Shown here in pieces: positions 1 to 64,000 of a stretch of 64,000 nucleotides of DNA. Both the position numbers and the translations under genes were made by a program. The stretch covers positions 1-64,000 of the forward strand of contig JAJPKM010000016.1 of NCBI GenBank assembly GCA_021323735.1. The letters are read 5' to 3'. Under the pieces are notes generated by a model. It worked only from the letters and a program-made list of their open reading frames with translations. It was not told the origin of the DNA and made no database searches. Every line of letters begins with the position of its first letter. Position 1 is the stretch's first letter. Source of the stretch: Gammaproteobacteria bacterium (lineage in GTDB: Bacteria > Pseudomonadota > Gammaproteobacteria > Steroidobacterales > Steroidobacteraceae).

Positions 1-5
1 AAATC

Positions 6-81
<76 letters not shown>

Positions 82-138
82 ACATGGAGGCGCGGCACGT
101 TACCTGAGAGGCGCCACTTCGTCAAGAAATTGAACGGT

Positions 139-1548
139 CTACGCGCTCCATAGGGCTTGCGCACGCCCCAACCGCGACAGCGTCTCGGCTTTACCCAGAA
201 TGGCCAGGGTGGCATCTATGGGCGGGGATACCGTGCCACCGCATACGGCCAGGCGCAGGGGTTGCGCCAGCTTGCCCAGCGCCACGCCCCGGGCCACGGC
301 AACCCCGCTGATAACCTCGTGGATCGCGGCGGCAGTCCAAGCTTCCAGCCGCTCCAGCGCCACCACCGCCTCGGCCAATAGCGCCGGCACCTCGGCGCCG
401 ATGTGCTTGCGCACGGCTTTCTCGTCATAGGCGTCCGGTGCGCGGAAGAAGAACGCGCTATTCACGGCCATTTCACGCAGCGTTTTGGCACGTTCGCGCT
501 GCGCGACCACAATCTGCTCGAGCTGGGTTCCGTCGGCGGCTTCGATGCCCATCTGCTCCAAATGCCAGCGCAGCACCGGGACGAGGCGCGCCGGGGGCGC
601 GCGCATCATATGCTGCTGATTGAGCCAGGCGAGTTTCTCAAAATTGAATGCGGCGGCTGACTTATTGACATCCACGATGTCAAACAGCGACTGCATCTCC
701 TCGATGGTGAAAAACTCCTGGTCTCCATGCGACCAGCCCAGCCGCACCAGATAGTTGAGCACCGCCTCAGGCAAAAACCCCTGATCGCGATATTCCAGGA
801 CGCTGACGGCCCCGTGGCGTTTCGAAAGCTTGGCCCCGTCCGCCCCCAAAATCATGGGTAAGTGCGCGTAGACCGGCGGCGTCGCACCCAGAGCCAGCAG
901 CATGTTCAACTGGCGTGGCGTGTTGTTCAGGTGATCATCGCCACGGATCACGTGCGTGATCTGCATGTCCATATCATCGACGACCACGCAGAAATTATAG
1001 GTTGGGCTACCGTCCGAACGCGCGATGATCAAATCGTCGAGTTCGGAGTTCTGAAAAATGACCCGGCCGTGCACCACGTCGTCGACGACCGCTTCGCCGG
1101 TCAGCGGATTCTTGAAGCGCACCACCGGTGCCACGCCCGGCAACGAGTCCGTGCGCTCGCGCCATCGTCCATCGTATCGGGGCTTTTCTCCGCGAGCGAT
1201 CTGCTGCGCACGCATTTGTTCGAGCTCTTCCTTAGTACAGTAGCAGCGATAGGCCTTGCCTTCGGCCAGCAGTTGCTCGATGACTTCCCGGTAGCGCTCG
1301 AAACGCTTGGTCTGGAAGAAGGGCCCCTCATCGCAATCGAGGCCCGCCCATTCCAGGCCGTCGAGAATTTGTTGAATGGCTTCGGGGGTCGAGCGCTCCA
1401 GATCCGTATCCTCGATCCGCAGGATGAACCGTCCTGCATGGCGCCGGGCGTATAGCCAACAAAACAGGGCAGTCCGCAATCCGCCGATGTGCAAAAAGCC
1501 GGTTGGACTGGGAGCAAAACGGGTTCGGACCGTCATCGGCGTAACCAT
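139..1548 (-). CDS. gltX: glutamyl-tRNA synthetase
   Basis: Class I aminoacyl-tRNA synthetase that charges tRNA-Glu with glutamate in the cytoplasm. The 469 aa product has the usual bacterial GluRS length. The N-terminus carries APSPTGFLHIGGLRTALF, the HIGH-type ATP-binding motif, and KLSKR near residue 240 is the KMSKS-type loop. The C-terminal half looks like the all-helical anticodon-binding part. The ATG at 1548 is used; a second ATG four codons in is an alternative, and neither has a clear ribosome binding site. tRNA-Ala follows downstream and a divergent tRNA-Val lies upstream, a synteny also seen around E. coli gltX. Whether this is the discriminating or a non-discriminating (Glu/Gln) enzyme cannot be read from the sequence. 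Confidence 0.97.
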   Translation of the reverse strand: MVTPMTVRTRFAPSPTGFLHIGGLRTALFCWLYARRHAGRFILRIEDTDLERSTPEAIQQILDGLEWAGLDCDEGPFFQTKRFERYREVIEQLLAEGKAYRCYCTKEELEQMRAQQIARGEKPRYDGRWRERTDSLPGVAPVVRFKNPLTGEAVVDDVVHGRVIFQNSELDDLIIARSDGSPTYNFCVVVDDMDMQITHVIRGDDHLNNTPRQLNMLLALGATPPVYAHLPMILGADGAKLSKRHGAVSVLEYRDQGFLPEAVLNYLVRLGWSHGDQEFFTIEEMQSLFDIVDVNKSAAAFNFEKLAWLNQQHMMRAPPARLVPVLRWHLEQMGIEAADGTQLEQIVVAQRERAKTLREMAVNSAFFFRAPDAYDEKAVRKHIGAEVPALLAEAVVALERLEAWTAAAIHEVISGVAVARGVALGKLAQPLRLAVCGGTVSPPIDATLAILGKAETLSRLGRAQALWSA

Positions 1549-1640
1549 GGGAAAAGGGGGCGCAGAGTTTAGCAGGCCTTGCAGAGGCCACGCCGTTTGT
1601 CTTGGCGCTTGGCCGATGTCATACTCCGCAACCGTTCGGC

Positions 1641-1715
1641 GGGCGGTTAGCTCAGCGGTAGAGCACTGCTTTCACACGGCAGGGGTCACAGGTTCAATCC
1701 CTGTACCGCCCACCA
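1641..1715 (+). tRNA. tRNA-Val (anticodon CAC)
   Basis: A 75-nt cloverleaf with acceptor strands GGGCGGT and ACCGCCC, an encoded CCA, an anticodon loop TTCACAC (anticodon CAC, reading GUG) and T-arm sequence GGTTCAATCC. It is divergent from gltX. A degraded copy of this gene sits at 30105-30179. tRNA genes are common insertion sites for islands, and this one stands at the left edge of the polysaccharide cluster. Confidence 0.95.
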
Positions 1716-1802
1716 TTAATCGCGATGTTGCCCGATGGGCTCAACCGGTATCGGCGCCCGGCGAAGACGGGACGGCACTGGATGAGGCGGCGATGGATTC
1801 GC

Positions 1803-2261
1803 CTAGCTGTTGCCAAACATGGCCGGGGACGCCTCGGTGCTGCCACCCCCGCCCACTAGTCGTTTTACAGCCCGGAATCCGCGCTTGGCGAGTACGAGCA
1901 TGCGGGGCAGCGGTGTCCGGCAGAAAGCAATTTTACGGACGTAGTTTTCGACATGCCACTCGGCGCGTGCGCCGGCGGGGAAAAAGATCGTATCACCGAC
2001 ACTCAGGGTTCGCGTTCCCGAATCGTCTTTGACGACGACGCCGCCTTCAACTACGTAGACAGTCTCGTCTACGTCGTAGTACCAATTGAATCGTCCAGCT
2101 GTGCAATCCCACAGAAAAGTGGTTGCGGTACCGTCCGCACTCCGTGAGAGAACCTGATTGCGCGCGACAGGCTTGCCCTCGAGAACCCAGTCAGGATAAA
2201 TCGGCGAGGGGTTCAGGATGACCTCTGCGGCCCTCATTTTAATAACACTTTCGACTGCCAT
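1803..2261 (-). CDS. cupin-domain protein
   Basis: Small single-domain cupin, about 152 aa from the chosen ATG. The core reads FLWDCTAGRFNWYYDVDETVYVVEGG, then VGDTIFFPAGARAEWHV (quoted as two parts). This is the pattern of the Cupin_3 (DUF861) family related to ureidoglycine aminohydrolase cupins: a turn-rich beta barrel with a glycine-rich second motif. The metal ligands are not canonical, so catalysis is uncertain. The open frame reaches 2330, but the ATG at 2261 fits better because the extra 23 residues are low in structure; a third choice is 2237. It lies between tRNA-Val and the first ACP gene, on the same strand as the ACP. The substrate is unknown. A sugar- or small-molecule-binding role in the surface polysaccharide locus is only inferred. 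Confidence 0.72.
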   Translation of the reverse strand: MAVESVIKMRAAEVILNPSPIYPDWVLEGKPVARNQVLSRSADGTATTFLWDCTAGRFNWYYDVDETVYVVEGGVVVKDDSGTRTLSVGDTIFFPAGARAEWHVENYVRKIAFCRTPLPRMLVLAKRGFRAVKRLVGGGGSTEASPAMFGNS

Positions 2262-2609
2262 TTTGCACCCCAGAGGTCCCGATTCTCGTCCTAAGCTAGC
2301 GCTATGGCTGTATGTTGGTCTGTCATCCATAAGTGTAATCCTCTGTAGGAGATCCCGAGACCGGACCCCTCACGATAATCCCCTGACGCGATAGGCGACT
2401 GAATGCGATCCTCTACTGACCCACTCAACAACAATTCACGCAACAGTTTGAAACAGGCAAGATTCGAACGTCTGTGCGGTACGGCACATATAGATTCGAC
2501 TGCCGAATTTACGGCTTACCCTGATCCGGGCGATACTGAATCTGGGCGATGGGGTTACGCATTGCACGCGGTCGGCGCAATGATGAATTTGACACCCGCC
2601 AATCAGGCG
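2262..2609. other. non-coding stretch between the cupin and ACP genes
   Basis: About 350 bases with no convincing gene. A 75-codon plus-strand frame (2403-2630) has no recognisable motif and overlaps the end of the ACP gene, so it is not called. The stretch should contain the cupin promoter and the 3' end of the hydrolase-ACP unit. I see no clear hairpin terminator in it. Confidence 0.5.
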
Positions 2610-2852
2610 CTATTTATGATTGTCGTATAGCCTGACAAAGTCACCAAACGTCACCGGGAATTTGACGTCCTCGGCAACATCAAAGGGGTCGAAGCCGAGA
2701 GCATCTTCCAATCGCGCAACGATCAGCGCGAAACTCAGTGAATCCAATCCCGAGTCCAATAACCTAAGCTCGTCGGACAGGCGAGCCAACATTCGATGTT
2801 GCTCGACCGCCACCCGCTCGAACTGCGTAACCACCATGCTCCGTACCGACAA
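2610..2852 (-). CDS. acyl carrier protein (first copy), TTG start
   Basis: Stand-alone acyl/peptidyl carrier domain of 80 aa. The attachment site is in LLDSGLDSLSFALIVARLE: the DSL serine would receive 4'-phosphopantetheine. The open frame extends to 2891, but a GAGGAG sits nine bases before a TTG at 2852, and the product from there aligns residue by residue with the second ACP at 27214-27459 (SVRSMVVTQFE against TVRDTIVAQFE). TTG is therefore the preferred start. It lies 13 bases downstream of the double hydrolase, so the two are probably co-transcribed. The loading enzyme and acyl substrate are not in the window. A role in carrying an acyl or amino-acyl group for glycan decoration is inferred. 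Confidence 0.85.
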   Translation of the reverse strand: MSVRSMVVTQFERVAVEQHRMLARLSDELRLLDSGLDSLSFALIVARLEDALGFDPFDVAEDVKFPVTFGDFVRLYDNHK

Positions 2853-2865
2853 TCTGACTCGCTCC

Positions 2866-4725
2866 TCAACTTCTTGTGAACAACTCGTCACTGATGATTT
2901 TTTTCATGATTGCCCTGGGACCGCTCTGGCTGAATATGTGATCACCGCCCTCGACTATATGAATGCGGAAGCAATCACCGAGCTGCTTGACCGAAGCGCC
3001 GCCCTCCAATTTCAGGAGATCGATTCCCGGTTCACCACTGGCAAACACGAAAACAATCCTCACTCCTCGCTTGTAGATTTCCTCGAGTTCCCAACCAAGA
3101 TCGTTGGGCAAGCGTATGTGCAGACGCCTCGCCATATCGCGGAAGAAGGATTCCAACGCCAGCAAGGGACGATAGAAGTATATCTTTGCGATACGCAAAA
3201 CATTGACCTTACCGCCGAGCAATCGTTTCCAGGCAACGCCTGAAAGCATCCGACGAGGGTAAAGTCGGGGATTGTGGACGACCTCTGCCAATTGCAAGTC
3301 GTCGAGCGTCGTTCCTTCCTTCCAGAAGTAGTGCTGCGGATTGACCATCAAAATGCGGTTCACCGGCACCCTGGCGGCGGCCGCGCGCAGGGCATGGTAC
3401 GCACCGGAACATAGCCCGAACAGCGTAACGTCGACCGCACCGTAGCTGCTGCGAAGCAACTCCACCGCCGCTCGAATATCGTCGAGCGCCGCAACGGGAA
3501 ATACCTCATTGTCCTGTTGTCCTGGACGCGTCCCACTGTCGCCCAATCCAGCCAGATCCATGCGGAGCGTAACGTAACCCCGGTTGGCCCATTCTCGGGC
3601 AAGGGTGACATGCATCCGGTTGACCCCGATATGGAAATCGGCCCCGGCATTGAGCAGAACGACGGCGCGCCGCCGGATCTCACCCTGGCGCGGCTCCGTG
3701 AGGATGCCGAACAATATTCTTTCGGGACCGAAAAATACCGGACGTTCGGTCAGCAGAACCGGCTGGTCTCCACCGGTGCGCAATAGCATCGAAGGCGATG
3801 ATGTCGGCGACACGGCCTCGATACGGCGAGCAGCCCGTGTCATCGAGCCGCTCAGGAGCTGGTGCAGCCAGTCCCGGCTCGCCGCAACCATCTCGTGCGG
3901 AACTTGCGCAAATTGTGGCGCAGTCATGATCATTTCGATCAAACCCGGCAAAGCCAAGTACTTCGCCCGAGTACCGGCTGTGACGAGTTGCTGCGTCCAT
4001 TCGCTTGCGCCCGGCAGTGCATTGCCATCGATCACAAGCACGTCTGGCACAGTTGGCGGAGCGCGCGTTTTCAGGTCGGTCTGGCTGAGTGCGGCGAGCG
4101 TAGCCGCCGAAATGAGAAATCCGCTCGATTCCATCGAATCAGTACGATCGGTATCGTCCACGGTGCCGCCGCTCATACTCGCGGCCGCCAGCTGCGCCGT
4201 TCGCAGGGAGCGCACATAGCGCCGCCCGCTGATGATCGGCGCGATGAGGATGAGCGAGGTTACCGTCGTGCATTCGCCGGCGGCTAACACTGCGAGCAGC
4301 GCGCCAAGTCGCACCCCCAGCAGACATACCTGCTGGACACCGGTGCGTCTGCGCAACTCGTTGACAGCCGCTATGACGTCTTGCGTCCACGCGTTCAACT
4401 GGTCCGCTTGGGCATCAATTTCCCCCGAGTCGCCAGTTCCCAAATAATCGAACTGCAATGTGGGCATGCCGAGCGCGCTTGCGGTTTCCTCGAACACTCG
4501 GAGACTGCGATGCGAGCAAAGCGCCTCGTAGCCGTAAGGCTTGCATATCACCAAGCCAATGTTGCTTGCCTGGCTCGCTGGGGGAGACTGAAGCCAACCA
4601 AAAAGCTTATGCTCACCCGAGCCGAAGTAGACCGCATCTCTCGAACCGCTTGCCGGCACACAATCCGCCCCTTGCGGGCTGCGCGCCTGTGCGATCGACA
4701 GTCGGCTTGATGACGCGGAACTCAT
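2866..4725 (-). CDS. fused tandem alpha/beta hydrolases, resembling exosortase-associated hydrolases
   Basis: A 619 aa protein made of two alpha/beta-hydrolase folds. Domain 1 (about residues 30-290) has QFDYLGTGDSG and a nucleophile elbow that reads LLGVRLGA, with arginine in place of serine, so it is probably not catalytic by the usual triad. Domain 2 (about 330-615) has RMDLAGLGDSG, an elbow LFGLCSGAYHA with a candidate nucleophile serine, and a late EGGDHIF histidine. From memory, separate hydrolases 2 (GLRLGA-type elbow) and 1 accompany exosortase A EPS clusters; here the two types seem joined. The ACP gene follows 13 bases downstream, suggesting that domain 2 acts on acyl-ACP or an acylated glycan. 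No signal peptide is seen. The start ATG has only a weak ribosome site. Confidence 0.8.
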   Translation of the reverse strand: MSSASSSRLSIAQARSPQGADCVPASGSRDAVYFGSGEHKLFGWLQSPPASQASNIGLVICKPYGYEALCSHRSLRVFEETASALGMPTLQFDYLGTGDSGEIDAQADQLNAWTQDVIAAVNELRRRTGVQQVCLLGVRLGALLAVLAAGECTTVTSLILIAPIISGRRYVRSLRTAQLAAASMSGGTVDDTDRTDSMESSGFLISAATLAALSQTDLKTRAPPTVPDVLVIDGNALPGASEWTQQLVTAGTRAKYLALPGLIEMIMTAPQFAQVPHEMVAASRDWLHQLLSGSMTRAARRIEAVSPTSSPSMLLRTGGDQPVLLTERPVFFGPERILFGILTEPRQGEIRRRAVVLLNAGADFHIGVNRMHVTLAREWANRGYVTLRMDLAGLGDSGTRPGQQDNEVFPVAALDDIRAAVELLRSSYGAVDVTLFGLCSGAYHALRAAAARVPVNRILMVNPQHYFWKEGTTLDDLQLAEVVHNPRLYPRRMLSGVAWKRLLGGKVNVLRIAKIYFYRPLLALESFFRDMARRLHIRLPNDLGWELEEIYKRGVRIVFVFASGEPGIDLLKLEGGASVKQLGDCFRIHIVEGGDHIFSQSGPRAIMKKIISDELFTRS

Positions 4726-4868
4726 TGGATTATCGCTGGCCTACGTATTCGCGAATTGTATCCGCATTTGGCCTATCTAGAGTAGGACTGCGAAGCCCCC
4801 TCGTGACCTGATCAGCGGTTCGAACATCCGGGGGATACCCGAGGGCTTGGGCCAAGAGCGCAACAGGA

Positions 4869-7067
4869 CTAATGAAAAACCGCTCCGAGAGTCATGTAGT
4901 TCGGGCTCTGCGGACCGCCCTCCTGGGGACTGAAAGTTGCCGTATGGGCGCCGGACGATGAAACCGATGAATATTCGGCCCGTGCGGCAGGTTTGCCGCC
5001 TTTCGTGAAATCCCAGAGCGCGCCGAGGTCAGTGAAGGTGCTGTCGGGCAACGGAGCCGTGGGTGCCGTGGCATCTATGTCGTCGAAGGTCACGGCAATG
5101 AGGATTCCACTCGAATTGGTATTCGTTACCGTGGCCGCTACGGTATTCGTCCCCGGCGGAATGCTGGATTGAAACACCAGTGCGTGGCCGTCGAGCGGAT
5201 TGGCCGAAACACCAGTTATTTCAAAGACTACCACGCCCACCCAATCCTCGAACGTCGGGGTCGCCGGCGCCATATTGATCGTGTAGGTCCCGGCCTGAAC
5301 GTTCGCCGCATACCAGTGCCCCACTGACTGGGTACCCTGAACGCCGAGATTGAACGTGGTTCTATCGTCGTAACGGTCGAGCTGAGTATAGGTGTTGGTC
5401 CCATCCGTGACAGCCATTGTGGGGTAGCTGCTCGCAAAATTCGGCCAGGTACTCACCACATAGATCGTACTTCCGGCTTGAACGTTATTGAGCGTTACAT
5501 TCCATAAATTGCTGTCCGTGCCTGGATAGGCCGTGTATTGAGCGAACTGTCTCACGGATGCTCCCGCACTTGCGGCCTTGATCGTGAAAGAAAGCGCACC
5601 GGAAGTTCCCCCTCCCGGCGCAGGACTGACCACCGTCACATTGGCCGTCCCGGCTGTCGTAAGGTCAGAGGCCGGCACCAAGGCAGTCAGCTGCGAGGCG
5701 CTGACATAGTTGGTCGCCAGCGCCGCTCCGTTCCAATTCACGACAGATGCAGGAACAAAGCTGCTGCCATTGACTGTCAGTGTCAACGCGGTACTACCCG
5801 CGGCTGCGTTAGTCGGCGACAGTGTCGCGATTACAGGTATCGGATTCGACGCCACAATGGTGAAAGCGAGCGCATTGGAGGCGCCACCCCCCGGCGCAGG
5901 ATTGACCACCGTCACGTTGGCCGTCCCGGCTGCCGTAAGGTCGGACGCCGGCGCCAAGGCGGTCAGCTGTGAGGCGCTGACATAAGTGGTCGCCAGCGCC
6001 GCCCCGTTCCAATTCACGGCAGATGCAGCGACAAAGCTGCTGCCATTGACTGTAAGAGTAAACGCGGTGCTACCCGCGGCTGCATTCGTTGGCGACAGTG
6101 TCGCGACTGCAGGTACCGGATTGGTCGCAATAATTGTAAAGGTGAGCGCGCTGGAGACACCACCTCCCGGCGCAGGATTGACCACCGTCACGCTGGCCGA
6201 GCCAGGCGTCGTAACGTCAGAGGCGGGCACCAATGCAGTCAGCTGCGAGGCGCTGACGTAGTTCGTAGTCAGCGCCGCCCCGTTCCAATTCACGGCGGAT
6301 GCTGGAACAAAGCCGCTGCCATTCACGGTAAGCGTAAACGCGGGGCTGCCCGCGGCCACACTCGCGGGTGAGAGTGTCGCGATTGCAGGTACCGGATTAG
6401 TCGCAATAATTGTGAACGTGAATGCACTCGAGGCGCCGCCTCCGGGCGCAGGATTGACCACCGTCACATTGGCGGTGCCAGCCGTCGTAATGTCAGAGGC
6501 CGGTACCAGCGCGGTCAGCTGCGAGGCGCTGACGTAGTTCGTAGTCAGCGCCGCTCCGTCCCAACTCACAGTGGATGCCGGAACAAAGTCGCTGCCATTC
6601 ACGGTAAGCGTAAACGCAGGGCTGCCGGAAGCAATGTTTGACGGCGACAATGCGGCAATTGCCGGTACCGGATTCGTCGCAACAATGGTGAAGGCGAGCG
6701 CACTGGAGGCGCCGCCCCCCGGCGCTGGATTGACCACCGTCACATTGGCCGTCCCAGCCGCCGTGAGGTCAGAGGCCGGCACCAGCGCGGTCAGCTGCGA
6801 GGCACTGACATAGCTGGTCGCCAATGCTTCGCCGTTCCATTGGATCGTCGAAGCCGTTACAAAGTCGCTCCCCGTGGCCGTGAGCGTAAAAGCCGGACTA
6901 CCCGAGGCCACATTCGTCGGCGACAGCGCGGTAATGGCGGGTGCCGGGTTTGGCGGCACGGGGTTTGGAGGCGCCGATGGGGAGGCGCCTCCTCCACAAG
7001 CGCACAAGAACATCAGTGCCAGCAAGCTCGAGGCGGAAAAGCGCAACGAAGTGGATATTAAAGACAC
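4869..7067 (-). CDS. surface lipoprotein with five tandem IPT/TIG repeats
   Basis: A 732 aa predicted outer-membrane lipoprotein. The N-terminal hydrophobic segment ends in the lipobox L-C-A-C (Cys24), followed by a Gly/Ser/Pro linker. Five nearly identical 92-residue repeats (about residues 42-500) follow. Each has the IPT/TIG immunoglobulin-like pattern: [15 protein letters not shown], then a VNGSxFVxAS segment, then [10 protein letters not shown] and [10 protein letters not shown]. The last 230 residues form a different all-beta domain that begins [15 protein letters not shown] do not recognise it. The start is a GTG with a poor ribosome site. The arrangement is that of adhesins and surface carbohydrate-binding proteins. 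It lies between the hydrolase and the epimerase, all on the minus strand, but with gaps of 143 and 194 bases, so it probably has its own promoter. Confidence 0.75.
5567..6944 (-). repeat. five in-frame 276-bp tandem repeats encoding IPT/TIG domains
   Basis: Marker strings such as GGATTGACCACCGTCAC recur near 5899, 6175, 6451 and 6727, an exact 276-base period. The unit length is divisible by three, so copy-number change by recombination would alter protein length without breaking the frame. The copies differ from each other at scattered positions, so the array is not brand new. Confidence 0.85.
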
Positions 7068-7261
7068 CGGTCGTAGCCCACTTGAAGTGGTTGCTCCCTA
7101 CTCGCAGACTTATTTGAATTTCTTGTCGTCGCGCCGAATTCGAGTTCTTTCCATGATTTGCGATTTATACCGACGGCTTATTATCGCACATTGGAAGTCG
7201 CACTTTTGAAGCCAATAACACCCGGCGGACAATTTCTCGCCTGCCCTTCTGAGCCCGCCAT

Positions 7262-8266
7262 TCACTGTGCAAGTCTTTGTTTCGCTGCACTATTCTTCGA
7301 ATAAGTGAGCCGCATGCAATCGGCATAGGCAAGCGGCGGCTGCCAGCCCAATTGCTCGCAGACTCGGCGGTTGGAAAAGATGAGCGGCTTCAGTCTTGCC
7401 TCGAAACGCCGGGGTACCAACAAGTTAGGAAGCCTCTCGCGACGGTTCAAACCCGCGGCATACAAGACCTTGATGACTGCCGATGTCAGTGTGTAGGAGA
7501 TGGGCACACGGAATCCACCCTCCCCAGAGAGTCTCAAGTGATCCCCGACGTAGGTCCAGATCTTTTCACCCGGACCGTCCACGACATTGAACGTCTTGCC
7601 TATCGCCCGGGGATCGGTCGCAGCCTTGGCGAATAAATCGGCGCAGTTCTCAACGTGCGTCAAAGGCAAACGTGTCGCTGGACCGATGACAACATGAAGG
7701 GGGCCAACCGGCACCGAGCATACAGCGATGTCCGCCCGACCCCGTCCCCAGATATAACCAGGGCGCAGCACGGTAAGGTCCCAGCCGAATTCAGCCGCCA
7801 CGCGCCGCGTCACGCGCTCCTGGTGATACTTCGTCATCGCATACGCACCGCGCAAGTCGAGTCCTGAATCCGTCTCCAGCGGCGAGTCCTCATCCAGTAC
7901 GGATTTGATGCCGCTCCAGTCGTATACCGCGAACGTGCCGGCCAGCACGATCCTGCGGCAGTTGGATCTCGCCATCGAAGCCAGTAAGTGCTCTGTTGCC
8001 TCAACGGTCGCGGCGTACATGAGCCGCTCGTCCCCCGTCACCGCAGCAGCCAGATGCACGAGCACGTCCATGCCTTCGAATGCGGGCGAGAGATCCTGCG
8101 CCGCAGTCAGATCCGCTCGAAATGTTTCCAATGCGCCAGTCCGGGCCATTGGGTCCAAGGGCGCGTTCTGCCGAACCAGAGCCCGTACTGCGTGGCCATC
8201 ACGCAGCAAGGCTGCGACCAATCTTTGACCGAGGAACCCGCCCGCTCCCGTAACAAGCACCCTCAT
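7262..8266 (-). CDS. NAD-dependent sugar epimerase/dehydratase (extended SDR)
   Basis: A 334 aa extended short-chain dehydrogenase. The N-terminus has the Rossmann motif VTGAGGFLGQRL. The catalytic YxxxK pair is in AYAMTKYHQE, with LAGTFAVYD upstream in the place of the catalytic serine/threonine region. PGYIWGRG and the NVVDG segment fit the NDP-sugar epimerase/dehydratase group. The exact sugar cannot be told. Its ATG overlaps the TGA of the upstream GT4 gene by four bases (ATGA), so the two are translationally coupled. With the asparagine synthase it forms a three-gene unit transcribed away from the beta-helix gene at 12 kb. Confidence 0.85.
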   Translation of the reverse strand: MRVLVTGAGGFLGQRLVAALLRDGHAVRALVRQNAPLDPMARTGALETFRADLTAAQDLSPAFEGMDVLVHLAAAVTGDERLMYAATVEATEHLLASMARSNCRRIVLAGTFAVYDWSGIKSVLDEDSPLETDSGLDLRGAYAMTKYHQERVTRRVAAEFGWDLTVLRPGYIWGRGRADIAVCSVPVGPLHVVIGPATRLPLTHVENCADLFAKAATDPRAIGKTFNVVDGPGEKIWTYVGDHLRLSGEGGFRVPISYTLTSAVIKVLYAAGLNRRERLPNLLVPRRFEARLKPLIFSNRRVCEQLGWQPPLAYADCMRLTYSKNSAAKQRLAQ

Positions 8267-9540
8267 TCAATCGCCCGCACCGGCTCTCGCATCTTCGAGT
8301 CATCTCGATGTCCCACTGCCTGTTGAAAAAAGGCAGCGAGGGACTTGGCGGTCCCTTCCCACGAATAAGCTTCCGACACCAACGCACGGCCCGCCGCACC
8401 AAGACTTGTTGCAAGTTGCGGTTCGTTGAGTATTCGAACGACGGCGGCGGAAAATTCCGCCGGATCATCGGCAATCAGCAGGTGCTTCCCGGCGATCGAC
8501 ACCAATCCTTCCGCCCCCAGAGTCGTCGACACGACCGGACGGGCCATCGCCCAGGACTCCAGAATTTTGAGCCGTGTACCGCTCCCCAATCGCAACGGCA
8601 CAACCACCACAGCGGCTCTCGACAGGTACGGTCGCAGGTCATCGACCGGCCCGACGATGGTGACGCCGGAAGCTTCGAGAGCTCTCAATTCGGGCGCCGG
8701 ATTTGCGCCAACGACGATGAATCGCGCGGCGGGCCGGGCCGCAAGTACCCGTGGCCAGATATCTCGGATGAAAAAAAGCAGTCCGTCGACATTCGGCACG
8801 CTTGCCAGCAAACCGAAAAACAGCACCGTATCCGCCTCCGGAGCGGGGTCGGAGGAGCGCGGCTGCATGCGGTCGACATCGGCGGCATTTGGAATGATGA
8901 CCGTTCTTGCCGCGGGAGCATCTTTCGAAAGACGTTGCTGATCCGCAAGGCTGCAGACGCAGACTCCCTCGGCATTCTCATATGCCGCAACCTCCTCGCT
9001 GCGAAGCTTCTTCCAGTTGAGCCGCGCATGCAGCCGCCGGCCAAAGGACGCCGCGCTCGTCGAAATCTGGCGCGCCAAGTCGTAATGCACATCGTGGGAA
9101 TCGATGATGACCACGGGCGGAGGCGTGCCGCGCGGAGATTGCCGCAACCGGTAATGTGCCAGGTGCGGGAAATTCACCAACACGACATCGAAGCGCTGTG
9201 CCGTCAATACTTCATCAAGGCGATTCTGCAGTTCGGGAACCATCGAAACCATACGCTGATAGCTCTTTCGCGAGAACCAAGAGCGCAACTGGAGCAAGCG
9301 GCGGCGCCAGCCGGCGACCCCGTGCGGATTGCGGATGAAATGAACTTGCTTGCAATAACTCAGCATGGCCGCCTCGCTGGATTGCGGCGTACTTGCATCG
9401 TCGTGCAGGATGACGGCGGTGATCTCGTGGTGCTGGGCAAGCTGGGTAAGTAGACCATGCGTGCGCGCCTGGGCGCCGAACCTGGGAGGACTCGGCGCCA
9501 TCGGCGAGAGGAGCAGCACCCGCAGCGGCTTAGTTGCCAT
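8263..9540 (-). CDS. glycosyltransferase family 4
   Basis: A 425 aa GT-B retaining glycosyltransferase. The N-terminus, VLLLSPMAPSPPRFGAQART, matches the opening of sugar transferases in EPS/exosortase-type clusters. The C-terminal donor-binding part contains VVPLRLGSGTRLKILESWAM and ARPVVSTTLGAEGL, typical of the GT4 E-x7-E region. The open frame runs up to a TTG at 9564, but a GGAGG sits nine bases before the ATG at 9540, which is therefore chosen. It lies downstream of the asparagine synthase and overlaps the epimerase by ATGA. The likely role is adding one sugar of the repeat unit at the inner membrane. Confidence 0.87.
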   Translation of the reverse strand: MATKPLRVLLLSPMAPSPPRFGAQARTHGLLTQLAQHHEITAVILHDDASTPQSSEAAMLSYCKQVHFIRNPHGVAGWRRRLLQLRSWFSRKSYQRMVSMVPELQNRLDEVLTAQRFDVVLVNFPHLAHYRLRQSPRGTPPPVVIIDSHDVHYDLARQISTSAASFGRRLHARLNWKKLRSEEVAAYENAEGVCVCSLADQQRLSKDAPAARTVIIPNAADVDRMQPRSSDPAPEADTVLFFGLLASVPNVDGLLFFIRDIWPRVLAARPAARFIVVGANPAPELRALEASGVTIVGPVDDLRPYLSRAAVVVVPLRLGSGTRLKILESWAMARPVVSTTLGAEGLVSIAGKHLLIADDPAEFSAAVVRILNEPQLATSLGAAGRALVSEAYSWEGTAKSLAAFFQQAVGHRDDSKMREPVRAIE

Positions 9541-9560
9541 CGAATCGCGCCTCCGAGCGC

Positions 9561-11546
9561 TCAAGTGGCCAACAGGACGTCATGGCTTCGGCACCAGGCT
9601 AGAAGTACATAGATCGACCATACACGCGACCAGTGCAGGCCACGCTTCCCGGACGCGTATGAACTCCAGAGCGTCTGCACGGTAGCCGCGTCGAGTCCGA
9701 CTCGCCCGATAAGCTCGTTGTCGGCAAAAAGCCGATCCAATTCGGCCTTGAGGCCCCGCTTGGTCCAATCGCCAATCGGTAATACGAAACCGGACTTTGG
9801 CCGATCGAACAGGGCCGGATCGAGCTTACCCAGTGCGGCACGCCGCAGCGCCATCTTTTTGAGAACAGGGCTGAATCGAAGCGCGGGATCGAGGCCGGCG
9901 ACTGTTTCGCACAGCACGTGATCGAGCAGCGGCACTCGAACCTCCAGAGCGACCGCCATGCTGGCAGCGTCGGTATCCCTGAGCAGGCGTTCACCGATAA
10001 AGCTCGAGAGCTCCAGAAGCGAAATTGCATGCAATAGTTCTTGGTCACGTACCCTACTGCGCCACAGGTCGGCAACTGCAACCGGGAGGCCGAACACCTC
10101 TTGAGACTGCGCCTTCTTCGCAGCGGCGGACACCAGTCGTTCCTGGGTCTCGGCAGTGAAAATGGAGTAAGACACCTGATAAAGTGCCAGGAGATCATTA
10201 GCCGCCCGCGCAACGTCTGCCAGCTTGCCCCACCGCGTCTGCGGCGGAGATCTCTTCAGCCCGTCCCAGAATATCCCGCCGGCCATCCGGGCGGTGCCGC
10301 GGATGACGCCATCCAATGCTCGGCCAGGGAACCAAGAGGTCCCGCTCATCATCTTCGGCAGCTCAACGAAGCTCGGGTAGCCGCCAAAAAGCTCATCGCC
10401 CCCGGTTCCGGCAAGCGCAACCGTCATGCCCGCGTTTCGTGCGGCCCGGCTGACGAAATAAGTGTTGATCGCATCGAAGGTGGGTTGATCTATCGCCGTC
10501 ATCGCGCCCGGCAGCTGCGCCAGAAAATCCCCTTCGCTTAAGACCGCCGTCGTATGGCGACTGCCGATTGCAGCTGCCACGGCGGCCGCATAGCGCGATT
10601 CGTCGAGACTCTTGTCCTCGAATCCAATCGTGAATGTATGCACGGCACCCGGGGCTGTCTCGCTCGCCAGCGCAGCTACGGCGCTCGAGTCGATTCCACC
10701 GGAGAGAAAGATCCCGAGCGGCGCATCCGAAACCAGTTGCATCCGCACGGTGTTCGCGAGCACCTCATGAAGCTCATCCTCGGTCGTCCGGCCAGCGGCA
10801 CCCGCAGGCAGATCCCAATACCGCTTGAGGGAGATGGTATTCGGCCCTCCCGAACCGGCACCGGACGCCACGGTTAGGATGCTCGCGCTGGGAAGCAGCT
10901 TTACCCCCTCGACCATGGTGCCTGGGCCGACCACGAACCCCTGTGCCAGGAATGATGCTACGCCCGCCGGATCCAATCGCCGCGGCACGACTCCGCTGGC
11001 CAAAAGCGACCGCAATTCCGATGCGAACAGCAGCGTGTCCTCGCCCAACGCACCGCCACGCACGATGGTCCAGTAAAGCGGCTTGATCCCCATCTGATCC
11101 CGGACCAGATGGACGCACCTGGAACGCGGATCCCAAATGGCCATCGCAAAGATGCCGCGCAAACGCGGGATGGCATCGAGACCCCAACGCGCATAGGCCC
11201 TGAGAACAACTTCAGTATCCGAACTGGAGGAAAAACTCTCGCCGCCGGACTCCAGTTCGCGACGCAGCTCCTGAAAATTATAGATCTCGCCGTTGTAGGT
11301 GATTACGCACCCCGAGGCCGCATGGACCATGGGCTGCGCCCCGCCCTCACTGAGATCGATGATGGCAAGCCGGCGATGCGCGAAAACCACTTCGCGACGT
11401 TCCGTGCTCCAGACGCCCGACCCGTCCGGACCGCGGTGACTTAGCGCATCGCTCACCCGGCCCACGCATGCGGCGACTCTTTCACCGACTGATGCGTCGC
11501 CGGCTCTGAGCGAAAGACCTCCAACGGCTCCGGCTATTCCACACAT
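9561..11546 (-). CDS. asparagine synthase-like glutamine amidotransferase
   Basis: A 661 aa AsnB-type enzyme. Cys2 in MCGIAGAVGG is the N-terminal Ntn nucleophile of the glutaminase domain (about 1-230), with HRGPDGSG and YNGEIYNF. The ATP-pyrophosphatase domain (about 240-640) has the PP-loop LSGGIDSSAVAA. Such proteins are common in EPS and exosortase-linked clusters and are thought to amidate a carboxyl group, perhaps of a uronic acid; the substrate is not proven. An AAGG precedes the ATG. It starts the unit AsnB-GT4-epimerase, with gaps of 20 bases and then an overlap. A housekeeping asparagine synthetase is less likely in this setting. Confidence 0.9.
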   Translation of the reverse strand: MCGIAGAVGGLSLRAGDASVGERVAACVGRVSDALSHRGPDGSGVWSTERREVVFAHRRLAIIDLSEGGAQPMVHAASGCVITYNGEIYNFQELRRELESGGESFSSSSDTEVVLRAYARWGLDAIPRLRGIFAMAIWDPRSRCVHLVRDQMGIKPLYWTIVRGGALGEDTLLFASELRSLLASGVVPRRLDPAGVASFLAQGFVVGPGTMVEGVKLLPSASILTVASGAGSGGPNTISLKRYWDLPAGAAGRTTEDELHEVLANTVRMQLVSDAPLGIFLSGGIDSSAVAALASETAPGAVHTFTIGFEDKSLDESRYAAAVAAAIGSRHTTAVLSEGDFLAQLPGAMTAIDQPTFDAINTYFVSRAARNAGMTVALAGTGGDELFGGYPSFVELPKMMSGTSWFPGRALDGVIRGTARMAGGIFWDGLKRSPPQTRWGKLADVARAANDLLALYQVSYSIFTAETQERLVSAAAKKAQSQEVFGLPVAVADLWRSRVRDQELLHAISLLELSSFIGERLLRDTDAASMAVALEVRVPLLDHVLCETVAGLDPALRFSPVLKKMALRRAALGKLDPALFDRPKSGFVLPIGDWTKRGLKAELDRLFADNELIGRVGLDAATVQTLWSSYASGKRGLHWSRVWSIYVLLAWCRSHDVLLAT

Positions 11547-12016
11547 CTGCTTCGTCCCTTAATTCGGCTGCACTCTGGAGAAGCGCACCCAGATACTGGA
11601 TATTCCCGCGTATACATAGCGACGCTGTCTCATAATTTTGACCCCTATGTCATTGCCTGCACACCGGTGCAGCGTTGGCGAAGGGCAGTAAATGCGAAAT
11701 CCAAGGTTTTTCTCTAACGACGCTGATTGTATTGGATTTATGTCCAATTAGTCTCGTCATAGTCCAGTGCGCGGATCGCTGCGAGCCGGCGACTGTCGCG
11801 ACGGATATCTGCGGCCTGTCTCTCACTTCACAAATCATCGCGACCCACATCGACGAATTATTCGTCTGTGCTCGGCGACAGGTTATCTCAGCGTTTGTCT
11901 CTGCGTCGCGACGTATTGCGTCAACTGCAAGCACGACGTTTCATGCTCGCCAGATTTTGATCAGTCGAGCTTGCGAATCCATCGAACTCAGGATTTGCGC
12001 GGTGTGAGGAAACGTT
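11547..12016. other. divergent intergenic region
   Basis: 470 bases between the start of the AsnB unit (minus) and the first beta-helix lipoprotein (plus). Small frames on both strands show no motifs or ribosome sites and are left out. The stretch is less GC-rich than its neighbours and must carry promoters in both directions. I could not assign a convincing -35/-10 pair or operator. Confidence 0.5.
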
Positions 12017-14956
12017 ATGTTGAAGCGAGACCACATGAACAATTTGATTCGTCGGCACGCAGCACTCGTCGTTATGGCCAAGGTGTTTGCAGTTAGCATC
12101 CTCATGACCGGCGCCCTTGCAGGCTGCGGCGGTAGCTCCGCCGCGGTCACGCAGAACACAGGAGCATTCACGGCACAAACCACTACGCCGCCCACTGCGC
12201 CGCCCACCACGCCGCCCACCACGCCGCCTACTGCGCCGCCCACGGCGCCGCCCACTGCGCCGCCCACGGCGCCGCCCACTGCGCCGCCCACGGCACCTCC
12301 TGCGACGAGGCCTGTTGCGCCAACAATCTCCGGGACACCCCCCACCACCGTCGTGGTTGGCAATTTGTACAACTTCACTCCGACCGTCTCGAACCCCAGC
12401 GGCAAACCGCTCGCTTTTAACATTCAGAGCGCCCCGCGCTGGGCCACCTTCAATACCAGCACCGGACAGCTCAGTGGAACGCCAAGCAGCGCCAATGTGG
12501 GTACGTACCCGAACATTGTGATCTCGGCGACGTTGACGAGCGGCAACACTGCCGCCGCGCAGCTTCCTGCCTTTACCGTGTCAGCTGTGGCGGCGCCTAC
12601 CGCAGCCTTTACCGTTACCTATAATGCCAACGGCTCCACGAGCGGTACGGCGCCGACAGACACCAAGAGTTACGCCACGGGCGCGACGGTCACCGTCCTC
12701 GGCAACACCGGAAACTTGGTACGCACCGGCTACACGTTCTCCAGTTGGAACACCACCGCCAATGGCAGCGGCACGGCTTATGGAGCCGGCAGCACGTTGG
12801 CCTTGGGTTCCGCAAACGTGACCTTCTACGCACAGTGGACGGCGAATGCGCCGCCACCGAGCGCTCCGCCGGCGAACGATCCAACCACCGGGGTCCTGCC
12901 TTCCTATAACGACGCCTTTGCCAACTGGAAAAATGCGGGACTTGCGAGCGTGGGCGGCATTCCGAGCCGGACGACGGTTTGTGCGACGGTCAATCCGCTC
13001 GGCGGCGGCCAGGACGATTTCACTAACATCCAGAACGCGATCAACAGTTGTGCAGCCGGCAAGGTCGTACAACTGGGCGCGGGCGCATTCACTGTTCATC
13101 TGGCCGATCTACCCATACATATTGCGACGGGAATTACGTTGCGCGGGTCGGGCGACTGCGGCGGCTCGAGCTCGCCCTACTGCCAGACTTCCATCAGTGT
13201 GTCTGATGGCGCTCTTGCGTACACGGGCGGGATGTGCGGCACCAGCACGTCCAACAAAGTTGCCTGCCCGAACGGCGGCCCGGCCGTGATTTTAATGGCT
13301 CCCGTCGCCCCCGATTACAATTACAGTTGGGCCAAGTGCGGAAATATCGGTGCCAGAGTTGGCACGGGATGCGGAGCCATTTCGCTGGCCGCCGATGCTG
13401 CGCAGGGTCAGACGACCATCCAGCTCACGAGCACGAGCGGTTTGTCGGTCGGTCAGTGGGTGCTGATCGATGAGGCGTCGGGCGCCGGCTGGGTCGTTGA
13501 TCCCTTGAATGCCACCACAGGATACGGCAGCGTGTGGGCCGCTGCGGACTGGCTCAATCCCTCCGGTAGCCCTGCGACCGGCCGGGTCATGTGGTCGAAA
13601 TCCCTGAATCGCGGCGGCTGGGATTTTGGCACTGCCCTCCCCTCTCAAGCTAACTCGGTAGGCTGCTGGCATTCCTATTGCGACCGACCGACCGCTGAAT
13701 TGCACATGATAGCTGCGATTGGCGCGGGTGCGTGCCCGGGAACCGGATGCACCGTGACGTTTGACGATCCGCTAACCATCGCGTTCCGGCAAAGCGGCAA
13801 TCACAACGCCCAGATTTACGGCGCCCTCTATGGGAATCAGTCAGGCGGGGGCTCGCCTATTTCGCTGCTGCAAAATGCCGGCGTAGAGAACATTTCGGTT
13901 CTACGCGGCGTCAATGGGGGCATGGAAATGCAACTCTGCGCCTACTGCTGGATCAAGAACACCGAGGTCGGCAACTGGTATGGCGGCGGAATAAGCATCG
14001 GGTATTCGGTTCGCAGCGAGCTCAACAACGTGTATGTCCATCATTCCTGGAACTCCGTCAACAATGGCGGCGAATATCCGATCTCGCTGGACAATGCCTC
14101 CACCGAGGTTTTGATCACGAACAGCATCACCAACTTCGGCGGGAAGGGAATGGTCGCTAGAGCGGGAGGTGCAGGTTCAGTTGTCTCCTATAGTTATGTC
14201 GATGACAGTATGTACGACGCAGAATCAGGGATAGGCGACTACTGGGTCGATATGGGCTTGAATGCGAGCCACTATTCGGGACCGCATCATGTCCTTTTCG
14301 AGGGAAACTGGGCCGACAATTTGGACAACGACAATACCCACGGCAACTCAACGTACATCACCTTTTTCCGGAACCAAGGCACAGGATTGCGCACGGCATT
14401 TACCGATCCTTCAATTGGCAAGACGGTGAACGATGCTGCAGGCGCCGCTTTTGCATGCGGGACGTCGGGACCCGGTGGATGCGCGGCAAACTCACCGGGG
14501 CCTTTGCGAGCGGCCGGGCCAATGGCCTATAACTACTGGTTCGCGTTCGTCGGCAACACACTGGGGTTGGCAGGCCAGACGACCGCGGCGAATGGCTGGA
14601 CGTATCAGGGAGACTTTTCTTCCCATCGCATATTCATGTCGGGTTGGAACGCCGGTCCCGGCGGGGTAGACCCGTTTCTAAACGGAGTCATTGGATCCTA
14701 TATCTTCCGCAATGGGAACTATGACTATCTCAACGCATCGATCGTGGACTGGACTTCCACATCACCGCACACGCTGCCGAACTCGTTCTATCTGTCTTCC
14801 ACGCCCTCCTTCTTCAGCTCGGGTGCCGCTTGTACCTATTCGTGGCCGTGGGTAACGCCGACCGGTTCAGCGCCGATCCAGGCGAACAGTTGCGGCGGCT
14901 CGGGTCTGCCTGCCAAGGCACGCTATGAAGCAGGTACGCCCTTGAAGCAGCCTTGA
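12017..14956 (+). CDS. lipoprotein with Pro/Thr linker, Ig-like modules and a right-handed beta-helix domain
   Basis: A 979 aa surface protein. The signal peptide ends in the lipobox LAGC (Cys37). A Pro/Thr-rich linker (about 55-95) follows. Next comes a putative-Ig (He_PIG type) module (about 98-190, with PLAFNIQSAPRWATFN and TGQLSGTPS). Then a Listeria-Bacteroides/InlB-B type repeat (about 195-280, with VTYNANGSTSGTAP and GYTFSSWN). The large C-terminal part (about 295-979) is Gly/Asn/Ser-rich, with repeated short strands such as VENISVLRGVNGGMEM, suggesting a pectate-lyase-like parallel beta-helix. It is homologous to 16187-18268: both share VVQLGAG and VLIDEASGAGW-type stretches. A GAGGA precedes the ATG. 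A role as polysaccharide lyase/depolymerase or binding protein is inferred; catalytic residues are not identified. Confidence 0.75.
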   Translation: MLKRDHMNNLIRRHAALVVMAKVFAVSILMTGALAGCGGSSAAVTQNTGAFTAQTTTPPTAPPTTPPTTPPTAPPTAPPTAPPTAPPTAPPTAPPATRPVAPTISGTPPTTVVVGNLYNFTPTVSNPSGKPLAFNIQSAPRWATFNTSTGQLSGTPSSANVGTYPNIVISATLTSGNTAAAQLPAFTVSAVAAPTAAFTVTYNANGSTSGTAPTDTKSYATGATVTVLGNTGNLVRTGYTFSSWNTTANGSGTAYGAGSTLALGSANVTFYAQWTANAPPPSAPPANDPTTGVLPSYNDAFANWKNAGLASVGGIPSRTTVCATVNPLGGGQDDFTNIQNAINSCAAGKVVQLGAGAFTVHLADLPIHIATGITLRGSGDCGGSSSPYCQTSISVSDGALAYTGGMCGTSTSNKVACPNGGPAVILMAPVAPDYNYSWAKCGNIGARVGTGCGAISLAADAAQGQTTIQLTSTSGLSVGQWVLIDEASGAGWVVDPLNATTGYGSVWAAADWLNPSGSPATGRVMWSKSLNRGGWDFGTALPSQANSVGCWHSYCDRPTAELHMIAAIGAGACPGTGCTVTFDDPLTIAFRQSGNHNAQIYGALYGNQSGGGSPISLLQNAGVENISVLRGVNGGMEMQLCAYCWIKNTEVGNWYGGGISIGYSVRSELNNVYVHHSWNSVNNGGEYPISLDNASTEVLITNSITNFGGKGMVARAGGAGSVVSYSYVDDSMYDAESGIGDYWVDMGLNASHYSGPHHVLFEGNWADNLDNDNTHGNSTYITFFRNQGTGLRTAFTDPSIGKTVNDAAGAAFACGTSGPGGCAANSPGPLRAAGPMAYNYWFAFVGNTLGLAGQTTAANGWTYQGDFSSHRIFMSGWNAGPGGVDPFLNGVIGSYIFRNGNYDYLNASIVDWTSTSPHTLPNSFYLSSTPSFFSSGAACTYSWPWVTPTGSAPIQANSCGGSGLPAKARYEAGTPLKQP
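12185..12300 (+). repeat. 12-bp tandem repeat coding for a Thr-Ala/Thr-Pro-Pro linker
   Basis: Nine consecutive 12-base units of the form RCGCCGCCYACN, plus a partial tenth, encode T-A/T-P-P repeats just after the lipoprotein cysteine. The unit is a multiple of three, so slippage would only change spacer length between the membrane anchor and the folded domains. Confidence 0.85.
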
Positions 14957-15252
14957 CCTCAGGGCTCACCGGGCGGTGCGCGACTTCGGTCGCCAGCGCA
15001 CCTCGAAAGTACTAATCTACCGCCGGCTGCGAGGGTATAAAGGCCCGAGCGGCCGGCAGCACCGGTAGGCAGCCGGTCACCACCCTTCCCCCTCAATTTG
15101 CTTCTCTATGTCAAGGGTCTGAGTTCATCAACTCGGATCTGCAGACATCTATTTTTGATAGCATATGACGGCAAGGGCATTGTATATTCTTGCGACGTTA
15201 TGGGCAGGGCTGCCACGTCCATTTAATGATCATCTACTAGGTTATCGCCTAA

Positions 15253-16149
15253 ATGTCATCGACCTCCGTTCCAAGCCTTCCTCGCATGGAACAAGGCGCG
15301 TCGATTCCTCGAGTTCTGCATCAGACATTTCCCTCGCGAACCCTTCCGGTGGCCCTTCGGGAAAACGTGCAACGGCTGCGAGAGCTCCATCCGAACTGGG
15401 ACTATCGTCTTTACGATCACGACGATATGGCGCAATACATTCGCTCCCTCTACGGTGACGAGATTTTTGCATATTTCACACGCATCGACCCTCGCTACGG
15501 GGCGGCCCGCGCCGATCTATTCCGTTATCTCCTGATGTATCGCGAGGGGGGCGTCTACCTTGACATCAAGAGCGCCGCCCGGCGATCGTTGGATGAAACC
15601 CTGCGTTCTGACGACCAGTATGTACTTTCGTACTGGAGCGGTTCGCAATTCAGCGGCTGGGGCGATTACTCCGAACTCCGCGAATACGGGGGTCGAGAGT
15701 TCCAGCAATGGCACATAATCGCCGCGCCTGGCCACCCGTACCTGAAATCGGTCGTTGAAACTGTTTTGCTAAACATCGATAGCTACAATCCCCTGACATG
15801 GGGTGTCGGCCGAATAGGGGTGATGCGGGTGACAGGACCCATCGCCTACACGCGAGCCATCGGTCTTTTGAGGTCCAAATATCCTCATCGCTTGGTAAAT
15901 GGACAGGACGAGTTACACCTCGAATACACCTCACTTCCGAACGTAGAACACAGAAGCCTATTCAAGTTTCACTACACCGCGCTACAAGAACCGGTGACCC
16001 TGCTCGTCGGGCGCAGGAAAATGGCATGGACTCTATTTGGACCAGCGTACAAATATGTGGTTATCCTGGGAAGTCGCATATTCGCTGCAATTTGGCGTCG
16101 GATTAACAAACACATTCTGGGAGGAAAGCCAATCGGTGCTCCTGAGTGA
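15253..16149 (+). CDS. GT32-like glycosyltransferase (DXD sugar-binding family)
   Basis: A 298 aa protein of the Gly_transf_sug (PF04488) type. Family marks are IPRVLHQTFPSRTLP at about residue 17, the LHPNWDYRLYDHDDM segment, and ARADLFRYLLMYREGG followed by VYLDIKS. The last holds the first aspartate of the DXD metal/nucleotide-sugar site, but the third position is lysine rather than aspartate. A conserved late region, WHIIAAPGHPYLKSVVE, fits the same family. The ATG at 15253 has only a weak ribosome site; an ATG eleven codons later is possible. It lies between the two paralogous beta-helix lipoproteins on the same strand, suggesting a shared surface-glycan role. The 296 bases upstream show no gene. 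Confidence 0.8.
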   Translation: MSSTSVPSLPRMEQGASIPRVLHQTFPSRTLPVALRENVQRLRELHPNWDYRLYDHDDMAQYIRSLYGDEIFAYFTRIDPRYGAARADLFRYLLMYREGGVYLDIKSAARRSLDETLRSDDQYVLSYWSGSQFSGWGDYSELREYGGREFQQWHIIAAPGHPYLKSVVETVLLNIDSYNPLTWGVGRIGVMRVTGPIAYTRAIGLLRSKYPHRLVNGQDELHLEYTSLPNVEHRSLFKFHYTALQEPVTLLVGRRKMAWTLFGPAYKYVVILGSRIFAAIWRRINKHILGGKPIGAPE

Positions 16150-16186
16150 CATCAGGCGCGTCGGTTCCCAACCAATTCGGGTTAAC

Positions 16187-18268
16187 ATGAAACACCAGCA
16201 CCGTATCGGGTCGACGAGCCTCCATTTAGGACGCCGCGCCTGTTTCCTGTCCAACGCATTTCTTGCCGGTGCTCTGGCTGGCTGTTCAGGTCAGGCGGCA
16301 CCCTCGAACGCCGCGGTCGCGGCATCACGTCCGGACGCACCGACATCGACAGCTGGAGAAACCGCATCGCGCTCGCAATCGAGCGCGTCCGGCAGTACCG
16401 GTAGCGCAAAGTATGTCCTGCCAAGTGAGCGCAACTTCGCTTGGAATCCGGGCCTAATGTCCAAGGGAGGCATCCCCTCTTTAAAGAGTCCTCTCTGCAA
16501 TTCGACTCCGTTGGTCCCGACCGGGACCGCAGATGACAGCGCTCAGATAAATGCGCAGATCAGCCGGTGTTCAGCCGGCAGCGTCGTCCAGTTGGGCGCC
16601 GGCACTTTTCTCATCGGCAAGGGACAATACATCGCGATCAACAAGAGCGTGGTGTTGCGAGGCGCCGCTGCCGGCTCGACCATTCTGAAGAACCCCCTGA
16701 ACGTGTTCGCGACCCCGAAGATCCAGCAGGCCGCGGATCCAACACCGTTGGTGATTATTGGGCCGGGGCGCTGGGTAAATCCAGACGGAGATGGCAGGTG
16801 CCAGGGCCCCACTGCCTACCAGCCAGGACACATGCAAGTGCTGTCGACTGACGCCGCTCAGGGAGCAACGTCGGTCACCGTAGCCAATGGCTCAGTGTTC
16901 TCCAAAGGCCAGATGGTGCTGCTTGATGAGACCTCGGGAGCAAGTTGGCAACCGGACGTGGCCCAAAATGCCACCTCTATCTGGGCCTCACCCGACTACG
17001 CGGTGACCTGGCAACTTCACAACCCAACCATTCCTTTCATTGACGATCCGCTAGCGACAGGAGTGACTCCCTCGGCCGCAAATAACTTTGCGGGAACCGG
17101 CAACGGCAAAGATGGAGCTTGCTGGTTCTCACGCCAAGATCGACCACAGAATGAGATCAAGGAAATCGCGACGGTGATCGGCAATACGATCACTTTCACA
17201 TCTCCCCTGACAAAGGGTTATCGGTCCAGCCACTATGCCGAACTCACGACCTATTCTGGTTCCAATGCCCCAGTTCAGAATGCCGGGATCGAACAGGTGA
17301 CACTGGTCGGAGGAGGAAATGGAGCGGTGCGATTCGAGAACACTCGATATTCGTGGGCGCGCAACATCGAGGTGACGGAATGGTACGGCGAAGGTATCGC
17401 AATCAACAACAGCTTCCGGGATGAACTCAGAGATTCCTACGTCCATGACGCAGCCTGGGCCGAGCCAGGCGGTGCCGGATATGCCATCAGTCTTGCCAGC
17501 GGGTCATCCGAGGTGCTGATAGAAAACAATATTGTCATCGACGCCAATAAGGTAATAGTCGCGCGCTCATCCGGCGCCGGCTCGGTCGTCGGCTACAACT
17601 ATATGGATGCCGGATACATCGCCACGAACGAAGGATGGATCGAAGTCGGTCTCAACGCATCGCACATGGTCGGATCGCATATGGTCCTTTTCGAGGGCAA
17701 CCAGAGCTTCAACATCGATAGTGACGCCACTCATGGCGCCTCTACTTACATGATCTATTTTCGCAACTACACTACGAGCGTGCGCGGCACCTTCAAGAGC
17801 GACTTCACCGGCCATTCCGTCGACGATGCGAATGACCTCCCGGGCCCGGCAAACGGCCCCAAGCGGGCTGCAGGTGCGATGCGTTACAGCTATTGGATGA
17901 CCTATGTGGGCAACATCCTGGGGCAGCCACAGCGGGCTACGGCGGCCCGCGGCTATCTGGATGACCAGGCAAAGGCACCCTGGCGTCCGACTACGTGGCT
18001 GATGGGCTGGAACGACAAGGCGCCCTATACGGTCGATACCCAGGTAGCAGCTACAGCGATTCGGGACGGCAATTGGGATACCTTGCTTGGTAAGCAAACC
18101 TGGCTCAATGGATCAGCCGCTTCTTTGCCGGACTCGCTTTACCTCGCCGGCAAACCGGCATTTTTCGGGTCGAACAGTTGGCCCTGGGTCGATCCCACCA
18201 CGGGGGCCATCTATACCCTTCCTGCGCAGGCCCGGTATTCAGCGGGCACACCCAACGTGGTTCACTGA
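16187..18268 (+). CDS. lipoprotein with right-handed beta-helix domain (second paralogue)
   Basis: A 693 aa predicted lipoprotein. The start is set at the ATG that opens a signal peptide ending in LAGC (Cys33); the open frame extends 50 codons further into the preceding GT gene but has no signal there. A Ser/Ala/Thr-rich linker (about 35-95) leads to a pectate-lyase-superfamily-like beta-helix: SVVQLGAGTFLIGKGQYI, KSVVLRGAAAGSTIL, VLLDETSGASW. It is shorter than its paralogue at 12017 because it lacks the Ig-like and InlB-like modules and the Pro/Thr linker. It starts 37 bases after the GT32 gene, so the two may be co-transcribed. Lyase activity is inferred from fold resemblance only. Confidence 0.75.
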   Translation: MKHQHRIGSTSLHLGRRACFLSNAFLAGALAGCSGQAAPSNAAVAASRPDAPTSTAGETASRSQSSASGSTGSAKYVLPSERNFAWNPGLMSKGGIPSLKSPLCNSTPLVPTGTADDSAQINAQISRCSAGSVVQLGAGTFLIGKGQYIAINKSVVLRGAAAGSTILKNPLNVFATPKIQQAADPTPLVIIGPGRWVNPDGDGRCQGPTAYQPGHMQVLSTDAAQGATSVTVANGSVFSKGQMVLLDETSGASWQPDVAQNATSIWASPDYAVTWQLHNPTIPFIDDPLATGVTPSAANNFAGTGNGKDGACWFSRQDRPQNEIKEIATVIGNTITFTSPLTKGYRSSHYAELTTYSGSNAPVQNAGIEQVTLVGGGNGAVRFENTRYSWARNIEVTEWYGEGIAINNSFRDELRDSYVHDAAWAEPGGAGYAISLASGSSEVLIENNIVIDANKVIVARSSGAGSVVGYNYMDAGYIATNEGWIEVGLNASHMVGSHMVLFEGNQSFNIDSDATHGASTYMIYFRNYTTSVRGTFKSDFTGHSVDDANDLPGPANGPKRAAGAMRYSYWMTYVGNILGQPQRATAARGYLDDQAKAPWRPTTWLMGWNDKAPYTVDTQVAATAIRDGNWDTLLGKQTWLNGSAASLPDSLYLAGKPAFFGSNSWPWVDPTTGAIYTLPAQARYSAGTPNVVH

Positions 18269-18373
18269 TTCGCAAATCAGCCACGCACCGCGACCGCCAT
18301 CGCGTGTAGAGTACCCTGACGTATCGTATTGCCTCGTTCTAGATCAGGTAGGAAGCAGCGGAACCAGTTGCCA

Positions 18374-19609
18374 GTGAATTCGACCTCGGACGCTTCGGGC
18401 CCGCAATCTTCCACCTTGGAAAGGCTGTCAGTTAGCGCAAAAAAACCACGTGAATCTGCAGCAGGCGGGCACATGCCGGTGCTCGACGGCATTCGAGGAA
18501 TTTCAATACTCGCTGTCTTGCTGTTTCACTTCGTTGCCCCGGAGAACAGGGAAGGGCTTGTCAATTCGACAGTATCCTGGGTGTTTTCTTATGGCGCGCT
18601 GGGCGTCGATCTCTTTTTTGTCCTGTCGGGATTCCTAATCACGGGCATCCTCTACGACGCACGCACCGATGAACACTACTTCCGCAACTTTTACTTGCGC
18701 CGTCTGTTGCGCATCTTCCCGCTGTATTATGGCGTTCTGGTCGTCATCTTCCTCGTGTTGCCGCTTATTCCAGCACTGCGCGGATCCGAATTCTCAGATT
18801 TAAAAGCCTATCAGGCATGGGCGTGGCTTTACGCAGTCAACATCTACCTAGCTATTCACGACGGGTGGGTGCTTACATATATAGAGCATTTCTGGTCGCT
18901 TGCGGTCGAAGAGCAGTTCTATCTCATATGGCCCCTGGCGGTCTGGGTGCTCGCAGCCAAACCCCGGGTCTTTTTGACATTCTCGTTTCTCGTTGCTGCA
19001 GCGTCCTTCATTGGCCGTATCATCGCATCGCTGGCTGGCGCCGGCCCTGTGGTTATCGAAGTTCTCACGCCTTTCCAGCTCGACGCCCTTGCCATCGGCG
19101 GATTTTTCGCTGTCTACCTGCGGCAACCCGGCGGAGAAGAAGGCGCTCGCCGATTGGTGGTGCCCCTGGCCCTCGCGGGTTTGGGGCTACTTGCAATTCA
19201 GTTCGGTGGTCGCCATTTGAGCTTAGGAGCGAACGTATTGGAATCGGTACGCGGCGGCGCGTTCCACCTACTGCTGGCGGCTTTGCTGCTCAAGGGCCTT
19301 CTTGGACAGGTATCTTCCGGCTGGACCCGATGTCTGCTTAGCCCGTCCCTGGCCTTTTTTGGCAAATACAGCTACGGACTTTATGTCTATCACCACTTCT
19401 TCTCATACTACTTCAGCTCTCATCGCACGCATCTGGTGCTGGCAGCCAGGCTCGGTTGTTCCAACATGACGGCGCTCATATTGCAGGCCGGCGCAGGAAT
19501 AGCCGCTTCCATCGTGATTGCAGTGCTCAGCTATGAGTTCTACGAGAAACACTTCCTGCAATTGAAGCGGTACTGGCCAAGTTCGCACGCCCGAATTCTG
19601 CGCTCCTGA
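18374..19609 (+). CDS. acyltransferase 3 family membrane protein
   Basis: Integral membrane O-acyltransferase of the OafA/acyltransferase-3 family, which transfers acetyl or other acyl groups to surface glycans. The signature LDGIRGISILAVLLFHF includes the first membrane helix and the conserved histidine. GVDLFFVLSGFLITGIL follows, then about ten hydrophobic segments. EHFWSLAVEEQFYLIWPL is the second family signature. The start is uncertain: the frame opens at a TTG (18329), a GTG at 18374 is used here, and an ATG at 18470 directly before the family signature is also possible. It is convergent with the flippase gene, 17 bases apart. It probably acetylates the polysaccharide. Confidence 0.88.
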   Translation: MNSTSDASGPQSSTLERLSVSAKKPRESAAGGHMPVLDGIRGISILAVLLFHFVAPENREGLVNSTVSWVFSYGALGVDLFFVLSGFLITGILYDARTDEHYFRNFYLRRLLRIFPLYYGVLVVIFLVLPLIPALRGSEFSDLKAYQAWAWLYAVNIYLAIHDGWVLTYIEHFWSLAVEEQFYLIWPLAVWVLAAKPRVFLTFSFLVAAASFIGRIIASLAGAGPVVIEVLTPFQLDALAIGGFFAVYLRQPGGEEGARRLVVPLALAGLGLLAIQFGGRHLSLGANVLESVRGGAFHLLLAALLLKGLLGQVSSGWTRCLLSPSLAFFGKYSYGLYVYHHFFSYYFSSHRTHLVLAARLGCSNMTALILQAGAGIAASIVIAVLSYEFYEKHFLQLKRYWPSSHARILRS

Positions 19610-19626
19610 CACCGCATTCGAAAAAA

Positions 19627-21120
19627 TCAATCCCCGCCGGCCGGACGACGACGCAGCAATGAAGCAGCGACGGCGAGCGGCTTAGTCATGCGAAAGCCCA
19701 GCACTATCACAGCCAGATAGAATGCACTGCACAGAAAAGTAAGAGCGATGAGCCTGAAAAGCATTGAAGCGCCCCCGAATAGCATCGCTCGGAGCACGAA
19801 GCCAAATCCAGCGGTGACGAGAGCGCAAAATATCTGAGGCCCGATCGTCGCGAGCACATCCTTGGTTCGAATTCCCAGAGGATATCCGGCATAGAGGAGC
19901 GCGGGAACCAAAACAATGTAAGCCAATACAGCATACGAGGTGGCCACGCCCAGCGCGCCATATCTCAGTCCGCACAGCAACGCGATGATCGTGAAACCGC
20001 AGTTGAGCACACCCCAGTGCCGCCAACGGTCAGGGCGTCCGGCAGCTATATGGAGCCAACTGTGAGTGCTCGCGACCACTTGGCCGGGCCCTCGCAAGGC
20101 AAGAATGCTCAGGATGGTGCCCGCAGTCTTCCACTTGGGCCCCAATACGAGCACCACTAGATCCTGGCCCACGACTGCAAGGACTGCAAAGGCCGGGGCG
20201 GCGAAGAAAGCAAGAGAAGACAGCGCGGTTGACCAGGCGCCCCTGAGCATGTCCAAGTCGTCGCGGAGTTTGCTCAAGGTCGCCGTTGCCACGTTGTGCA
20301 AAGCCGACACGCTGACATTCGCGGCATTGTCGTACACGTTCAAGGCGTTCTGATAAAAACCGAGCTCTCTCGGCCCATAGTTGTGTCCCAGAGCGACACG
20401 ATCCATGGACTTCGAGATGTTGTCGGCGATGATGTAGCCGGTCACGTTGAGCCCGAAGCGAATCATTACCCTGACGCCCTGCGTAAATGCAGGACGCCCC
20501 GGCCACCAACCGCAAGTAACCCAAACCCCGCATGCGGTGGCGATTGCGGTAATTGCAGGCTTCCATACTAGAGCCCAATAACCGTAACCGAAATGCGCAA
20601 GCAGAATCGCGAGTGCTGTGCCGATCGAGTTTCCGCTGATATCGATGATGGCTAGCTTGCGGAACATCATCGCGCGGCGCATCAGGGCATATTGTTGATA
20701 GTAGAGCCCGGACAGCAGGATTGGGACCGCCAGAGCCATTGTTATGGCTTGGAGTTTGGGTGCGCTGTAGAACGAGGCGATCAGTGGCGCGCAAGAAACA
20801 GTTATCAGGGCAAATACCAAGCCCGTGGCAGCGGTGATCCAATACAGCGCGCTCGCCTCCCCAGAGCTGAGGCGCGGATGCTGAGAAACTGCGTCGCGTG
20901 TGCCCAGATCGATGAAGATCGTGATATACCCGGTTATCGCAGACACCATTGCCACGAGCCCGAAATCCTCCGGAAGCAGGATCCGGGCCAGCACGATGGT
21001 AGAAATGACTTGGGTTGCAACGTTGCCACCCTGTGAGATCATGGCCATGGCACCACCGCGCAGGGAGCGCCGGTGCAGATCGTGGCCGCGAACAGAGTCG
21101 TCGAAGTAGGCGTGGCTCAT
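19627..21120 (-). CDS. Wzx-type polysaccharide flippase (MOP superfamily)
   Basis: A 497 aa polytopic membrane protein with 12-14 hydrophobic segments. The opening RGGAMAMISQGGNVATQVIS and VLARILLPEDFGLVAMVSA are characteristic of polysaccharide-biosynthesis MOP flippases (PF13440 type). They move undecaprenyl-diphosphate-linked repeat units from the cytoplasmic to the periplasmic face. It is a single-gene unit on the minus strand with no close partner. With the O-antigen ligase/polymerase-like gene at 25731 it suggests a Wzx/Wzy-dependent assembly route. Confidence 0.9.
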   Translation of the reverse strand: MSHAYFDDSVRGHDLHRRSLRGGAMAMISQGGNVATQVISTIVLARILLPEDFGLVAMVSAITGYITIFIDLGTRDAVSQHPRLSSGEASALYWITAATGLVFALITVSCAPLIASFYSAPKLQAITMALAVPILLSGLYYQQYALMRRAMMFRKLAIIDISGNSIGTALAILLAHFGYGYWALVWKPAITAIATACGVWVTCGWWPGRPAFTQGVRVMIRFGLNVTGYIIADNISKSMDRVALGHNYGPRELGFYQNALNVYDNAANVSVSALHNVATATLSKLRDDLDMLRGAWSTALSSLAFFAAPAFAVLAVVGQDLVVLVLGPKWKTAGTILSILALRGPGQVVASTHSWLHIAAGRPDRWRHWGVLNCGFTIIALLCGLRYGALGVATSYAVLAYIVLVPALLYAGYPLGIRTKDVLATIGPQIFCALVTAGFGFVLRAMLFGGASMLFRLIALTFLCSAFYLAVIVLGFRMTKPLAVAASLLRRRPAGGD

Positions 21121-21317
21121 AGGGGCCCCGCCCCGCGGGGAAAAAACAAGCTAATTGTCCGGTCTCCTATCAGCACGGTCAATCAATACCGTGCGGTTGC
21201 GCGACCCATGGCACCAGGAAAAGTGTGCGCTAGATCTCAATTTGCCGATTGTGGCATGTATGCACTTGCCGGTGTCGTTCGATGCAGCCAGACTCAAAAG
21301 CTCAACAGGAGTTACGC

Positions 21318-22733
21318 GTGCGAAGAGAGTATGCAAACATCAAGGCCAGTGCGATTCCGGACCTAAAATCGTACGAATCGGCCACTTCCTCGATTGCCGC
21401 GGCTCCCCATTTCACTCCCGGCGGGCTGATGTCTAGTCCAAAGCGCCCGGTTCTGCTCTGCGACGGCGGATACTATGGAACGCTCGCAGCGGCACGAACG
21501 CTGGGCGCGGATGGCGTACCTGTACTGATCGCCGATCCCAACATGTTGGCGCCTGCTCTCTGGTCGCGCCAAGTGGCTGGCCGCTTTCGTTGCCCCCCTG
21601 CCACTGATATGAAGCGGTTCGTAAATTGGGCACGTACGCTGGGCCGGCGATATAGCCAACCGGTCATCTACCCGACCAGCGACGATATTTCGCTGGTGCT
21701 CGCCCTGCATCGTCGCGAGTTGGAGCGCGATTTCCAGTTCTATCAACCGGATCTTGACACCCTGCTTAACCTGCTCGACAAGAGCAAGCTGGCGCAGGTG
21801 GTGCGGGCAGCAGGCCTGGATATGCCCGACACCTGGGTTCCCAGCAACCCGAATCAGGCCGAGGAGATGATACGCGACCTGTCCGGGTATCTCCTGATCA
21901 AGCCTCGGACTCAAAGCCTCCTGAACACCCATTCGAAGGGCACAATTGTCTTTGGCGGACGCGAAAACTCCGTGCGCACCTATACCGACTTCTGTCGGCG
22001 CAATGTGCTCGACCCAGAGCTTGCCACCCGATTCCCGGACTGGACGCTGCCCATCATTCAGCGTTACCACCCCGAAGCTGTCGAGAAGGTCTACTCCATA
22101 GCCGGATTCATCGACCGCGGCGGACGGAATATGGCTGTGCGCGCGGCTGAAAAGGTGCTCCAGTTGCCAAGCAGATTGGGTACTGGCCTGTGTTTCCAGT
22201 CGGCCCCGGTGGACTCAGGACTTGCCTCAGGTTTGCAACAGCTTCTGCAAAGGATCGGTTACTTCGGTGTGTTCGAGGCCGAATTCATTCGGTTGCCGGG
22301 CCGCTCACTGTTGATCGACATCAACGGGCGCCTCTACAACCAGTTGGCGTTCGACGTGGCCCGAGGACTGCCGCTACCCACGCTGTTCTACGAAGGTGCG
22401 CTGGGCAACGACGAAGCGGTGGCGGAGGCGACTGCGGCTGCCGCTGCCGCGGGTGCGGACAGCACCGGCCCCCAGGCCTTCTGCAACCGCTCCCGCCTGG
22501 CGGTGTTGCTAGGACTGCGGCGCGTCCTGGGAACGATGCCAAGACAAGAAGCCGGGCGCTGGAAGGAGTGGTGCGCGGCTCATCCAGACTCGGTGATCGA
22601 TGCCGTCGCGGATCGCGAAGACCCTTGGCCCCGCCGTTTCGACCGGCTCCGTCAGCTACACTCGTATCTACGCCATCCACGTGCATTTCTAAGGAGCACG
22701 GGCTATGAGCAGCCGCAAGGTGCCGCGTCATGA
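21318..22733 (+). CDS. ATP-grasp domain enzyme
   Basis: A 471 aa ATP-grasp protein. The N-terminal part (from VLLCDGGYYGTLAAARTLG) is a preATP-grasp Rossmann-like domain. The central and C-terminal parts contain a nucleotide-lysine stretch YLLIKPRTQSLLNT, an EAEFIRLPG segment and LLIDINGRLYNQLAF, where metal-binding Asp/Asn residues of the grasp fold are expected. Such enzymes ligate a carboxylate to an amine, thiol or carrier. The start is a GTG at 21318 with GGAG six bases upstream; the ATG at 21429 is the alternative and lacks a good site. Its stop overlaps the start of the FAD-enzyme gene (ATGA). The substrate is unknown. Linking an amino acid or acyl group to a sugar or to an ACP is a reasonable guess in this cluster. 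Confidence 0.78.
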   Translation: MRREYANIKASAIPDLKSYESATSSIAAAPHFTPGGLMSSPKRPVLLCDGGYYGTLAAARTLGADGVPVLIADPNMLAPALWSRQVAGRFRCPPATDMKRFVNWARTLGRRYSQPVIYPTSDDISLVLALHRRELERDFQFYQPDLDTLLNLLDKSKLAQVVRAAGLDMPDTWVPSNPNQAEEMIRDLSGYLLIKPRTQSLLNTHSKGTIVFGGRENSVRTYTDFCRRNVLDPELATRFPDWTLPIIQRYHPEAVEKVYSIAGFIDRGGRNMAVRAAEKVLQLPSRLGTGLCFQSAPVDSGLASGLQQLLQRIGYFGVFEAEFIRLPGRSLLIDINGRLYNQLAFDVARGLPLPTLFYEGALGNDEAVAEATAAAAAAGADSTGPQAFCNRSRLAVLLGLRRVLGTMPRQEAGRWKEWCAAHPDSVIDAVADREDPWPRRFDRLRQLHSYLRHPRAFLRSTGYEQPQGAAS

Positions 22734-23902
22734 AGGACATTCACGTGGCCATCATTGGCTCAGGCCCCTATGCGCTATCGCTCGCAGCGCATCTGCGAGC
22801 CCGCGGGACTTCCCATCGGGTCTTTGGTCCAGCCATGCATTTCTGGCGGTCCATGCCGAAAGGACTGAACCTAAAATCGCTCGGCTTCGCCACCAACATT
22901 TGCATACCGCAACCGGGGCAGTCATTTCCGGAATGGTGCCGCCGACAAGGACTGGAGGAACTCGAACCCTGCTCGATGGAGTCCTATGCTGCCTACGGAT
23001 TGGAAATTCAGCAGCGCTTCGTACCGGATCTGGAGCCTGAACAGGTCGTAATGGTTCGGTCGGCAGGTAAGCACCGCTTCGAGGTCACTCTGTCCAACGG
23101 CGATGTCGTGCATGCACGGAATGTCGTGTCGGCGACAGGCCTGTCGGAACTGGATCACACGCCGGAGGTCTTGGAAGGGCTCGGCGAATACGTGACGCAT
23201 ACGGCGGCTCTACATTCCTACGACCAATTTGCGGGCAAGAAGGTTGCGGTTATCGGTGCGGGCGCGTCTGCCATCGAGGCCGCTGCCCTCGTGCATGAGG
23301 CGGGCGGGCAGCCGCACCTCCTGGTGCGTGGCTCTAGGGTTACATTCAACACCCGAGCGCCGCCCGACCGATCACTGATCAAACGCATCCTCATGCCTGA
23401 CACCGTGCTTGGAGCCGGGATGAAAAACTGGCTACTCCAATCGCTTCCCTGGGCGTTCTATTTCATTCCAAGGCAGCGCCGCGTTCGGCTCGCCAAGGGC
23501 TGGCTACCGCCCAGAGCACCCTGGTGGATCCAAGACCGATTCGAGGGCAAGATCAACGTCAAACTGCGTACCACCGTGGTCTCCGCGAAAACCGTCGACC
23601 ACCAGGTGACATTGGGTCTGCGGACCGAAGGAGTCTCGGACTACTCCATGTGTTTCGACCACGTAGTCGCCGGCACCGGCTACACCCTCGATGTTGATCG
23701 CCTGAGCTACCTTGACGCCGGCTTGCGCTTGCGCGTTTTGCGGATCGGCCGCTCACCCGATCTTTCCCTGCGGTTTGAATCATCGCTGTCGGGCTTGTAC
23801 TTCCTGGGTCCGCTCACCGCCTTGAACTTCGGACCCGTCTTCCGCTTCGTGGCCGGCGCCCGGTTCGCGGCGCCCACCCTCGCCGCCCGGCTTGCCGTCT
23901 AA
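22730..23902 (+). CDS. FAD/NAD(P)-dependent oxidoreductase (flavin monooxygenase-like)
   Basis: A 390 aa two-dinucleotide-fold flavoprotein. The FAD site is at the N-terminus (VAIIGSGPYALSLAAHL) and the NAD(P) site is at about residue 168 (VAVIGAGASAIEAAAL). A conserved VVSATGL segment and a late VAGTGYTLDVDRLSYL fit the Pyr_redox_3 / N-hydroxylating and Baeyer-Villiger monooxygenase clan. It is translationally coupled to the ATP-grasp gene by a four-base overlap, which implies consecutive steps. The substrate cannot be deduced. Candidates are hydroxylation of an amine or oxidation of a sugar. No signal peptide is seen, so it should act in the cytoplasm. Confidence 0.83.
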   Translation: MKDIHVAIIGSGPYALSLAAHLRARGTSHRVFGPAMHFWRSMPKGLNLKSLGFATNICIPQPGQSFPEWCRRQGLEELEPCSMESYAAYGLEIQQRFVPDLEPEQVVMVRSAGKHRFEVTLSNGDVVHARNVVSATGLSELDHTPEVLEGLGEYVTHTAALHSYDQFAGKKVAVIGAGASAIEAAALVHEAGGQPHLLVRGSRVTFNTRAPPDRSLIKRILMPDTVLGAGMKNWLLQSLPWAFYFIPRQRRVRLAKGWLPPRAPWWIQDRFEGKINVKLRTTVVSAKTVDHQVTLGLRTEGVSDYSMCFDHVVAGTGYTLDVDRLSYLDAGLRLRVLRIGRSPDLSLRFESSLSGLYFLGPLTALNFGPVFRFVAGARFAAPTLAARLAV

Positions 23903-23931
23903 ATCGTCCTGAGCACCGACCCGCAACCCGA

Positions 23932-25569
23932 TCACGACACTAGACGCGAACGCAGGTGCTGCGCCAGCCTGATTGCCAACGCGACAATGGTCAAAGTCGG
24001 ATTGGCATGGCTGCAAGTGGGAAACACCGCCGAACTGGCGACGTATAGATTGGGCAGGCCAAACACGGCGCAGTCGCCGTCGACGACCCCGCTCCTGGGA
24101 CTTGAGGCCATGCGGGCGGTGCCCATGTGGTGACCCAGCGGTATCGAACGAGCGATCTGTCCGGCCAGCAACTCATCGTCGAGCAACAGCTGTGCCGCGC
24201 CACTGCGCCCCAACGACTCGCGCAGGAGCAAGAATGCCCGCAGCACCGCCTGTGCATCTTGATCGCCGACACGCCAGGCAATGTGCACCTGTGGCAAGCC
24301 ATGCCGGTCCAGATCTTCTCGAAGCGTAATGCGGTTGGACGGGTCAGGGGTCTGTTCGGAATTGAATTCCAGCGGAAAGCTACCGTCGGCATTCGCCACC
24401 AGCGTATAGGGCAGCTTCCTGCTGGCCAGCCGGATACGAAACAGCCACTCGGCGGTAAATCGCGCAAGCCCGGGTAGGTCACGTAAGACGTTGCCTACGT
24501 GCGGCAATCGGGGCGAAGCAGGAACCTGAGTTTGCTGCTGAAGGATGGCCCGATATTCCGGTAAGAGGGCTGACTTTGCCAGAAAGATGGCGGACATCAC
24601 CGAGCTGCCATGAGCCGCGTCGGAATAGCTCGGGAAATGCAGGCGGAAAACCATGTTCGGGAGATGATGGGCATGCTGCGCTTCGGGCGTGAATCTCATC
24701 TGGCGGCGGCAATAGACGCCGTCGTCCGTCCTTTCGAAGCGAAACGCGACGGGACTATTGTGGGGGACGATTCGGCCCAACGTGTTCTCAAAGTGGCACA
24801 TATAGAACCGGCCCAGACAGTCGCCCACGTTGCCGAAACCACTCCCTGCACGGTCGGAAGCCAACAAAAGTCTCGGGACTTCGATGCCACCCGTCGCCAG
24901 CACGAACGTATCGGCCCGAACCGTGTGAAGATGCCCACCTTGGTCGATGAACTCTGCGGATTCGATCATGTCCGCACCGGATGCCCGGTTCAGCTTCAGG
25001 CAGCGCAATCCCAGCATCACGGTCACGTTTGCCGACTTCTGAAGCTGCCGCCGATAGCGCCTGCCGAAGTCCGTGGGCAGGCTGTAACGCTCGATATGAT
25101 CGGCGTCCACCACCTCATCCCCTTTGAATCCGCGAATGATCGCTTCTGCCCCCGGAAGCGATGTCCTTGTCAGGAAGTCGAAGCGGCCGGCATCACAATA
25201 TTCCATGGCAGCGGGATAGAAGCGCGCGACTTCGTCGTAGGTTATCGGCCAGCCCGTATTGGCGAGATACTCCCGACGCTCGAAATCGATGGGATCGAAG
25301 GGAACGCAGCGGCCGCCCCACACTGCGGTGGTTCCACCGAATCCTACACGCCTGAACTGCCGCGGCTCCGGATGAGGGGGGGTCGCGGAACCTTCATAGA
25401 AATCGCCGACGTGGTTCGCACGTGCACCTGCTTCAAAGAGACGCACCTCGAATCCGCAGCCATCGAGCTCACAGGCCAGGGAAATCCCCGCCGCACCTGC
25501 GCCGATGATGCAAACGCGAACCTTGCGGGACAGGAGGGCCGCAAAATCATTGCCGCTTTCCAGGATCAT
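23932..25569 (-). CDS. GMC-family FAD oxidoreductase
   Basis: A 545 aa glucose-methanol-choline type oxidoreductase. The FAD-binding motif is VCIIGAGAAGISLACEL (about residue 19). The second FAD contact is FGGTTAVWGGRCVPFDP. The C-terminal signature is GHHMGTARMASSP followed by LYVASSAVFPTCSHANPTLT, which holds the active-site histidine and the conserved HANPT. It oxidises an alcohol, in this locus probably a sugar hydroxyl. Similar GMC genes occur in EPS clusters (general knowledge). It is convergent with the FAD enzyme gene, 29 bases apart, and divergent from the ligase gene at 25731. No signal peptide or twin-arginine motif is visible. Confidence 0.88.
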   Translation of the reverse strand: MILESGNDFAALLSRKVRVCIIGAGAAGISLACELDGCGFEVRLFEAGARANHVGDFYEGSATPPHPEPRQFRRVGFGGTTAVWGGRCVPFDPIDFERREYLANTGWPITYDEVARFYPAAMEYCDAGRFDFLTRTSLPGAEAIIRGFKGDEVVDADHIERYSLPTDFGRRYRRQLQKSANVTVMLGLRCLKLNRASGADMIESAEFIDQGGHLHTVRADTFVLATGGIEVPRLLLASDRAGSGFGNVGDCLGRFYMCHFENTLGRIVPHNSPVAFRFERTDDGVYCRRQMRFTPEAQHAHHLPNMVFRLHFPSYSDAAHGSSVMSAIFLAKSALLPEYRAILQQQTQVPASPRLPHVGNVLRDLPGLARFTAEWLFRIRLASRKLPYTLVANADGSFPLEFNSEQTPDPSNRITLREDLDRHGLPQVHIAWRVGDQDAQAVLRAFLLLRESLGRSGAAQLLLDDELLAGQIARSIPLGHHMGTARMASSPRSGVVDGDCAVFGLPNLYVASSAVFPTCSHANPTLTIVALAIRLAQHLRSRLVS

Positions 25570-25730
25570 TTCACAGTGCAGGCTGTTGATGCCGCGCCGA
25601 AGTGGCGCGACGGGCTATGCGTGAACTCGGGTTACTGTGCCGTACATATGAAGCCCTACCTACTCAGATGGCTGCCTACCGCAATTGGGCTCGGTTATAT
25701 TAAACGATTAGGTGTGCCTGGGAGGCCAGA

Positions 25731-27161
25731 GTGAAACAGATCAGGAAACCCCCGCTGGCTAGACCTGCGCGTGCAATCGGGACCGGGCGGAAAGAATCGG
25801 CTTCACTCCTGCCGTCCGCCCTTATCTTGATTATGTTCATGGTCATGACCGTGCCCTCAGGGTTCGACTACCGGAGGCAGGCCAGCAATCCCCTGGATGG
25901 CGATGCGTTTAGCCTCACAATCTGGATGGTGCTGCTGCTCGGGGGCACCTACCTTGTGATCAAAAACCAGCGGCAGGTACAAGGATTGCTTGCCGCAGCA
26001 AACCGCCCCTTTCTCTACTTCGTCGTGCTCGCCAGCTTGAGCCTGCTGTGGTCCATCGAGCCCGCAATCACCCTGAGGCGGATACTCCGCCTGTATATCA
26101 TCATTGCGGTGTGCGTCGCATTTGCCAGCGCCGGCTGGCAGCCTCGGCGGTTCGAGAACGTCCTTCGGTGGGTGCTCTCCTCACTGCTCGCCGCATCCGC
26201 CCTCTTCTGCTACTGGAACCCGGAACTGGCCATCCACCATGAACAATTCGTGGAGCTCGTAAATGCCTGGCATGGAATCACCACGGGCAAGAATGTGCTC
26301 GGCTCATTGGCCGGCTGCGCCTTCATACTTTGGCTGCATGGCTTGCTAACAGGGGAAACCGGGCGAATTGCAGCCATCGCAAACATGGCACTGGCCGGCC
26401 TGTGCTTGATAATGTGCCGCAGCTCCACGTCCCTCATGTCGACGGCCTTTGCCGCTTTCTTCGTGATCCTGCTGCTTCGGCCTCCGGGTTCTATGCGCCG
26501 TTTGATGCCCTACATGGTCGGGTTCTTTGCCGTTGCAGTGCTGATCTATGCGCTGGCCGTGCTGAACATCGTGCCGGGATTGAGTGTCATCTTGACTCCG
26601 ATTTCAACCATCACCGGCAAGGACCTCACTTTCAGCGGACGCACCAATATTTGGTATCTCCTCAAGCTCCATATTCGCCAACACCCCTTGCTTGGCACCG
26701 GATATGAGGCATATTGGATCGGGCCACTGCCGTCATCTCCCTCCTACGACATGATGACGCAGCTCTACTTCTATCCCACGGAAGGTCACAACGGCTACTT
26801 GGATGTCGTCAACGACCTAGGTTACGTCGGGGGCGCATGCCTGTTAGCCTACTTCGTCGTTTACCTCAGGCAGGGACTGGCCCTCATGCGACTGGAGAAG
26901 GCCAGAGGAGCGCTGTATCTGGCCCTTATTTTCAGGGCGTTCCTGGCGGATATGTCCGAGTCGCATTGGTTCTACGTGACCAGCATCGATTTCGTCATAT
27001 TTACCCTGGCGACATTCTCCTTGGCTCGGGAACTGTTATTCCAGCGCCAGGGTTCGCCACGGGCCGCCCCGTCCCAGTCAGCACGGGGCTGGCGCTCAAA
27101 CCTGGCAGGCAACAGGCCCCGTTTCCGCCGCACTACCGCCATGAGATTACCGGGCGCTTGA
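25731..27161 (+). CDS. O-antigen ligase/polymerase-like membrane protein (Wzy_C)
   Basis: A 476 aa membrane protein with about 10-12 hydrophobic helices. The large periplasmic loop contains GRTNIWYLLKLHIRQHPLLG, then TGYEAYW and EGHNGYLDVVNDLGYVGG. This is the Wzy_C / O-antigen ligase (PF04932) hallmark with its catalytic arginine and histidine region. It either polymerises flipped repeat units (Wzy) or ligates chains to a lipid acceptor (WaaL). Sequence alone does not separate the two, but the Wzx/Wza/Wzz neighbours favour polymerase. The start is a GTG with GGGAGG six bases upstream. A basic, poorly structured stretch of about 50 residues ends the protein. Confidence 0.85.
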   Translation: MKQIRKPPLARPARAIGTGRKESASLLPSALILIMFMVMTVPSGFDYRRQASNPLDGDAFSLTIWMVLLLGGTYLVIKNQRQVQGLLAAANRPFLYFVVLASLSLLWSIEPAITLRRILRLYIIIAVCVAFASAGWQPRRFENVLRWVLSSLLAASALFCYWNPELAIHHEQFVELVNAWHGITTGKNVLGSLAGCAFILWLHGLLTGETGRIAAIANMALAGLCLIMCRSSTSLMSTAFAAFFVILLLRPPGSMRRLMPYMVGFFAVAVLIYALAVLNIVPGLSVILTPISTITGKDLTFSGRTNIWYLLKLHIRQHPLLGTGYEAYWIGPLPSSPSYDMMTQLYFYPTEGHNGYLDVVNDLGYVGGACLLAYFVVYLRQGLALMRLEKARGALYLALIFRAFLADMSESHWFYVTSIDFVIFTLATFSLARELLFQRQGSPRAAPSQSARGWRSNLAGNRPRFRRTTAMRLPGA

Positions 27162-27213
27162 TGCCCCGGTTCAATACTTCCGCAACCCCCAGGCTAGCGG
27201 CGTTATTCGTAGT

Positions 27214-27459
27214 TTACGAAATCGCCTTTTCGTAGAGTTTGACGAAATCGCCGAAGGTCGTGGGAAATTTCAGGTCATCAGTCGTATCGAAGGGATCGAC
27301 GCCTAGTGCATCTTCCAAACGTGCAACGATCAGCGCAAAGCTGAGCGAGTCGAGGCCGGAATCCAGCAACTTGGTCTCGTCCGAGAGCCGCGCCAATCTT
27401 CGGCGCTGCTCTACCGCGACCTGCTCGAATTGCGCAACGATCGTATCTCTCACTGTCAT
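27214..27459 (-). CDS. acyl carrier protein (second copy)
   Basis: An 81 aa carrier domain with the phosphopantetheine site in LLDSGLDSLSFALIVARLE, identical to that of the first ACP. A GGAG lies eight bases before the ATG. The rest (QFEQVAVEQRRRLARLSDE and FPTTFGDFVKLYE) is also close to copy 1, so they arose by duplication and may serve the same partner. It is convergent with the ligase/polymerase gene and divergent from the PIG-L deacetylase gene, with no adjacent thioesterase or ligase on its own strand. The acyl group carried is unknown. Confidence 0.88.
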   Translation of the reverse strand: MTVRDTIVAQFEQVAVEQRRRLARLSDETKLLDSGLDSLSFALIVARLEDALGVDPFDTTDDLKFPTTFGDFVKLYEKAIS

Positions 27460-27806
27460 CCCAACAACTCCTTTTCCGACTGGTTTCGCAACGGTGCAAA
27501 GCTGATCGCCGTTGACGTCGCAAACAACGCTTCGCTCAGGATATCCTGCGAAGTGGCTCGGGGGCCACTTTGGCCGAGAACATTAGCCATCGTCGCGGAA
27601 ATCTTTGGGGACTCCAAGTGAAAATCGCTCATTCAGGCGCCGTGCGGGACCAGATTCCTGTGACACAATGACACAAAAGGGGAAAACCAGGTGGAATTGA
27701 CGATGCGGTGTAAGCGCACCTGGCGCCAGGTCAACCATCCGAATTACCGGCCCACCGTAGGGCGGCCACCGCGGCCGTCGTTCAGGCCTCTGTCGCCAAG
27801 GTAATC
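27460..27806. other. divergent intergenic region between ACP2 and the PIG-L gene
   Basis: 347 bases with no supported gene; a 63-codon frame at 27430-27621 is antisense to the ACP start and has no motif. The region contains the inverted-repeat block at 27687-27731 and a short TGACACA direct repeat near 27660. It should hold the promoters of both flanking genes. Confidence 0.5.
27687..27731. promoter_or_regulatory. operator-like inverted repeats with a perfect 14-bp palindrome
   Basis: CCAGGTG (27687-27693) is followed 23 bases later by its inverse CACCTGG (27717-27723), which runs into the perfect palindrome ACCTGGCGCCAGGT (27718-27731). Three half-sites of one motif within 45 bases, about 75 bases before the PIG-L start codon, look like a dimeric regulator site. 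The regulator is not identified. Confidence 0.4.
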
Positions 27807-29171
27807 ATGTCCGCTACTTGGGTACTCGGAGCATGCTTGCTAGGAGCGGTGTACGTCCTGCTCAAGGGATGGCGTTTGCGCACCGTAATCTACCGGTACG
27901 ACGTAACCCGCGATCAGCAATACGATTTTTCGCGACCCGGCATGTCTCGCACGACCGAGCGGTTGCAGAACGGAAGCCTCGAAATTCCGCCAATGACTCA
28001 AACCGGCATGACTGTGTTGCTCGAATTGCGGATTCGCTCCCGTCCGCTCGGACATTGGTTCCAACCCTACCTCGAGATGGAATCGCCGCGCGGAAGGTGG
28101 CGGCAGCCGTTCGAGCGAGGCGGTTCCGGGCTGCGCTACGTCGAGCTGAGCGCGATGCTCGGCGAGGGCAAATCCACTTTGCGACTGAACGGTCACTACC
28201 TCGAGATCCCTGATCAGGCAGTCGTGCTGTACACCCTAAAACACGGGGTAGATCTCGGCCACCAAAGGATGCTGGTGATCGGCACGCATCCGGACGACGC
28301 AGAAATCGCGGCTTTCGGTGCCTATGCCGACCGCGATGCGTACGTCATCACGCTGACGGCGGGTGAAGACGGAGAACCCGGCCCGTTCGAGAAGTTCAGC
28401 GGAGCCGATATCTACCGCGAGAAGGGGCGGAATCGAGCATGGAACAGCGTTGCGGTGCCTATGTTGGGCGGAATATCGATCAATCGAACGGCTAATCTTG
28501 GCTATTTCGACGGCACACTGCAGACGATGATGGAGCGCCCGGAGACTAAGGTACGCTCGACGCAAGCCGACGTCGAATTTCTCGACGCCTTCGGCCGCTC
28601 ACAAGATCCAGCCCTTATCGCATCCCGGGACAACCGGCACGCGACCTGGGCGCAGCTGGTTGCTGATCTCGAGCACCTCGTGAAAATGACCCTGCCCGAT
28701 ATCCTCGTGGCGCCTTATCCGCGGCTCGACGCACATCCCGATCATAAGTTGTCGACGGTAGCGCTGGTGCAGGCTCTCAAGAATTTGAACCAGCGGCACG
28801 GCTCGCTCCTGCTTTACGCCAATCATTTGACCTCGAGCGATCACTATCCCTTTGGAGATGCCGGAGATCTGGTTTCTTTGCCGCCGGGCGTCGACAACAT
28901 CTATTTCGACGCTATTGTTTCCATTCCCCTGGATGCCAGGAAACAGGCTCGAAAACACATGGCGCTGGATGCGATGATTGATTTGCGCCCCGACATCCGA
29001 GTCGACTCACTCCGCAGCGTGGCAAGCGCCTTCAAGAGAGTATTGAAGCTGACCGTTACCGACGATCAAATCAACTATTTCCGCCAGGCCGTGCGTGCCA
29101 ACGAACTGTTTTTCGAAGTGCGAGTGTCCAGCCTGTATGAGCCGGGCGTGACCGAAAGAATTCTTGGCTGA
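27807..29171 (+). CDS. PIG-L family deacetylase, membrane-anchored
   Basis: A 454 aa protein. An N-terminal hydrophobic helix (about residues 4-22) anchors a beta-rich region of about 120 residues. The LmbE/PIG-L zinc deacetylase domain follows from about residue 150. The metal motif is in VIGTHPDDAEIAAFGA, and a second metal histidine is in YPRLDAHPDHKLS. The family removes N-acetyl groups from GlcNAc-type sugars. Here it would deacetylate an N-acetylhexosamine of the polysaccharide or its precursor, which fits the WecB/WecG genes nearby. An AAGG site precedes the ATG. It is convergent with a GT2 gene, 16 bases apart. Confidence 0.86.
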   Translation: MSATWVLGACLLGAVYVLLKGWRLRTVIYRYDVTRDQQYDFSRPGMSRTTERLQNGSLEIPPMTQTGMTVLLELRIRSRPLGHWFQPYLEMESPRGRWRQPFERGGSGLRYVELSAMLGEGKSTLRLNGHYLEIPDQAVVLYTLKHGVDLGHQRMLVIGTHPDDAEIAAFGAYADRDAYVITLTAGEDGEPGPFEKFSGADIYREKGRNRAWNSVAVPMLGGISINRTANLGYFDGTLQTMMERPETKVRSTQADVEFLDAFGRSQDPALIASRDNRHATWAQLVADLEHLVKMTLPDILVAPYPRLDAHPDHKLSTVALVQALKNLNQRHGSLLLYANHLTSSDHYPFGDAGDLVSLPPGVDNIYFDAIVSIPLDARKQARKHMALDAMIDLRPDIRVDSLRSVASAFKRVLKLTVTDDQINYFRQAVRANELFFEVRVSSLYEPGVTERILG

Positions 29172-29187
29172 TCTGCGCTGATCGGCT

Positions 29188-29994
29188 TCATATGAATCGC
29201 AGCACGGCACGTGCGAGAAATTTCAGGGAATAGAAATCCCACCCCCCGAAAGTTTCGCGGTAACCGGCCTGCATTCGGACGTAGCTCCGTTTCAACGCAC
29301 CCTGAAGATCTTTCTGGCTGCGCATCATCGACGGCCCGACGCGATAGAACAAGGATGGCCGATTCAGGTACCTGACACCGAATAGACGCGTGGCCCGCGC
29401 CAGAAAGTCCACATCTTCCATGATTTCCAACTCTGCCCGCAGGCCGCCCACCGCTTCCAGGCAGTGCCGCCGCACCAGCGAGGAACCTCCGATGAACAGC
29501 AAGTTCAGGAACAGGAGATTGGCCGCGAACGCCCGCGCCGAACCAAGCCTTTGCAGGCGGGATGAGCGGCGTGCGGCTCGCGCGAACATCGCCTGCTCGT
29601 CAGTCAGCGTCTTCGACGGCTCTCCGAACACCTCAATACTGCCGAACACAATGCCGATTTTCGGGAATCGGCGAAATTCTGCGAGCGCATCCGCGTACAA
29701 GCCCTCCGGCACCAGATCATCATCATCGGCAAAATGAATGATCTCACCGCGGGTCAGAGGCCAGCCCGCATTGCGCGGAATCGCTGGACGGCCGTTCGAG
29801 GGATTGGGGTTTCGCATGTACCGGACTCGAGGATCACCGATACCGGCAACCACGGTTTCGGCCGAACCGTCCGGACAGTCGTCCACCACAAGTACCTCTA
29901 TTCGAACATCGCGTTGATCGAGAATGCTCTTGATGGCGCTGACGATCGTGTGCGGGCGACGATAGGTCGCCATGATGATGGAAATGTCGATCAA
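29188..29994 (-). CDS. glycosyltransferase family 2, TTG start
   Basis: A GT-A fold glycosyltransferase of about 268 aa. The N-terminus ISIIMATYRRPHTIVSAIKS, then VLVVDDCPDG and HFADDDDLVPEG (DXD-type metal site), define family GT2. Late MEDVDFLAR supplies the ED catalytic-base region. The frame opens at a TTG at 30027, but an AGGAG about ten bases before the TTG at 29994, just ahead of the conserved core, suggests the later start. A C-terminal basic/aromatic tail may bind the membrane. Donor and acceptor are unknown. The gene reads away from the tRNA remnant at 30105. Confidence 0.85.
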   Translation of the reverse strand: MIDISIIMATYRRPHTIVSAIKSILDQRDVRIEVLVVDDCPDGSAETVVAGIGDPRVRYMRNPNPSNGRPAIPRNAGWPLTRGEIIHFADDDDLVPEGLYADALAEFRRFPKIGIVFGSIEVFGEPSKTLTDEQAMFARAARRSSRLQRLGSARAFAANLLFLNLLFIGGSSLVRRHCLEAVGGLRAELEIMEDVDFLARATRLFGVRYLNRPSLFYRVGPSMMRSQKDLQGALKRSYVRMQAGYRETFGGWDFYSLKFLARAVLRFI

Positions 29995-30104
29995 CTCGAG
30001 AGCACTCCTGCGGCGCAAATATAGCAAAAGCAGCGGGATCCCATGGCCGCTATCCGTGTCTGTTCGCTGTGCGATCCCTCGACGTATGGGTATAATTGCG
30101 GCAC

Positions 30105-30179
30105 GGGTGGTTAGCTCGGCGGTACAACACTGCTTTCGTACGGCAGGCGTGGCAGGTTAAGTCCCTGTACCGCCCGCGA
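30105..30179 (+). pseudogene. decayed copy of tRNA-Val
   Basis: This 75-base stretch aligns without gaps to tRNA-Val at 1641-1715, with 62 of 75 positions identical by my count. It keeps GGTTAGCTC, CTGCTTTC, CGGCAG and CCCTGTACCGCCC. It has lost function: the acceptor has a mismatch (GGGTGGT against ACCGCCC), the D-arm GAGC is changed to CAAC, the T-loop TTCAATCC became TTAAGTCC, and the CCA end is CGA. The loop now reads CGT rather than CAC. A consensus-like TATAAT lies eight bases upstream (30091-30096). It is probably a duplicated attachment-site or recombination relic. Confidence 0.8.
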
Positions 30180-30317
30180 TTAGAATACACAAAAATAGCA
30201 AATTCCGGCCCCTCGGCAAGCCCTGCAGGGAGAACTTTAGACGCGCGCCACAGTTACGGCCAAGACTTGGCCGGTATGCTGTCAAATGGCCCTTCTGTTT
30301 ACCATAGGTCGCATGCT

Positions 30318-31529
30318 GTGAAGATTCTGCATTTTCTTGGAATCGGCCGGTTGCCGAAGCGGCCGATGATCGATGCGACCGGCGGCACGGAGCGGTCGGC
30401 TCTGGAAATCGCCAGGATTCAAACGCGCCGCGGTCATAACGTGACCGTCGCATGCAATGCCGATGAGCACTGGGAAGGAAGCTGGGAAGGCGTGCGCATT
30501 CTGCACCTGAAACCCTACACCTGGCTGAAGAAAATCAGCTTCGGCAAGATCGCCGGATGGCATTTGCCGTTGGCAATGCTCGTTCGAACCGGTCGTTTCG
30601 ACCTGGTCCATTTTCACGAATATCTGCGCACCAGGTATTTCACCGCACAGCCCAAGGTCATGCATTTTCACAATGATCCTCTCGGGCACTTGGACGCCGC
30701 GGGATTTGCCGAGGCTGCAGCGGAATATTGGGCGAATGTCGGCAACAGTGCAGCGCAGATCGCCGTCAGCGAATTTGTCATGGGCCGTCTGAGCCTGGCA
30801 CACAGCCAAGCAGGACCGAACGCCTTGCCTGCGAACATCGTCAGAGTTCCGGGAGGAGTACAGTCGAAAGTGCTCCTGCGGGACAAGCGCAAAGGAGAAA
30901 GGCAGCGCATACGGCAGAAGCTTGGCCTGCAGGATTCGGATGTCCTGTTCCTGTTTGCCGGAGCGATCAGACCGGAAAAGGGGGTCGATTATCTGGCCCG
31001 GGCTTTTGCCAAGCTGTCCGAAGAGGATCCCAACGCGCGCCTCGCCATTGCCGGCGGCAGCAGCCTGTGGGTTGAAGAAGGATGGCTGCAGGGGAAGGCG
31101 TTGGAGTCCACGGAACAACAGGTACGCGACACTCTTGCGCAGGCCATGGCACGCAAGCGCGCCTTCGTTCTCGGCCTGATCCCTCCCGGTGAAATCGATG
31201 CGTACTACGCGGCGGCCGACATCTTCGTCTTGCCCTCCATGTTTCAAGAGACCTTCGGCTTGGTTCTTCTCGAGGCCTTCTCCGCGGGCACTCCCGTGAT
31301 CGCATTCAAGTCCGGCGGCATCCCTGAACTCGTTCAAGATCGAATCAATGGACTCATCGTTGCTCAGGGCGACGAAGAAGGTCTCTACCGCAGCATGCGG
31401 GAATTGATGCTCGACCGACCGCTGCGAGAGCGTCTTGCCGCGGCCGCAGAGAGCGTTCCACCCAGGTATTCCTGGGAGAGTACGGTCGACCGGCTCGATG
31501 CCGTCTACCAGGGTGTTTTGAACCGATGA
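30318..31529 (+). CDS. glycosyltransferase family 4
   Basis: A GT-B glycosyltransferase of about 403 aa. The N-terminus VKILHFLGIGRLPKRPMID with TGGTERSALEIARI is the acceptor domain. The C-terminal donor domain has FAGAIRPEKGVDYLARAF and PSMFQETFGLVLLEAF followed by SAGTPVIAFKSGGIPELV, the classic GT4 E-x7-E signature. The open frame reaches back into the tRNA-Val remnant, so an internal start is needed. GTG at 30318 directly precedes the conserved core and is chosen; ATG at 30276 is the alternative. The next gene starts four bases after its stop, so this GT and the acyltransferase form a pair. Confidence 0.87.
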   Translation: MKILHFLGIGRLPKRPMIDATGGTERSALEIARIQTRRGHNVTVACNADEHWEGSWEGVRILHLKPYTWLKKISFGKIAGWHLPLAMLVRTGRFDLVHFHEYLRTRYFTAQPKVMHFHNDPLGHLDAAGFAEAAAEYWANVGNSAAQIAVSEFVMGRLSLAHSQAGPNALPANIVRVPGGVQSKVLLRDKRKGERQRIRQKLGLQDSDVLFLFAGAIRPEKGVDYLARAFAKLSEEDPNARLAIAGGSSLWVEEGWLQGKALESTEQQVRDTLAQAMARKRAFVLGLIPPGEIDAYYAAADIFVLPSMFQETFGLVLLEAFSAGTPVIAFKSGGIPELVQDRINGLIVAQGDEEGLYRSMRELMLDRPLRERLAAAAESVPPRYSWESTVDRLDAVYQGVLNR

Positions 31530-31533
31530 ACGC

Positions 31534-32820
31534 ATGAGCGCCTCGCCAGGGAGACATCCAGTGCTCGATCAAGTGCGAGAGCCGGCCGTGGCGCCAAGTT
31601 CCGCGGCCGATGCGAAAGGCGATGAGCGGCGCATCCCCTACTTGGATACTTTGCGGGGACTGGCGTCCGTTCAAGTGCTGTTATCGCACGCGATGCTGGC
31701 GTTCTTTATCGGCACGTTCTTTGCGGCGCCCTCCTCCGGGACGCTGGCGGGCTATCTCGCCGCTACCCCATTGTTTTTCTTGCTCGACGGCGCCTCGGCA
31801 GTCTGCATTTTCTTCGTTCTCAGCGGCTATGTCCTGACGCCCGTGTTCACCCATTCACGAGCCACCAACGGCGCGCTCATCTGCAGCCGGTTTCTGCGGC
31901 TGGCCATTCCGGCCATTGCAGGCTGTGCGCTCTCGGCATTCCTGTTTCAAATCTTCGGGGGCGACAACCAGGCTGCCGGCACGCTCGCGAATTCGTGGTG
32001 GCTCTCGGAAAATTGGCGGCCGCCGACGAGTCTCTGGATCTTCCAGGATGCCATCGTCAACGGTGTCCTCCTAGGCTTCCGGGATTCATCCATCGTTCAG
32101 TGGCTCGGATTTCCCGCCGCCTCGTTGGCGCCGATGCCGGAATCCTATGTCGCGCCCTTATGGACCCTATCGATCGAGTTTTACGGATCGCTGCTCGTGC
32201 TGCTCCTGGCGAGGGTCAGATCGCGGACGCTGCTCATTTTAGCGACTCTCGTCCTCTGCCGTTCATACCTGTTCTGCTTCGTCGCCGGCCACATCGCGGC
32301 GCGCTTTGAGCTTGGCGGGAAGCGCTTGTTGGTATCCTGGCCGCTGGCAGCACTGGCCGCGACGCTGGGTCTCGGTGTGTGCCTCATCAGCCATTTCAGA
32401 AGTCCGCATGCGCTGGTATACGTCTGCTCGGTGTCGCTGCAGTTTCTCGCCCCCTGCCCACTGGCCAAACCGGATTACCTGATGCGCGTATATGGGGCGA
32501 CGCTGCTCACACTCGGGATCATGCAATGCGCGCCGCTCCGGACATTTCTGCAGCATAGGTGGCTCAGCGCTCTGGGCCGATTGTCGTTTCCGATATATCT
32601 GACCCATTGGCCCATCATTTTCGGACTTGGCAGCTTCTCACTGGTCATGCTGGCGCCCTGGGCGGGCGCGCCGCAGGCCCGGCTGCTCGCGATGATCATC
32701 AGTATTGTGGCGACGATTGTCGCCGCCCGCTGCTTCGAGCCCATCGACCAGGCGGCGCTGCGCGTCGCTCGATCGGCGCGAAAGCCAGCCATCACCCCGC
32801 GCGCGGATCCCGATCAATAG
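31534..32820 (+). CDS. acyltransferase 3 family membrane protein (second)
   Basis: A 428 aa polytopic membrane acyltransferase. The family opening is IPYLDTLRGLASVQVLLSHA (about residue 35) with the conserved histidine at the end of the first helix. It is followed by FFVLSGYVLTPVF and PLWTLSIEFYGSLLVLL, the second family signature. About ten hydrophobic segments follow, and a cytoplasmic N-terminal extension of about 33 residues precedes them. It is unlike the first acyltransferase (18374), so the polymer may carry two different O-acyl modifications. It starts four bases after the GT4 gene and converges on wecB with three bases between stops. Confidence 0.87.
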   Translation: MSASPGRHPVLDQVREPAVAPSSAADAKGDERRIPYLDTLRGLASVQVLLSHAMLAFFIGTFFAAPSSGTLAGYLAATPLFFLLDGASAVCIFFVLSGYVLTPVFTHSRATNGALICSRFLRLAIPAIAGCALSAFLFQIFGGDNQAAGTLANSWWLSENWRPPTSLWIFQDAIVNGVLLGFRDSSIVQWLGFPAASLAPMPESYVAPLWTLSIEFYGSLLVLLLARVRSRTLLILATLVLCRSYLFCFVAGHIAARFELGGKRLLVSWPLAALAATLGLGVCLISHFRSPHALVYVCSVSLQFLAPCPLAKPDYLMRVYGATLLTLGIMQCAPLRTFLQHRWLSALGRLSFPIYLTHWPIIFGLGSFSLVMLAPWAGAPQARLLAMIISIVATIVAARCFEPIDQAALRVARSARKPAITPRADPDQ

Positions 32821-32823
32821 GCC

Positions 32824-33975
32824 TTATTGCAGCCCGAAATAACGTTCAATCCGCGCCACGATTCGCTCCGCTGCGTGTCCATCCCCATAGGGATTGACCG
32901 CATTGGCCATCGCCTCATAGGCCGACGAATCGTCGAGCAGCCCGATCGCATTCTGTACGATGCTCGCTTCTCCCGCGCCCACCAACCGCGCCGTGCCCGC
33001 TTCAACGCCCTCCGGGCGTTCCGTCGTTTCACGCATCACCAACACCGGTTTGCCGAGCGAAGGAGCTTCCTCCTGCACACCTCCGGAGTCCGTGAGAACC
33101 AGGGTGCAGCGCTGCATCAATGCGACGAAATTGCGATAGCCCTGCGGCGGAATCAGGACGATATTCGGGACGTCACTGATCAAACGCCTCACGGGTTGCT
33201 GCACATTGGGGTTCAGATGCACCGGATAGATGAATCGATACTTCGGATACCGCAGCGCAAGCGTGCGGATGGCACGGCAGATCTGTTCGAATCCATCGCC
33301 AAAATTCTCCCGGCGATGGCCGGTGATGAGGACGTAAGGCCGCGCGGACCAGTCCGGTCCGATCACTGCGGACAGCGAGGTCTCGATCGAAGCGCCGATG
33401 TCGGGTTCCTTCTGGCGGGAAAGCTCCATGAACAATGCATCGACCACGGTGTTGCCCGTCACCTCGATCGTCTCTTCGGAGACGCCTTCCCGCAATAACG
33501 CAGACTGAGCGGATCGCGTGGGCGCGAAATGCAGCGATACCATCTGTGAAGCCAAGCGGCGATTGAGCTCTTCCGGAAAGGGCGCAAGGATGCTGCCGGT
33601 GCGCAGCCCCGCCTCGACGTGTCCGATCGGGATGCGCCGATAGAAGCAAGCCAGGGCGGAGACGAGAACCGTAGTGGTATCGCCCTGCACCAGCGCCAGA
33701 TCGGGATGCCCCCTTTCGAGCCATCCATCGATCCCCTGCATCAGCCTGGCGGTAAGTCCGGCAAGCGTCTGATTGGGCACCATCGTGTCGAGGTCGACGT
33801 CGACCGAAAACCCGAATTCATTCGCGACCTGATGAAACATCTCCCGGTGCTGCCCGGTGCAAACCACTCGACATCGCAATCGATCACGACGCTTCAGCGC
33901 CGCGACAACCGGAGCCATCTTGATGGCTTCCGGACGCGTTCCCATGATCACATCGACGGTTTTGGGTTCTCCCAT
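32824..33975 (-). CDS. wecB: UDP-N-acetylglucosamine 2-epimerase (non-hydrolysing)
   Basis: Converts UDP-GlcNAc to UDP-ManNAc in the cytoplasm, supplying ManNAc-type sugars for surface polysaccharides. The 383 aa product from the chosen ATG fits the usual 370-380. Family marks: VDVIMGTRPEAIKMAPVV, CTGQHREMF, VQGDTTTVL, GHVEAGLRTG and the late TDSGGVQEEAPSLGKPVLV with RETTERPEGVEAGT. The frame opens 66 codons earlier but that part is a shadow of the next gene. It is downstream of a WecG-type gene and a GT2 gene on the minus strand. WecB plus WecG suggests a ManNAc-containing unit; no ManNAc dehydrogenase (WecC) is present in the window. Confidence 0.95.
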   Translation of the reverse strand: MGEPKTVDVIMGTRPEAIKMAPVVAALKRRDRLRCRVVCTGQHREMFHQVANEFGFSVDVDLDTMVPNQTLAGLTARLMQGIDGWLERGHPDLALVQGDTTTVLVSALACFYRRIPIGHVEAGLRTGSILAPFPEELNRRLASQMVSLHFAPTRSAQSALLREGVSEETIEVTGNTVVDALFMELSRQKEPDIGASIETSLSAVIGPDWSARPYVLITGHRRENFGDGFEQICRAIRTLALRYPKYRFIYPVHLNPNVQQPVRRLISDVPNIVLIPPQGYRNFVALMQRCTLVLTDSGGVQEEAPSLGKPVLVMRETTERPEGVEAGTARLVGAGEASIVQNAIGLLDDSSAYEAMANAVNPYGDGHAAERIVARIERYFGLQ

Positions 33976-34003
33976 GTAAGCCCGCGTCTTGGTCAACGCT
34001 ATG

Positions 34004-34768
34004 TCACGAGACCCGCGGGCCCATGCGGCGCCGGACGATATAGCGCGCCGCCTGCCATAAGAAGTCGGTGTTCGTACGCAGGTAGCGTCGCCACATCTTC
34101 CTAGGTTCCATCGCCAGCCGCCACCACCATTCCATGCCGATGGACTGGAGCCAGCGAGGCGCACGGCGCACATATCCTGTCAGTACGTCAAACGTGCCGC
34201 CGACGCCGACAATCACGGGAACCCCAAGCCTCTCGCGGTGGCGTTCGCACCAGGCCTCCTTGAAGGGACTGGGCATGCCCACGAACAGCATATCCGGCGC
34301 AAGACGCGCGATCTCGGCCACGATATCCTCATGGTCGGATGGCTTGAAGTATCCGTCACGAAATCCGACCACCCTCAGACCTGGATGAGCGCGGCCGCAG
34401 TACTCCACGAGCTTCTGAATGACTTTCGGCTTGGCACCTAGAAAATAAACGCTCAGTCCTCGTGATGCGCCTTCGGCCAGAAGTCTCACCGTGAGATCCA
34501 CGCCGGCCACGCGTTCAGGCAGAGGAACGCCGGCAAGTTTCGAGACCCAGACCACCGGCACTCCGTCCGCGACGATCAGGTCTCCGCCGCGGCATGCCGC
34601 GCGCAATTCTGCATCGCTCCTCATCATGCACAGCAGCGCCGCATTCAACGTGATGACGGTGTGAGGGACTCTGGGGCCGGAGCACCAGGCCATACACTGA
34701 TCGACCGTCCCCTGCATTCCGATACGATCGAAGGGACTGTCAAGAAGCTCTATTCGACTCAGTCTCAT
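34004..34768 (-). CDS. WecG/TagA/CpsF family glycosyltransferase (GT26)
   Basis: About 254 aa from the chosen ATG. The family core includes TLNAALLCMMRSDAELRAA, IVADGVPVVWVSKL, VYFLGAKPKVIQKLVEYC and DMLFVGMPSPFKEAW, then GVGGTFDVLTGYVRRAPRW. GT26 enzymes add ManNAc or ManNAcA (and in some clades glucose) to undecaprenyl-diphosphate-linked GlcNAc. This suits the wecB gene 28 bases downstream. The frame extends 34 codons upstream, but the ATG at 34768 overlaps the TGA of the preceding GT2 gene by four bases (ATGA), the pattern of a coupled start. It forms the unit GT2-GT26-wecB. Confidence 0.92.
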   Translation of the reverse strand: MRLSRIELLDSPFDRIGMQGTVDQCMAWCSGPRVPHTVITLNAALLCMMRSDAELRAACRGGDLIVADGVPVVWVSKLAGVPLPERVAGVDLTVRLLAEGASRGLSVYFLGAKPKVIQKLVEYCGRAHPGLRVVGFRDGYFKPSDHEDIVAEIARLAPDMLFVGMPSPFKEAWCERHRERLGVPVIVGVGGTFDVLTGYVRRAPRWLQSIGMEWWWRLAMEPRKMWRRYLRTNTDFLWQAARYIVRRRMGPRVS

Positions 34769-35721
34769 GACTTGTGTCCTTCGACCTGCGGTGATGTCCT
34801 GGAACGCCAGACCACTTCCTGGGCGGCATCGAATTTTCGGGTGGCCGCGCGCTTTCCGAGCCGCAGGCACGCGTACTGATAGCTGCGCAGAAACTTACGG
34901 AATTTGAGATCGTCGTAGCGCACCGCTCCGCGCAATGCGCTCAAAAGGTATCCCCACAGCATGGCAATGCTGCCGATCAAGATCGGATGCTTGGCGAATC
35001 GAAATATGGCGCTGGCCAGGAAGTAAGCGGGTGCGGTCCCCATGAAGTACTGCCCGTAGCCGGAACGAACTCGCCCCGTCCAGATGCCCTTTTGGCTTGA
35101 TCCCATGGGGCGCAGATGAATGAATCTCAGGGCCTCGTCATCCACGCTCTCGGCGATCCAGCCAAGCATGCGGCACCGATGGCAATCGATGCCATCCCAC
35201 ATCACCTGGCGTACGAATCCTCCTATCTCATGGAAGCATTGAACCCGGTAGAACTTGGTCATTCCCACCGACATCTCGTCACCGCAAACCTCGGGAACCA
35301 GTTCACCGGTGCGGGCGGCCACGAAGTAGGGTTTCCCGGATGTTGTGCCAAGCCGAGGATTCGCTTCCATGCGCTCCATCAGCAGTTCGAAATAGCGCGG
35401 CGGCAGATCGAGGTCGAGGTCGAGCTTGCAGACGTAGCCGAATTCATCGACTGAGACCGTTTCCAAGCCTGCATAAAAGGCCTCGATCACCCCGGGCCCC
35501 ACGCTCCGGCGACCGCGGTTCGCTCGGCGCACGACCTGCAGATACGGCATGCGGGAACGGTAGCTTTCCAGGATCGCGGTGGTATCGTCGGTAGACCCAT
35601 CATCGACGACGACCCATAGCGCCGGCGGGATGCTCTGCGCCATGACACTATCGAGCGTGCGACGCATGTACTCTGCCTCGTCGCGACAGGGCGAAATCAC
35701 TACGTACCTGCGGTTTGACAC
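34765..35721 (-). CDS. glycosyltransferase family 2
   Basis: A 318 aa GT-A glycosyltransferase. The opening VVISPCRDEAEYMRRTLDSV, then VVVDDGSTDDT and CKLDLDLDLPPRYFELL (metal-binding acidic run), are GT2 marks. A central EIGGFVRQVMWDGIDCHRC is typical of a GT2 subgroup found in EPS loci. A late hydrophobic stretch (HPILIGSIAMLWGYLLSAL, about residue 245) suggests membrane association. The start is GTG with an AAGG upstream. It is the first gene of the GT2-GT26-wecB unit and is divergent from the export genes. Confidence 0.87.
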   Translation of the reverse strand: MSNRRYVVISPCRDEAEYMRRTLDSVMAQSIPPALWVVVDDGSTDDTTAILESYRSRMPYLQVVRRANRGRRSVGPGVIEAFYAGLETVSVDEFGYVCKLDLDLDLPPRYFELLMERMEANPRLGTTSGKPYFVAARTGELVPEVCGDEMSVGMTKFYRVQCFHEIGGFVRQVMWDGIDCHRCRMLGWIAESVDDEALRFIHLRPMGSSQKGIWTGRVRSGYGQYFMGTAPAYFLASAIFRFAKHPILIGSIAMLWGYLLSALRGAVRYDDLKFRKFLRSYQYACLRLGKRAATRKFDAAQEVVWRSRTSPQVEGHKS

Positions 35722-36173
35722 TCAGACTCTACCTTAGTAGCTCGCCGCATCGAGCGGCCCTTTTTGATTCGAGATAGCTGACAGAACACCGGGCGCGTCA
35801 AATGCAGTCAGAGACATATTTTCCGGCAGACGATAGCAGAATTCGATGTGGGACAGGTGGCGTCACGTCATTTCCGTGCACTGTTTATCACTACATTTTT
35901 GCTACAGCTGTCAGGTTCCGGTCCCCAGATGCAGAGCGCGGCGCGTGCTGACTATGCCGCTGGGAGGGGGACCCACCCGCTTGCCGAAGGTCGTTTGGAC
36001 TTAATGATCCCGGCCTAGTGACGCCTATCGCGGTAGTTTCAACGATTGCAGTAATTTCAACGCTTGACCGGAAGAATCGATACTCTCCCACGCGATTGAA
36101 ATAGTACTATAGGATTGGTGTTTTGCCCGGTTGGGCAGCGGTTAAGATTCCCAGGTTTTTCGGAGGTTTAGGC
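35722..36173. other. non-coding promoter/leader region of the export operon
   Basis: 450 bases between the GT2 gene (minus) and the Wza-like gene (plus). No gene is supported. It contains two direct repeats, TTTCAACGATTG (36037-36048) and TTTCAACGCTTG (36055-36066), spaced 18 bases, and an ops-like octamer just before them. A likely promoter lies near 36095-36120, where GATTGAAATAGTACTATAGG is markedly AT-richer than the rest. Confidence 0.5.
36029..36039 (+). promoter_or_regulatory. ops/JUMPstart-like element
   Basis: CGCGGTAGTTT matches the ops core GGCGGTAG at seven of eight positions and lies about 135 bases before the export gene. In enteric bacteria ops recruits RfaH to long surface-polysaccharide operons. 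The full JUMPstart context is missing, and whether the site is inside the transcript is unknown. Confidence 0.25.
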
Positions 36174-37028
36174 GTGTCAAGTCGCTCGGTCACCGTCAAA
36201 TCCGGGCTATGGGTGCTGTTCTGGTCGTTTTGCTGTTTGGCCGTACATGCGGCGCAATCCTCCCGTGGGAACTCCTCGCCACCGCCGCCGGCCAATTCAC
36301 CGCCGCGTATCATCCAAATCGGGCCCGGCGATAGCGTCAGCATTCAAGTCTACGGCCAGGCCGATATGAGCACGGTCGTCTACGTGTCAGACGATGGAAC
36401 GATTCCCGTGCCGCTGGCCGGCCCAGTTCAAGTCGCGGGGCTGTCCCCGGCAGAGGCCAGCAAGCGGATTGAAAAAGCCCTCAAGGACGGAAATTTTTTA
36501 GTCGATCCCCACGTTACACTCACGGTCACGGTGTCGCGTAGCCAAAGGGTTAGCGTTCTGGGGCAGGTCGGAAAGCCCGGCTTGTACCCGATCGAGGCGA
36601 ACACGACGATATTCGATCTGCTGGCGCTCGCGGGCGGCTCCTTGGATACCGCATCGGAGGAAATCTTCCTGCTGCGCGCCGATGCCAGCGGGACCGTGCA
36701 ACGCTACCCCATCAATCTCAAGGGACTGGACCAGGCCAAGGGCGTGGTTCCGGGGCAGACCCTTCGGGGAGGCGACTCGCTGTTCGTACCGAAGGCCGAT
36801 CAGTTCTATATCTATGGTGAAGTCACCACTCCGAACAAATACCGGGTTGAGCCGGACATGACGGTGGTTCAAGCGATTGCACGCGCCGGAGGTGTGACGC
36901 CTCGCGGCAGTGAACGGCGCGTCGATATCAAGCGCTTGGTCGATGGTAAGTACGTCACGGTGAAGGCCAAGTTGAACGATCCGGTCAAGCCGGATGACGT
37001 CATTCATGTGAAGGAGAGCATCTTTTGA
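36174..37028 (+). CDS. Wza-like polysaccharide export protein
   Basis: A 284 aa periplasmic/outer-membrane export protein. The signal peptide ends near VHAAQSS, with no lipobox, unlike Wza itself. The Poly_export domain (IQIGPGDSVSIQVYGQADMS) is followed by two SLBB-type beta-grasp regions (VSVLGQVGKPGLYPI and FYIYGEVTTPNKYRV). It forms or gates the outer-membrane channel for the polymer. GTG at 36174 with GGAGG seven bases upstream is the start; the longer frame to 36123 lacks a site. It overlaps the Wzz-like gene by four bases. It is shorter than E. coli Wza, as in EPS systems where another beta-barrel protein completes the channel. Confidence 0.9.
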   Translation: MSSRSVTVKSGLWVLFWSFCCLAVHAAQSSRGNSSPPPPANSPPRIIQIGPGDSVSIQVYGQADMSTVVYVSDDGTIPVPLAGPVQVAGLSPAEASKRIEKALKDGNFLVDPHVTLTVTVSRSQRVSVLGQVGKPGLYPIEANTTIFDLLALAGGSLDTASEEIFLLRADASGTVQRYPINLKGLDQAKGVVPGQTLRGGDSLFVPKADQFYIYGEVTTPNKYRVEPDMTVVQAIARAGGVTPRGSERRVDIKRLVDGKYVTVKAKLNDPVKPDDVIHVKESIF

Positions 37029-38482
37029 GAGAGCTGCGAAATCTACCGGTGCTCACGGCAGCGCGCGCAGAACCTGTGCCTCAGGACCTGATGCCTACGA
37101 TCGACCATGATTCGGCACCTCCGGGCCTATCGCTCACGCAGGTATGGGCGATCGTACGCGCTCACCGTTGGCAGACAGTCATGATCGCGGCAGCGATCGT
37201 AATCTTGACGGCCGGCGTCGCGAAAATCATGCCGAAGACCTATGCTGCGACGGCCACTCTGATGGTGAACTACGAAACCACCGATCCGCTGGCGGCGCGC
37301 GGAATTCAAACGGGACCGGTGCCGGCGTATATCTCGACGGAAATGGAACTGATGCAGAGCAGCGCGGTGCTGCTGCCGGTTGTCGACAAACTCAATCTCA
37401 CGGCCGACAAGGACTACGCGGCCGGCTACAGGAGCGGCGCCGGCGATCTTCGGGATTGGGCCAAGGATGCCTTGAGCAAAGGCCTCGAGGTCGAACAAGG
37501 CCGTTTCGGCAGTCAGTTGATCTATGTCACGGCCTCGGCGCGTGATCCGGTTCGTGCGGCCGCCATCGCAAACACCGTCGCCGACACCTATTTGGAGCAG
37601 CAACATCAGCGTATCCATGGACCTGCGTCGGAGAGGGCGAAGAACTATGCCGAAGAACTCGCCGAGCTCAAACACAAAGTCAGCGTCGCGCAAGATGCAG
37701 TAACCTCGTTCAGACAAAGATCTCGTGTCACCGATGCAGCGGCGCAGACCACCAATGTCGAGGGAGACTTGCTCACGAGTCTCGAACAGCGTTACCAGGA
37801 AGCGCAAAACCAACGCCGTGCCGCGGAAGTGGCAGCCGACGCCGATCGAACGAGCAGCCGGGCAGTTGCGGCTTCAACGCTCATCCAGGGCCTGAAAACC
37901 CAGCTCAACGACCAAAAGACCAAGCTGGCTCAGTTGCGCGCGACCATGGGATCAGCGCATCCGAAGGTCATAGAACTCGAGAGTCAGATCGCCGCAACAC
38001 GTAAGGCTTTGAACGATGAAATTGCGGCGAGCGGCAACAACGCTTCGTCCGATCTGGCCGGGGCGCGACAACTGGAGCAAAAATTGGCTGCCGCGGTGGA
38101 AGAACAGCGGGCCAAGGTGCTCGCCGTTCGAAAACTGCAGGATGAAGGCACCAAGTACGTGCTCGAATTGGAGTCCGCGCAATCGGTTTATAAGCGCGCC
38201 TTGGACGGATACGATCAGATCATGTTCGCCTCCGGCGCGCACGATACCAATGTGCAATTCATCAGTCGCGCAGTTCCAGCCCCGAAGGCGATCAAACCCA
38301 ACAAGATAAAGCTGGTATTCCTCGGCATGCTTGCCGGCCTATTGGCCGGCTTGGGGGCGCCCTTCGCCTATGAACTAATCCTCGATCGTCGGGTGCGTTG
38401 CCGCGATGACTTCGAGCGCGGCTTCGGCATACCCGTCTTGAGCGAGTTCGATGCCATCGAATTCGCCCGGAGCAGGGCGTGA
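37025..38482 (+). CDS. Wzz/GNVR chain-length determinant protein (EpsF-like)
   Basis: A 485 aa inner-membrane polysaccharide co-polymerase. The first transmembrane helix is at about residues 50-72 (TVMIAAAIVILTAGVAKIM). A Wzz domain with TYAATATLMVNYETTDPLA follows, then a long coiled-coil periplasmic region (about 195-370). The GNVR-like segment and second helix (VFLGMLAGLLAGLGAPFAY, about 430) come next, and a short cytoplasmic end. It controls chain length and activates the adjacent kinase. A TTG at 37025 with AAGGAG upstream overlaps the stop of the export gene; ATG at 37091 is the alternative. It is coupled to the kinase by a GTGA overlap. Confidence 0.9.
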   Translation: MRELRNLPVLTAARAEPVPQDLMPTIDHDSAPPGLSLTQVWAIVRAHRWQTVMIAAAIVILTAGVAKIMPKTYAATATLMVNYETTDPLAARGIQTGPVPAYISTEMELMQSSAVLLPVVDKLNLTADKDYAAGYRSGAGDLRDWAKDALSKGLEVEQGRFGSQLIYVTASARDPVRAAAIANTVADTYLEQQHQRIHGPASERAKNYAEELAELKHKVSVAQDAVTSFRQRSRVTDAAAQTTNVEGDLLTSLEQRYQEAQNQRRAAEVAADADRTSSRAVAASTLIQGLKTQLNDQKTKLAQLRATMGSAHPKVIELESQIAATRKALNDEIAASGNNASSDLAGARQLEQKLAAAVEEQRAKVLAVRKLQDEGTKYVLELESAQSVYKRALDGYDQIMFASGAHDTNVQFISRAVPAPKAIKPNKIKLVFLGMLAGLLAGLGAPFAYELILDRRVRCRDDFERGFGIPVLSEFDAIEFARSRA

Positions 38483-39420
38483 GCACCCCCTACTCCAAGG
38501 AAGTACCGGATACGGAGTCGAGTGGCGCGGACCTCGATTTGAGGACCGCCTTGATCTCGCGATTCAAATTGTCGCCGGAGAAGATCAAGGCCGTCCAGGA
38601 TCTCATGCCTCTGGAATCCTTGGGCTTCGTCGATGCCGCGCTGCGCCTCGGATTCATCACGCAAGATCAGGTCGACGATGCTCTGGTGTGGGCGAAACGC
38701 CGTCAATCTGAAGCGGCCGGCGGCTTGGTCGAGACGGCGATCCGCAAGATATCGGACAACCGTCAGATAATACTGGCGCAGGGCGAGATGGTAAGGCCCG
38801 GCGCGCAGCTCATCTTGGCGCATGACCCGGACAACCCACGAAGCGAGAAAATCCGCGCGCTGCGCACGGAATTGCTGTTGCTCAGCGAAGTCAGCAGCCA
38901 CGCCAACACCATCGCCCTGTTGAGCGCAAGCGGGGGTGAGGGCCGCTCTCAGTTGGCGGCGGAGCTTGCGATCTCATTCTCTCAGCTTGGAAGGCGCACC
39001 TTGCTGGTCGATGCCGACCTGCGCCTGCCCAAACAGCACATCCTCTTCGGCTCGACCAACGAAAACGGCCTCGGCGAGGCGATCTCACGCAATCAGAAAG
39101 CGTGGTTTCATCCCGTCAATGGGCTACCGCAACTATCGTTGTTGACCGCGGGCACCACCCCGCCCAATCCATTGGAGTTGCTGTCGGACGGCCGATTTTC
39201 GAGAATTCTGCAGGATTGGCGCAAGACATTCGAATTCGTGATTTTGGACACCCCGCCGATCAAGGATTACGCCGACGGATTGGCGATTGCGACGCTGGCT
39301 GGGAAAGTCATTGTACTATCCCGCGCGCAGCGCACCTCCTATTACGAGACGCGAGAGCTGTTGCGTCGGCTCGGAAGCACCCAATCACAAATTCTCGGTG
39401 CCGTCATCAATCACTTCTAG
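38479..39420 (+). CDS. BY-kinase-like ATPase of polysaccharide biosynthesis (EpsG-like)
   Basis: A 313 aa CpsD/CapB-type ATPase. Residues 1-75 form a helical region with FITQDQVDDAL, similar to type II secretion ATPase N-terminal modules. The P-loop at about 150 reads SGGEGRSQLAAELA, with arginine instead of the usual lysine; the same GEGRS form is known in EpsG-type proteins. Walker A' is LLVDADLRLP and Walker B is FVILDTPPIK. There is no C-terminal tyrosine cluster, so classical autophosphorylation of a Tyr tail is unlikely. GTG start with GGAG six bases upstream. It is last in the three-gene export operon and converges on the EpsL-like gene. Confidence 0.88.
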   Translation: MSTPYSKEVPDTESSGADLDLRTALISRFKLSPEKIKAVQDLMPLESLGFVDAALRLGFITQDQVDDALVWAKRRQSEAAGGLVETAIRKISDNRQIILAQGEMVRPGAQLILAHDPDNPRSEKIRALRTELLLLSEVSSHANTIALLSASGGEGRSQLAAELAISFSQLGRRTLLVDADLRLPKQHILFGSTNENGLGEAISRNQKAWFHPVNGLPQLSLLTAGTTPPNPLELLSDGRFSRILQDWRKTFEFVILDTPPIKDYADGLAIATLAGKVIVLSRAQRTSYYETRELLRRLGSTQSQILGAVINHF

Positions 39421-39449
39421 TTTCGGCAGCTCGCGTTGCCGCGCGTCTT

Positions 39450-40658
39450 TTAGCGCGCCGGCGGAGCAGGTTTTTTCGCCAGCACTTCGACGCCGATGAT
39501 CGTTCCCGAATAATTGTATAGCTCGAAGTTCGAACTGCGGCGCGCATAGTTCGCATAGGGCTGGATCAGCATCCAACGCGTCACCTGATAATTCAATTTA
39601 AACGTGGCTGCGGGGCTTCTGTCGCGACGTCCCAATATATCTGACCCGGGTATCGTTTGGCCGGTGAATTTCGACCAAGTCTCCGAAAATCCAAACGCCA
39701 GTCCGGTCTTGAACGTGGCCTGATAATTGAACGTGGCATTGAGCGTTGAATCCAATTCCGATCCGCCGGCGCCGATATAGCTGTTGACCGCCCTCGTGTA
39801 GCCGACACGAACCGATGTCTTTCCGCTGAATCGCCTGGAGTAGCCCAGTGCACCGGTAATGGCGGAAACGTTTCCCTGGTTCAAATCCTGATTACGCTGA
39901 GTATGGCCGACCGACCCGTCGAAGGAGGACAGCCCCGTGGCCGCATAGGCCGCCGTCAGATCGACGTCGGTTTGATTGTAAGTACCGATCAACGGGGCGT
40001 TTCGGTATTTACCGTCGATGTAATCCGTGGAAATTCCATAAGTGAGATTCGAAAAGCCGAGGTACTTTAATGCCACGAGACCTGTCGTCTCGGTAAGTCC
40101 GTAGTTCGGATAACCTTGTATCGGTGCGTCGAGATCGTGATAGTCGACGCTCGTTTCGAGCCGCCACTCGGGCGAGATGCCGACGTTGAATTTGCCGATC
40201 GCATGCCGTTCCAAGTTGATCGCCAGCGCCGTTTGCGTATCGCGATTCGCAAACGACGCCATGTAGCGCTCAAAACTTCCGAGAAAGGTGCCGTCGAAAG
40301 CACTCAACAGTTTCCAATCGAGCCCGGCCTTCGCCAAGTATTCGTAGTGGCTCAACTCATCGAAATGATCGTATCGGAAATAGCGGCCTTCGACAGTGCT
40401 GTACAGCCGTTGCCGGTCCCACAGATAGTCTTCTTCGAAGCCCACGACTGTCTTGAGGTCCGAATCGCTCAGCCTAAGATCGCCGTTGGCGACGAATGCC
40501 GCAGTGGAGTTCGGCAGTGCGAATACGTTGCTGTTGTGTTCGTATTGCTCACTTGCATACGGCAGAAAGACCGATCCGCCGTAAGAAGTCTGCGCTGCCA
40601 ATATTCCGAAAAACAGCGCAAGTGATAACGCCCACCGGCGCTTGTCGAGCGCAATCAT
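39450..40658 (-). CDS. outer-membrane beta-barrel protein, EpsL-like
   Basis: About 402 aa. A signal peptide (RRWALSLALFFGILAAQTSYG) is followed by a chain of amphipathic beta strands rich in aromatic residues: SEQYEHNSNVFALPN at the start, and repeated patterns like TYGISTDYIDGKYRN and TSVRVGYTRAVNSYIG. This is the layout of the EpsL / OMP_b-brl_2 family that accompanies EpsEFG-type export genes. The frame reaches 40697. ATG at 40658 gives a good signal peptide; ATG at 40676 has GGGAGGT too close. The AT-rich stretch 40700-40760 should be its promoter. It probably completes the outer-membrane exit for the polymer. Confidence 0.82.
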   Translation of the reverse strand: MIALDKRRWALSLALFFGILAAQTSYGGSVFLPYASEQYEHNSNVFALPNSTAAFVANGDLRLSDSDLKTVVGFEEDYLWDRQRLYSTVEGRYFRYDHFDELSHYEYLAKAGLDWKLLSAFDGTFLGSFERYMASFANRDTQTALAINLERHAIGKFNVGISPEWRLETSVDYHDLDAPIQGYPNYGLTETTGLVALKYLGFSNLTYGISTDYIDGKYRNAPLIGTYNQTDVDLTAAYAATGLSSFDGSVGHTQRNQDLNQGNVSAITGALGYSRRFSGKTSVRVGYTRAVNSYIGAGGSELDSTLNATFNYQATFKTGLAFGFSETWSKFTGQTIPGSDILGRRDRSPAATFKLNYQVTRWMLIQPYANYARRSSNFELYNYSGTIIGVEVLAKKPAPPAR

Positions 40659-40869
40659 TTTTGAGTGACCCCGCATACCTCCCCCAAGTACGCACATTGC
40701 TTCAGCATTGTACCAGTATCATATACTAATAGAATCAAATATTTACAATGCCTTTGCAAGGCCGCTTATAGGGGTGGCCGCCGGAGGCGCGGCGTGACAG
40801 CGATTTGACGATTCTATCTCGCGACACGCCAGACAATGGTACCGTGAGCGCTGCTACCTGGAGAGTCGT

Positions 40870-41190
40870 GTGAATCAATACAAACCAAGCCCTTCCCTCG
40901 GGCGACCTTCTGCGTCCTCGCCCGAGGATTCGATGATGGACTTCCGGGCGCGGCTGGCACATCAACAAGCCGAATCCGCCGAACGGCGCCGGATGGACCT
41001 GGCCGAACAGTCCTCGCGCCTCAAGACGGCCGAGGAGCGTATCCGGATCTGGGAACGCGTTCACGAGGTCATTTTGCCCAAGGACCCCTCGCACCGGCTC
41101 ATCGACATCATTGCCGCCAACACCGGGCTCACAAGTTCCGATGTTCACGAAGAACAGCACCGCCGGGCGGCGCAGCGAGCCGCCGTCTAA
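40870..41190 (+). CDS. small coiled-coil protein of unknown function
   Basis: A 106 aa soluble protein. A GTG start with GGAG six bases upstream gives good translation support. Residues 25-60 (RARLAHQQAESAERRRMDLA) are strongly charged and helical, likely a coiled coil. A conserved-looking IRIWERVHEVILPKDPSHRL and LIDIIAANTGL follow. I do not recognise a family with certainty. It stands alone, divergent from the EpsL-like gene and convergent with the CoA-transferase genes. Confidence 0.7.
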   Translation: MNQYKPSPSLGRPSASSPEDSMMDFRARLAHQQAESAERRRMDLAEQSSRLKTAEERIRIWERVHEVILPKDPSHRLIDIIAANTGLTSSDVHEEQHRRAAQRAAV

Positions 41191-41212
41191 AGCGACCGAA
41201 CAACGCCGGCGG

Positions 41213-41848
41213 TCAATCCAAGTATTTCGCCGGCGTCTTGCTGCGAATTTGTTCCCGTGTCACACCCGGTGCAAGTTCCGTCAGCCTAAACAGATCCTTG
41301 CGCGTGGGTCGCTGGAAGACTCCCAACTCGGTGATCAGCATATCGACGCAGTTGGCCCCGGTCAGAGGCAATTCGCAGCGCGGTTTGAATTTGGGAGTAC
41401 CGTCCTTCGAGGTGTGCTCCATGACCACCGCCACACGCCTGACCCCTGCCACCAAGTCCATGGCACCGCCCATGCCTTTGACCACTTTGCCGGGCACCAT
41501 CCAATTGGCCAAATCGCCGTTTTCAGCGACTTCCATGGCGCCGAGTACCGCGAAGTCGATGTGGCCGCCGCGGATCATGGCAAAGCTGTCGGCCGAGGAG
41601 AAGAATGACGTGGTGGGCAGGGCGGTTACCGTCTGCTTACCGGCATTGATCAAGTCCGGATCTTCCTCGCCCTCGAGGGGGAAGGGGCCGGTACCCAGCA
41701 TGCCATTCTCCGATTGCAGCACCACATTCATGCCGGCTGGAATATAGTTGGCAACTAGCGTCGGAATACCGATCCCTAGGTTCACATAGAATCCATCCTG
41801 CAATTCTCGGGCAGCGCGCGCAGCCAGATCTTCACGCGACCACGGCAC
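41213..41848 (-). CDS. scoB: 3-oxoacid CoA-transferase subunit B
   Basis: A 211 aa beta subunit of a class I CoA-transferase, acting on succinyl-CoA and acetoacetate or a similar 3-oxoacid. The catalytic glutamate lies in [29 protein letters not shown] and [20 protein letters not shown] are family marks. The GTG start overlaps the end of subunit A by 17 bases, so the two are made together in equal amounts. They end the minus-strand run kinase-metK-ahcY-scoA-scoB. The precise acceptor acid is not determined. Confidence 0.93.
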
Positions 41849-42563
41849 GGGTACCCTCCTCGCGCTTGCGCACGGTGCGCTTCTCGATCATTTTGCTGTA
41901 ATTCACCCCTTGAATGATGCGGTGTACAAAGATGCCCGGGGTATGGATGGAGTCCCCGTCGAGCGTTCCCGGCGCAACCAGTTCTTCGACCTCGGCCACG
42001 GTAATTTGAGCGGCGGTGGCCATGTTGGGATTGAAGTTGCGGGCAGTCTTTCGATAGATCAAGTTACCCTCGGTGTCGCCCTTCCAGGCTTTGACCAGGG
42101 AAACATCGGCGACCAAGCCCTTCTCGAGGACATAGGTCTCGCCTTCGACGGTGCGTGTCTCCTTGCCCTCGGCCACCTGCGTGCCCGCACCCACCTTGGT
42201 GAAGAATCCATAGATGCCGGCGCCGCCGGCCCGAATGCGCTCCGCCATGGTGCCCTGGGGGTTGAACTCGATCTCCACCTCACCGGCCAAGTACTGCCGC
42301 TCGAATTCCTTGTTCTCACCGACATACGAGGAAATCATTTTGCGGATTTGACGGGCTTGCAGCAGCAATCCCAAGCCCACGCCATCCAGCCCCGCGTTAT
42401 TGGACACCACCGTCAGATCACGCACACCGGAGGCATGTAGCGCCGCAATCAAATTCTCGGGTATTCCGCACACCCCGAAACCACCGCACATCACGGTCAT
42501 GCCGTCCCTGACCACCCCGCGCAACGCCGACTCAGCGTCGGCATATACTTTTCGCGAATTCAC
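41832..42563 (-). CDS. scoA: 3-oxoacid CoA-transferase subunit A
   Basis: A 243 aa alpha subunit of the same CoA-transferase. [17 protein letters not shown] is the oxyanion/CoA-site motif. [20 protein letters not shown] and [20 protein letters not shown] are family marks. GTG start with only a weak ribosome site. The 62 bases between ahcY and this gene could hold a separate promoter. It probably feeds acetoacetate or other short 3-oxoacids into acetyl-CoA metabolism and has no evident link to the SAM-cycle genes beyond position. Confidence 0.93.
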
Positions 42564-42625
42564 AGAAAGTACCCGTCCAATCCGGCCTTGATGCTTGAAT
42601 GTCTATCGGTCACGAATAACGCTCG

Positions 42626-44038
<1,413 letters not shown>

Positions 44039-44058
44039 TGATATCTCCTTGAGCGGCC

Positions 44059-45231
44059 TTAAGCGGCGCGCGTCGCTTTGAATTCAGCGGCGAGAGTGCC
44101 CGCCTTGTGGGTCCGCTCCCAGCTGAACTCCTCCTCCTTGCGGCCGAAGTGTCCGTAAGAAGCGGTTTTCTGATAGATCGGCCGCGCCAAATCCAACATT
44201 TCGCGCAGTCCAAACGGCGTGAGATCGAAATGCGCGCGCACCAGTTGCGTCAGGCGCGCATCCGAGAGTTTTCCGGTACCGAAGGTTTCCACCATGATGG
44301 ACGTGGGCTCGGCGACGCCGATGGCATAGGAGACTTGCACCTCGCAGCGCTCGGCCAAGCCTGCGGCCACGATATTTTTGGCGACGTAGCGCGCGGCATA
44401 GGCCGCCGAGCGATCGACCTTCGAGGGGTCCTTGCCGGAAAAGGCACCGCCGCCGTGGCGTGCAAATCCACCATAGGTATCCACGATGATCTTGCGGCCG
44501 GTGAGGCCGCAATCGCCCACAGGTCCGCCAATGACGAAACGGCCGGTGGGATTGATGTGGTACTTGGTGCGCTTGTCGATCCATTTCGCCGGCAGCACGG
44601 GCTTTAGGATCTCTTCCATGACCGCTTCACGCAACTGCTTGGTGCTGATGTCATCCGAATGCTGCGTGGACAGCACCACGGCCTCCAGGCCCACCGGCTT
44701 GTCGTTCTCGTACCGCAGGGTGACCTGGCTCTTGGCATCCGGCCGCAGCCAGGGCAGCTTGCCGTTCTTGCGCACCTGCGCCTGCCGTTTGACGAGGCGA
44801 TGCGCCAGGGTGATGGGCGCCGGCATGAGCACATCGGTCTCGTTCGTGGCATAGCCGAACATCAGACCCTGGTCGCCCGCGCCCTGCTTGCGCTCGTCCT
44901 TGCGATCGACGCCTTGCGCGATGTCCGGCGACTGCTTGCCGATGATGTTGAGCACCCCGCAGCTTGCGCCGTCGAATCCCATGTCGGAGGTGTCGTAGCC
45001 GATGTCCAGCACGGTCTTGCGCACCAGGGCTTCGACGTCCACCCAGGCACTGGTCGTCACCTCGCCGGCCACGATGACCACGCCGGTTTTGACCATGGTT
45101 TCGCAAGCCACGCGGCCCTTGGGGTCCGCCGCCAGAATGGCATCCAGCACGGCGTCGGAGATTTGGTCGGCAACTTTGTCCGGATGGCCTTCAGAGACCG
45201 ATTCCGAGGTGAAAGAGAAGTTTCTGCTCAT
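44059..45231 (-). CDS. metK: S-adenosylmethionine synthetase
   Basis: Makes S-adenosylmethionine from methionine and ATP. 390 aa from the ATG at 45231, which has AAGGAT eight bases upstream and starts at the conserved [20 protein letters not shown]. The frame runs 32 codons further without conservation. Other marks are [32 protein letters not shown] and [19 protein letters not shown]. It sits between a PfkB kinase (19 bases upstream) and ahcY, forming a SAM-cycle operon. No SAM- or SAH-binding riboswitch can fit in the short gaps. Confidence 0.98.
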
Positions 45232-45250
45232 GAGTCGAAATCCTTGCGAA

Positions 45251-46201
45251 TTAGCCGAAATTGTCCCGGTACCGTCGATCGAACTCGGCCCGGGTAAAGC
45301 GGTGGTTCTGCGGTCCGCGCGATTCAATCTTGATCGCGCCCATCAAAGAGGCCATCCGGCCGATGACTTCCCAATCGAGGCCCCGCAGCAACCCGTGAAT
45401 TAGACCAGCCCGATAGGCATCCCCGCAACCCGTGGGGTCGACCACCCCGTTGGGCGTGGCGGCCGGGATGGTCAAGGTCCGCCCTGCGGTATAAATCACC
45501 GATCCCTTGGCCCCCAGGGTCACGATCAGGGCATCCACCTGCGATGCCACCTCGGCAGCCGTCATGCCGGTTTTCTGCTGCAGCATCCCCCACTCGTAGT
45601 CGTTGACGGCCACCCAGCGGGCCTGCCGAATGAAGGTCTTGAGTTCATCGGCCCCGAACATCGGCATCCCCTGGCCGGGATCGAAGATAAACGGGATCGA
45701 CGCTGCCGCGAATTGCGCGGCATGTTCGATCATGGCCTGGCGGCCATCCGGCGCGACAATGCCAAGCGCGATGGCTGAACCCGCATCCGCCACCTTGTTC
45801 CGATGAGCAAATTGCATGGCACCGGGATGAAAGGCGGTGATCTGATTGTCGTCCAAATCCGTGGTAATGAAGGCCTGCGCCGTAAAGGTATCCTCCACGA
45901 CCTGGATGTGCTCGACCTCGAGCCCCTGCGCGACCATGCGCTCCCGGTAAGGCGCGAAATCATGCCCCGCGGTGGCCATGGGGATGCCCCGGTCACCCAG
46001 CAAATTCAAAGAGTAGGCGATATTCGCTGCGCAGCCGCCGAATTCCCGGCGCATGTCCGGCACCAGGAACGACACATTCAAGGTATGCAGCTTGTCCGGC
46101 AGGATGTGGGCTTTGAAGCGGTCGGGAAACACCAAAATGGTGTCATAGGCCACGGAGCCGCAAATCAACGCAGCCCCCTCTTTCGATAAAATCTGCGCCA
46201 T
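45251..46201 (-). CDS. PfkB-family kinase, probably adenosine kinase
   Basis: A 316 aa ribokinase-type sugar/nucleoside kinase. The N-terminus [17 protein letters not shown] and [16 protein letters not shown] is the substrate side. The C-terminal signature [20 protein letters not shown] holds the catalytic aspartate and anion hole. Its place directly before metK and ahcY suggests adenosine as substrate: it would phosphorylate the adenosine released by AhcY to AMP and so pull the SAH reaction forward. This assignment is from context; other PfkB substrates are possible. It is divergent from the glucosidase gene, with only about 30-50 bases between starts, so their promoters must overlap. Confidence 0.85.
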
Positions 46202-46229
46202 CTATCACCGGGGTCAGTGCAAACGGCTA

Positions 46230-48263
46230 TTGTACAGGCTGGGTAAAAGGGTGATTTATGAAAAGGTCAAGATTCTGACCCTCGGACGGCAGATCTGCGG
46301 CCACTGGAACGGGGCCGCCGGATACGAGTGGTTGGTCACCAACGGCTTGGGCGGTTACGCATGCGGCACCGTTGCGCTCGCCAACACCCGCCGTTACCAC
46401 GGATTTCTCATGGCCAGCCTCAAGCCCCCGGTGCAGCGCACGCTGCTCGTGGCCAAAATCGACTTGAGCGTCGAGTACCTCGGGCAAGTGACCGCTCTGT
46501 CGGCAAATGAATTCGTCGACGGCACGATCAGCCCGCAGGGCTTCATCCATTTGGAGTCGTTCACCGTACTTGACGGCATACCGACCTGGCGCTTTTGCGT
46601 GGCCGACGCGCTCCTGCAGCAACAGATTTTCATGGCGCCGGGCGCCAACACCAGCTATCTCCGTCTGGCCGTGTTGAGGAGTTCGGCGCCGCTGCGCGTC
46701 ACACTCAAACCCTTCGTCACCTATCGTGACTATCACAGCCTCGGAATAGGACCCCGGCCCTTCCAACTGGAGCCAGGTGCCGATCGCTGCCTGATTCAGG
46801 CCTTTGACGGTGCCCGGCCCTACCGCCTCCTGGTGAGCCACGGCGCTTTCACCCCAACGCCCGAATGGTATTGGCACTTCTGGCATCGGGAAGAAGCACT
46901 GCGCGGGCTGGACGCCGCAGAGGATCTATTCTTCCCGGGCACCTTCGGCGCCGATCTGACGCCTGAGGTGGCGCTCTGTTTCATCGCCACCGCAGAGACT
47001 TCCGCGCCGGCCGCCGGCGATGAGGTACTGAAGGGCGTCGAAGCCAAAGCCAAGGCACTGAGCGCATCTCTCCCGAGCACCGCGCCCGGCTGGATACGCA
47101 GCTTGGCGAGCGCGTCGGATCAGTTCATCGTGCGGCGCGATGCCCCCGCAGGCGCCACCAGCATCATCGCCGGATATCCCTGGTTCGCCGACTGGGGCCG
47201 CGACACCATGATTGCCCTGCCAGGCCTTGCGACTGCCTTGAGACGCTACGACATCGCGGCCGGCATTTTTAGAACCTACGCATCGTTCGTCGATCGAGGC
47301 ATGCTGCCGAATCGCTTCCCCGACGGCGGCGAGGCGCCTGAGTACAACACCGCGGATGCGACCTTGTGGATGTTTCACGCGCTGGATGACTACTTCCAGG
47401 CAACGCACGACGCGACATTGCTGAGCGATCTGTTCCCGGTGCTCACGACCATCATTCGCGCGCATGCCGAGGGCACGCGTTATGGCATCCACGTGGACCC
47501 GCGGGACGGCCTGTTGTGCGCCGGCGAGCCCGGCACCCAGCTGACCTGGATGGATGCCAAGCATGGCGATGAAGTATTCACACCGCGCACGGGTAAGGCG
47601 GTGGAGATCAACGCGCTGTGGCTCAATGCACTCCGCGTAATGGTCGGCTTCGCCGAACATATGGGTAGCCAAGGCGACCAGCGATTCTGCGCACAGCTGC
47701 TGGATCGCGCCACTTCGAACTTCGGCCGCTTCTGGAATGCCGAGCGCTCGTGCCTATACGACGTCATCGACGTAGATGGCGGCAGCGCACGCGACGATCG
47801 GGTCAGACCTAATCAGATTCTGGCGATCTCCCTGCCCCACTGCGTCCTTTCAGCCGCGCAAATGCGTGCCGTGGTGATTCGCTGCGGCCAAGAACTCCTC
47901 ACCAGCTTTGGACTGCGCAGCTTGAGCCCCTCCGCACCAGGATACATCGGACAGTATGCCGGCAACCCCCGCCGGCGCGACGCCGCGTATCACATGGGCA
48001 CGGCGTGGGGCTGGCTGCTCGGACCCTACGCTCGCGCGCATTTTCAGGTGTACGGCGACGCTCGCACGGCGCAGTCGTTGCTCGAGTCCATGGCCACGCA
48101 TGTGCACGGCGCTTGCATCGGCACCATAGGCGAAATATTTGATGGTGACGCACCTCACACTGCACGCGGCTGCTTCGCGCAGGCCTGGAGCGTCGCTGAG
48201 ATACTGCGCTCATGGATCTATCTCGAGCGCCGGATCTCGAAGGCCCAAGGGAGTATTGATTGA
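46230..48263 (+). CDS. amylo-alpha-1,6-glucosidase (glycogen-debranching type)
   Basis: A 677 aa protein with the two-part GDE layout. The N-terminal domain (about 1-280) starts GYEWLVTNGLGGYACGTVAL and NTRRYHGFLMASLKPP. A GH133-like (alpha/alpha)6 catalytic domain follows from about 300, with SIIAGYPWFADWGRDTMIAL, FPDGGEAPEYNTADATLWMF and TWMDAKHGDEVFTPR. It removes alpha-1,6-linked glucose at branch points. No signal peptide. The start is uncertain: TTG at 46230 has no ribosome site, and GTG at 46251 is nearly as good. It overlaps the next gene by four bases. Together they look like an alpha-glucan processing pair. Confidence 0.88.
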   Translation: MYRLGKRVIYEKVKILTLGRQICGHWNGAAGYEWLVTNGLGGYACGTVALANTRRYHGFLMASLKPPVQRTLLVAKIDLSVEYLGQVTALSANEFVDGTISPQGFIHLESFTVLDGIPTWRFCVADALLQQQIFMAPGANTSYLRLAVLRSSAPLRVTLKPFVTYRDYHSLGIGPRPFQLEPGADRCLIQAFDGARPYRLLVSHGAFTPTPEWYWHFWHREEALRGLDAAEDLFFPGTFGADLTPEVALCFIATAETSAPAAGDEVLKGVEAKAKALSASLPSTAPGWIRSLASASDQFIVRRDAPAGATSIIAGYPWFADWGRDTMIALPGLATALRRYDIAAGIFRTYASFVDRGMLPNRFPDGGEAPEYNTADATLWMFHALDDYFQATHDATLLSDLFPVLTTIIRAHAEGTRYGIHVDPRDGLLCAGEPGTQLTWMDAKHGDEVFTPRTGKAVEINALWLNALRVMVGFAEHMGSQGDQRFCAQLLDRATSNFGRFWNAERSCLYDVIDVDGGSARDDRVRPNQILAISLPHCVLSAAQMRAVVIRCGQELLTSFGLRSLSPSAPGYIGQYAGNPRRRDAAYHMGTAWGWLLGPYARAHFQVYGDARTAQSLLESMATHVHGACIGTIGEIFDGDAPHTARGCFAQAWSVAEILRSWIYLERRISKAQGSID

Positions 48264-50878
48264 ATATCGAACGAGAGCGTCAACTCGCCCATGTGGTCGG
48301 CCCCGACGGCTGGAAGCACTGGGGACCCTACTTGAGCGAGCGTCAATGGGGCACCGTGCGGGAGGACTACAGTCCCGGCGGTACCGCCTGGGAATATTTT
48401 CCGCACGATCATGCGCGCAGCCGTGCCTACCGCTGGGGAGAGGACGGCATCGCCGGCATTTCCGACGCCGAGCAGCTGGTCTGTCTCTCCTTGGGGATGT
48501 GGAACGGGGCCGACCCGATTTTGAAAGAGCGCCTGTTCGGCCTCACCAATGCCGAAGGCAATCACGGCGAGGACGTCAAGGAGCATTACTACTACCTGGA
48601 TGCCACGCCGACGCATTCCTACTTGAAGATGCTCTACAAATATCCGCATCGCGAATTTCCCTACGCGGATCTGGTGGCGGAGAATCGGCGGCGCGGCGCC
48701 GATGTTCCGGAGTACGAGCTTTTGGACACGGGCGTGTTCGCGGAGAATCGGTATTTCGACGTGTTCGTCGAATACGCCCAGATCGAACCGGGCGATATTC
48801 TCATGAAGGTCACCGCGTGGAACCGCGGGCCGAGCGCCATCTTGCATCTCATTCCGCAACTGCTGTTTCGCAACACCTGGAGCTGGGATCCAGGCTGCGA
48901 AAAGCCGCAGCTGCGTGCGGCCGAGGACGGCGCCATTGCCATCGAGCCCGGTGGCTTTGGCGTGAGCCGCCTGTATTTCGACGGCGACGCCGAAGTTCTC
49001 TACACGGAGAACGAGACCAATGCGCGGCGGCTTTGGAACTACGGCGAGACCGGGTATTTCAAGGATGCGTTTCACGAGCGCATCATCGGCGGTCATCGCG
49101 ATCGGGTGAACCCGGCATGCGTCGGCACCAAGGCCGGGGTCTGGTATCGATCCACCCTCCCCGCGGGCGGCAAACAGGAACTGCGGCTGCGCTTGACGCG
49201 CCGCGAGGTCGGCGATCCGTTCGAAGACTTCGACAGCCACATCCGTCAGCGGCATCGCGAGGCCGATGCCTACTATGCGGATCTGCAAAGAGACATCGCC
49301 TCCGTCGATGAGCGCACCATCCAGCGTCAGGCCTTCGCCGGACTGATCTGGAGCAAGCAGTTTTATTATCTCGACGTGCCTCGCTGGCTCAAGGGTGATC
49401 CCGGCCAGATGAAGCCGCCGGATTCGCGCCTACATGGACGCGATTCGGATTGGAGCAACCTCAACAACGCCGACATCCTCTCGATGCCGGATAAGTGGGA
49501 ATATCCCTGGTACGCCTCCTGGGACCTGGCATTTCATTGCATTCCCTTTGCGCTGATCGACGCGCCGTTCGCCAAACATCAACTCGTCCTGCTGACCCGC
49601 GAATGGTACATGCACCCCAATGGGCAGATTCCTGCGTATGAATGGGCATTCAGCGATGTGAACCCGCCGGTGCATGCCTGGGCGACCTGGCGCGTGTACC
49701 AAATCGACCGCAAGCAGAACGCCGGCCGGGGCGACCTGGAATTCCTCGAGCGGGTATTTCACAAGCTCATGCTGAACTTCACCTGGTGGGTGAACCGCAA
49801 GGACACCCTGGGACGCAATATTTTCCAGGGCGGGTTTCTAGGATTGGACAACATCGGCGTGTTCGATCGCAGCGCTCAATTGCCCACCGGCGGCTACATC
49901 AATCAATCCGACGGCACCAGCTGGATGGCGATGTATGCCCTGAACCTCATGCGTATCGCCCTGGAGCTCGCGGAGCACAACCATGTGTACGAAGACATCG
50001 CGAGCAAATTCTTCGAGCACTTCCTGAACATTGCCGCGGCGATGAATTCCATCATCAGCGAGGATGTCGGCCTGTGGGACGATGAGGATCAATTCTTCTA
50101 CGACGTCCTGTGCCTGCCCGACAACCGGCGCGTGCGCCTGCGGATTCGCTCCATGGTGGGACTGATACCGCTGTTCGCGGTGGAAACCTTGGAACCCGAG
50201 CTGCTGGAGAGGCTGCCGGGATTTCGCCGCCGCCTGGAATGGTTTCTGATGCATCGCCCCGATCTCGCCGGCCTGGTGTCGCACTGGCAATCGCCGGGGC
50301 GCGGCGAGCGCCGCCTGCTGTCGCTGCTGCGCGGCCACCGCATGAAGATGCTGCTGAAACGCATGCTGGATGAGTCCGAATTCCTGTCCGACTTCGGCGT
50401 TCGCGCCCTATCCAAGGCGCATCTTGAACACCCGTTCGAGCTGAACGTGGACGGTATCAGAGAATCCGTGCGCTATACCCCGGCGGAATCCGAGACCCGG
50501 CAGTTCGGTGGTAACTCCAATTGGCGTGGACCGATCTGGTTTCCGATGAATTTCCTCATCATCGAGTCGCTGCAAAAATTCCACCACTACTACGGCGATG
50601 ACTTCAAAGTGGAATGCCCCACCGGCTCGGGAAACTTTCACACCATCAACGAGGTAGCGATCGAATTGTCGCATCGCCTGTCGCGCATTTTCTTGAAGGA
50701 CGACAAGGGCGAGCGGCCCGTGCTACGCCACCAGCCGCAATTGCAAACCGATCCTTACTACCAAGACTGCATTCCGTTCTACGAATACTTCCACGGCGAC
50801 AGCGGCCGCGGTGTGGGCGCATCGCATCAGTCCGGATGGACGTCGCTGATCGCCAAGCTGCTCATGCCGCGGGCGTAG
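48260..50878 (+). CDS. GH63-type glucosidase
   Basis: An 872 aa protein resembling bacterial GH63 (mannosyl-oligosaccharide glucosidase-like, MGH1-type) enzymes. The opening HWGPYLSERQWGTVREDYS and TAWEYFPHDHARSRAYRWGE is a family hallmark. Late FGGNSNWRGPIWFPMNFLII and a C-terminal SGRGVGASHQSGWTSLIAKL are also typical. The middle (about 350-600) should be the (alpha/alpha)6 barrel. The TTG start overlaps the TGA of the debranching gene and has GGGAG upstream, so translation is coupled. No secretion signal is seen, so it should be cytoplasmic. The natural substrate may be an alpha-glucan or glucosylglycerate-like compound; this is open. Confidence 0.87.
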   Translation: MNIERERQLAHVVGPDGWKHWGPYLSERQWGTVREDYSPGGTAWEYFPHDHARSRAYRWGEDGIAGISDAEQLVCLSLGMWNGADPILKERLFGLTNAEGNHGEDVKEHYYYLDATPTHSYLKMLYKYPHREFPYADLVAENRRRGADVPEYELLDTGVFAENRYFDVFVEYAQIEPGDILMKVTAWNRGPSAILHLIPQLLFRNTWSWDPGCEKPQLRAAEDGAIAIEPGGFGVSRLYFDGDAEVLYTENETNARRLWNYGETGYFKDAFHERIIGGHRDRVNPACVGTKAGVWYRSTLPAGGKQELRLRLTRREVGDPFEDFDSHIRQRHREADAYYADLQRDIASVDERTIQRQAFAGLIWSKQFYYLDVPRWLKGDPGQMKPPDSRLHGRDSDWSNLNNADILSMPDKWEYPWYASWDLAFHCIPFALIDAPFAKHQLVLLTREWYMHPNGQIPAYEWAFSDVNPPVHAWATWRVYQIDRKQNAGRGDLEFLERVFHKLMLNFTWWVNRKDTLGRNIFQGGFLGLDNIGVFDRSAQLPTGGYINQSDGTSWMAMYALNLMRIALELAEHNHVYEDIASKFFEHFLNIAAAMNSIISEDVGLWDDEDQFFYDVLCLPDNRRVRLRIRSMVGLIPLFAVETLEPELLERLPGFRRRLEWFLMHRPDLAGLVSHWQSPGRGERRLLSLLRGHRMKMLLKRMLDESEFLSDFGVRALSKAHLEHPFELNVDGIRESVRYTPAESETRQFGGNSNWRGPIWFPMNFLIIESLQKFHHYYGDDFKVECPTGSGNFHTINEVAIELSHRLSRIFLKDDKGERPVLRHQPQLQTDPYYQDCIPFYEYFHGDSGRGVGASHQSGWTSLIAKLLMPRA

Positions 50879-50906
50879 GCGTAGTCAATGGGGCAAGCCC
50901 CGCCTA

Positions 50907-52121
50907 TCAAGGCTTGCGCGCGGGATCGGCAACTCGCCAGCTCAGCTTCAGGTTGAGCCAGAAGTTCCACCCGGTCACGACGATGATGGCGACGGCATTG
51001 GCGACGTAGCGGTTCATGCCGAGTAGATTGAATTGCAGATTCAAAAGCACCGTATTCAGCACCAGGCCGGCGAGGCAAATGAGCTGAAACTTGGCAAATC
51101 GTCGCAACCGATCCTTGGCACCTAACTGCCGAGCCGAGATGTCGCCGAACGTCCACGCATCGTTCCAGACGAAATTATTGATGAGCGCAACCTCGGAGGC
51201 GATCAATTTGCTGCGCGTCAGGCCCCAGCCGAGCATGGTCGGATCGCTGAGCAGAAATAGCAGCCCCATGTCGACCACGACGCCGCTGCACCCCACCGCC
51301 GCGAAGCGGACGAATCGGCTGATCGGCAGCGCCGAGAATCTTAAGCGCAGCAAATGGCGCAGATAGTCCACATAGACCGTGCGCGTCACCTTGCTCTCGC
51401 CATGGTCCCTCTCGCGAAAAACGTAAGGCACCTCACCGATCCAACGGCACTGCCCACGCCCCAGTACTTCGATCAGTATCTTGTAGCCCAGAGGATGAAG
51501 ATCGACGCCTTGGATGGCGCTGCGCCGAACCATGAAATAACCGCTCATGGGGTCCGTCACCCGGCCCACCACCCCCGGCAGGACAACCAAACCGATGAGC
51601 TGCGCGCCGCGCGAAATGAAGCGTCGGAAAATGCTCCAATCGCTGACGCCCCCGCCTTCGATGTAGCGCGTGGCGACCGCGATGTCTGCGCCACGGTCCA
51701 TGACCTTGCACAGATCCAGCGTAACTTCCGGCGGATGTTGAAGATCCGCATCGATGACTGCCAGAATGTCCCCTCGAGCGGCTTGCCAACCCCTGATCAC
51801 GGCCGTGGACAGACCCCGCTCATGCTCTCTGCGCATGACGCGCAAGCTGGGGTAATCCGCGGTCAACCGATGAGCCAGCTCCCAGGTCCTGTCGGGACTA
51901 TTGTCATCGACGACGATGATCTCGTAGCGGTGCGGGAAAGCGCGGTCCAGCAACTCCGTCAGGCGACGCACCATCTCCGCAATGTTCTTCGATTCACGGT
52001 AGGTGGGAACGATGACCGACAAATGCAGAGAGTCGGTAGAGCCCGCAGACTTCGGGTCAATCCGATAGGGGCCGATGGGAACGCCGATAAGCGGGGCTAG
52101 ACTGCTTTTTTCGGAGGCCAT
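50907..52121 (-). CDS. GT2 (dolichol-phosphate-mannose synthase-like) fused to a GtrA domain
   Basis: A 404 aa fusion. Residues 30-250 are a GT2 enzyme of the polyprenyl-phosphate hexosyltransferase type: LSVIVPTYRESKNIAEMVRR, IIVVDDNSPDRTWELAH, VIDADLQHPPEVTLDL. Residues 270-395 are a GtrA/DPMS-like module of four helices: FVRFAAVGCSGVVVDMGLLF, ASEVALINNFVWNDAWTFGD. It would charge undecaprenyl phosphate with a hexose and, through GtrA, flip it for a periplasmic glycosyltransferase such as ArnT-type GT83/GT39 enzymes. The gene starts at the base next to the stop of the GST gene, so it is read from the same transcript. Confidence 0.9.
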   Translation of the reverse strand: MASEKSSLAPLIGVPIGPYRIDPKSAGSTDSLHLSVIVPTYRESKNIAEMVRRLTELLDRAFPHRYEIIVVDDNSPDRTWELAHRLTADYPSLRVMRREHERGLSTAVIRGWQAARGDILAVIDADLQHPPEVTLDLCKVMDRGADIAVATRYIEGGGVSDWSIFRRFISRGAQLIGLVVLPGVVGRVTDPMSGYFMVRRSAIQGVDLHPLGYKILIEVLGRGQCRWIGEVPYVFRERDHGESKVTRTVYVDYLRHLLRLRFSALPISRFVRFAAVGCSGVVVDMGLLFLLSDPTMLGWGLTRSKLIASEVALINNFVWNDAWTFGDISARQLGAKDRLRRFAKFQLICLAGLVLNTVLLNLQFNLLGMNRYVANAVAIIVVTGWNFWLNLKLSWRVADPARKP

Positions 52122-52748
52122 TTAAGCGTTCTTGGGCATCAATGCTTCGCTCTCCGCCATGGCGCGCCGATGGGCGGGCCGTTCGGTCACCTTGGCCATA
52201 TAGGCAGCAAACGCCGGGCGCGGCTCGACGGCTTTCATCATCAGCCCCCAGCCGATGGCCGAGCCCAGGTAAACATCCACGGCGCTGAATCGTTCGCCGA
52301 GAACAAAGGGCCCGGGACTGATCGCCTTTTCCAGGGTATTCAGCGTGTCGGCGTAGTTGCCGTAACTTAGCGCCGCCGGCCGGCTCGGTGGCGGCCGCGA
52401 GAACATCTGATCGATGATGGCCGGTTCCACGCAGCCGGCCCCGAAAAACAGCCAGCGCAGATAGGTCCCGCGCTTCGGATCGTCGGTCGCCGGTGCCAGT
52501 CCTGCTGCCGGAAAGGCATCGGCCAAGTAGGCGCAGATGGCCGCGCACTCGGTAACCACCGTGCCGCGATGAACGATGGCGGGAATTTTTCCCATGGGGT
52601 TGATGGCGAGGAAATCGGGTGACTTGTGCTCCCTCTTGTTGAAATCCACCACCTTGATTTCATACGGCGCATTCACTTCCTCCAGCATCCAATGCACAAT
52701 CCGGCCCCGCGACTGCGGGTTGTGGTAGAAGGCGATGGTGTCGGTCAT
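52122..52748 (-). CDS. glutathione S-transferase
   Basis: A 208 aa cytosolic GST. The thioredoxin-fold N-domain starts TIAFYHNPQSRGRIVHWMLE and contains the cis-proline and Glu/Ser glutathione contacts in NPMGKIPAIV and VVTECAAICAYLAD. The helical C-domain (about 90-208) ends AHRRAMAESEALM. The frame extends to 52862, but the ATG at 52748 opens the conserved fold. It is the first gene of the GST/GT2-GtrA pair and is divergent from the hydrolase remnant. Role: conjugation or detoxification; substrate unknown. Confidence 0.9.
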   Translation of the reverse strand: MTDTIAFYHNPQSRGRIVHWMLEEVNAPYEIKVVDFNKREHKSPDFLAINPMGKIPAIVHRGTVVTECAAICAYLADAFPAAGLAPATDDPKRGTYLRWLFFGAGCVEPAIIDQMFSRPPPSRPAALSYGNYADTLNTLEKAISPGPFVLGERFSAVDVYLGSAIGWGLMMKAVEPRPAFAAYMAKVTERPAHRRAMAESEALMPKNA

Positions 52749-52795
52749 GGCAACTCCGGACGTGGGCGAGAGATTTTCAGTGGATTCTACTACCG

Positions 52796-53095
52796 ATCGG
52801 CGCAGCGCCGACGTCCGATCCCCCATCCTGGTTCTCTTGCCCGGCTTGGATGGCACCGGCAAATTATTTGCTGAGTTCTTGAAGGTGATTCAGGGCCGCA
52901 TCGACACCCGCGTCGTGAAGGATCATGCGCGGCATTGCGCACGCTCAGCGGGTCGACATCGAGGGTCCGCATCTGTTGCTGCAGACCTGCGCCGCGCCAT
53001 GCGCGGCTGCGGTGCTGTCGTCTATGCGCAAGCACTCTGGAAAACGCGCGCCTGCCCAGGCGATCGGGCAGCACGGTATGGCTCCGAATCCTTAA
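52796..53095 (+). pseudogene. internally deleted and frameshifted alpha/beta hydrolase
   Basis: Only the two ends of a hydrolase remain. Frame one gives PILVLLPGLDGTGKLFAEFL (52821-52880), the usual N-terminal oxyanion region. It then jumps directly to a C-terminal-like VIQGRIDTRVV (the strand with the catalytic aspartate). Then the frame shifts, and VDIEGPHLLLQTCAA, the histidine region, reads on to a stop at 53093-53095. About 130 or more central residues, including the nucleophile elbow, are missing. The frame one reading continues to 53982 as unrelated sequence and is not a gene. Confidence 0.7.
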
Positions 53096-53157
53096 ACAAC
53101 GCGCGGCGGCTATTAATGTTATCCAGAAACCTTTGGAAGGTCAGCCGTAGCAAATGC

Positions 53158-53180
53158 GGGTGCCCGAGCGACGGGCACCC
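53158..53180. terminator. hairpin terminator at the end of the peroxiredoxin gene
   Basis: GGGTGCCCG, loop AGCGA, CGGGCACCC: a perfect nine-pair GC stem. It lies 16 bases after the peroxiredoxin stop (minus strand). On the plus strand it is followed by TTTCTC, so it may stop transcription in both directions. Confidence 0.75.
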
Positions 53181-53196
53181 TTTCTCGACAATCAGC

Positions 53197-53736
53197 TTAC
53201 GACTTGTGCTCGGCCTTCCACTTCTCGACGGCCGCCATGGTGTTCTCGACATGCTTGTCGGGATTCAAGGCGGTGTACTCATAAATGATCTTGCCGTTCG
53301 GCGCGATCACATAGGAAGTGCGGTTGGCATATTCAGGCTTGATCGCCAGGATGGCATCGTATGCCTTGGTGATCTTCTGATCCGCATCGGCGGCCACCGC
53401 AAACTTGTTGCGGCATTCGCTCACGGAGAATTTGTTGAGCGTATCGATGGGATCATGCGAGACGCCGATCACGGTCGCACCCAGTGCCTTGAACTTGTCG
53501 GTGGCCTCGGCAAAGTTGTGCGCTTCGATGGTGCAGCCGGTGGTGAACGCCGCCGGATAGAAGTACAGAACCACCGGACCGGTCTTCAGTGCGTCGGCCA
53601 AGGAGAAGGTGAACGGCTTGCCGGCAAGGGTCGCCTGGGTGGTGAAATCGGGTGCCTGAACGCCTGGCGCAAGTGCCGCGTACAAGGGCGCGGCAAGTGC
53701 CGCACTGCTCAGGGCAAAAATCATAAGACGCTTCAT
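53197..53736 (-). CDS. secreted peroxiredoxin (AhpC/TSA, Bcp-like)
   Basis: A 179 aa thiol peroxidase. The start ATG at 53736 has AAGGA nine bases upstream and opens a signal peptide (MKRLMIFALSSAALAAPLYA), so the enzyme should act in the periplasm. The peroxidatic cysteine is Cys68 in AAFTTGCTIEAH; the usual Pro before Gly-Cys is Thr here. A second cysteine, Cys108 in SVSECRNKF, could be the resolving one. VVLYFYPAAF and VIGVSHDP are family marks. It reduces hydrogen peroxide or organic peroxides. Longer readings back to 54150 are the antisense of the Fic promoter. Confidence 0.9.
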   Translation of the reverse strand: MKRLMIFALSSAALAAPLYAALAPGVQAPDFTTQATLAGKPFTFSLADALKTGPVVLYFYPAAFTTGCTIEAHNFAEATDKFKALGATVIGVSHDPIDTLNKFSVSECRNKFAVAADADQKITKAYDAILAIKPEYANRTSYVIAPNGKIIYEYTALNPDKHVENTMAAVEKWKAEHKS

Positions 53737-54076
53737 GGTAAGAGTTCCTTTGGAGCTGACATTAGCTCGGTGGGAAGTCTGCGCCATCCCCGGCAAATTG
53801 CATCTCGCCGCGTCTACAGAATGGACGCCGCGCGAAAGGCTAGCGGTTCGGACTTGCGCGCGCGAACACAAGGAATCAAAGCGATCTTCTTCATTGGCAT
53901 GACTCGATGCCCATTGGATGTTGTTGCCATGCAACAGAGCGACGGCCCGGGCCTGCCTTTGAAAGGTTGGGGATTTGGTTAGATAATGGGTATATAACCA
54001 TAATCCACCCATTATCCATCCAATGTGGTTAGATAATGGGTATATAACCATCCTGCCCATCGCGGAGCATTTGAAA
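53737..54076. other. divergent intergenic region between peroxiredoxin and the Fic gene
   Basis: 340 bases without a supported gene. The half next to the peroxiredoxin has GC-rich, featureless sequence. The half next to the Fic gene is AT-rich and carries the repeated operator-like elements at 53976-54051. Confidence 0.55.
53976..54051 (+). promoter_or_regulatory. pair of 26-bp direct repeats with internal symmetry upstream of the Fic gene
   Basis: Two identical 26-base copies (53976-54001 and 54026-54051), 50 bases apart start to start, each begin TGGTTAGATAATGGG and end TATATAACCAT. Each copy has GGTTA near one end and TAACC near the other. The spacer contains CCCATTATCC, the inverse of GATAATGGG. 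The second copy ends 25 bases before the Fic start codon. This is the layout of an autoregulatory operator, with the Fic protein's own N-terminal winged helix as the obvious candidate to bind. Confidence 0.7.
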
Positions 54077-55447
54077 ATGACCATTCCGCTTCTTGCCGAA
54101 ACAATCCTCCAATACCTGGCAACCCAAAGAGCACGGGGAAGACTGAGCATCGGAGCACGAGAGCTGGCAGAACGCCTTCACATACCGCGGACATCTCTCA
54201 ATCGGCATCTGATCAAAATGACCGAGGAAGGAGTACTGACCCGTACAGGGGTTGGGCCTTCAACTGCTTACCAAATCACGGCGACCGCTGAGTCGGCACG
54301 CACTATTGCAAACGAAACCGTGGCGGACCCCAAAATGCCGGCAGATCTTACTTGGGGGGCCTCGGCCCGGACCCTGCTGGCGAACCTGCGCGCACCCCTT
54401 GGACTTCGAACTCCGGTGTCCTATCAGCGGCAGTTTGTCGACGGATACCGCCCTAACGAATCCTCGCTCCTCCCGGCAAGTCTCGCCGTTGCGTTATACG
54501 AGCAAGGCCGACTACAGGGACAACAGCCCGCAGGAACCTATGCACGTCGGGTGCTCGAGCAGCTCCTCATCGACCTAGCATGGTATTCGTCCCGCTTGGA
54601 AGGCAATGGCAAGAGTCTACTCGACACGCGCGAGCTATTTTTAAGGGGACGTTCGCCCGGTGACGACATCGATGCCACCATGCTCTTGAACCATAAAGAT
54701 GCCATCGAATTCATTGTCGATGCCGTACCCACCTACGGCATTACCCTGCCAGTGGTTTGCAACGTGCAGAGCACTTTGATGAGTGGATTGCTGGCAAACC
54801 CAGCCGCACTTGGCGCGATTCGTAGCACGATCGTGAATATTTCCGATACGGTTTATGTTCCTTCACAGGTGCCCGCTCTGCTCGACGAGATGCTCCGTGC
54901 AATTGTCGAGAAGGCCCGTGCCATTAGAAATCCCGTTGAATGCGCGTTCTTTCTGTGGGTGAACATCGCCTATTTACAACCGTTTGAAGATGGGAATAAG
55001 CGTACTAGCCGGCTGGCCTCGAATCTTCCGCTCCTGTTATCGAACTGTGCGCCTCTGTCCTTTCTGGACGTCGAACCTTCGGACTACGCGATGGCGATGC
55101 TCGGTGTGTACGAACAACAAGACGTATCGTTGGCAGCTGATTTATTTGATTGGACCTACCGGCGCTCGATTGCAAAATATCGGGCTATTCTGGCATCCAT
55201 GGGGGCGCAGGATCCTTTGCGCGCCAAGTATCGTGAGTACCTCAGTGATGCCATCCGGCAGATCGTTGTCACAGGATCTACCCTCCCCGTAGCGGTCGAG
55301 GCGCTGGCAATTCCAAATGTCGATCGGCCGGCGTTCATCGAGCTTTTACGTATCGAACTCGCAAACCTCGAGCCTTACAATTGCGCACGTTACCGACTGA
55401 CCATCAATAAGACCGAAGAGTGGATTGCCCATGGCAGGTTGGCATAG
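54077..55447 (+). CDS. Fic family protein with N-terminal winged-helix domain
   Basis: A 456 aa protein. Residues 5-75 form a winged helix-turn-helix (IGARELAERLHIPRTSLNRH, then LIKMTEEGVLTRTG). A Fic domain follows from about 130. An inhibitory-helix motif S-x-x-x-E-G is at residues 171-176 (SSRLEGN). The active-site loop reads QPFEDGNKRTSR (301-312), so the usual catalytic histidine is glutamine. Other loop residues, including Asn307 and Arg312, are kept. Fic proteins transfer AMP or other phosphate-containing groups to target hydroxyls. With Gln in place of His, activity may be absent or altered. The ATG at 54077 has GGAG nine bases upstream; an earlier ATG falls inside the repeat. Confidence 0.87.
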   Translation: MTIPLLAETILQYLATQRARGRLSIGARELAERLHIPRTSLNRHLIKMTEEGVLTRTGVGPSTAYQITATAESARTIANETVADPKMPADLTWGASARTLLANLRAPLGLRTPVSYQRQFVDGYRPNESSLLPASLAVALYEQGRLQGQQPAGTYARRVLEQLLIDLAWYSSRLEGNGKSLLDTRELFLRGRSPGDDIDATMLLNHKDAIEFIVDAVPTYGITLPVVCNVQSTLMSGLLANPAALGAIRSTIVNISDTVYVPSQVPALLDEMLRAIVEKARAIRNPVECAFFLWVNIAYLQPFEDGNKRTSRLASNLPLLLSNCAPLSFLDVEPSDYAMAMLGVYEQQDVSLAADLFDWTYRRSIAKYRAILASMGAQDPLRAKYREYLSDAIRQIVVTGSTLPVAVEALAIPNVDRPAFIELLRIELANLEPYNCARYRLTINKTEEWIAHGRLA

Positions 55448-55489
55448 CAAGGCATGCCCGAGCCCCGGCGTCGCGCAGGGACTCGATGG

Positions 55490-56608
55490 CTACTTCAATA
55501 CCGCCTTGATCTCGCTGACGACACGCTCCACGTCCTCATCGCGCATGGCCGGGAACAAGGGCAAGGTCACAGTCTCGCGTCCGACGCGCGCCGCCACCGG
55601 TGTATCTTCCTCGCGATAGCCCGCCTCCCGATAAAACTTGAGACTGGGAATACTCGGATAGTGCACGCCGATGCCGATGCCGCGCTCCGCCATGGCCTTC
55701 TGAAATCCCACCCGCGTCATGCCGCGCGCGGCAAAGTCGATCAATATCTGAAACATGTGCCAGCTATGTCCGGAATCGCCGCGTGCCGGCATTACCGCGC
55801 CGGTGAAGCCCTGGAATGCGTCGAAGTAGCGGCCCGCCAGATCCAAGCGGCGGGCATTGAAGCCGTCCAAGCGCCGCAGTTGGTCAATGCCGATTTGCGC
55901 CGCCACATCGGTCAGATTGCTCTTGGCGCCGGGGAACATCACATCCACTTCGCCGGCGGCGTTGCGCTTGATGCCGTGAAAGCGGTATTGCTCCAGGAGC
56001 TCCGCCGCCAGCGCATCTCCGGTGCTGATGGCACCGCCCTCGATGGTGGTCATGTTCTTGTTCGGATGGAAACTGAACACCACCAGGTCCCCGAAGCTGC
56101 CGATCGGTTTGCCGTGATAAGTCGAGCCGATGGCATGCGCCGCATCTTCCACCACACGCAATCCATGCTCCGCCGCCAGACCGTAGAGTCCATCCATATC
56201 CACCGGCAGCCCTGCGAAATGCACCGGCATGATGGCGCGGGTCTTCGCTGTGATCGCCGCGGGTACGCGATCCAAATCGATGTTGCGGGTATGCAGATCG
56301 ATGTCCACGAAGACAGGCTTGGCGCGCAGCCGTGCGATGACATTGGCGCTCGCGGCGAAACTCATGGCCGGCACGATGACTTCATCGCCCGCGCCGACGC
56401 CGGCAACCTCGAGAGCCATCTCCAGGCCGGCCGTGGCCGAAGTCATGACCCGCAGGTGCCGGTTGCCGCCGAGATAGGCGGCCAACGCCGCCTCGAAGGC
56501 CGCGACTTTGGGACCGCTGGCCAGTTGCCCGGAGCGAAATACGTCCGCGACCGCGGCGATGCTCTCCTCATCGATCGAGGGCCGGGTAAAGGGCAGAAAG
56601 GGCTTCAT
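55490..56608 (-). CDS. arnB: ArnB-like PLP aminotransferase (UDP-Ara4O to UDP-Ara4N)
   Basis: A 372 aa DegT/DnrJ/EryC1-family aminotransferase. FLPFTRPSIDEESIAAVADV opens as in ArnB. The PLP lysine is in FSFHPNKNMTTIEGG, with VVEDAAHAIGSTYHGKPIG before it. It would transaminate the 4-keto sugar made by the ArnA-type dehydrogenase. It is the last gene of the operon and overlaps the SMR gene by four bases. In E. coli arnB is first, so the order differs. DegT enzymes acting on other 4-keto sugars look alike; operon context supports this assignment. Confidence 0.9.
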   Translation of the reverse strand: MKPFLPFTRPSIDEESIAAVADVFRSGQLASGPKVAAFEAALAAYLGGNRHLRVMTSATAGLEMALEVAGVGAGDEVIVPAMSFAASANVIARLRAKPVFVDIDLHTRNIDLDRVPAAITAKTRAIMPVHFAGLPVDMDGLYGLAAEHGLRVVEDAAHAIGSTYHGKPIGSFGDLVVFSFHPNKNMTTIEGGAISTGDALAAELLEQYRFHGIKRNAAGEVDVMFPGAKSNLTDVAAQIGIDQLRRLDGFNARRLDLAGRYFDAFQGFTGAVMPARGDSGHSWHMFQILIDFAARGMTRVGFQKAMAERGIGIGVHYPSIPSLKFYREAGYREEDTPVAARVGRETVTLPLFPAMRDEDVERVVSEIKAVLK

Positions 56609-56985
56609 GCGGAACTCCGCGACACCAGCGCAACGCCGGCACAGATGAGCGCAATCCCCAGCATCTTAGGGATAGTGAGTGTCTCTCCCAGCCAGGCCAC
56701 CGAAACGGCCGCGACCACCACATAACCCAAGGACAGCATGGGATATGCGGTGCTGACCGGTGCCTTGGTCAGGGCGGCGACCCATACGCAGACGCTGGCC
56801 GAGTAGCACAGCATGCCGGCCCAAAACGGCAGGCTCTTGAACAGAATGACCACGCTGCTGCTCAAGGTATCAGCATTGAACACCGTGAAACGAGCCAAGG
56901 GTTTGGTGGCCGCCTTGAGCAACAGTTGCGCCCCGGCATTTAACCCCACGCCGGTCAAAATCAACAACCACGTCATGAAAGTCAT
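56605..56985 (-). CDS. SMR-type membrane protein, probable Ara4N-lipid flippase subunit (ArnE/F-like)
   Basis: A 126 aa four-helix protein of the EamA/SMR clan: TWLLILTGVGLNAGAQLLLK, FWAGMLCYSASVCVWVAAL and YPMLSLGYVVVAAVSVAWLG are typical. In E. coli the ArnE/ArnF pair moves undecaprenyl-phosphate-Ara4N across the inner membrane. Here only one such gene is found, so it may act as a homodimer. It overlaps both neighbours by four bases (arnT upstream, arnB downstream). Confidence 0.85.
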   Translation of the reverse strand: MTFMTWLLILTGVGLNAGAQLLLKAATKPLARFTVFNADTLSSSVVILFKSLPFWAGMLCYSASVCVWVAALTKAPVSTAYPMLSLGYVVVAAVSVAWLGETLTIPKMLGIALICAGVALVSRSSA

Positions 56986-58628
56986 TGCCGCGCTACCATC
57001 ACATGGGCCACATTTTCACCGACCTTTCGCATGGGCACGCCGCGCTCCTCGAAATCATTGAAAGTTCTCTTATCCATCACCGCGTAAGCGCGAGAAAGCG
57101 CCCCCCACACCTTGAGAAACTCCTCGACGTCCGCGATCGCGCCCCCGGGGGAGCGGTGCAACCCATAGTCAAGCTCGCCACGATACCCGACCAATGTGAC
57201 TGTGCGGCGCAAATAAAAGGGCAGCGTTTGGTCATAGGTACGCACGGTGAACAGCGGCGCATCGCGGCTCTCGACGGGCAGCGCCCGCGCCAGATCCAGC
57301 CCTGAGTAGATCGGCGCCAGCAGGGCGGCGCTGCGGATCAGGACCAAGACCGCCAGGCACCAGCCCACCCCAAGAAAGATCCCGGCCCTCGTGACATCTC
57401 GTGCCCCCTGCGCCCACACGAACGCACCGGACACGATCAGCAGCGCGGCGACTTCGCGCAACGGCTTCGCGAGTAACAGAAAGTAGGGCTGCGCCGGCGA
57501 TGCCGGCACCAGGTTCGGCGCATAGAAGCTCGCCGCGCCCAGCACCGCACCCACCAGGACCGTGAGGATGGCCGTGACCAGGAAATCCCGCTTCAAAGTG
57601 CCAATCGGCCGCACCGCGATCAAGACCGCCAGCGCCGGCATGGCCGGCAGGATGTAGGGCATGAGCTTCGAATCGGAGAAGGAGAAGAACAGGCAGACGA
57701 AGACCACCCAAATCCACAAGAAAAACTCAGGCTGGAACACCTGGCCCGGGGTGCGTCGCCGCCAGCCGCCGGCCAGCACCCTAAGGGCCGGCACCGTCCA
57801 TGGGACGGAGCCGATCAAGAACACCATCCCGAAGAACCACCAAGATTCCTGGCGATCCGCGACCGGCGTCAAATAGCGCTTGAAGTGCTCGTGGACGAAG
57901 AAGAACTGCAGAAAATCATCTCGCCTTAAAGAAGCCAGCCAGTGCCAGGGCACCGTCAAGCATAAGAACAGCGGCAAACCCCAAGCGAGCTTCAGCCGGC
58001 GCCAAGGTGTGAAATCACGGGCACACAGACTGTAGATGAGCAGCACTGCCACGGGTATCGCGGTCGCCACGAGGCCCTTGGTGAGCACCCCTAAGGCCGC
58101 GCCGATCCACGCCATCAGCATCCATCGCGACCCGCGTTCAGCGTCGGTCTGCGCCAGCACAAATCCCGTCATGCTCGCCGTCATGTAGAACGTCAGGCTC
58201 ATGTCCAGCGTCACCACCTGACTTAAAGCCACCATCATGACCATGCCCGACGCCACCGCGGCGGCACGCCAGCCCGACTCTCGCCCGCCCAGTCGAGTCC
58301 CGAGCAATCCCACCAAGGCCACGGTCCCGAGCGCCGTCAGCGCGCTATAAAGCCGTGCCGCGAGCTCGCTCAAGCCGAACAAACGGTACATCGTGGCGGT
58401 CGCCCAGTACTGCAGGGGCGGCTTTTCGATGTAGTCCAAGCCGTTCAGATGCGGGATCACCCAATCACCGCCGCCCAGCATTTCGCGCGGAATCTCGGCG
58501 TACCGACCCTCGTCGGGATTGAACAGCGGACGGCTCGCCAGGGTGGCGAACCACACCGCCGCCAGCAGTGCCGCAAGACCCAGATACAGCGTGCCTGGAC
58601 GCAGCTTCGATTCCAGAGCCTGACTCAC
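56982..58628 (-). CDS. arnT: ArnT-like lipid A aminoarabinose transferase (GT83)
   Basis: A 548 aa inner-membrane GT-C glycosyltransferase with about 12 helices. The catalytic first loop is in SRPLFNPDEGRYAEIPREML, followed by VIPHLNGLDYIEKPPLQYWA, both strongly ArnT-like. It moves Ara4N from undecaprenyl phosphate to lipid A phosphates in the periplasm, which lowers binding of polymyxin-type cationic peptides. It overlaps arnD and the SMR gene by four bases each. A related family member acting on another lipid-linked sugar cannot be fully excluded, but the operon argues for ArnT. Confidence 0.92.
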   Translation of the reverse strand: MSQALESKLRPGTLYLGLAALLAAVWFATLASRPLFNPDEGRYAEIPREMLGGGDWVIPHLNGLDYIEKPPLQYWATATMYRLFGLSELAARLYSALTALGTVALVGLLGTRLGGRESGWRAAAVASGMVMMVALSQVVTLDMSLTFYMTASMTGFVLAQTDAERGSRWMLMAWIGAALGVLTKGLVATAIPVAVLLIYSLCARDFTPWRRLKLAWGLPLFLCLTVPWHWLASLRRDDFLQFFFVHEHFKRYLTPVADRQESWWFFGMVFLIGSVPWTVPALRVLAGGWRRRTPGQVFQPEFFLWIWVVFVCLFFSFSDSKLMPYILPAMPALAVLIAVRPIGTLKRDFLVTAILTVLVGAVLGAASFYAPNLVPASPAQPYFLLLAKPLREVAALLIVSGAFVWAQGARDVTRAGIFLGVGWCLAVLVLIRSAALLAPIYSGLDLARALPVESRDAPLFTVRTYDQTLPFYLRRTVTLVGYRGELDYGLHRSPGGAIADVEEFLKVWGALSRAYAVMDKRTFNDFEERGVPMRKVGENVAHVMVARQ

Positions 58629-59563
58629 GCCGCCTCAGGCTGGGCGGGCTGCATGGCCAACAGCCCCGAGCGTCCCGGCACCTCGCCCATGACCACGGTC
58701 TGATCGGGAAGCGGCCGCGCAAGGCTCAGTTCGTGAATCTTCGCCATGCGCGTGATGTGGGCACCGGCCGCCTGCCATTTTTGGAGCAGCGACTCGAAGG
58801 CGGGAAGCAGCAGCATGCCTTCCAATTCGGCATGCAGGGTGAACACGTGCAACGGCGCGTCGCTGTGAGCGGTCGCGTCGCCGACGGAGAGTCGGAATAC
58901 CGCATCGGCAATATTCGATTCGTCGATCCCGTCGCGGCCCAGCAATTCATCGAAGGTGGGCAGCGTGGTCGGCAATTGCGGACAGGTGCTGCGACCCGCT
59001 GCCAGGCGCGGCCAGAAAGGTGTCCTTCCGCGGGTGTCGCTGGCGTACATGAGGCCGAACTCACGCTCCAGCTCCAACGCATGCGCGTTGATTTGCCAGC
59101 CGGCTGCGGCATGCGACTGCGGAAAAAAGCCGAACACCTGCCTGAAAGCGTTCATGCCGCGCTCGAACTCCATCCGGGTCCACGCTTCCGAGGCGCCGGC
59201 AACCTGGTCCTGCCAGCGCACATGATCATAGGTGTGCAGCCCCACTTCGAAGCCGCCATCGTCCACATCGCGCATGAACGCGCCTGCCTCGCGGCCGATA
59301 TCCGGGCCCGGCAGCAGCACCCCGTAGAGCAAGGTTTTCAAGCCATAGTGCTTGAGCACCGAGGTGCGCGCGACCTTCTGTGCGAAGCCTTTGCGAAACA
59401 CCCGCCGCATCGCGCGTCCCGTATGATCGGGGCCCACGGAAAAATAAAACGAGGCATCGACCTTGAGCTTCTTGAACAGCGCCGCGAGCCGCGGCACGCC
59501 CTCGCGGGTTCCCCGCAAGGTATCCACATCGACCTTGAGGCCGATGTGCGTGCGCTCAAGCAT
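58625..59563 (-). CDS. arnD: ArnD-like deformylase (polysaccharide-deacetylase fold)
   Basis: About 312 aa. The first motif IGLKVDVDTLRGTREGVPRL corresponds to the metal-binding DVDTxRGT of ArnD. FYFSVGPDHTGRAMRRVFRK and VGLHTYDHVRWQD (metal histidines) follow, and SDTRGRTPFWP is also typical. It removes the formyl group from undecaprenyl-phosphate-Ara4FN before transport. The frame opens 50 codons earlier, but that part belongs to the preceding gene; the ATG at 59563 overlaps the decarboxylase stop by eight bases. Product length equals that of known ArnD proteins. Confidence 0.93.
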   Translation of the reverse strand: MLERTHIGLKVDVDTLRGTREGVPRLAALFKKLKVDASFYFSVGPDHTGRAMRRVFRKGFAQKVARTSVLKHYGLKTLLYGVLLPGPDIGREAGAFMRDVDDGGFEVGLHTYDHVRWQDQVAGASEAWTRMEFERGMNAFRQVFGFFPQSHAAAGWQINAHALELEREFGLMYASDTRGRTPFWPRLAAGRSTCPQLPTTLPTFDELLGRDGIDESNIADAVFRLSVGDATAHSDAPLHVFTLHAELEGMLLLPAFESLLQKWQAAGAHITRMAKIHELSLARPLPDQTVVMGEVPGRSGLLAMQPAQPEAA

Positions 59564-60605
59564 CGCGCGACAACAACGCCGAGGCAGAGGGCAAGGCGTG
59601 AGCGTAGGAATCGAAGATGGCCTTGAGCGCGGCGCGCATGTCGGTCTTCGGAGTCCAGTGTAGTTCCGCGGTGGTGTTCTTGATCGAGGGCAGGCGCGCC
59701 GGAATGTCCGCATATCCCTTGCCGTAGTAATCCAGCGCCGACACGTCGATCAACCGGGTATTGCGTGCGGTGGGCGCGTATTCGGGGCGCGACAAGGCGA
59801 TTTCCAGCATCATCTGCGCCAGCTGGCGGATGGAGTACGAATTATGCGGGTTGCCGATGTTGTAGATCTTGCCGTCCGCCACACCATTCGGATTGTCGAT
59901 GATGGTGGTCAGGCATTCGACCGCATCGTCGATGTAGGTGAAGGCACGAGTTTGCGTGCCGCCGTCGACCAGTTTGATCGGCTCGCCGCGCACGATGTGG
60001 CCTAAGAATTGCGTCAACACCCGCGAGCTGCCTTCCTTCGGGTCATCCATGCTGTCCAAGCCCGACCCGATCCAGTTGAAGGGCCGAAACAGGGTGAATT
60101 GCAGCCCCTGTTGGCCATAGGCCCAGATGATGCGATCCAAGAGCTGCTTCACGCAGGAGTAGATCCAGCGCTGCTTGTGGATGGGACCCAGCACCAACTC
60201 AGAGGTCTCCGGATCGAATTCACTGTCGCGGCAGGCACCGTACACTTCCGAAGTCGAGGGGAACACCACCCGCTTCTTGTACTTCACGCAGTGCCTGATG
60301 ATGGGCAGGTTGGCCTCGAAGTCCAATTCGAACACCCGTAAGGGCTCGCGCACATAGGTCGCCGGCGTCGCGATGGCCACCAGCGGCAGTATCACGTCGC
60401 ATTTGCGCACGTGATACTCGATCCACTCCAAGTTGATGGTGATATCGCCTTCCACGAAATGAAAGCGCGGATTGGCCAGCATGGCGCCGACCCGTTCCGA
60501 CTGCAGGTCCATGCCGTAAATATGCCAATCCGTATGTGCCAGGATGTACTTGCTCAGATGATGGCCGATGAACCCATTGACCCCGAGAATCAGAACGTTT
60601 TTCAA
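59556..60605 (-). CDS. UDP-glucuronate C4-oxidising decarboxylase (ArnA C-terminal half as separate gene)
   Basis: A 349 aa extended SDR. NVLILGVNGFIGHHLSKYIL is the NAD site. HFVEGDITINLEWIEYHVRK, CDVILPLVAIATPATYV and VVFPSTSEVYGACRDSEF closely follow the dehydrogenase half of E. coli ArnA; the Ser-Glu of the last motif are the ArnA catalytic pair. RWIYSCVKQLLDRIIWAYG holds the tyrosine/lysine-type dyad region. It converts UDP-glucuronate to UDP-4-keto-pentose. In E. coli this is fused to the formyltransferase; here the two are separate genes 38 bases apart. It overlaps arnD by eight bases. Confidence 0.94.
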   Translation of the reverse strand: MKNVLILGVNGFIGHHLSKYILAHTDWHIYGMDLQSERVGAMLANPRFHFVEGDITINLEWIEYHVRKCDVILPLVAIATPATYVREPLRVFELDFEANLPIIRHCVKYKKRVVFPSTSEVYGACRDSEFDPETSELVLGPIHKQRWIYSCVKQLLDRIIWAYGQQGLQFTLFRPFNWIGSGLDSMDDPKEGSSRVLTQFLGHIVRGEPIKLVDGGTQTRAFTYIDDAVECLTTIIDNPNGVADGKIYNIGNPHNSYSIRQLAQMMLEIALSRPEYAPTARNTRLIDVSALDYYGKGYADIPARLPSIKNTTAELHWTPKTDMRAALKAIFDSYAHALPSASALLSRDA

Positions 60606-60643
60606 AATAAACCCCTCGTCAATGAGCCCGCGACAATGAGCAC

Positions 60644-61570
60644 TTAGTCAAGCGCCAGCGGTTGGTGTGCCAGCGCCGGCGGCACGGTATTGTGGGCCAA
60701 AGACTCGCCATTGGCGGTCAATTGCAAAATCTTAAGGCGCCGCCCGTCGATGCAGTCGGCGTACCAGGATCCTTCCGATGCGTACAGACACGGCGCCTGT
60801 GCGGGATATTTTGCCGGCTGCCCATCGAGGCGAGTCGCGAGAATCGCCATCCGGCAGCCGTTGACGTCGGTGAAGGCACCGGGGAACGGCGGCGCCACCG
60901 CACGCACCAGGTCATGAATGGCGCGGGCGCCGCGGCGCCAGTCGATGCGCCCGTCTTCCGGCCGCCGACGGCCGAAATATGAGCCTGCCGCCAGATCCAG
61001 GGGCCGCGAACGCGCCGTGCCCGCAATCAGCGCCGGCAGGCTGCGGCGCAGCACCGTTTCTGCGGCCGCGGCAACCTTGATGGATACCTCGAGCGCCGTA
61101 TCGTTTTCCAATATCGGCACCGCTTCTTGATCGACCAGCGCCCCGGCATCCGGCTTTTCCACCATGTAATGCAAGCTGGCGCCGGTCATCGACTCACCGT
61201 GGATGATGGCCCAATGCACCGGCGCACGCCCACGATACTTGGGCAACAATGATCCATGCATGTTCAACGCCCCTTGGCGCGGCAGAGCGAGCCAGGCCTT
61301 GTCCAGCATGTAACGATAGTAGAACGAGAACACGAAATCGGGCCGGGCCGCAGCAACGCGCGTGAGCCAATTAGGCGCGTTGGGCGACTCCGGGGTAACG
61401 GCGTTCAACCCGTGCGCCGCCGCCAATTGCGCCACGCTGCCGAACCACTGGTTTTCAGTCGGATCGTCCGCATGCGTGAACAACAGCGGAATGTCGATGC
61501 CCTGCGCCAGCAACGCGCGCACACAGCGAACGCCGACCTCGCTGTATGCGAATACCACGGCAGTGGTCAC
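60644..61570 (-). CDS. formyltransferase (ArnA N-terminal half as separate gene)
   Basis: A 308 aa 10-formyl-tetrahydrofolate-dependent enzyme. The catalytic Asn and His are in GALNMHGSLLPKYRGRAPVH and the Asp is in MVEKPDAGALVDQEA, matching the N-H-D triad of ArnA's formyltransferase half. The C-terminal OB-like part contains PPFPGAFTDVNGCRM. It formylates UDP-Ara4N. It starts with an ATGA overlap on arnC and is followed by the decarboxylase gene. Length matches a single-domain formyltransferase; no dehydrogenase part is attached. Confidence 0.93.
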   Translation of the reverse strand: MTTAVVFAYSEVGVRCVRALLAQGIDIPLLFTHADDPTENQWFGSVAQLAAAHGLNAVTPESPNAPNWLTRVAAARPDFVFSFYYRYMLDKAWLALPRQGALNMHGSLLPKYRGRAPVHWAIIHGESMTGASLHYMVEKPDAGALVDQEAVPILENDTALEVSIKVAAAAETVLRRSLPALIAGTARSRPLDLAAGSYFGRRRPEDGRIDWRRGARAIHDLVRAVAPPFPGAFTDVNGCRMAILATRLDGQPAKYPAQAPCLYASEGSWYADCIDGRRLKILQLTANGESLAHNTVPPALAHQPLALD

Positions 61571-62577
61571 GGAACCGACGAGTCCGTGATCCGCCGCGAC
61601 AAGAATCCCGGCCTGGCGTGGTTCGGATCGGTGTCCTGCTCCAGTACCGCCTCGACGATGTAGCGTGGCCGCTCGCGGACCTGCGCGTAGATACGCCCCA
61701 CATATTCACCCAGCAATCCGATGCCGAACAGGGCTACTCCGATCAGCAGGAACACCACGCTGAACAGCGTGAACAACCCTTCGGCTTCGGATCCCACCCA
61801 GAGGCGCCGCACCACCAGGGCGACGAAGGCAAACGCCGAGAACAACGCGACCACCATGCCGATCATCGAAAACAACTGCAGCGGTACCACCGAGAAACCC
61901 GTGATCAGGTCGAAATTCAAACGGATCAAGCTGTACATCGAATATTTCGACCGCCCCGCATGGCGTTCTTCGTGAGCAATCGGAACTTCTATCGGGTTCA
62001 TCGCATAGATCGAGGCCAGCGCGGGGATGAAGGTGTTCACCTCGCGCGTCTGATTGAGCGCGGTCACCACGGAGCGTGCGTAGCCGCGCATAATGCAGCC
62101 CTGATCGGTGATGCGTACCGGCGTGATCCATTCGCGGATCTTGTTGATGGCCTTGGAAAACGTACGCCGCCACAGCGAATCCTGACGCTGCTGGCGGATG
62201 GTGCCCACGTAGTCGAAACCTTCGTCCAGCTTGCCGACCAACTTGCCGATTTCCTCCGGTGGGTTCTGCAGGTCCGCATCCAGTGTCACCACATACTCGC
62301 CTCGCGCGTAGGCGAGCCCCGCCATCACCGCCGAGTGCTGGCCGAAATTGGCATGGAACAGCACCACCCGCGTTTCGTTCGGACGTTCCTGGAACTGCTG
62401 GCGCAGCAGCGCCACCGAACGGTCCCTGCTGCCGTCGTTCACGAACACGATCTCGTAGCGAATCTTCAGCGCATCGAGCGAAGGATAGAGTCGCGAGAAC
62501 AACGTCGGCAGTACCGCCTCTTCGTTGTACACGGGGATGACGACACTGAGTTTAGGTAGCGACTTGAGAATGGACAT
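61567..62577 (-). CDS. arnC: ArnC-like undecaprenyl-phosphate Ara4FN transferase
   Basis: A 336 aa GT2 enzyme with two C-terminal membrane helices (about 235-310). LSVVIPVYNEEAVLPTLFSR, VFVNDGSRDRSVALLRQQF and VVTLDADLQNPPEEIGKLVG are shared with ArnC. IREWITPVRITDQGCIMRGY is another ArnC-type stretch. It moves formylated aminoarabinose from UDP to undecaprenyl phosphate on the cytoplasmic side. It lies between pmm (six-base gap) and the formyltransferase (ATGA overlap). The closely related GtrB enzymes are the alternative, but the operon decides. Confidence 0.93.
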   Translation of the reverse strand: MSILKSLPKLSVVIPVYNEEAVLPTLFSRLYPSLDALKIRYEIVFVNDGSRDRSVALLRQQFQERPNETRVVLFHANFGQHSAVMAGLAYARGEYVVTLDADLQNPPEEIGKLVGKLDEGFDYVGTIRQQRQDSLWRRTFSKAINKIREWITPVRITDQGCIMRGYARSVVTALNQTREVNTFIPALASIYAMNPIEVPIAHEERHAGRSKYSMYSLIRLNFDLITGFSVVPLQLFSMIGMVVALFSAFAFVALVVRRLWVGSEAEGLFTLFSVVFLLIGVALFGIGLLGEYVGRIYAQVRERPRYIVEAVLEQDTDPNHARPGFLSRRITDSSVP

Positions 62578-62583
62578 GCAACA

Positions 62584-63957
62584 TCAATGGTCGGCAGCGA
62601 CCGCGCCCTGCGATTTCAACAGCCCCAGCAGTTCGGCGGTTTTCGCCTGCATCAGCTCGACCGAACCGCGCGCCTCGACATTGAGGCGAATCAAGGGTTC
62701 GGTATTCGAGGTGCGCAAATTGAAGCGCCAGTCCGGAAATTCGAATGAAACCCCATCGGTGCGATCGAGCGTCATGGCCCCCGGCGCGTAGCGCTGTTCG
62801 AACGCCGCAATGGCCGCCTTGGCATCCGGCACCCGGTAATTGAGCTCCCCGCTCACCGGAAACAAGCCGATGCGCTTGCCCACCAAAGCGGAGAGCTTCT
62901 GTCCCGATTCGGACAGGATTTGCGCCACCACCAACCACGGAATCATGCCGCTGTCGCAGTAGGAAAAGCGGCGGAAGTAATGATGCGCGCTCATTTCTCC
63001 GCCGTACACCCCGTCCACCTCGCGCATGCGCTGCTTGATGAATGCATGCCCGGATTTGGACAGGACTGCTTCACCGCCGCCGGCCTCGACGATTTCGATG
63101 GTATTCCAGGTCAGGCGCGGATCATGCACCACCCTCCCGCCGGGCTGGCCGCGCAGCAAAATCGAGGCTAGCAAGCCGACGATGTAATACCCCTCGATGA
63201 AGCCGCCCTGCTCGTCGAACAGAAAACAGCGGTCGAAGTCCCCGTCCCAGGCAATGCCGAAATCCGCACCGGTCCGGCGGATCGCTTCCACCGTGGGCCG
63301 GCGGTTCTCTTCCAGCATGGGATTCGGGATCCCGTTCGGGAAATGGCCGTCCGGCTGATGATGCACTTTGACGAAGGTAAACGGCAGATGCGGTTCCAGC
63401 TGATCGACGATGAGCCCGGCACCGCCGTTGCCGGCATTCACCACGATTTTAAGCGGCTTCAATGAGGCCAAGTCCACATAGGACAACAGATGTGCCACGT
63501 AGGCTTGGGTGACGTCGATGCGGTGACGGAGTCCCGGATGCGTCGGGCTGGCGAACTCGGCGCGTTCCGCGAATCGGCGAATCTCGGCCAGGCCATTGTC
63601 GCCGCTGATCGGTTTGGACCCTTCCCGCACGAACTTCATGCCGTTGTAGTCCGGCGGATTGTGGCTTGCGGTGATCATGATGCCGCCATCGTAGCCACCG
63701 TCGAAGGTGGCGAAGTACACGCCTTCCGTGCCGCACACGCCGATGTCGTACACATCCACGCCGCTGTCGGTCAATCCGCGGCACACCGCATCGGTGAGAC
63801 CCGCACTGCTTAAGCGGATGTCGCGGCCGACGACGACGCGCTTCGGACTCAAGAATTGGGCGTAGCCGCGCGCAACACGATAGGCGACATCATCGTTGAG
63901 TTCGCTGGGGATTCGGCCGCGCAAGTCATAGGCCTTGAAACACGTGATCGAACTCAC
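62584..63957 (-). CDS. phosphomannomutase/phosphoglucomutase
   Basis: A 457 aa alpha-D-phosphohexomutase. The phosphoserine is in GGIMITASHNPPDYNGMKF. The metal site is in AWDGDFDRCFLFDEQG, the sugar loop in YGGEMSAHHYFRRF, and the phosphate loop in RTSNTEPLIRLNVEA. It interconverts mannose-6-P and mannose-1-P (and possibly the glucose forms), feeding GDP-mannose and related sugars. The GTG start overlaps the stop of the upstream ManC/AlgA-like gene (GTGA), so the mannose pair leads the arn genes in one operon. CpsG/AlgC-type names apply; which one is not resolvable. Confidence 0.95.
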   Translation of the reverse strand: MSSITCFKAYDLRGRIPSELNDDVAYRVARGYAQFLSPKRVVVGRDIRLSSAGLTDAVCRGLTDSGVDVYDIGVCGTEGVYFATFDGGYDGGIMITASHNPPDYNGMKFVREGSKPISGDNGLAEIRRFAERAEFASPTHPGLRHRIDVTQAYVAHLLSYVDLASLKPLKIVVNAGNGGAGLIVDQLEPHLPFTFVKVHHQPDGHFPNGIPNPMLEENRRPTVEAIRRTGADFGIAWDGDFDRCFLFDEQGGFIEGYYIVGLLASILLRGQPGGRVVHDPRLTWNTIEIVEAGGGEAVLSKSGHAFIKQRMREVDGVYGGEMSAHHYFRRFSYCDSGMIPWLVVAQILSESGQKLSALVGKRIGLFPVSGELNYRVPDAKAAIAAFEQRYAPGAMTLDRTDGVSFEFPDWRFNLRTSNTEPLIRLNVEARGSVELMQAKTAELLGLLKSQGAVAADH

Positions 63958-64000
63958 GTGTTGGTACCCTTGCGGCCGTAGCTATCCTCGAAGCGCACGA
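63954..64000 (-). CDS. C-terminal end of a mannose-1-phosphate guanylyltransferase-like gene (partial)
   Basis: Only the last 14 complete codons before the stop are inside the window. They read VRFEDSYGRKGTNT, which fits the C-terminus of ManC/AlgA-type bifunctional mannose-1-P guanylyltransferase/phosphomannose isomerase proteins (VRFEDxYGR near the end of the cupin domain). The stop overlaps the GTG of the phosphomannomutase gene. The call rests on this short stretch and on context. Confidence 0.6.
   Translation of the reverse strand, partial: VRFEDSYGRKGTNT

What the first reader, a model, noticed from the sequence alone, without database searches (positions are those of the whole stretch)
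53976..55447. Fic protein with glutamine in place of the catalytic histidine, and a repeated operator at its promoter
The loop QPFEDGNKRTSR keeps the phosphate-binding part but lacks the base histidine, and an S-x-x-x-E-G inhibitory motif is present. The protein starts with a winged helix, and two perfect 26-base repeats with inverted spacer symmetry lie just ahead of the gene. It could be a transcription regulator that uses the Fic fold as a nucleotide sensor, autoregulated through these repeats.
Basis: partly seen in the sequence, partly recalled or inferred. Interest (0 to 1): 0.6.

Follow-up and report, generated by a model that had tools for sequence, protein, structure and literature searches.

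The report
Self-repressing Fic gene without catalytic histidine
A probably mobile, stand-alone bacterial gene joins a DNA-binding head to a Fic enzyme fold whose catalytic histidine is replaced by glutamine, and it very probably controls itself through a row of matching DNA sites at its own start; relatives in several phyla keep this layout with their own versions of the sites, which gives a long-unexplained branch of a large enzyme family a testable role.

Summary
The gene (best start 54077) encodes an N-terminal winged helix, a Fic fold with QPFEDGNKRTSR and an intact SSRLEG motif. The 26-base repeats belong to an array of seven 11-bp units (53976-54047) over the predicted promoter; the tandem pair occurs nowhere else in the held genome assembly. 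The glutamine is no lesion: it stands in 123 of 124 aligned family rows, one clade in the tree made. Of 113 family loci, 86 have an upstream array that 0 of 200 shuffles match, against 2 of 82 neighbouring promoters. Arrays hold 3-10 units phased at about 10.1 bp. Units differ between relatives and track the recognition helix: residues 39, 42 and 43 rank 1st, 2nd and 4th of 422 columns. Autoregulation through the winged helix is thus well supported. No neighbour gene is conserved; five of five congeneric loci examined lack the gene at this site: a mobile one-gene module. The nucleotide-sensor idea remains untested. Arrays also precede 13 of 25 long Fic genes that keep the histidine, so they do not follow from its loss. 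Nearest characterised analogue: CccR. The His-to-Gln clade was published in 2015; my searches found no report of its arrays.

The parts
53959..53987 (+). predicted sigma-70 promoter TTGAAA-17-GATAAT; the -10 hexamer (53982-53987) overlaps units 1-2 of the array
   Evidence: 10 of 12 matches; 1 found, shuffles mean 0.3; consensus match only
53976..53997 (+). units 1-2, tandem TGGTTAGATAA + TGGGTATATAA (in the first 26-base repeat)
53990..54022 (-). units 3-5 on the minus strand: TGGATGGATAA (54022-54012), TGGGTGGATTA (54011-54001), TGGTTATATAC (54000-53990, overlapping unit 2 as a palindrome)
   Evidence: tandem pairs with 1 and 2 mismatches
54026..54047 (+). units 6-7, tandem TGGTTAGATAA + TGGGTATATAA (second 26-base repeat)
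54064..54067 (+). GGAG, likely ribosome-binding site, 9 nt before ATG 54077
   Evidence: sequence
54077..55447 (+). wHTH-Fic(Q) gene, 456 aa
54083..54310 (+). N-terminal winged helix (residues 3-78)
   Evidence: AF2 model pLDDT 92.4; 7wze_A Z 11.7, rmsd 1.9, 72 aligned
54188..54226 (+). recognition helix (residues 38-50), with residues T39, N42, R43
54359..55204 (+). Fic domain (residues 95-376)
   Evidence: 4u0u_A (eukaryotic Fic protein, FICD) Z 23.6, rmsd 2.9, 234 aligned
54587..54604 (+). inhibitory motif SSRLEG (S171-G176)
   Evidence: E in 124 of 124 rows
54977..55012 (+). Fic loop QPFEDGNKRTSR (Q301-R312), Gln at the catalytic His position
   Evidence: Q in 123 of 124 rows
55190..55444 (+). 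C-terminal all-helical region (residues 372-456), role unknown
   Evidence: AF2 pLDDT 87.2; no clear fold match

Best explanation
A one-gene, self-repressing module that appears to be mobile. (1) The N-terminal winged helix binds the row of 11-bp units that lies over and just after the gene's own promoter; units sit on one face of the DNA helix in tandem and inverted pairs, so several protein dimers bind together and block transcription (inferred from sequence; strong comparative evidence for recognition, none for the sign of regulation). (2) The Fic domain keeps its phosphate-binding Asn/Arg residues, metal Asp and inhibitory Glu but has Gln for the general base and Lys for the second Gly of the loop, fixed once at the base of the family; it most likely binds a nucleotide, or a protein carrying one, without ordinary AMP transfer (inferred). 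(3) Ligand binding changes the dimer and so the grip on the array, releasing expression under some stress (inferred by analogy with HTH-Fic proteins in which DNA binding, oligomer state and the nucleotide site are coupled). (4) What the released protein does beyond regulating itself is unknown; its lone, scattered, mobile placement suggests a defence- or addiction-like role (weakly supported).
For: Arrays: 99 of 113 family loci (window included) beat the best of 20 shuffles; with 200 shuffles 86 of 113 are never matched and 95 of 113 by at most 2, versus 2 and 4 of 82 neighbouring promoters (7 of 82 with 20 shuffles). Unit matches with up to 1 mismatch: 248 at the fic promoter, 13 elsewhere in 622,836 bases, no clusters. 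Phasing: same-strand spacings peak at 11, 20, 30-31, 40-41, 51-52, 60-61, best period 10.1, R 0.73, n=461; shuffled sets reach at most 0.41. Recognition: operator similarity versus helix identity r=0.54, partial given Fic identity 0.20, 0 of 2000 permutations; in the subfamily of 32, 0.30, 0 of 5000; residues 39, 42, 43 rank 1, 2, 4 of 422; matched-band test positive in 89 of 99 loci. Own genome: no other tandem pair. Gln: 123 of 124, one clade, support 99. No conserved neighbour in 93 loci; 5 of 5 congeneric loci without the gene.
Against: No binding, repression or ligand was measured. Arrays also precede 13 of 25 long His-type Fic genes, so they do not speak for a changed Fic function. Overall Fic identity predicts operator similarity better than helix identity does (partial 0.36 versus 0.20), so shared descent accounts for much of the match; column 324, outside the helix, ranks third, helix residues 41 and 45 rank 292 and 409, and the helix as a whole beats other columns only at p=0.013. 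13 of 113 loci have no array at 10 of 200 shuffles, among them the close relative L033; L032 falls below the best of 100 shuffles. A regulator with no target but itself needs another output, which nothing here shows.
Confidence: 0.6

Rival explanations
1. A single-gene Fic toxin or defence protein with changed chemistry: the Gln/Lys loop still catalyses a transfer or hydrolysis on a cell or phage target, and the winged helix and array merely keep its level low, as in CccR or SoFic-type genes.
For: The catalytic-site residues other than His are nearly invariant, unlike a decaying site; His-type Fic genes carry the same kind of array; PADLOC's SoFic model matches the Fic core at 1.3e-13; homologues lie on plasmids and in prophages; CccR is both AMPylase and autorepressor (PMC9755527, abstract and section 10 part 1). 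PMC4454073 section 6 also argues that the Gln clade may not be dead.
Against: No general base at the usual place; in FICD, His-to-Ala abolishes deAMPylation and the His is called an essential general base for AMPylation (PMC8373988, passages). No target known. The SoFic match covers only profile positions 49-216 of 361.
Confidence: 0.27
2. A true pseudoenzyme that reads AMPylated proteins: like the His-to-Ala form of FICD it traps, but does not release, AMP-modified partners made by other Fic enzymes of the cell, and thereby frees its own promoter.
For: FICD His363Ala forms a long-lived complex with AMPylated BiP (PMC8373988, passages); the inhibitory Glu, loop Asn and Arg are kept. In 59 genomes of the order, 7 of 7 with a Gln-type gene also hold at least one other Fic gene, versus 27 of 52 without (searches compared).
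Confidence: 0.08
3. The arrays are not operators of this protein: they serve another regulator, recombination, or are chance low-complexity DNA.
For: Protein-DNA contact is only inferred; a tyrosine/serine recombinase or integrase lies within 5 kb in 6 of 11 plasmid regions read (not in 47, 48, 49, 79, 82).
Against: 0 of 1000 shuffles match the window array; control promoters 2 of 82; unit sequence follows residues 39, 42, 43 of this protein's own recognition helix; arrays lie at a fixed place before the start codon.
Confidence: 0.05

Closest known systems
CccR of Yersinia pseudotuberculosis (PMC9755527; abstract, passages, section 10 part 1 seen)
   Same: One protein with a Fic domain and a helix-turn-helix; represses its own promoter by binding 10-bp inverted units near -35/-10; no cognate antitoxin needed for regulation.
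   Different: HTH at the C-terminus; catalytic His present and active on FtsZ; two units 26 bp apart rather than a phased row; secreted effector. PDB 7xux (380 residues) is probably CccR, an inference from length and date; it matches only the Fic core by sequence.
Fic/Doc clade D2 with Qx[FY]x[DE][GV]NKR (PMC4454073, section 6 read)
   Same: Same His-to-Gln loop, bacterial; 45 sequences, function unknown.
   Different: Described there as usually single-domain; here members have an N-terminal winged helix, a C-terminal helical region and an operator array. That the two sets are the same clade is inferred from the motif.
SoFic anti-phage protein (PMC12249575, passages seen)
   Same: Class II Fic protein acting as a single-gene system; ATP binding moves its C-terminal domain, which couples nucleotide site and second domain.
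   Different: Catalytic His present; no N-terminal winged helix; a small downstream antitoxin AS1 reported; our protein matches the SoFic profile only over the Fic core.
CbFic2 (PMC10628234, abstract and passages seen)
   Same: Fic protein with HTH in which DNA binding changes oligomeric state and (de)AMPylation.
   Different: C-terminal HTH, catalytic His present, tested on random DNA, no operator reported in the passages seen.
FICD/HYPE (closest solved Fic domain)
   Same: Fic fold and inhibitory Glu; best match by sequence (2.6e-10) and by fold (Z 23.6).
   Different: Eukaryotic, TPR domain instead of winged helix, catalytic His present, GNGR loop.

Membership tests
Fic/Doc (Fido) superfamily, PF02661 | Fic fold / profile match above the curated cut-off | tested here: met
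   39.8 bits vs cut-off 24; 4u0u_A Z 23.6 over 234 residues
AMPylating Fic enzymes (HxFx[DE]GNGRxxR) | catalytic His | tested here: not met
   Q301 in the window; Q in 123 and R in 1 of 124 rows (window three times in these rows, one row cut inside the loop)
AMPylating Fic enzymes (HxFx[DE]GNGRxxR) | second Gly of GNGR | tested here: not met
   K308; K in 120 of 124 rows by my count of the motif list
AMPylating Fic enzymes (HxFx[DE]GNGRxxR) | AMP transfer to a protein | not testable with these tools
   needs biochemistry
Class II Fic proteins | [ST]xxxE[GN] inhibitory helix N-terminal to the Fic core | tested here: met
   SSRLEG; E 124 of 124, S 124 of 124 (the motif was one of two scan patterns for L032-L111, not for loci)
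Clade D2 of PMC4454073 | Qx[FY]x[DE][GV]NKR loop | tested here: met
   QPFEDGNKR
Clade D2 of PMC4454073 | one clade against His-type Fic | tested here: met
   34 Gln-family rows one side of a branch against 31 His-type rows, SH-aLRT 99 (quick tree, long branches among the His rows, no D2 sequence from the paper in it)
Clade D2 of PMC4454073 | usually single-domain | tested here: not met
   N-terminal winged helix
HTH-Fic autorepressors (CccR type) | binding units in the own promoter | tested here: met
   as sequence only:
HTH-Fic autorepressors (CccR type) | HTH C-terminal to the Fic domain | tested here: not met
   winged helix is N-terminal; C-terminal region all helical without clear match
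HTH-Fic autorepressors (CccR type) | repression shown in cells | not testable with these tools
   needs reporter assay
SoFic defence proteins | match to the PADLOC SoFic profile over its length | tested here: inconclusive
   1.3e-13, but profile positions 49-216 of 361 only
two-gene toxin-antitoxin modules | conserved partner gene | tested here: not met
   no neighbour cluster in more than 6 of 93 loci, at scattered positions; ORFs under 80 aa were not looked at

The most novel reading that the evidence does not exclude
A widespread bacterial clade has turned the Fic enzyme fold into the ligand-sensing half of a transcription factor: His was exchanged for Gln once, AMP transfer was lost, and a nucleotide (or an AMP-modified protein) bound in the pocket controls co-operative assembly of winged-helix dimers along a helically phased array at the gene's own promoter. 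Each lineage evolved its own helix-operator pair, so several such modules can live in one cell without cross-talk.
Probability: 0.33. Interest if true: 0.8.

Novelty: new variant of a known kind. Interest (0 to 1): 0.62.

Why it matters
It ties an orphan, catalytically odd clade of a very large enzyme family to a concrete job, self-regulation, in over a hundred loci from several phyla, and gives the DNA sites with which to test it. Helix and operator pairs across relatives read almost like a table of protein-DNA recognition for one winged-helix family. Arrays at His-type Fic genes as well suggest that self-repression by HTH-Fic proteins, known to me only for CccR, is a general rule for long Fic proteins. 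It makes the question of what a Fic pocket without its histidine binds directly testable, because a promoter reporter can serve as the readout.

Tried and rejected
Rejected: 'decayed catalytic site' (Gln, loop Asn and both Arg conserved across the family); 'array specific to the Gln form' (13 of 25 His-type Fic genes of 340 aa or more have arrays in a 300-bp window with 40 shuffles, 2 of 11 shorter ones; Gln family in the same test 95 of 129; a first pass with 170 bp and 20 shuffles gave 17 of 36 His-type); 'regulon' (no other tandem pair in the own assembly; single 11-bp units were not searched genome-wide); 'toxin-antitoxin pair' (no conserved neighbour).

Led nowhere: C-terminal region folded alone (pLDDT 87.2) had no Foldseek match at E 0.001 or below and best VIA Z 4.2 among 24 chains. 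NCBIfam gave no match above its cut-offs. A literature search for the loop letters found nothing, nor did one for names such as HTH-Fic. Annotated phages hold only Fic-core matches covering under half of the query, 28 records. Co-resident family pairs: seven genomes looked at; in five both arrays beat 20 shuffles and the units differ (G173's share TGGCGC), in G165 the second array is not significant, in G020 one gene has no usable start. Own-genome Fic genes: of 10 regions fetched 8 showed a Fic motif, 3 of these passed the array test, one strongly (L195, six copies), two narrowly.

Dropped rows: one search tested 113 of the 123 family loci (q itself apart) after leaving out loci without an ATG/GTG near the expected start, with open, short or N-holding upstream DNA, or an identical upstream stretch. 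Near-copies (L137-L139) remain. output was cut in the middle; those rows were seen.

Full report
The gene. The reading frame at 54077-55447 encodes 456 residues; the longer frame from ATG 54023 starts inside the second repeat, whereas 54077 follows GGAG by nine bases. Pfam finds an IclR-type helix-turn-helix (1.1e-5) and a Fic domain (8.4e-10). The AlphaFold model made from 67 family members has mean pLDDT 92.4: residues 3-78 form a winged helix (7wze_A, Z 11.7), 95-376 a Fic fold (eukaryotic FICD 4u0u_A, Z 23.6), and 372-456 a helical region without a clear match. A profile of the family finds no solved close relative; FICD, its worm homologue, BT_2513 and a few bacterial Fic proteins match through the Fic core.

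The active site. At the place of the catalytic His stands Gln in 123 of 124 aligned rows and Arg in one (L007). The rows include the window three times and one row cut inside the loop. The inhibitory Glu and Ser are in 124 of 124, the loop Asn in 123, the first Arg in 122, the second Arg in 123, the metal-binding Asp in 119; Lys replaces the second Gly in 120 by my count. In a tree of 34 Gln-family and 31 His-type Fic domains the Gln family is one side of a branch, support 99 (quick search, long branches among the His rows). So the change is old, single on this tree, and kept. It was described in 2015 as clade D2, 45 sequences, 'usually single-domain', function unknown (PMC4454073, section 6 read).

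The array. The two 26-base repeats are parts of a row of seven 11-bp units, consensus TGGnTnnATAA, at 53976-54047: two on the plus strand, three on the minus strand, two on the plus strand. 0 of 1000 dinucleotide shuffles reach its score. The only sigma-70-like promoter found between 53740 and 54120 has its -10 hexamer inside the first units. In the held assembly the tandem pair is found nowhere else at up to 2 mismatches.

Relatives. Record titles and the tree's labels name Pseudomonadota, Bacteroidota, Verrucomicrobiota, Chlamydiota, Myxococcota, Thermodesulfobacteriota, Rhodothermota and a cyanobacterial bin (many are metagenome bins). Of 113 loci whose upstream 170 bp could be tested, 99 beat the best of 20 shuffles. 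With 200 shuffles, 86 are never matched, 95 by at most two and 100 by at most ten; the nearest usable neighbouring promoter in 82 of the same loci gives 2, 4 and 9. Thirteen loci fail at ten of 200, among them L033, 59% identical to the window; L032, 62% identical, is below the best of 100 shuffles, while L214 from the same genus, 63% identical, passes. The 99 arrays have 3 to 10 copies, lying mostly between -110 and -10 of the start codon. Same-strand spacings cluster at 11, 20, 30-31, 40-41, 51-52 and 60-61 bp; the best period is 10.1 bp (R 0.73, 461 spacings; 0.68 for spacings of 26 or more), shuffled sets reaching 0.41 and 0.54 at most with far fewer spacings. The copies therefore face one side of the DNA.

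Recognition. Unit sequences differ between relatives and go with the recognition helix: for example RPTINR with TGACAAGATT, SATVRRHL with TGAGCAGAT, YATVGRLL with TGAGGAGAT, RRTAQR with TGGCGCAGTT, many RRTLQRR with TGGCGCGA or TGTCGC, RRTLQYRL with TTGCGCATAG-like units, and RTSLNRHL in the window with TGGTTAGATAA. Operator similarity correlates with helix identity (r 0.54) and with Fic-domain identity (r 0.60); the partial values are 0.20 and 0.36, so descent explains more than the helix alone, yet none of 2000 permutations reaches the helix value and none of 5000 in the 32-member subfamily (partial 0.30). Of 422 protein columns, residues 39, 42 and 43, one face of the predicted recognition helix (38-50), rank 1st, 2nd and 4th; column 324 is third, and helix positions 41 and 45 rank 292nd and 409th. 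Among partners of middling Fic identity (0.40-0.60) the one with the most similar helix has the more similar operator in 89 of 99 loci (56 of 85 in the narrower band 0.45-0.55). I take this as good evidence that the winged helix reads the array.

Mobility. No neighbour family recurs in more than 6 of 93 loci (largest cluster of doubtful reading frames). In five congeneric genomes the peroxiredoxin gene and the aminotransferase gene that flank the window gene lie side by side without it; homology stops near 53760-53790 (53697 in one) and resumes near 55489-55530 (five loci fetched out of 19 other genomes with a match). Full-length relatives are in 5 of 23 genomes of the genus, window included, 35-63% identical; in G606 and G594 the empty site and the relative lie on different contigs. 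L092, L131 and L132 sit antisense between phage baseplate genes. In 11 plasmid regions read, 6 have an integrase or recombinase within 5 kb.

His-type Fic genes. Of 25 His-type Fic genes of at least 340 aa in the order, 13 have arrays, of 11 shorter ones 2 (300-bp window, 40 shuffles), with period 10.0 (R 0.73); the Gln family in the same coarser test gives 95 of 129. One of the window genome's own His-type genes (L195) has six copies of another unit. This links the finding to CccR, which represses its own promoter through 10-bp inverted units (PMC9755527, section 10 part 1), and shows that arrays are not a mark of the Gln form.

Mechanism. Shown: the parts, their conservation, the phasing, the match of helix and units. 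Inferred: binding, repression, co-operativity, ligand. Coupling of DNA, dimer state and nucleotide site is known for other HTH-Fic proteins: DNA binding shifts CbFic2 between AMPylation and deAMPylation (PMC10628234, abstract and passages), ATP moves the C-terminal domain of SoFic (PMC12249575, passages), and FICD without its His traps AMPylated BiP (PMC8373988, passages). Hence the sensor reading is reasonable, but a changed enzyme kept low by self-repression is a serious rival. Papers on the clade's arrays or winged helix were not found in the searches, which cover open-licence PubMed Central papers only.

Noticed in passing
window 55490-62577, minus strand: An arn-like operon for L-Ara4N modification of lipid A: ArnB-, ArnF-, ArnT-, ArnD- and ArnC-like genes (below the NCBIfam cut-offs) and ArnA split into two genes that pass the cut-offs of single-domain models. 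The Fic gene sits at its downstream end.
   Followed up: partly
window 5593-6926 and 12180-12291: A 276-bp repeat (4.8 copies) and a 12-bp proline-rich coding repeat (9.3 copies).
   Followed up: no
L174, L178-L180, L183, L188, L195: Arrays of other 11-bp units upstream of Fic genes that keep the catalytic His, also phased near 10 bp: self-regulation may be general for long Fic proteins.
   Followed up: partly
L092:3887-5314, L131:4860-6281, L132:4944-6377: Family members antisense between baseplate genes of prophage-like elements, placed like lysogeny-expressed cargo genes.
   Followed up: partly
   Followed up: no
L206 (Undibacterium plasmid) and L152 (Roseibium plasmid): Neighbours include a multiubiquitin/ThiF set and WYL and TIR-domain genes, which suggests accessory defence regions.
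   Followed up: no
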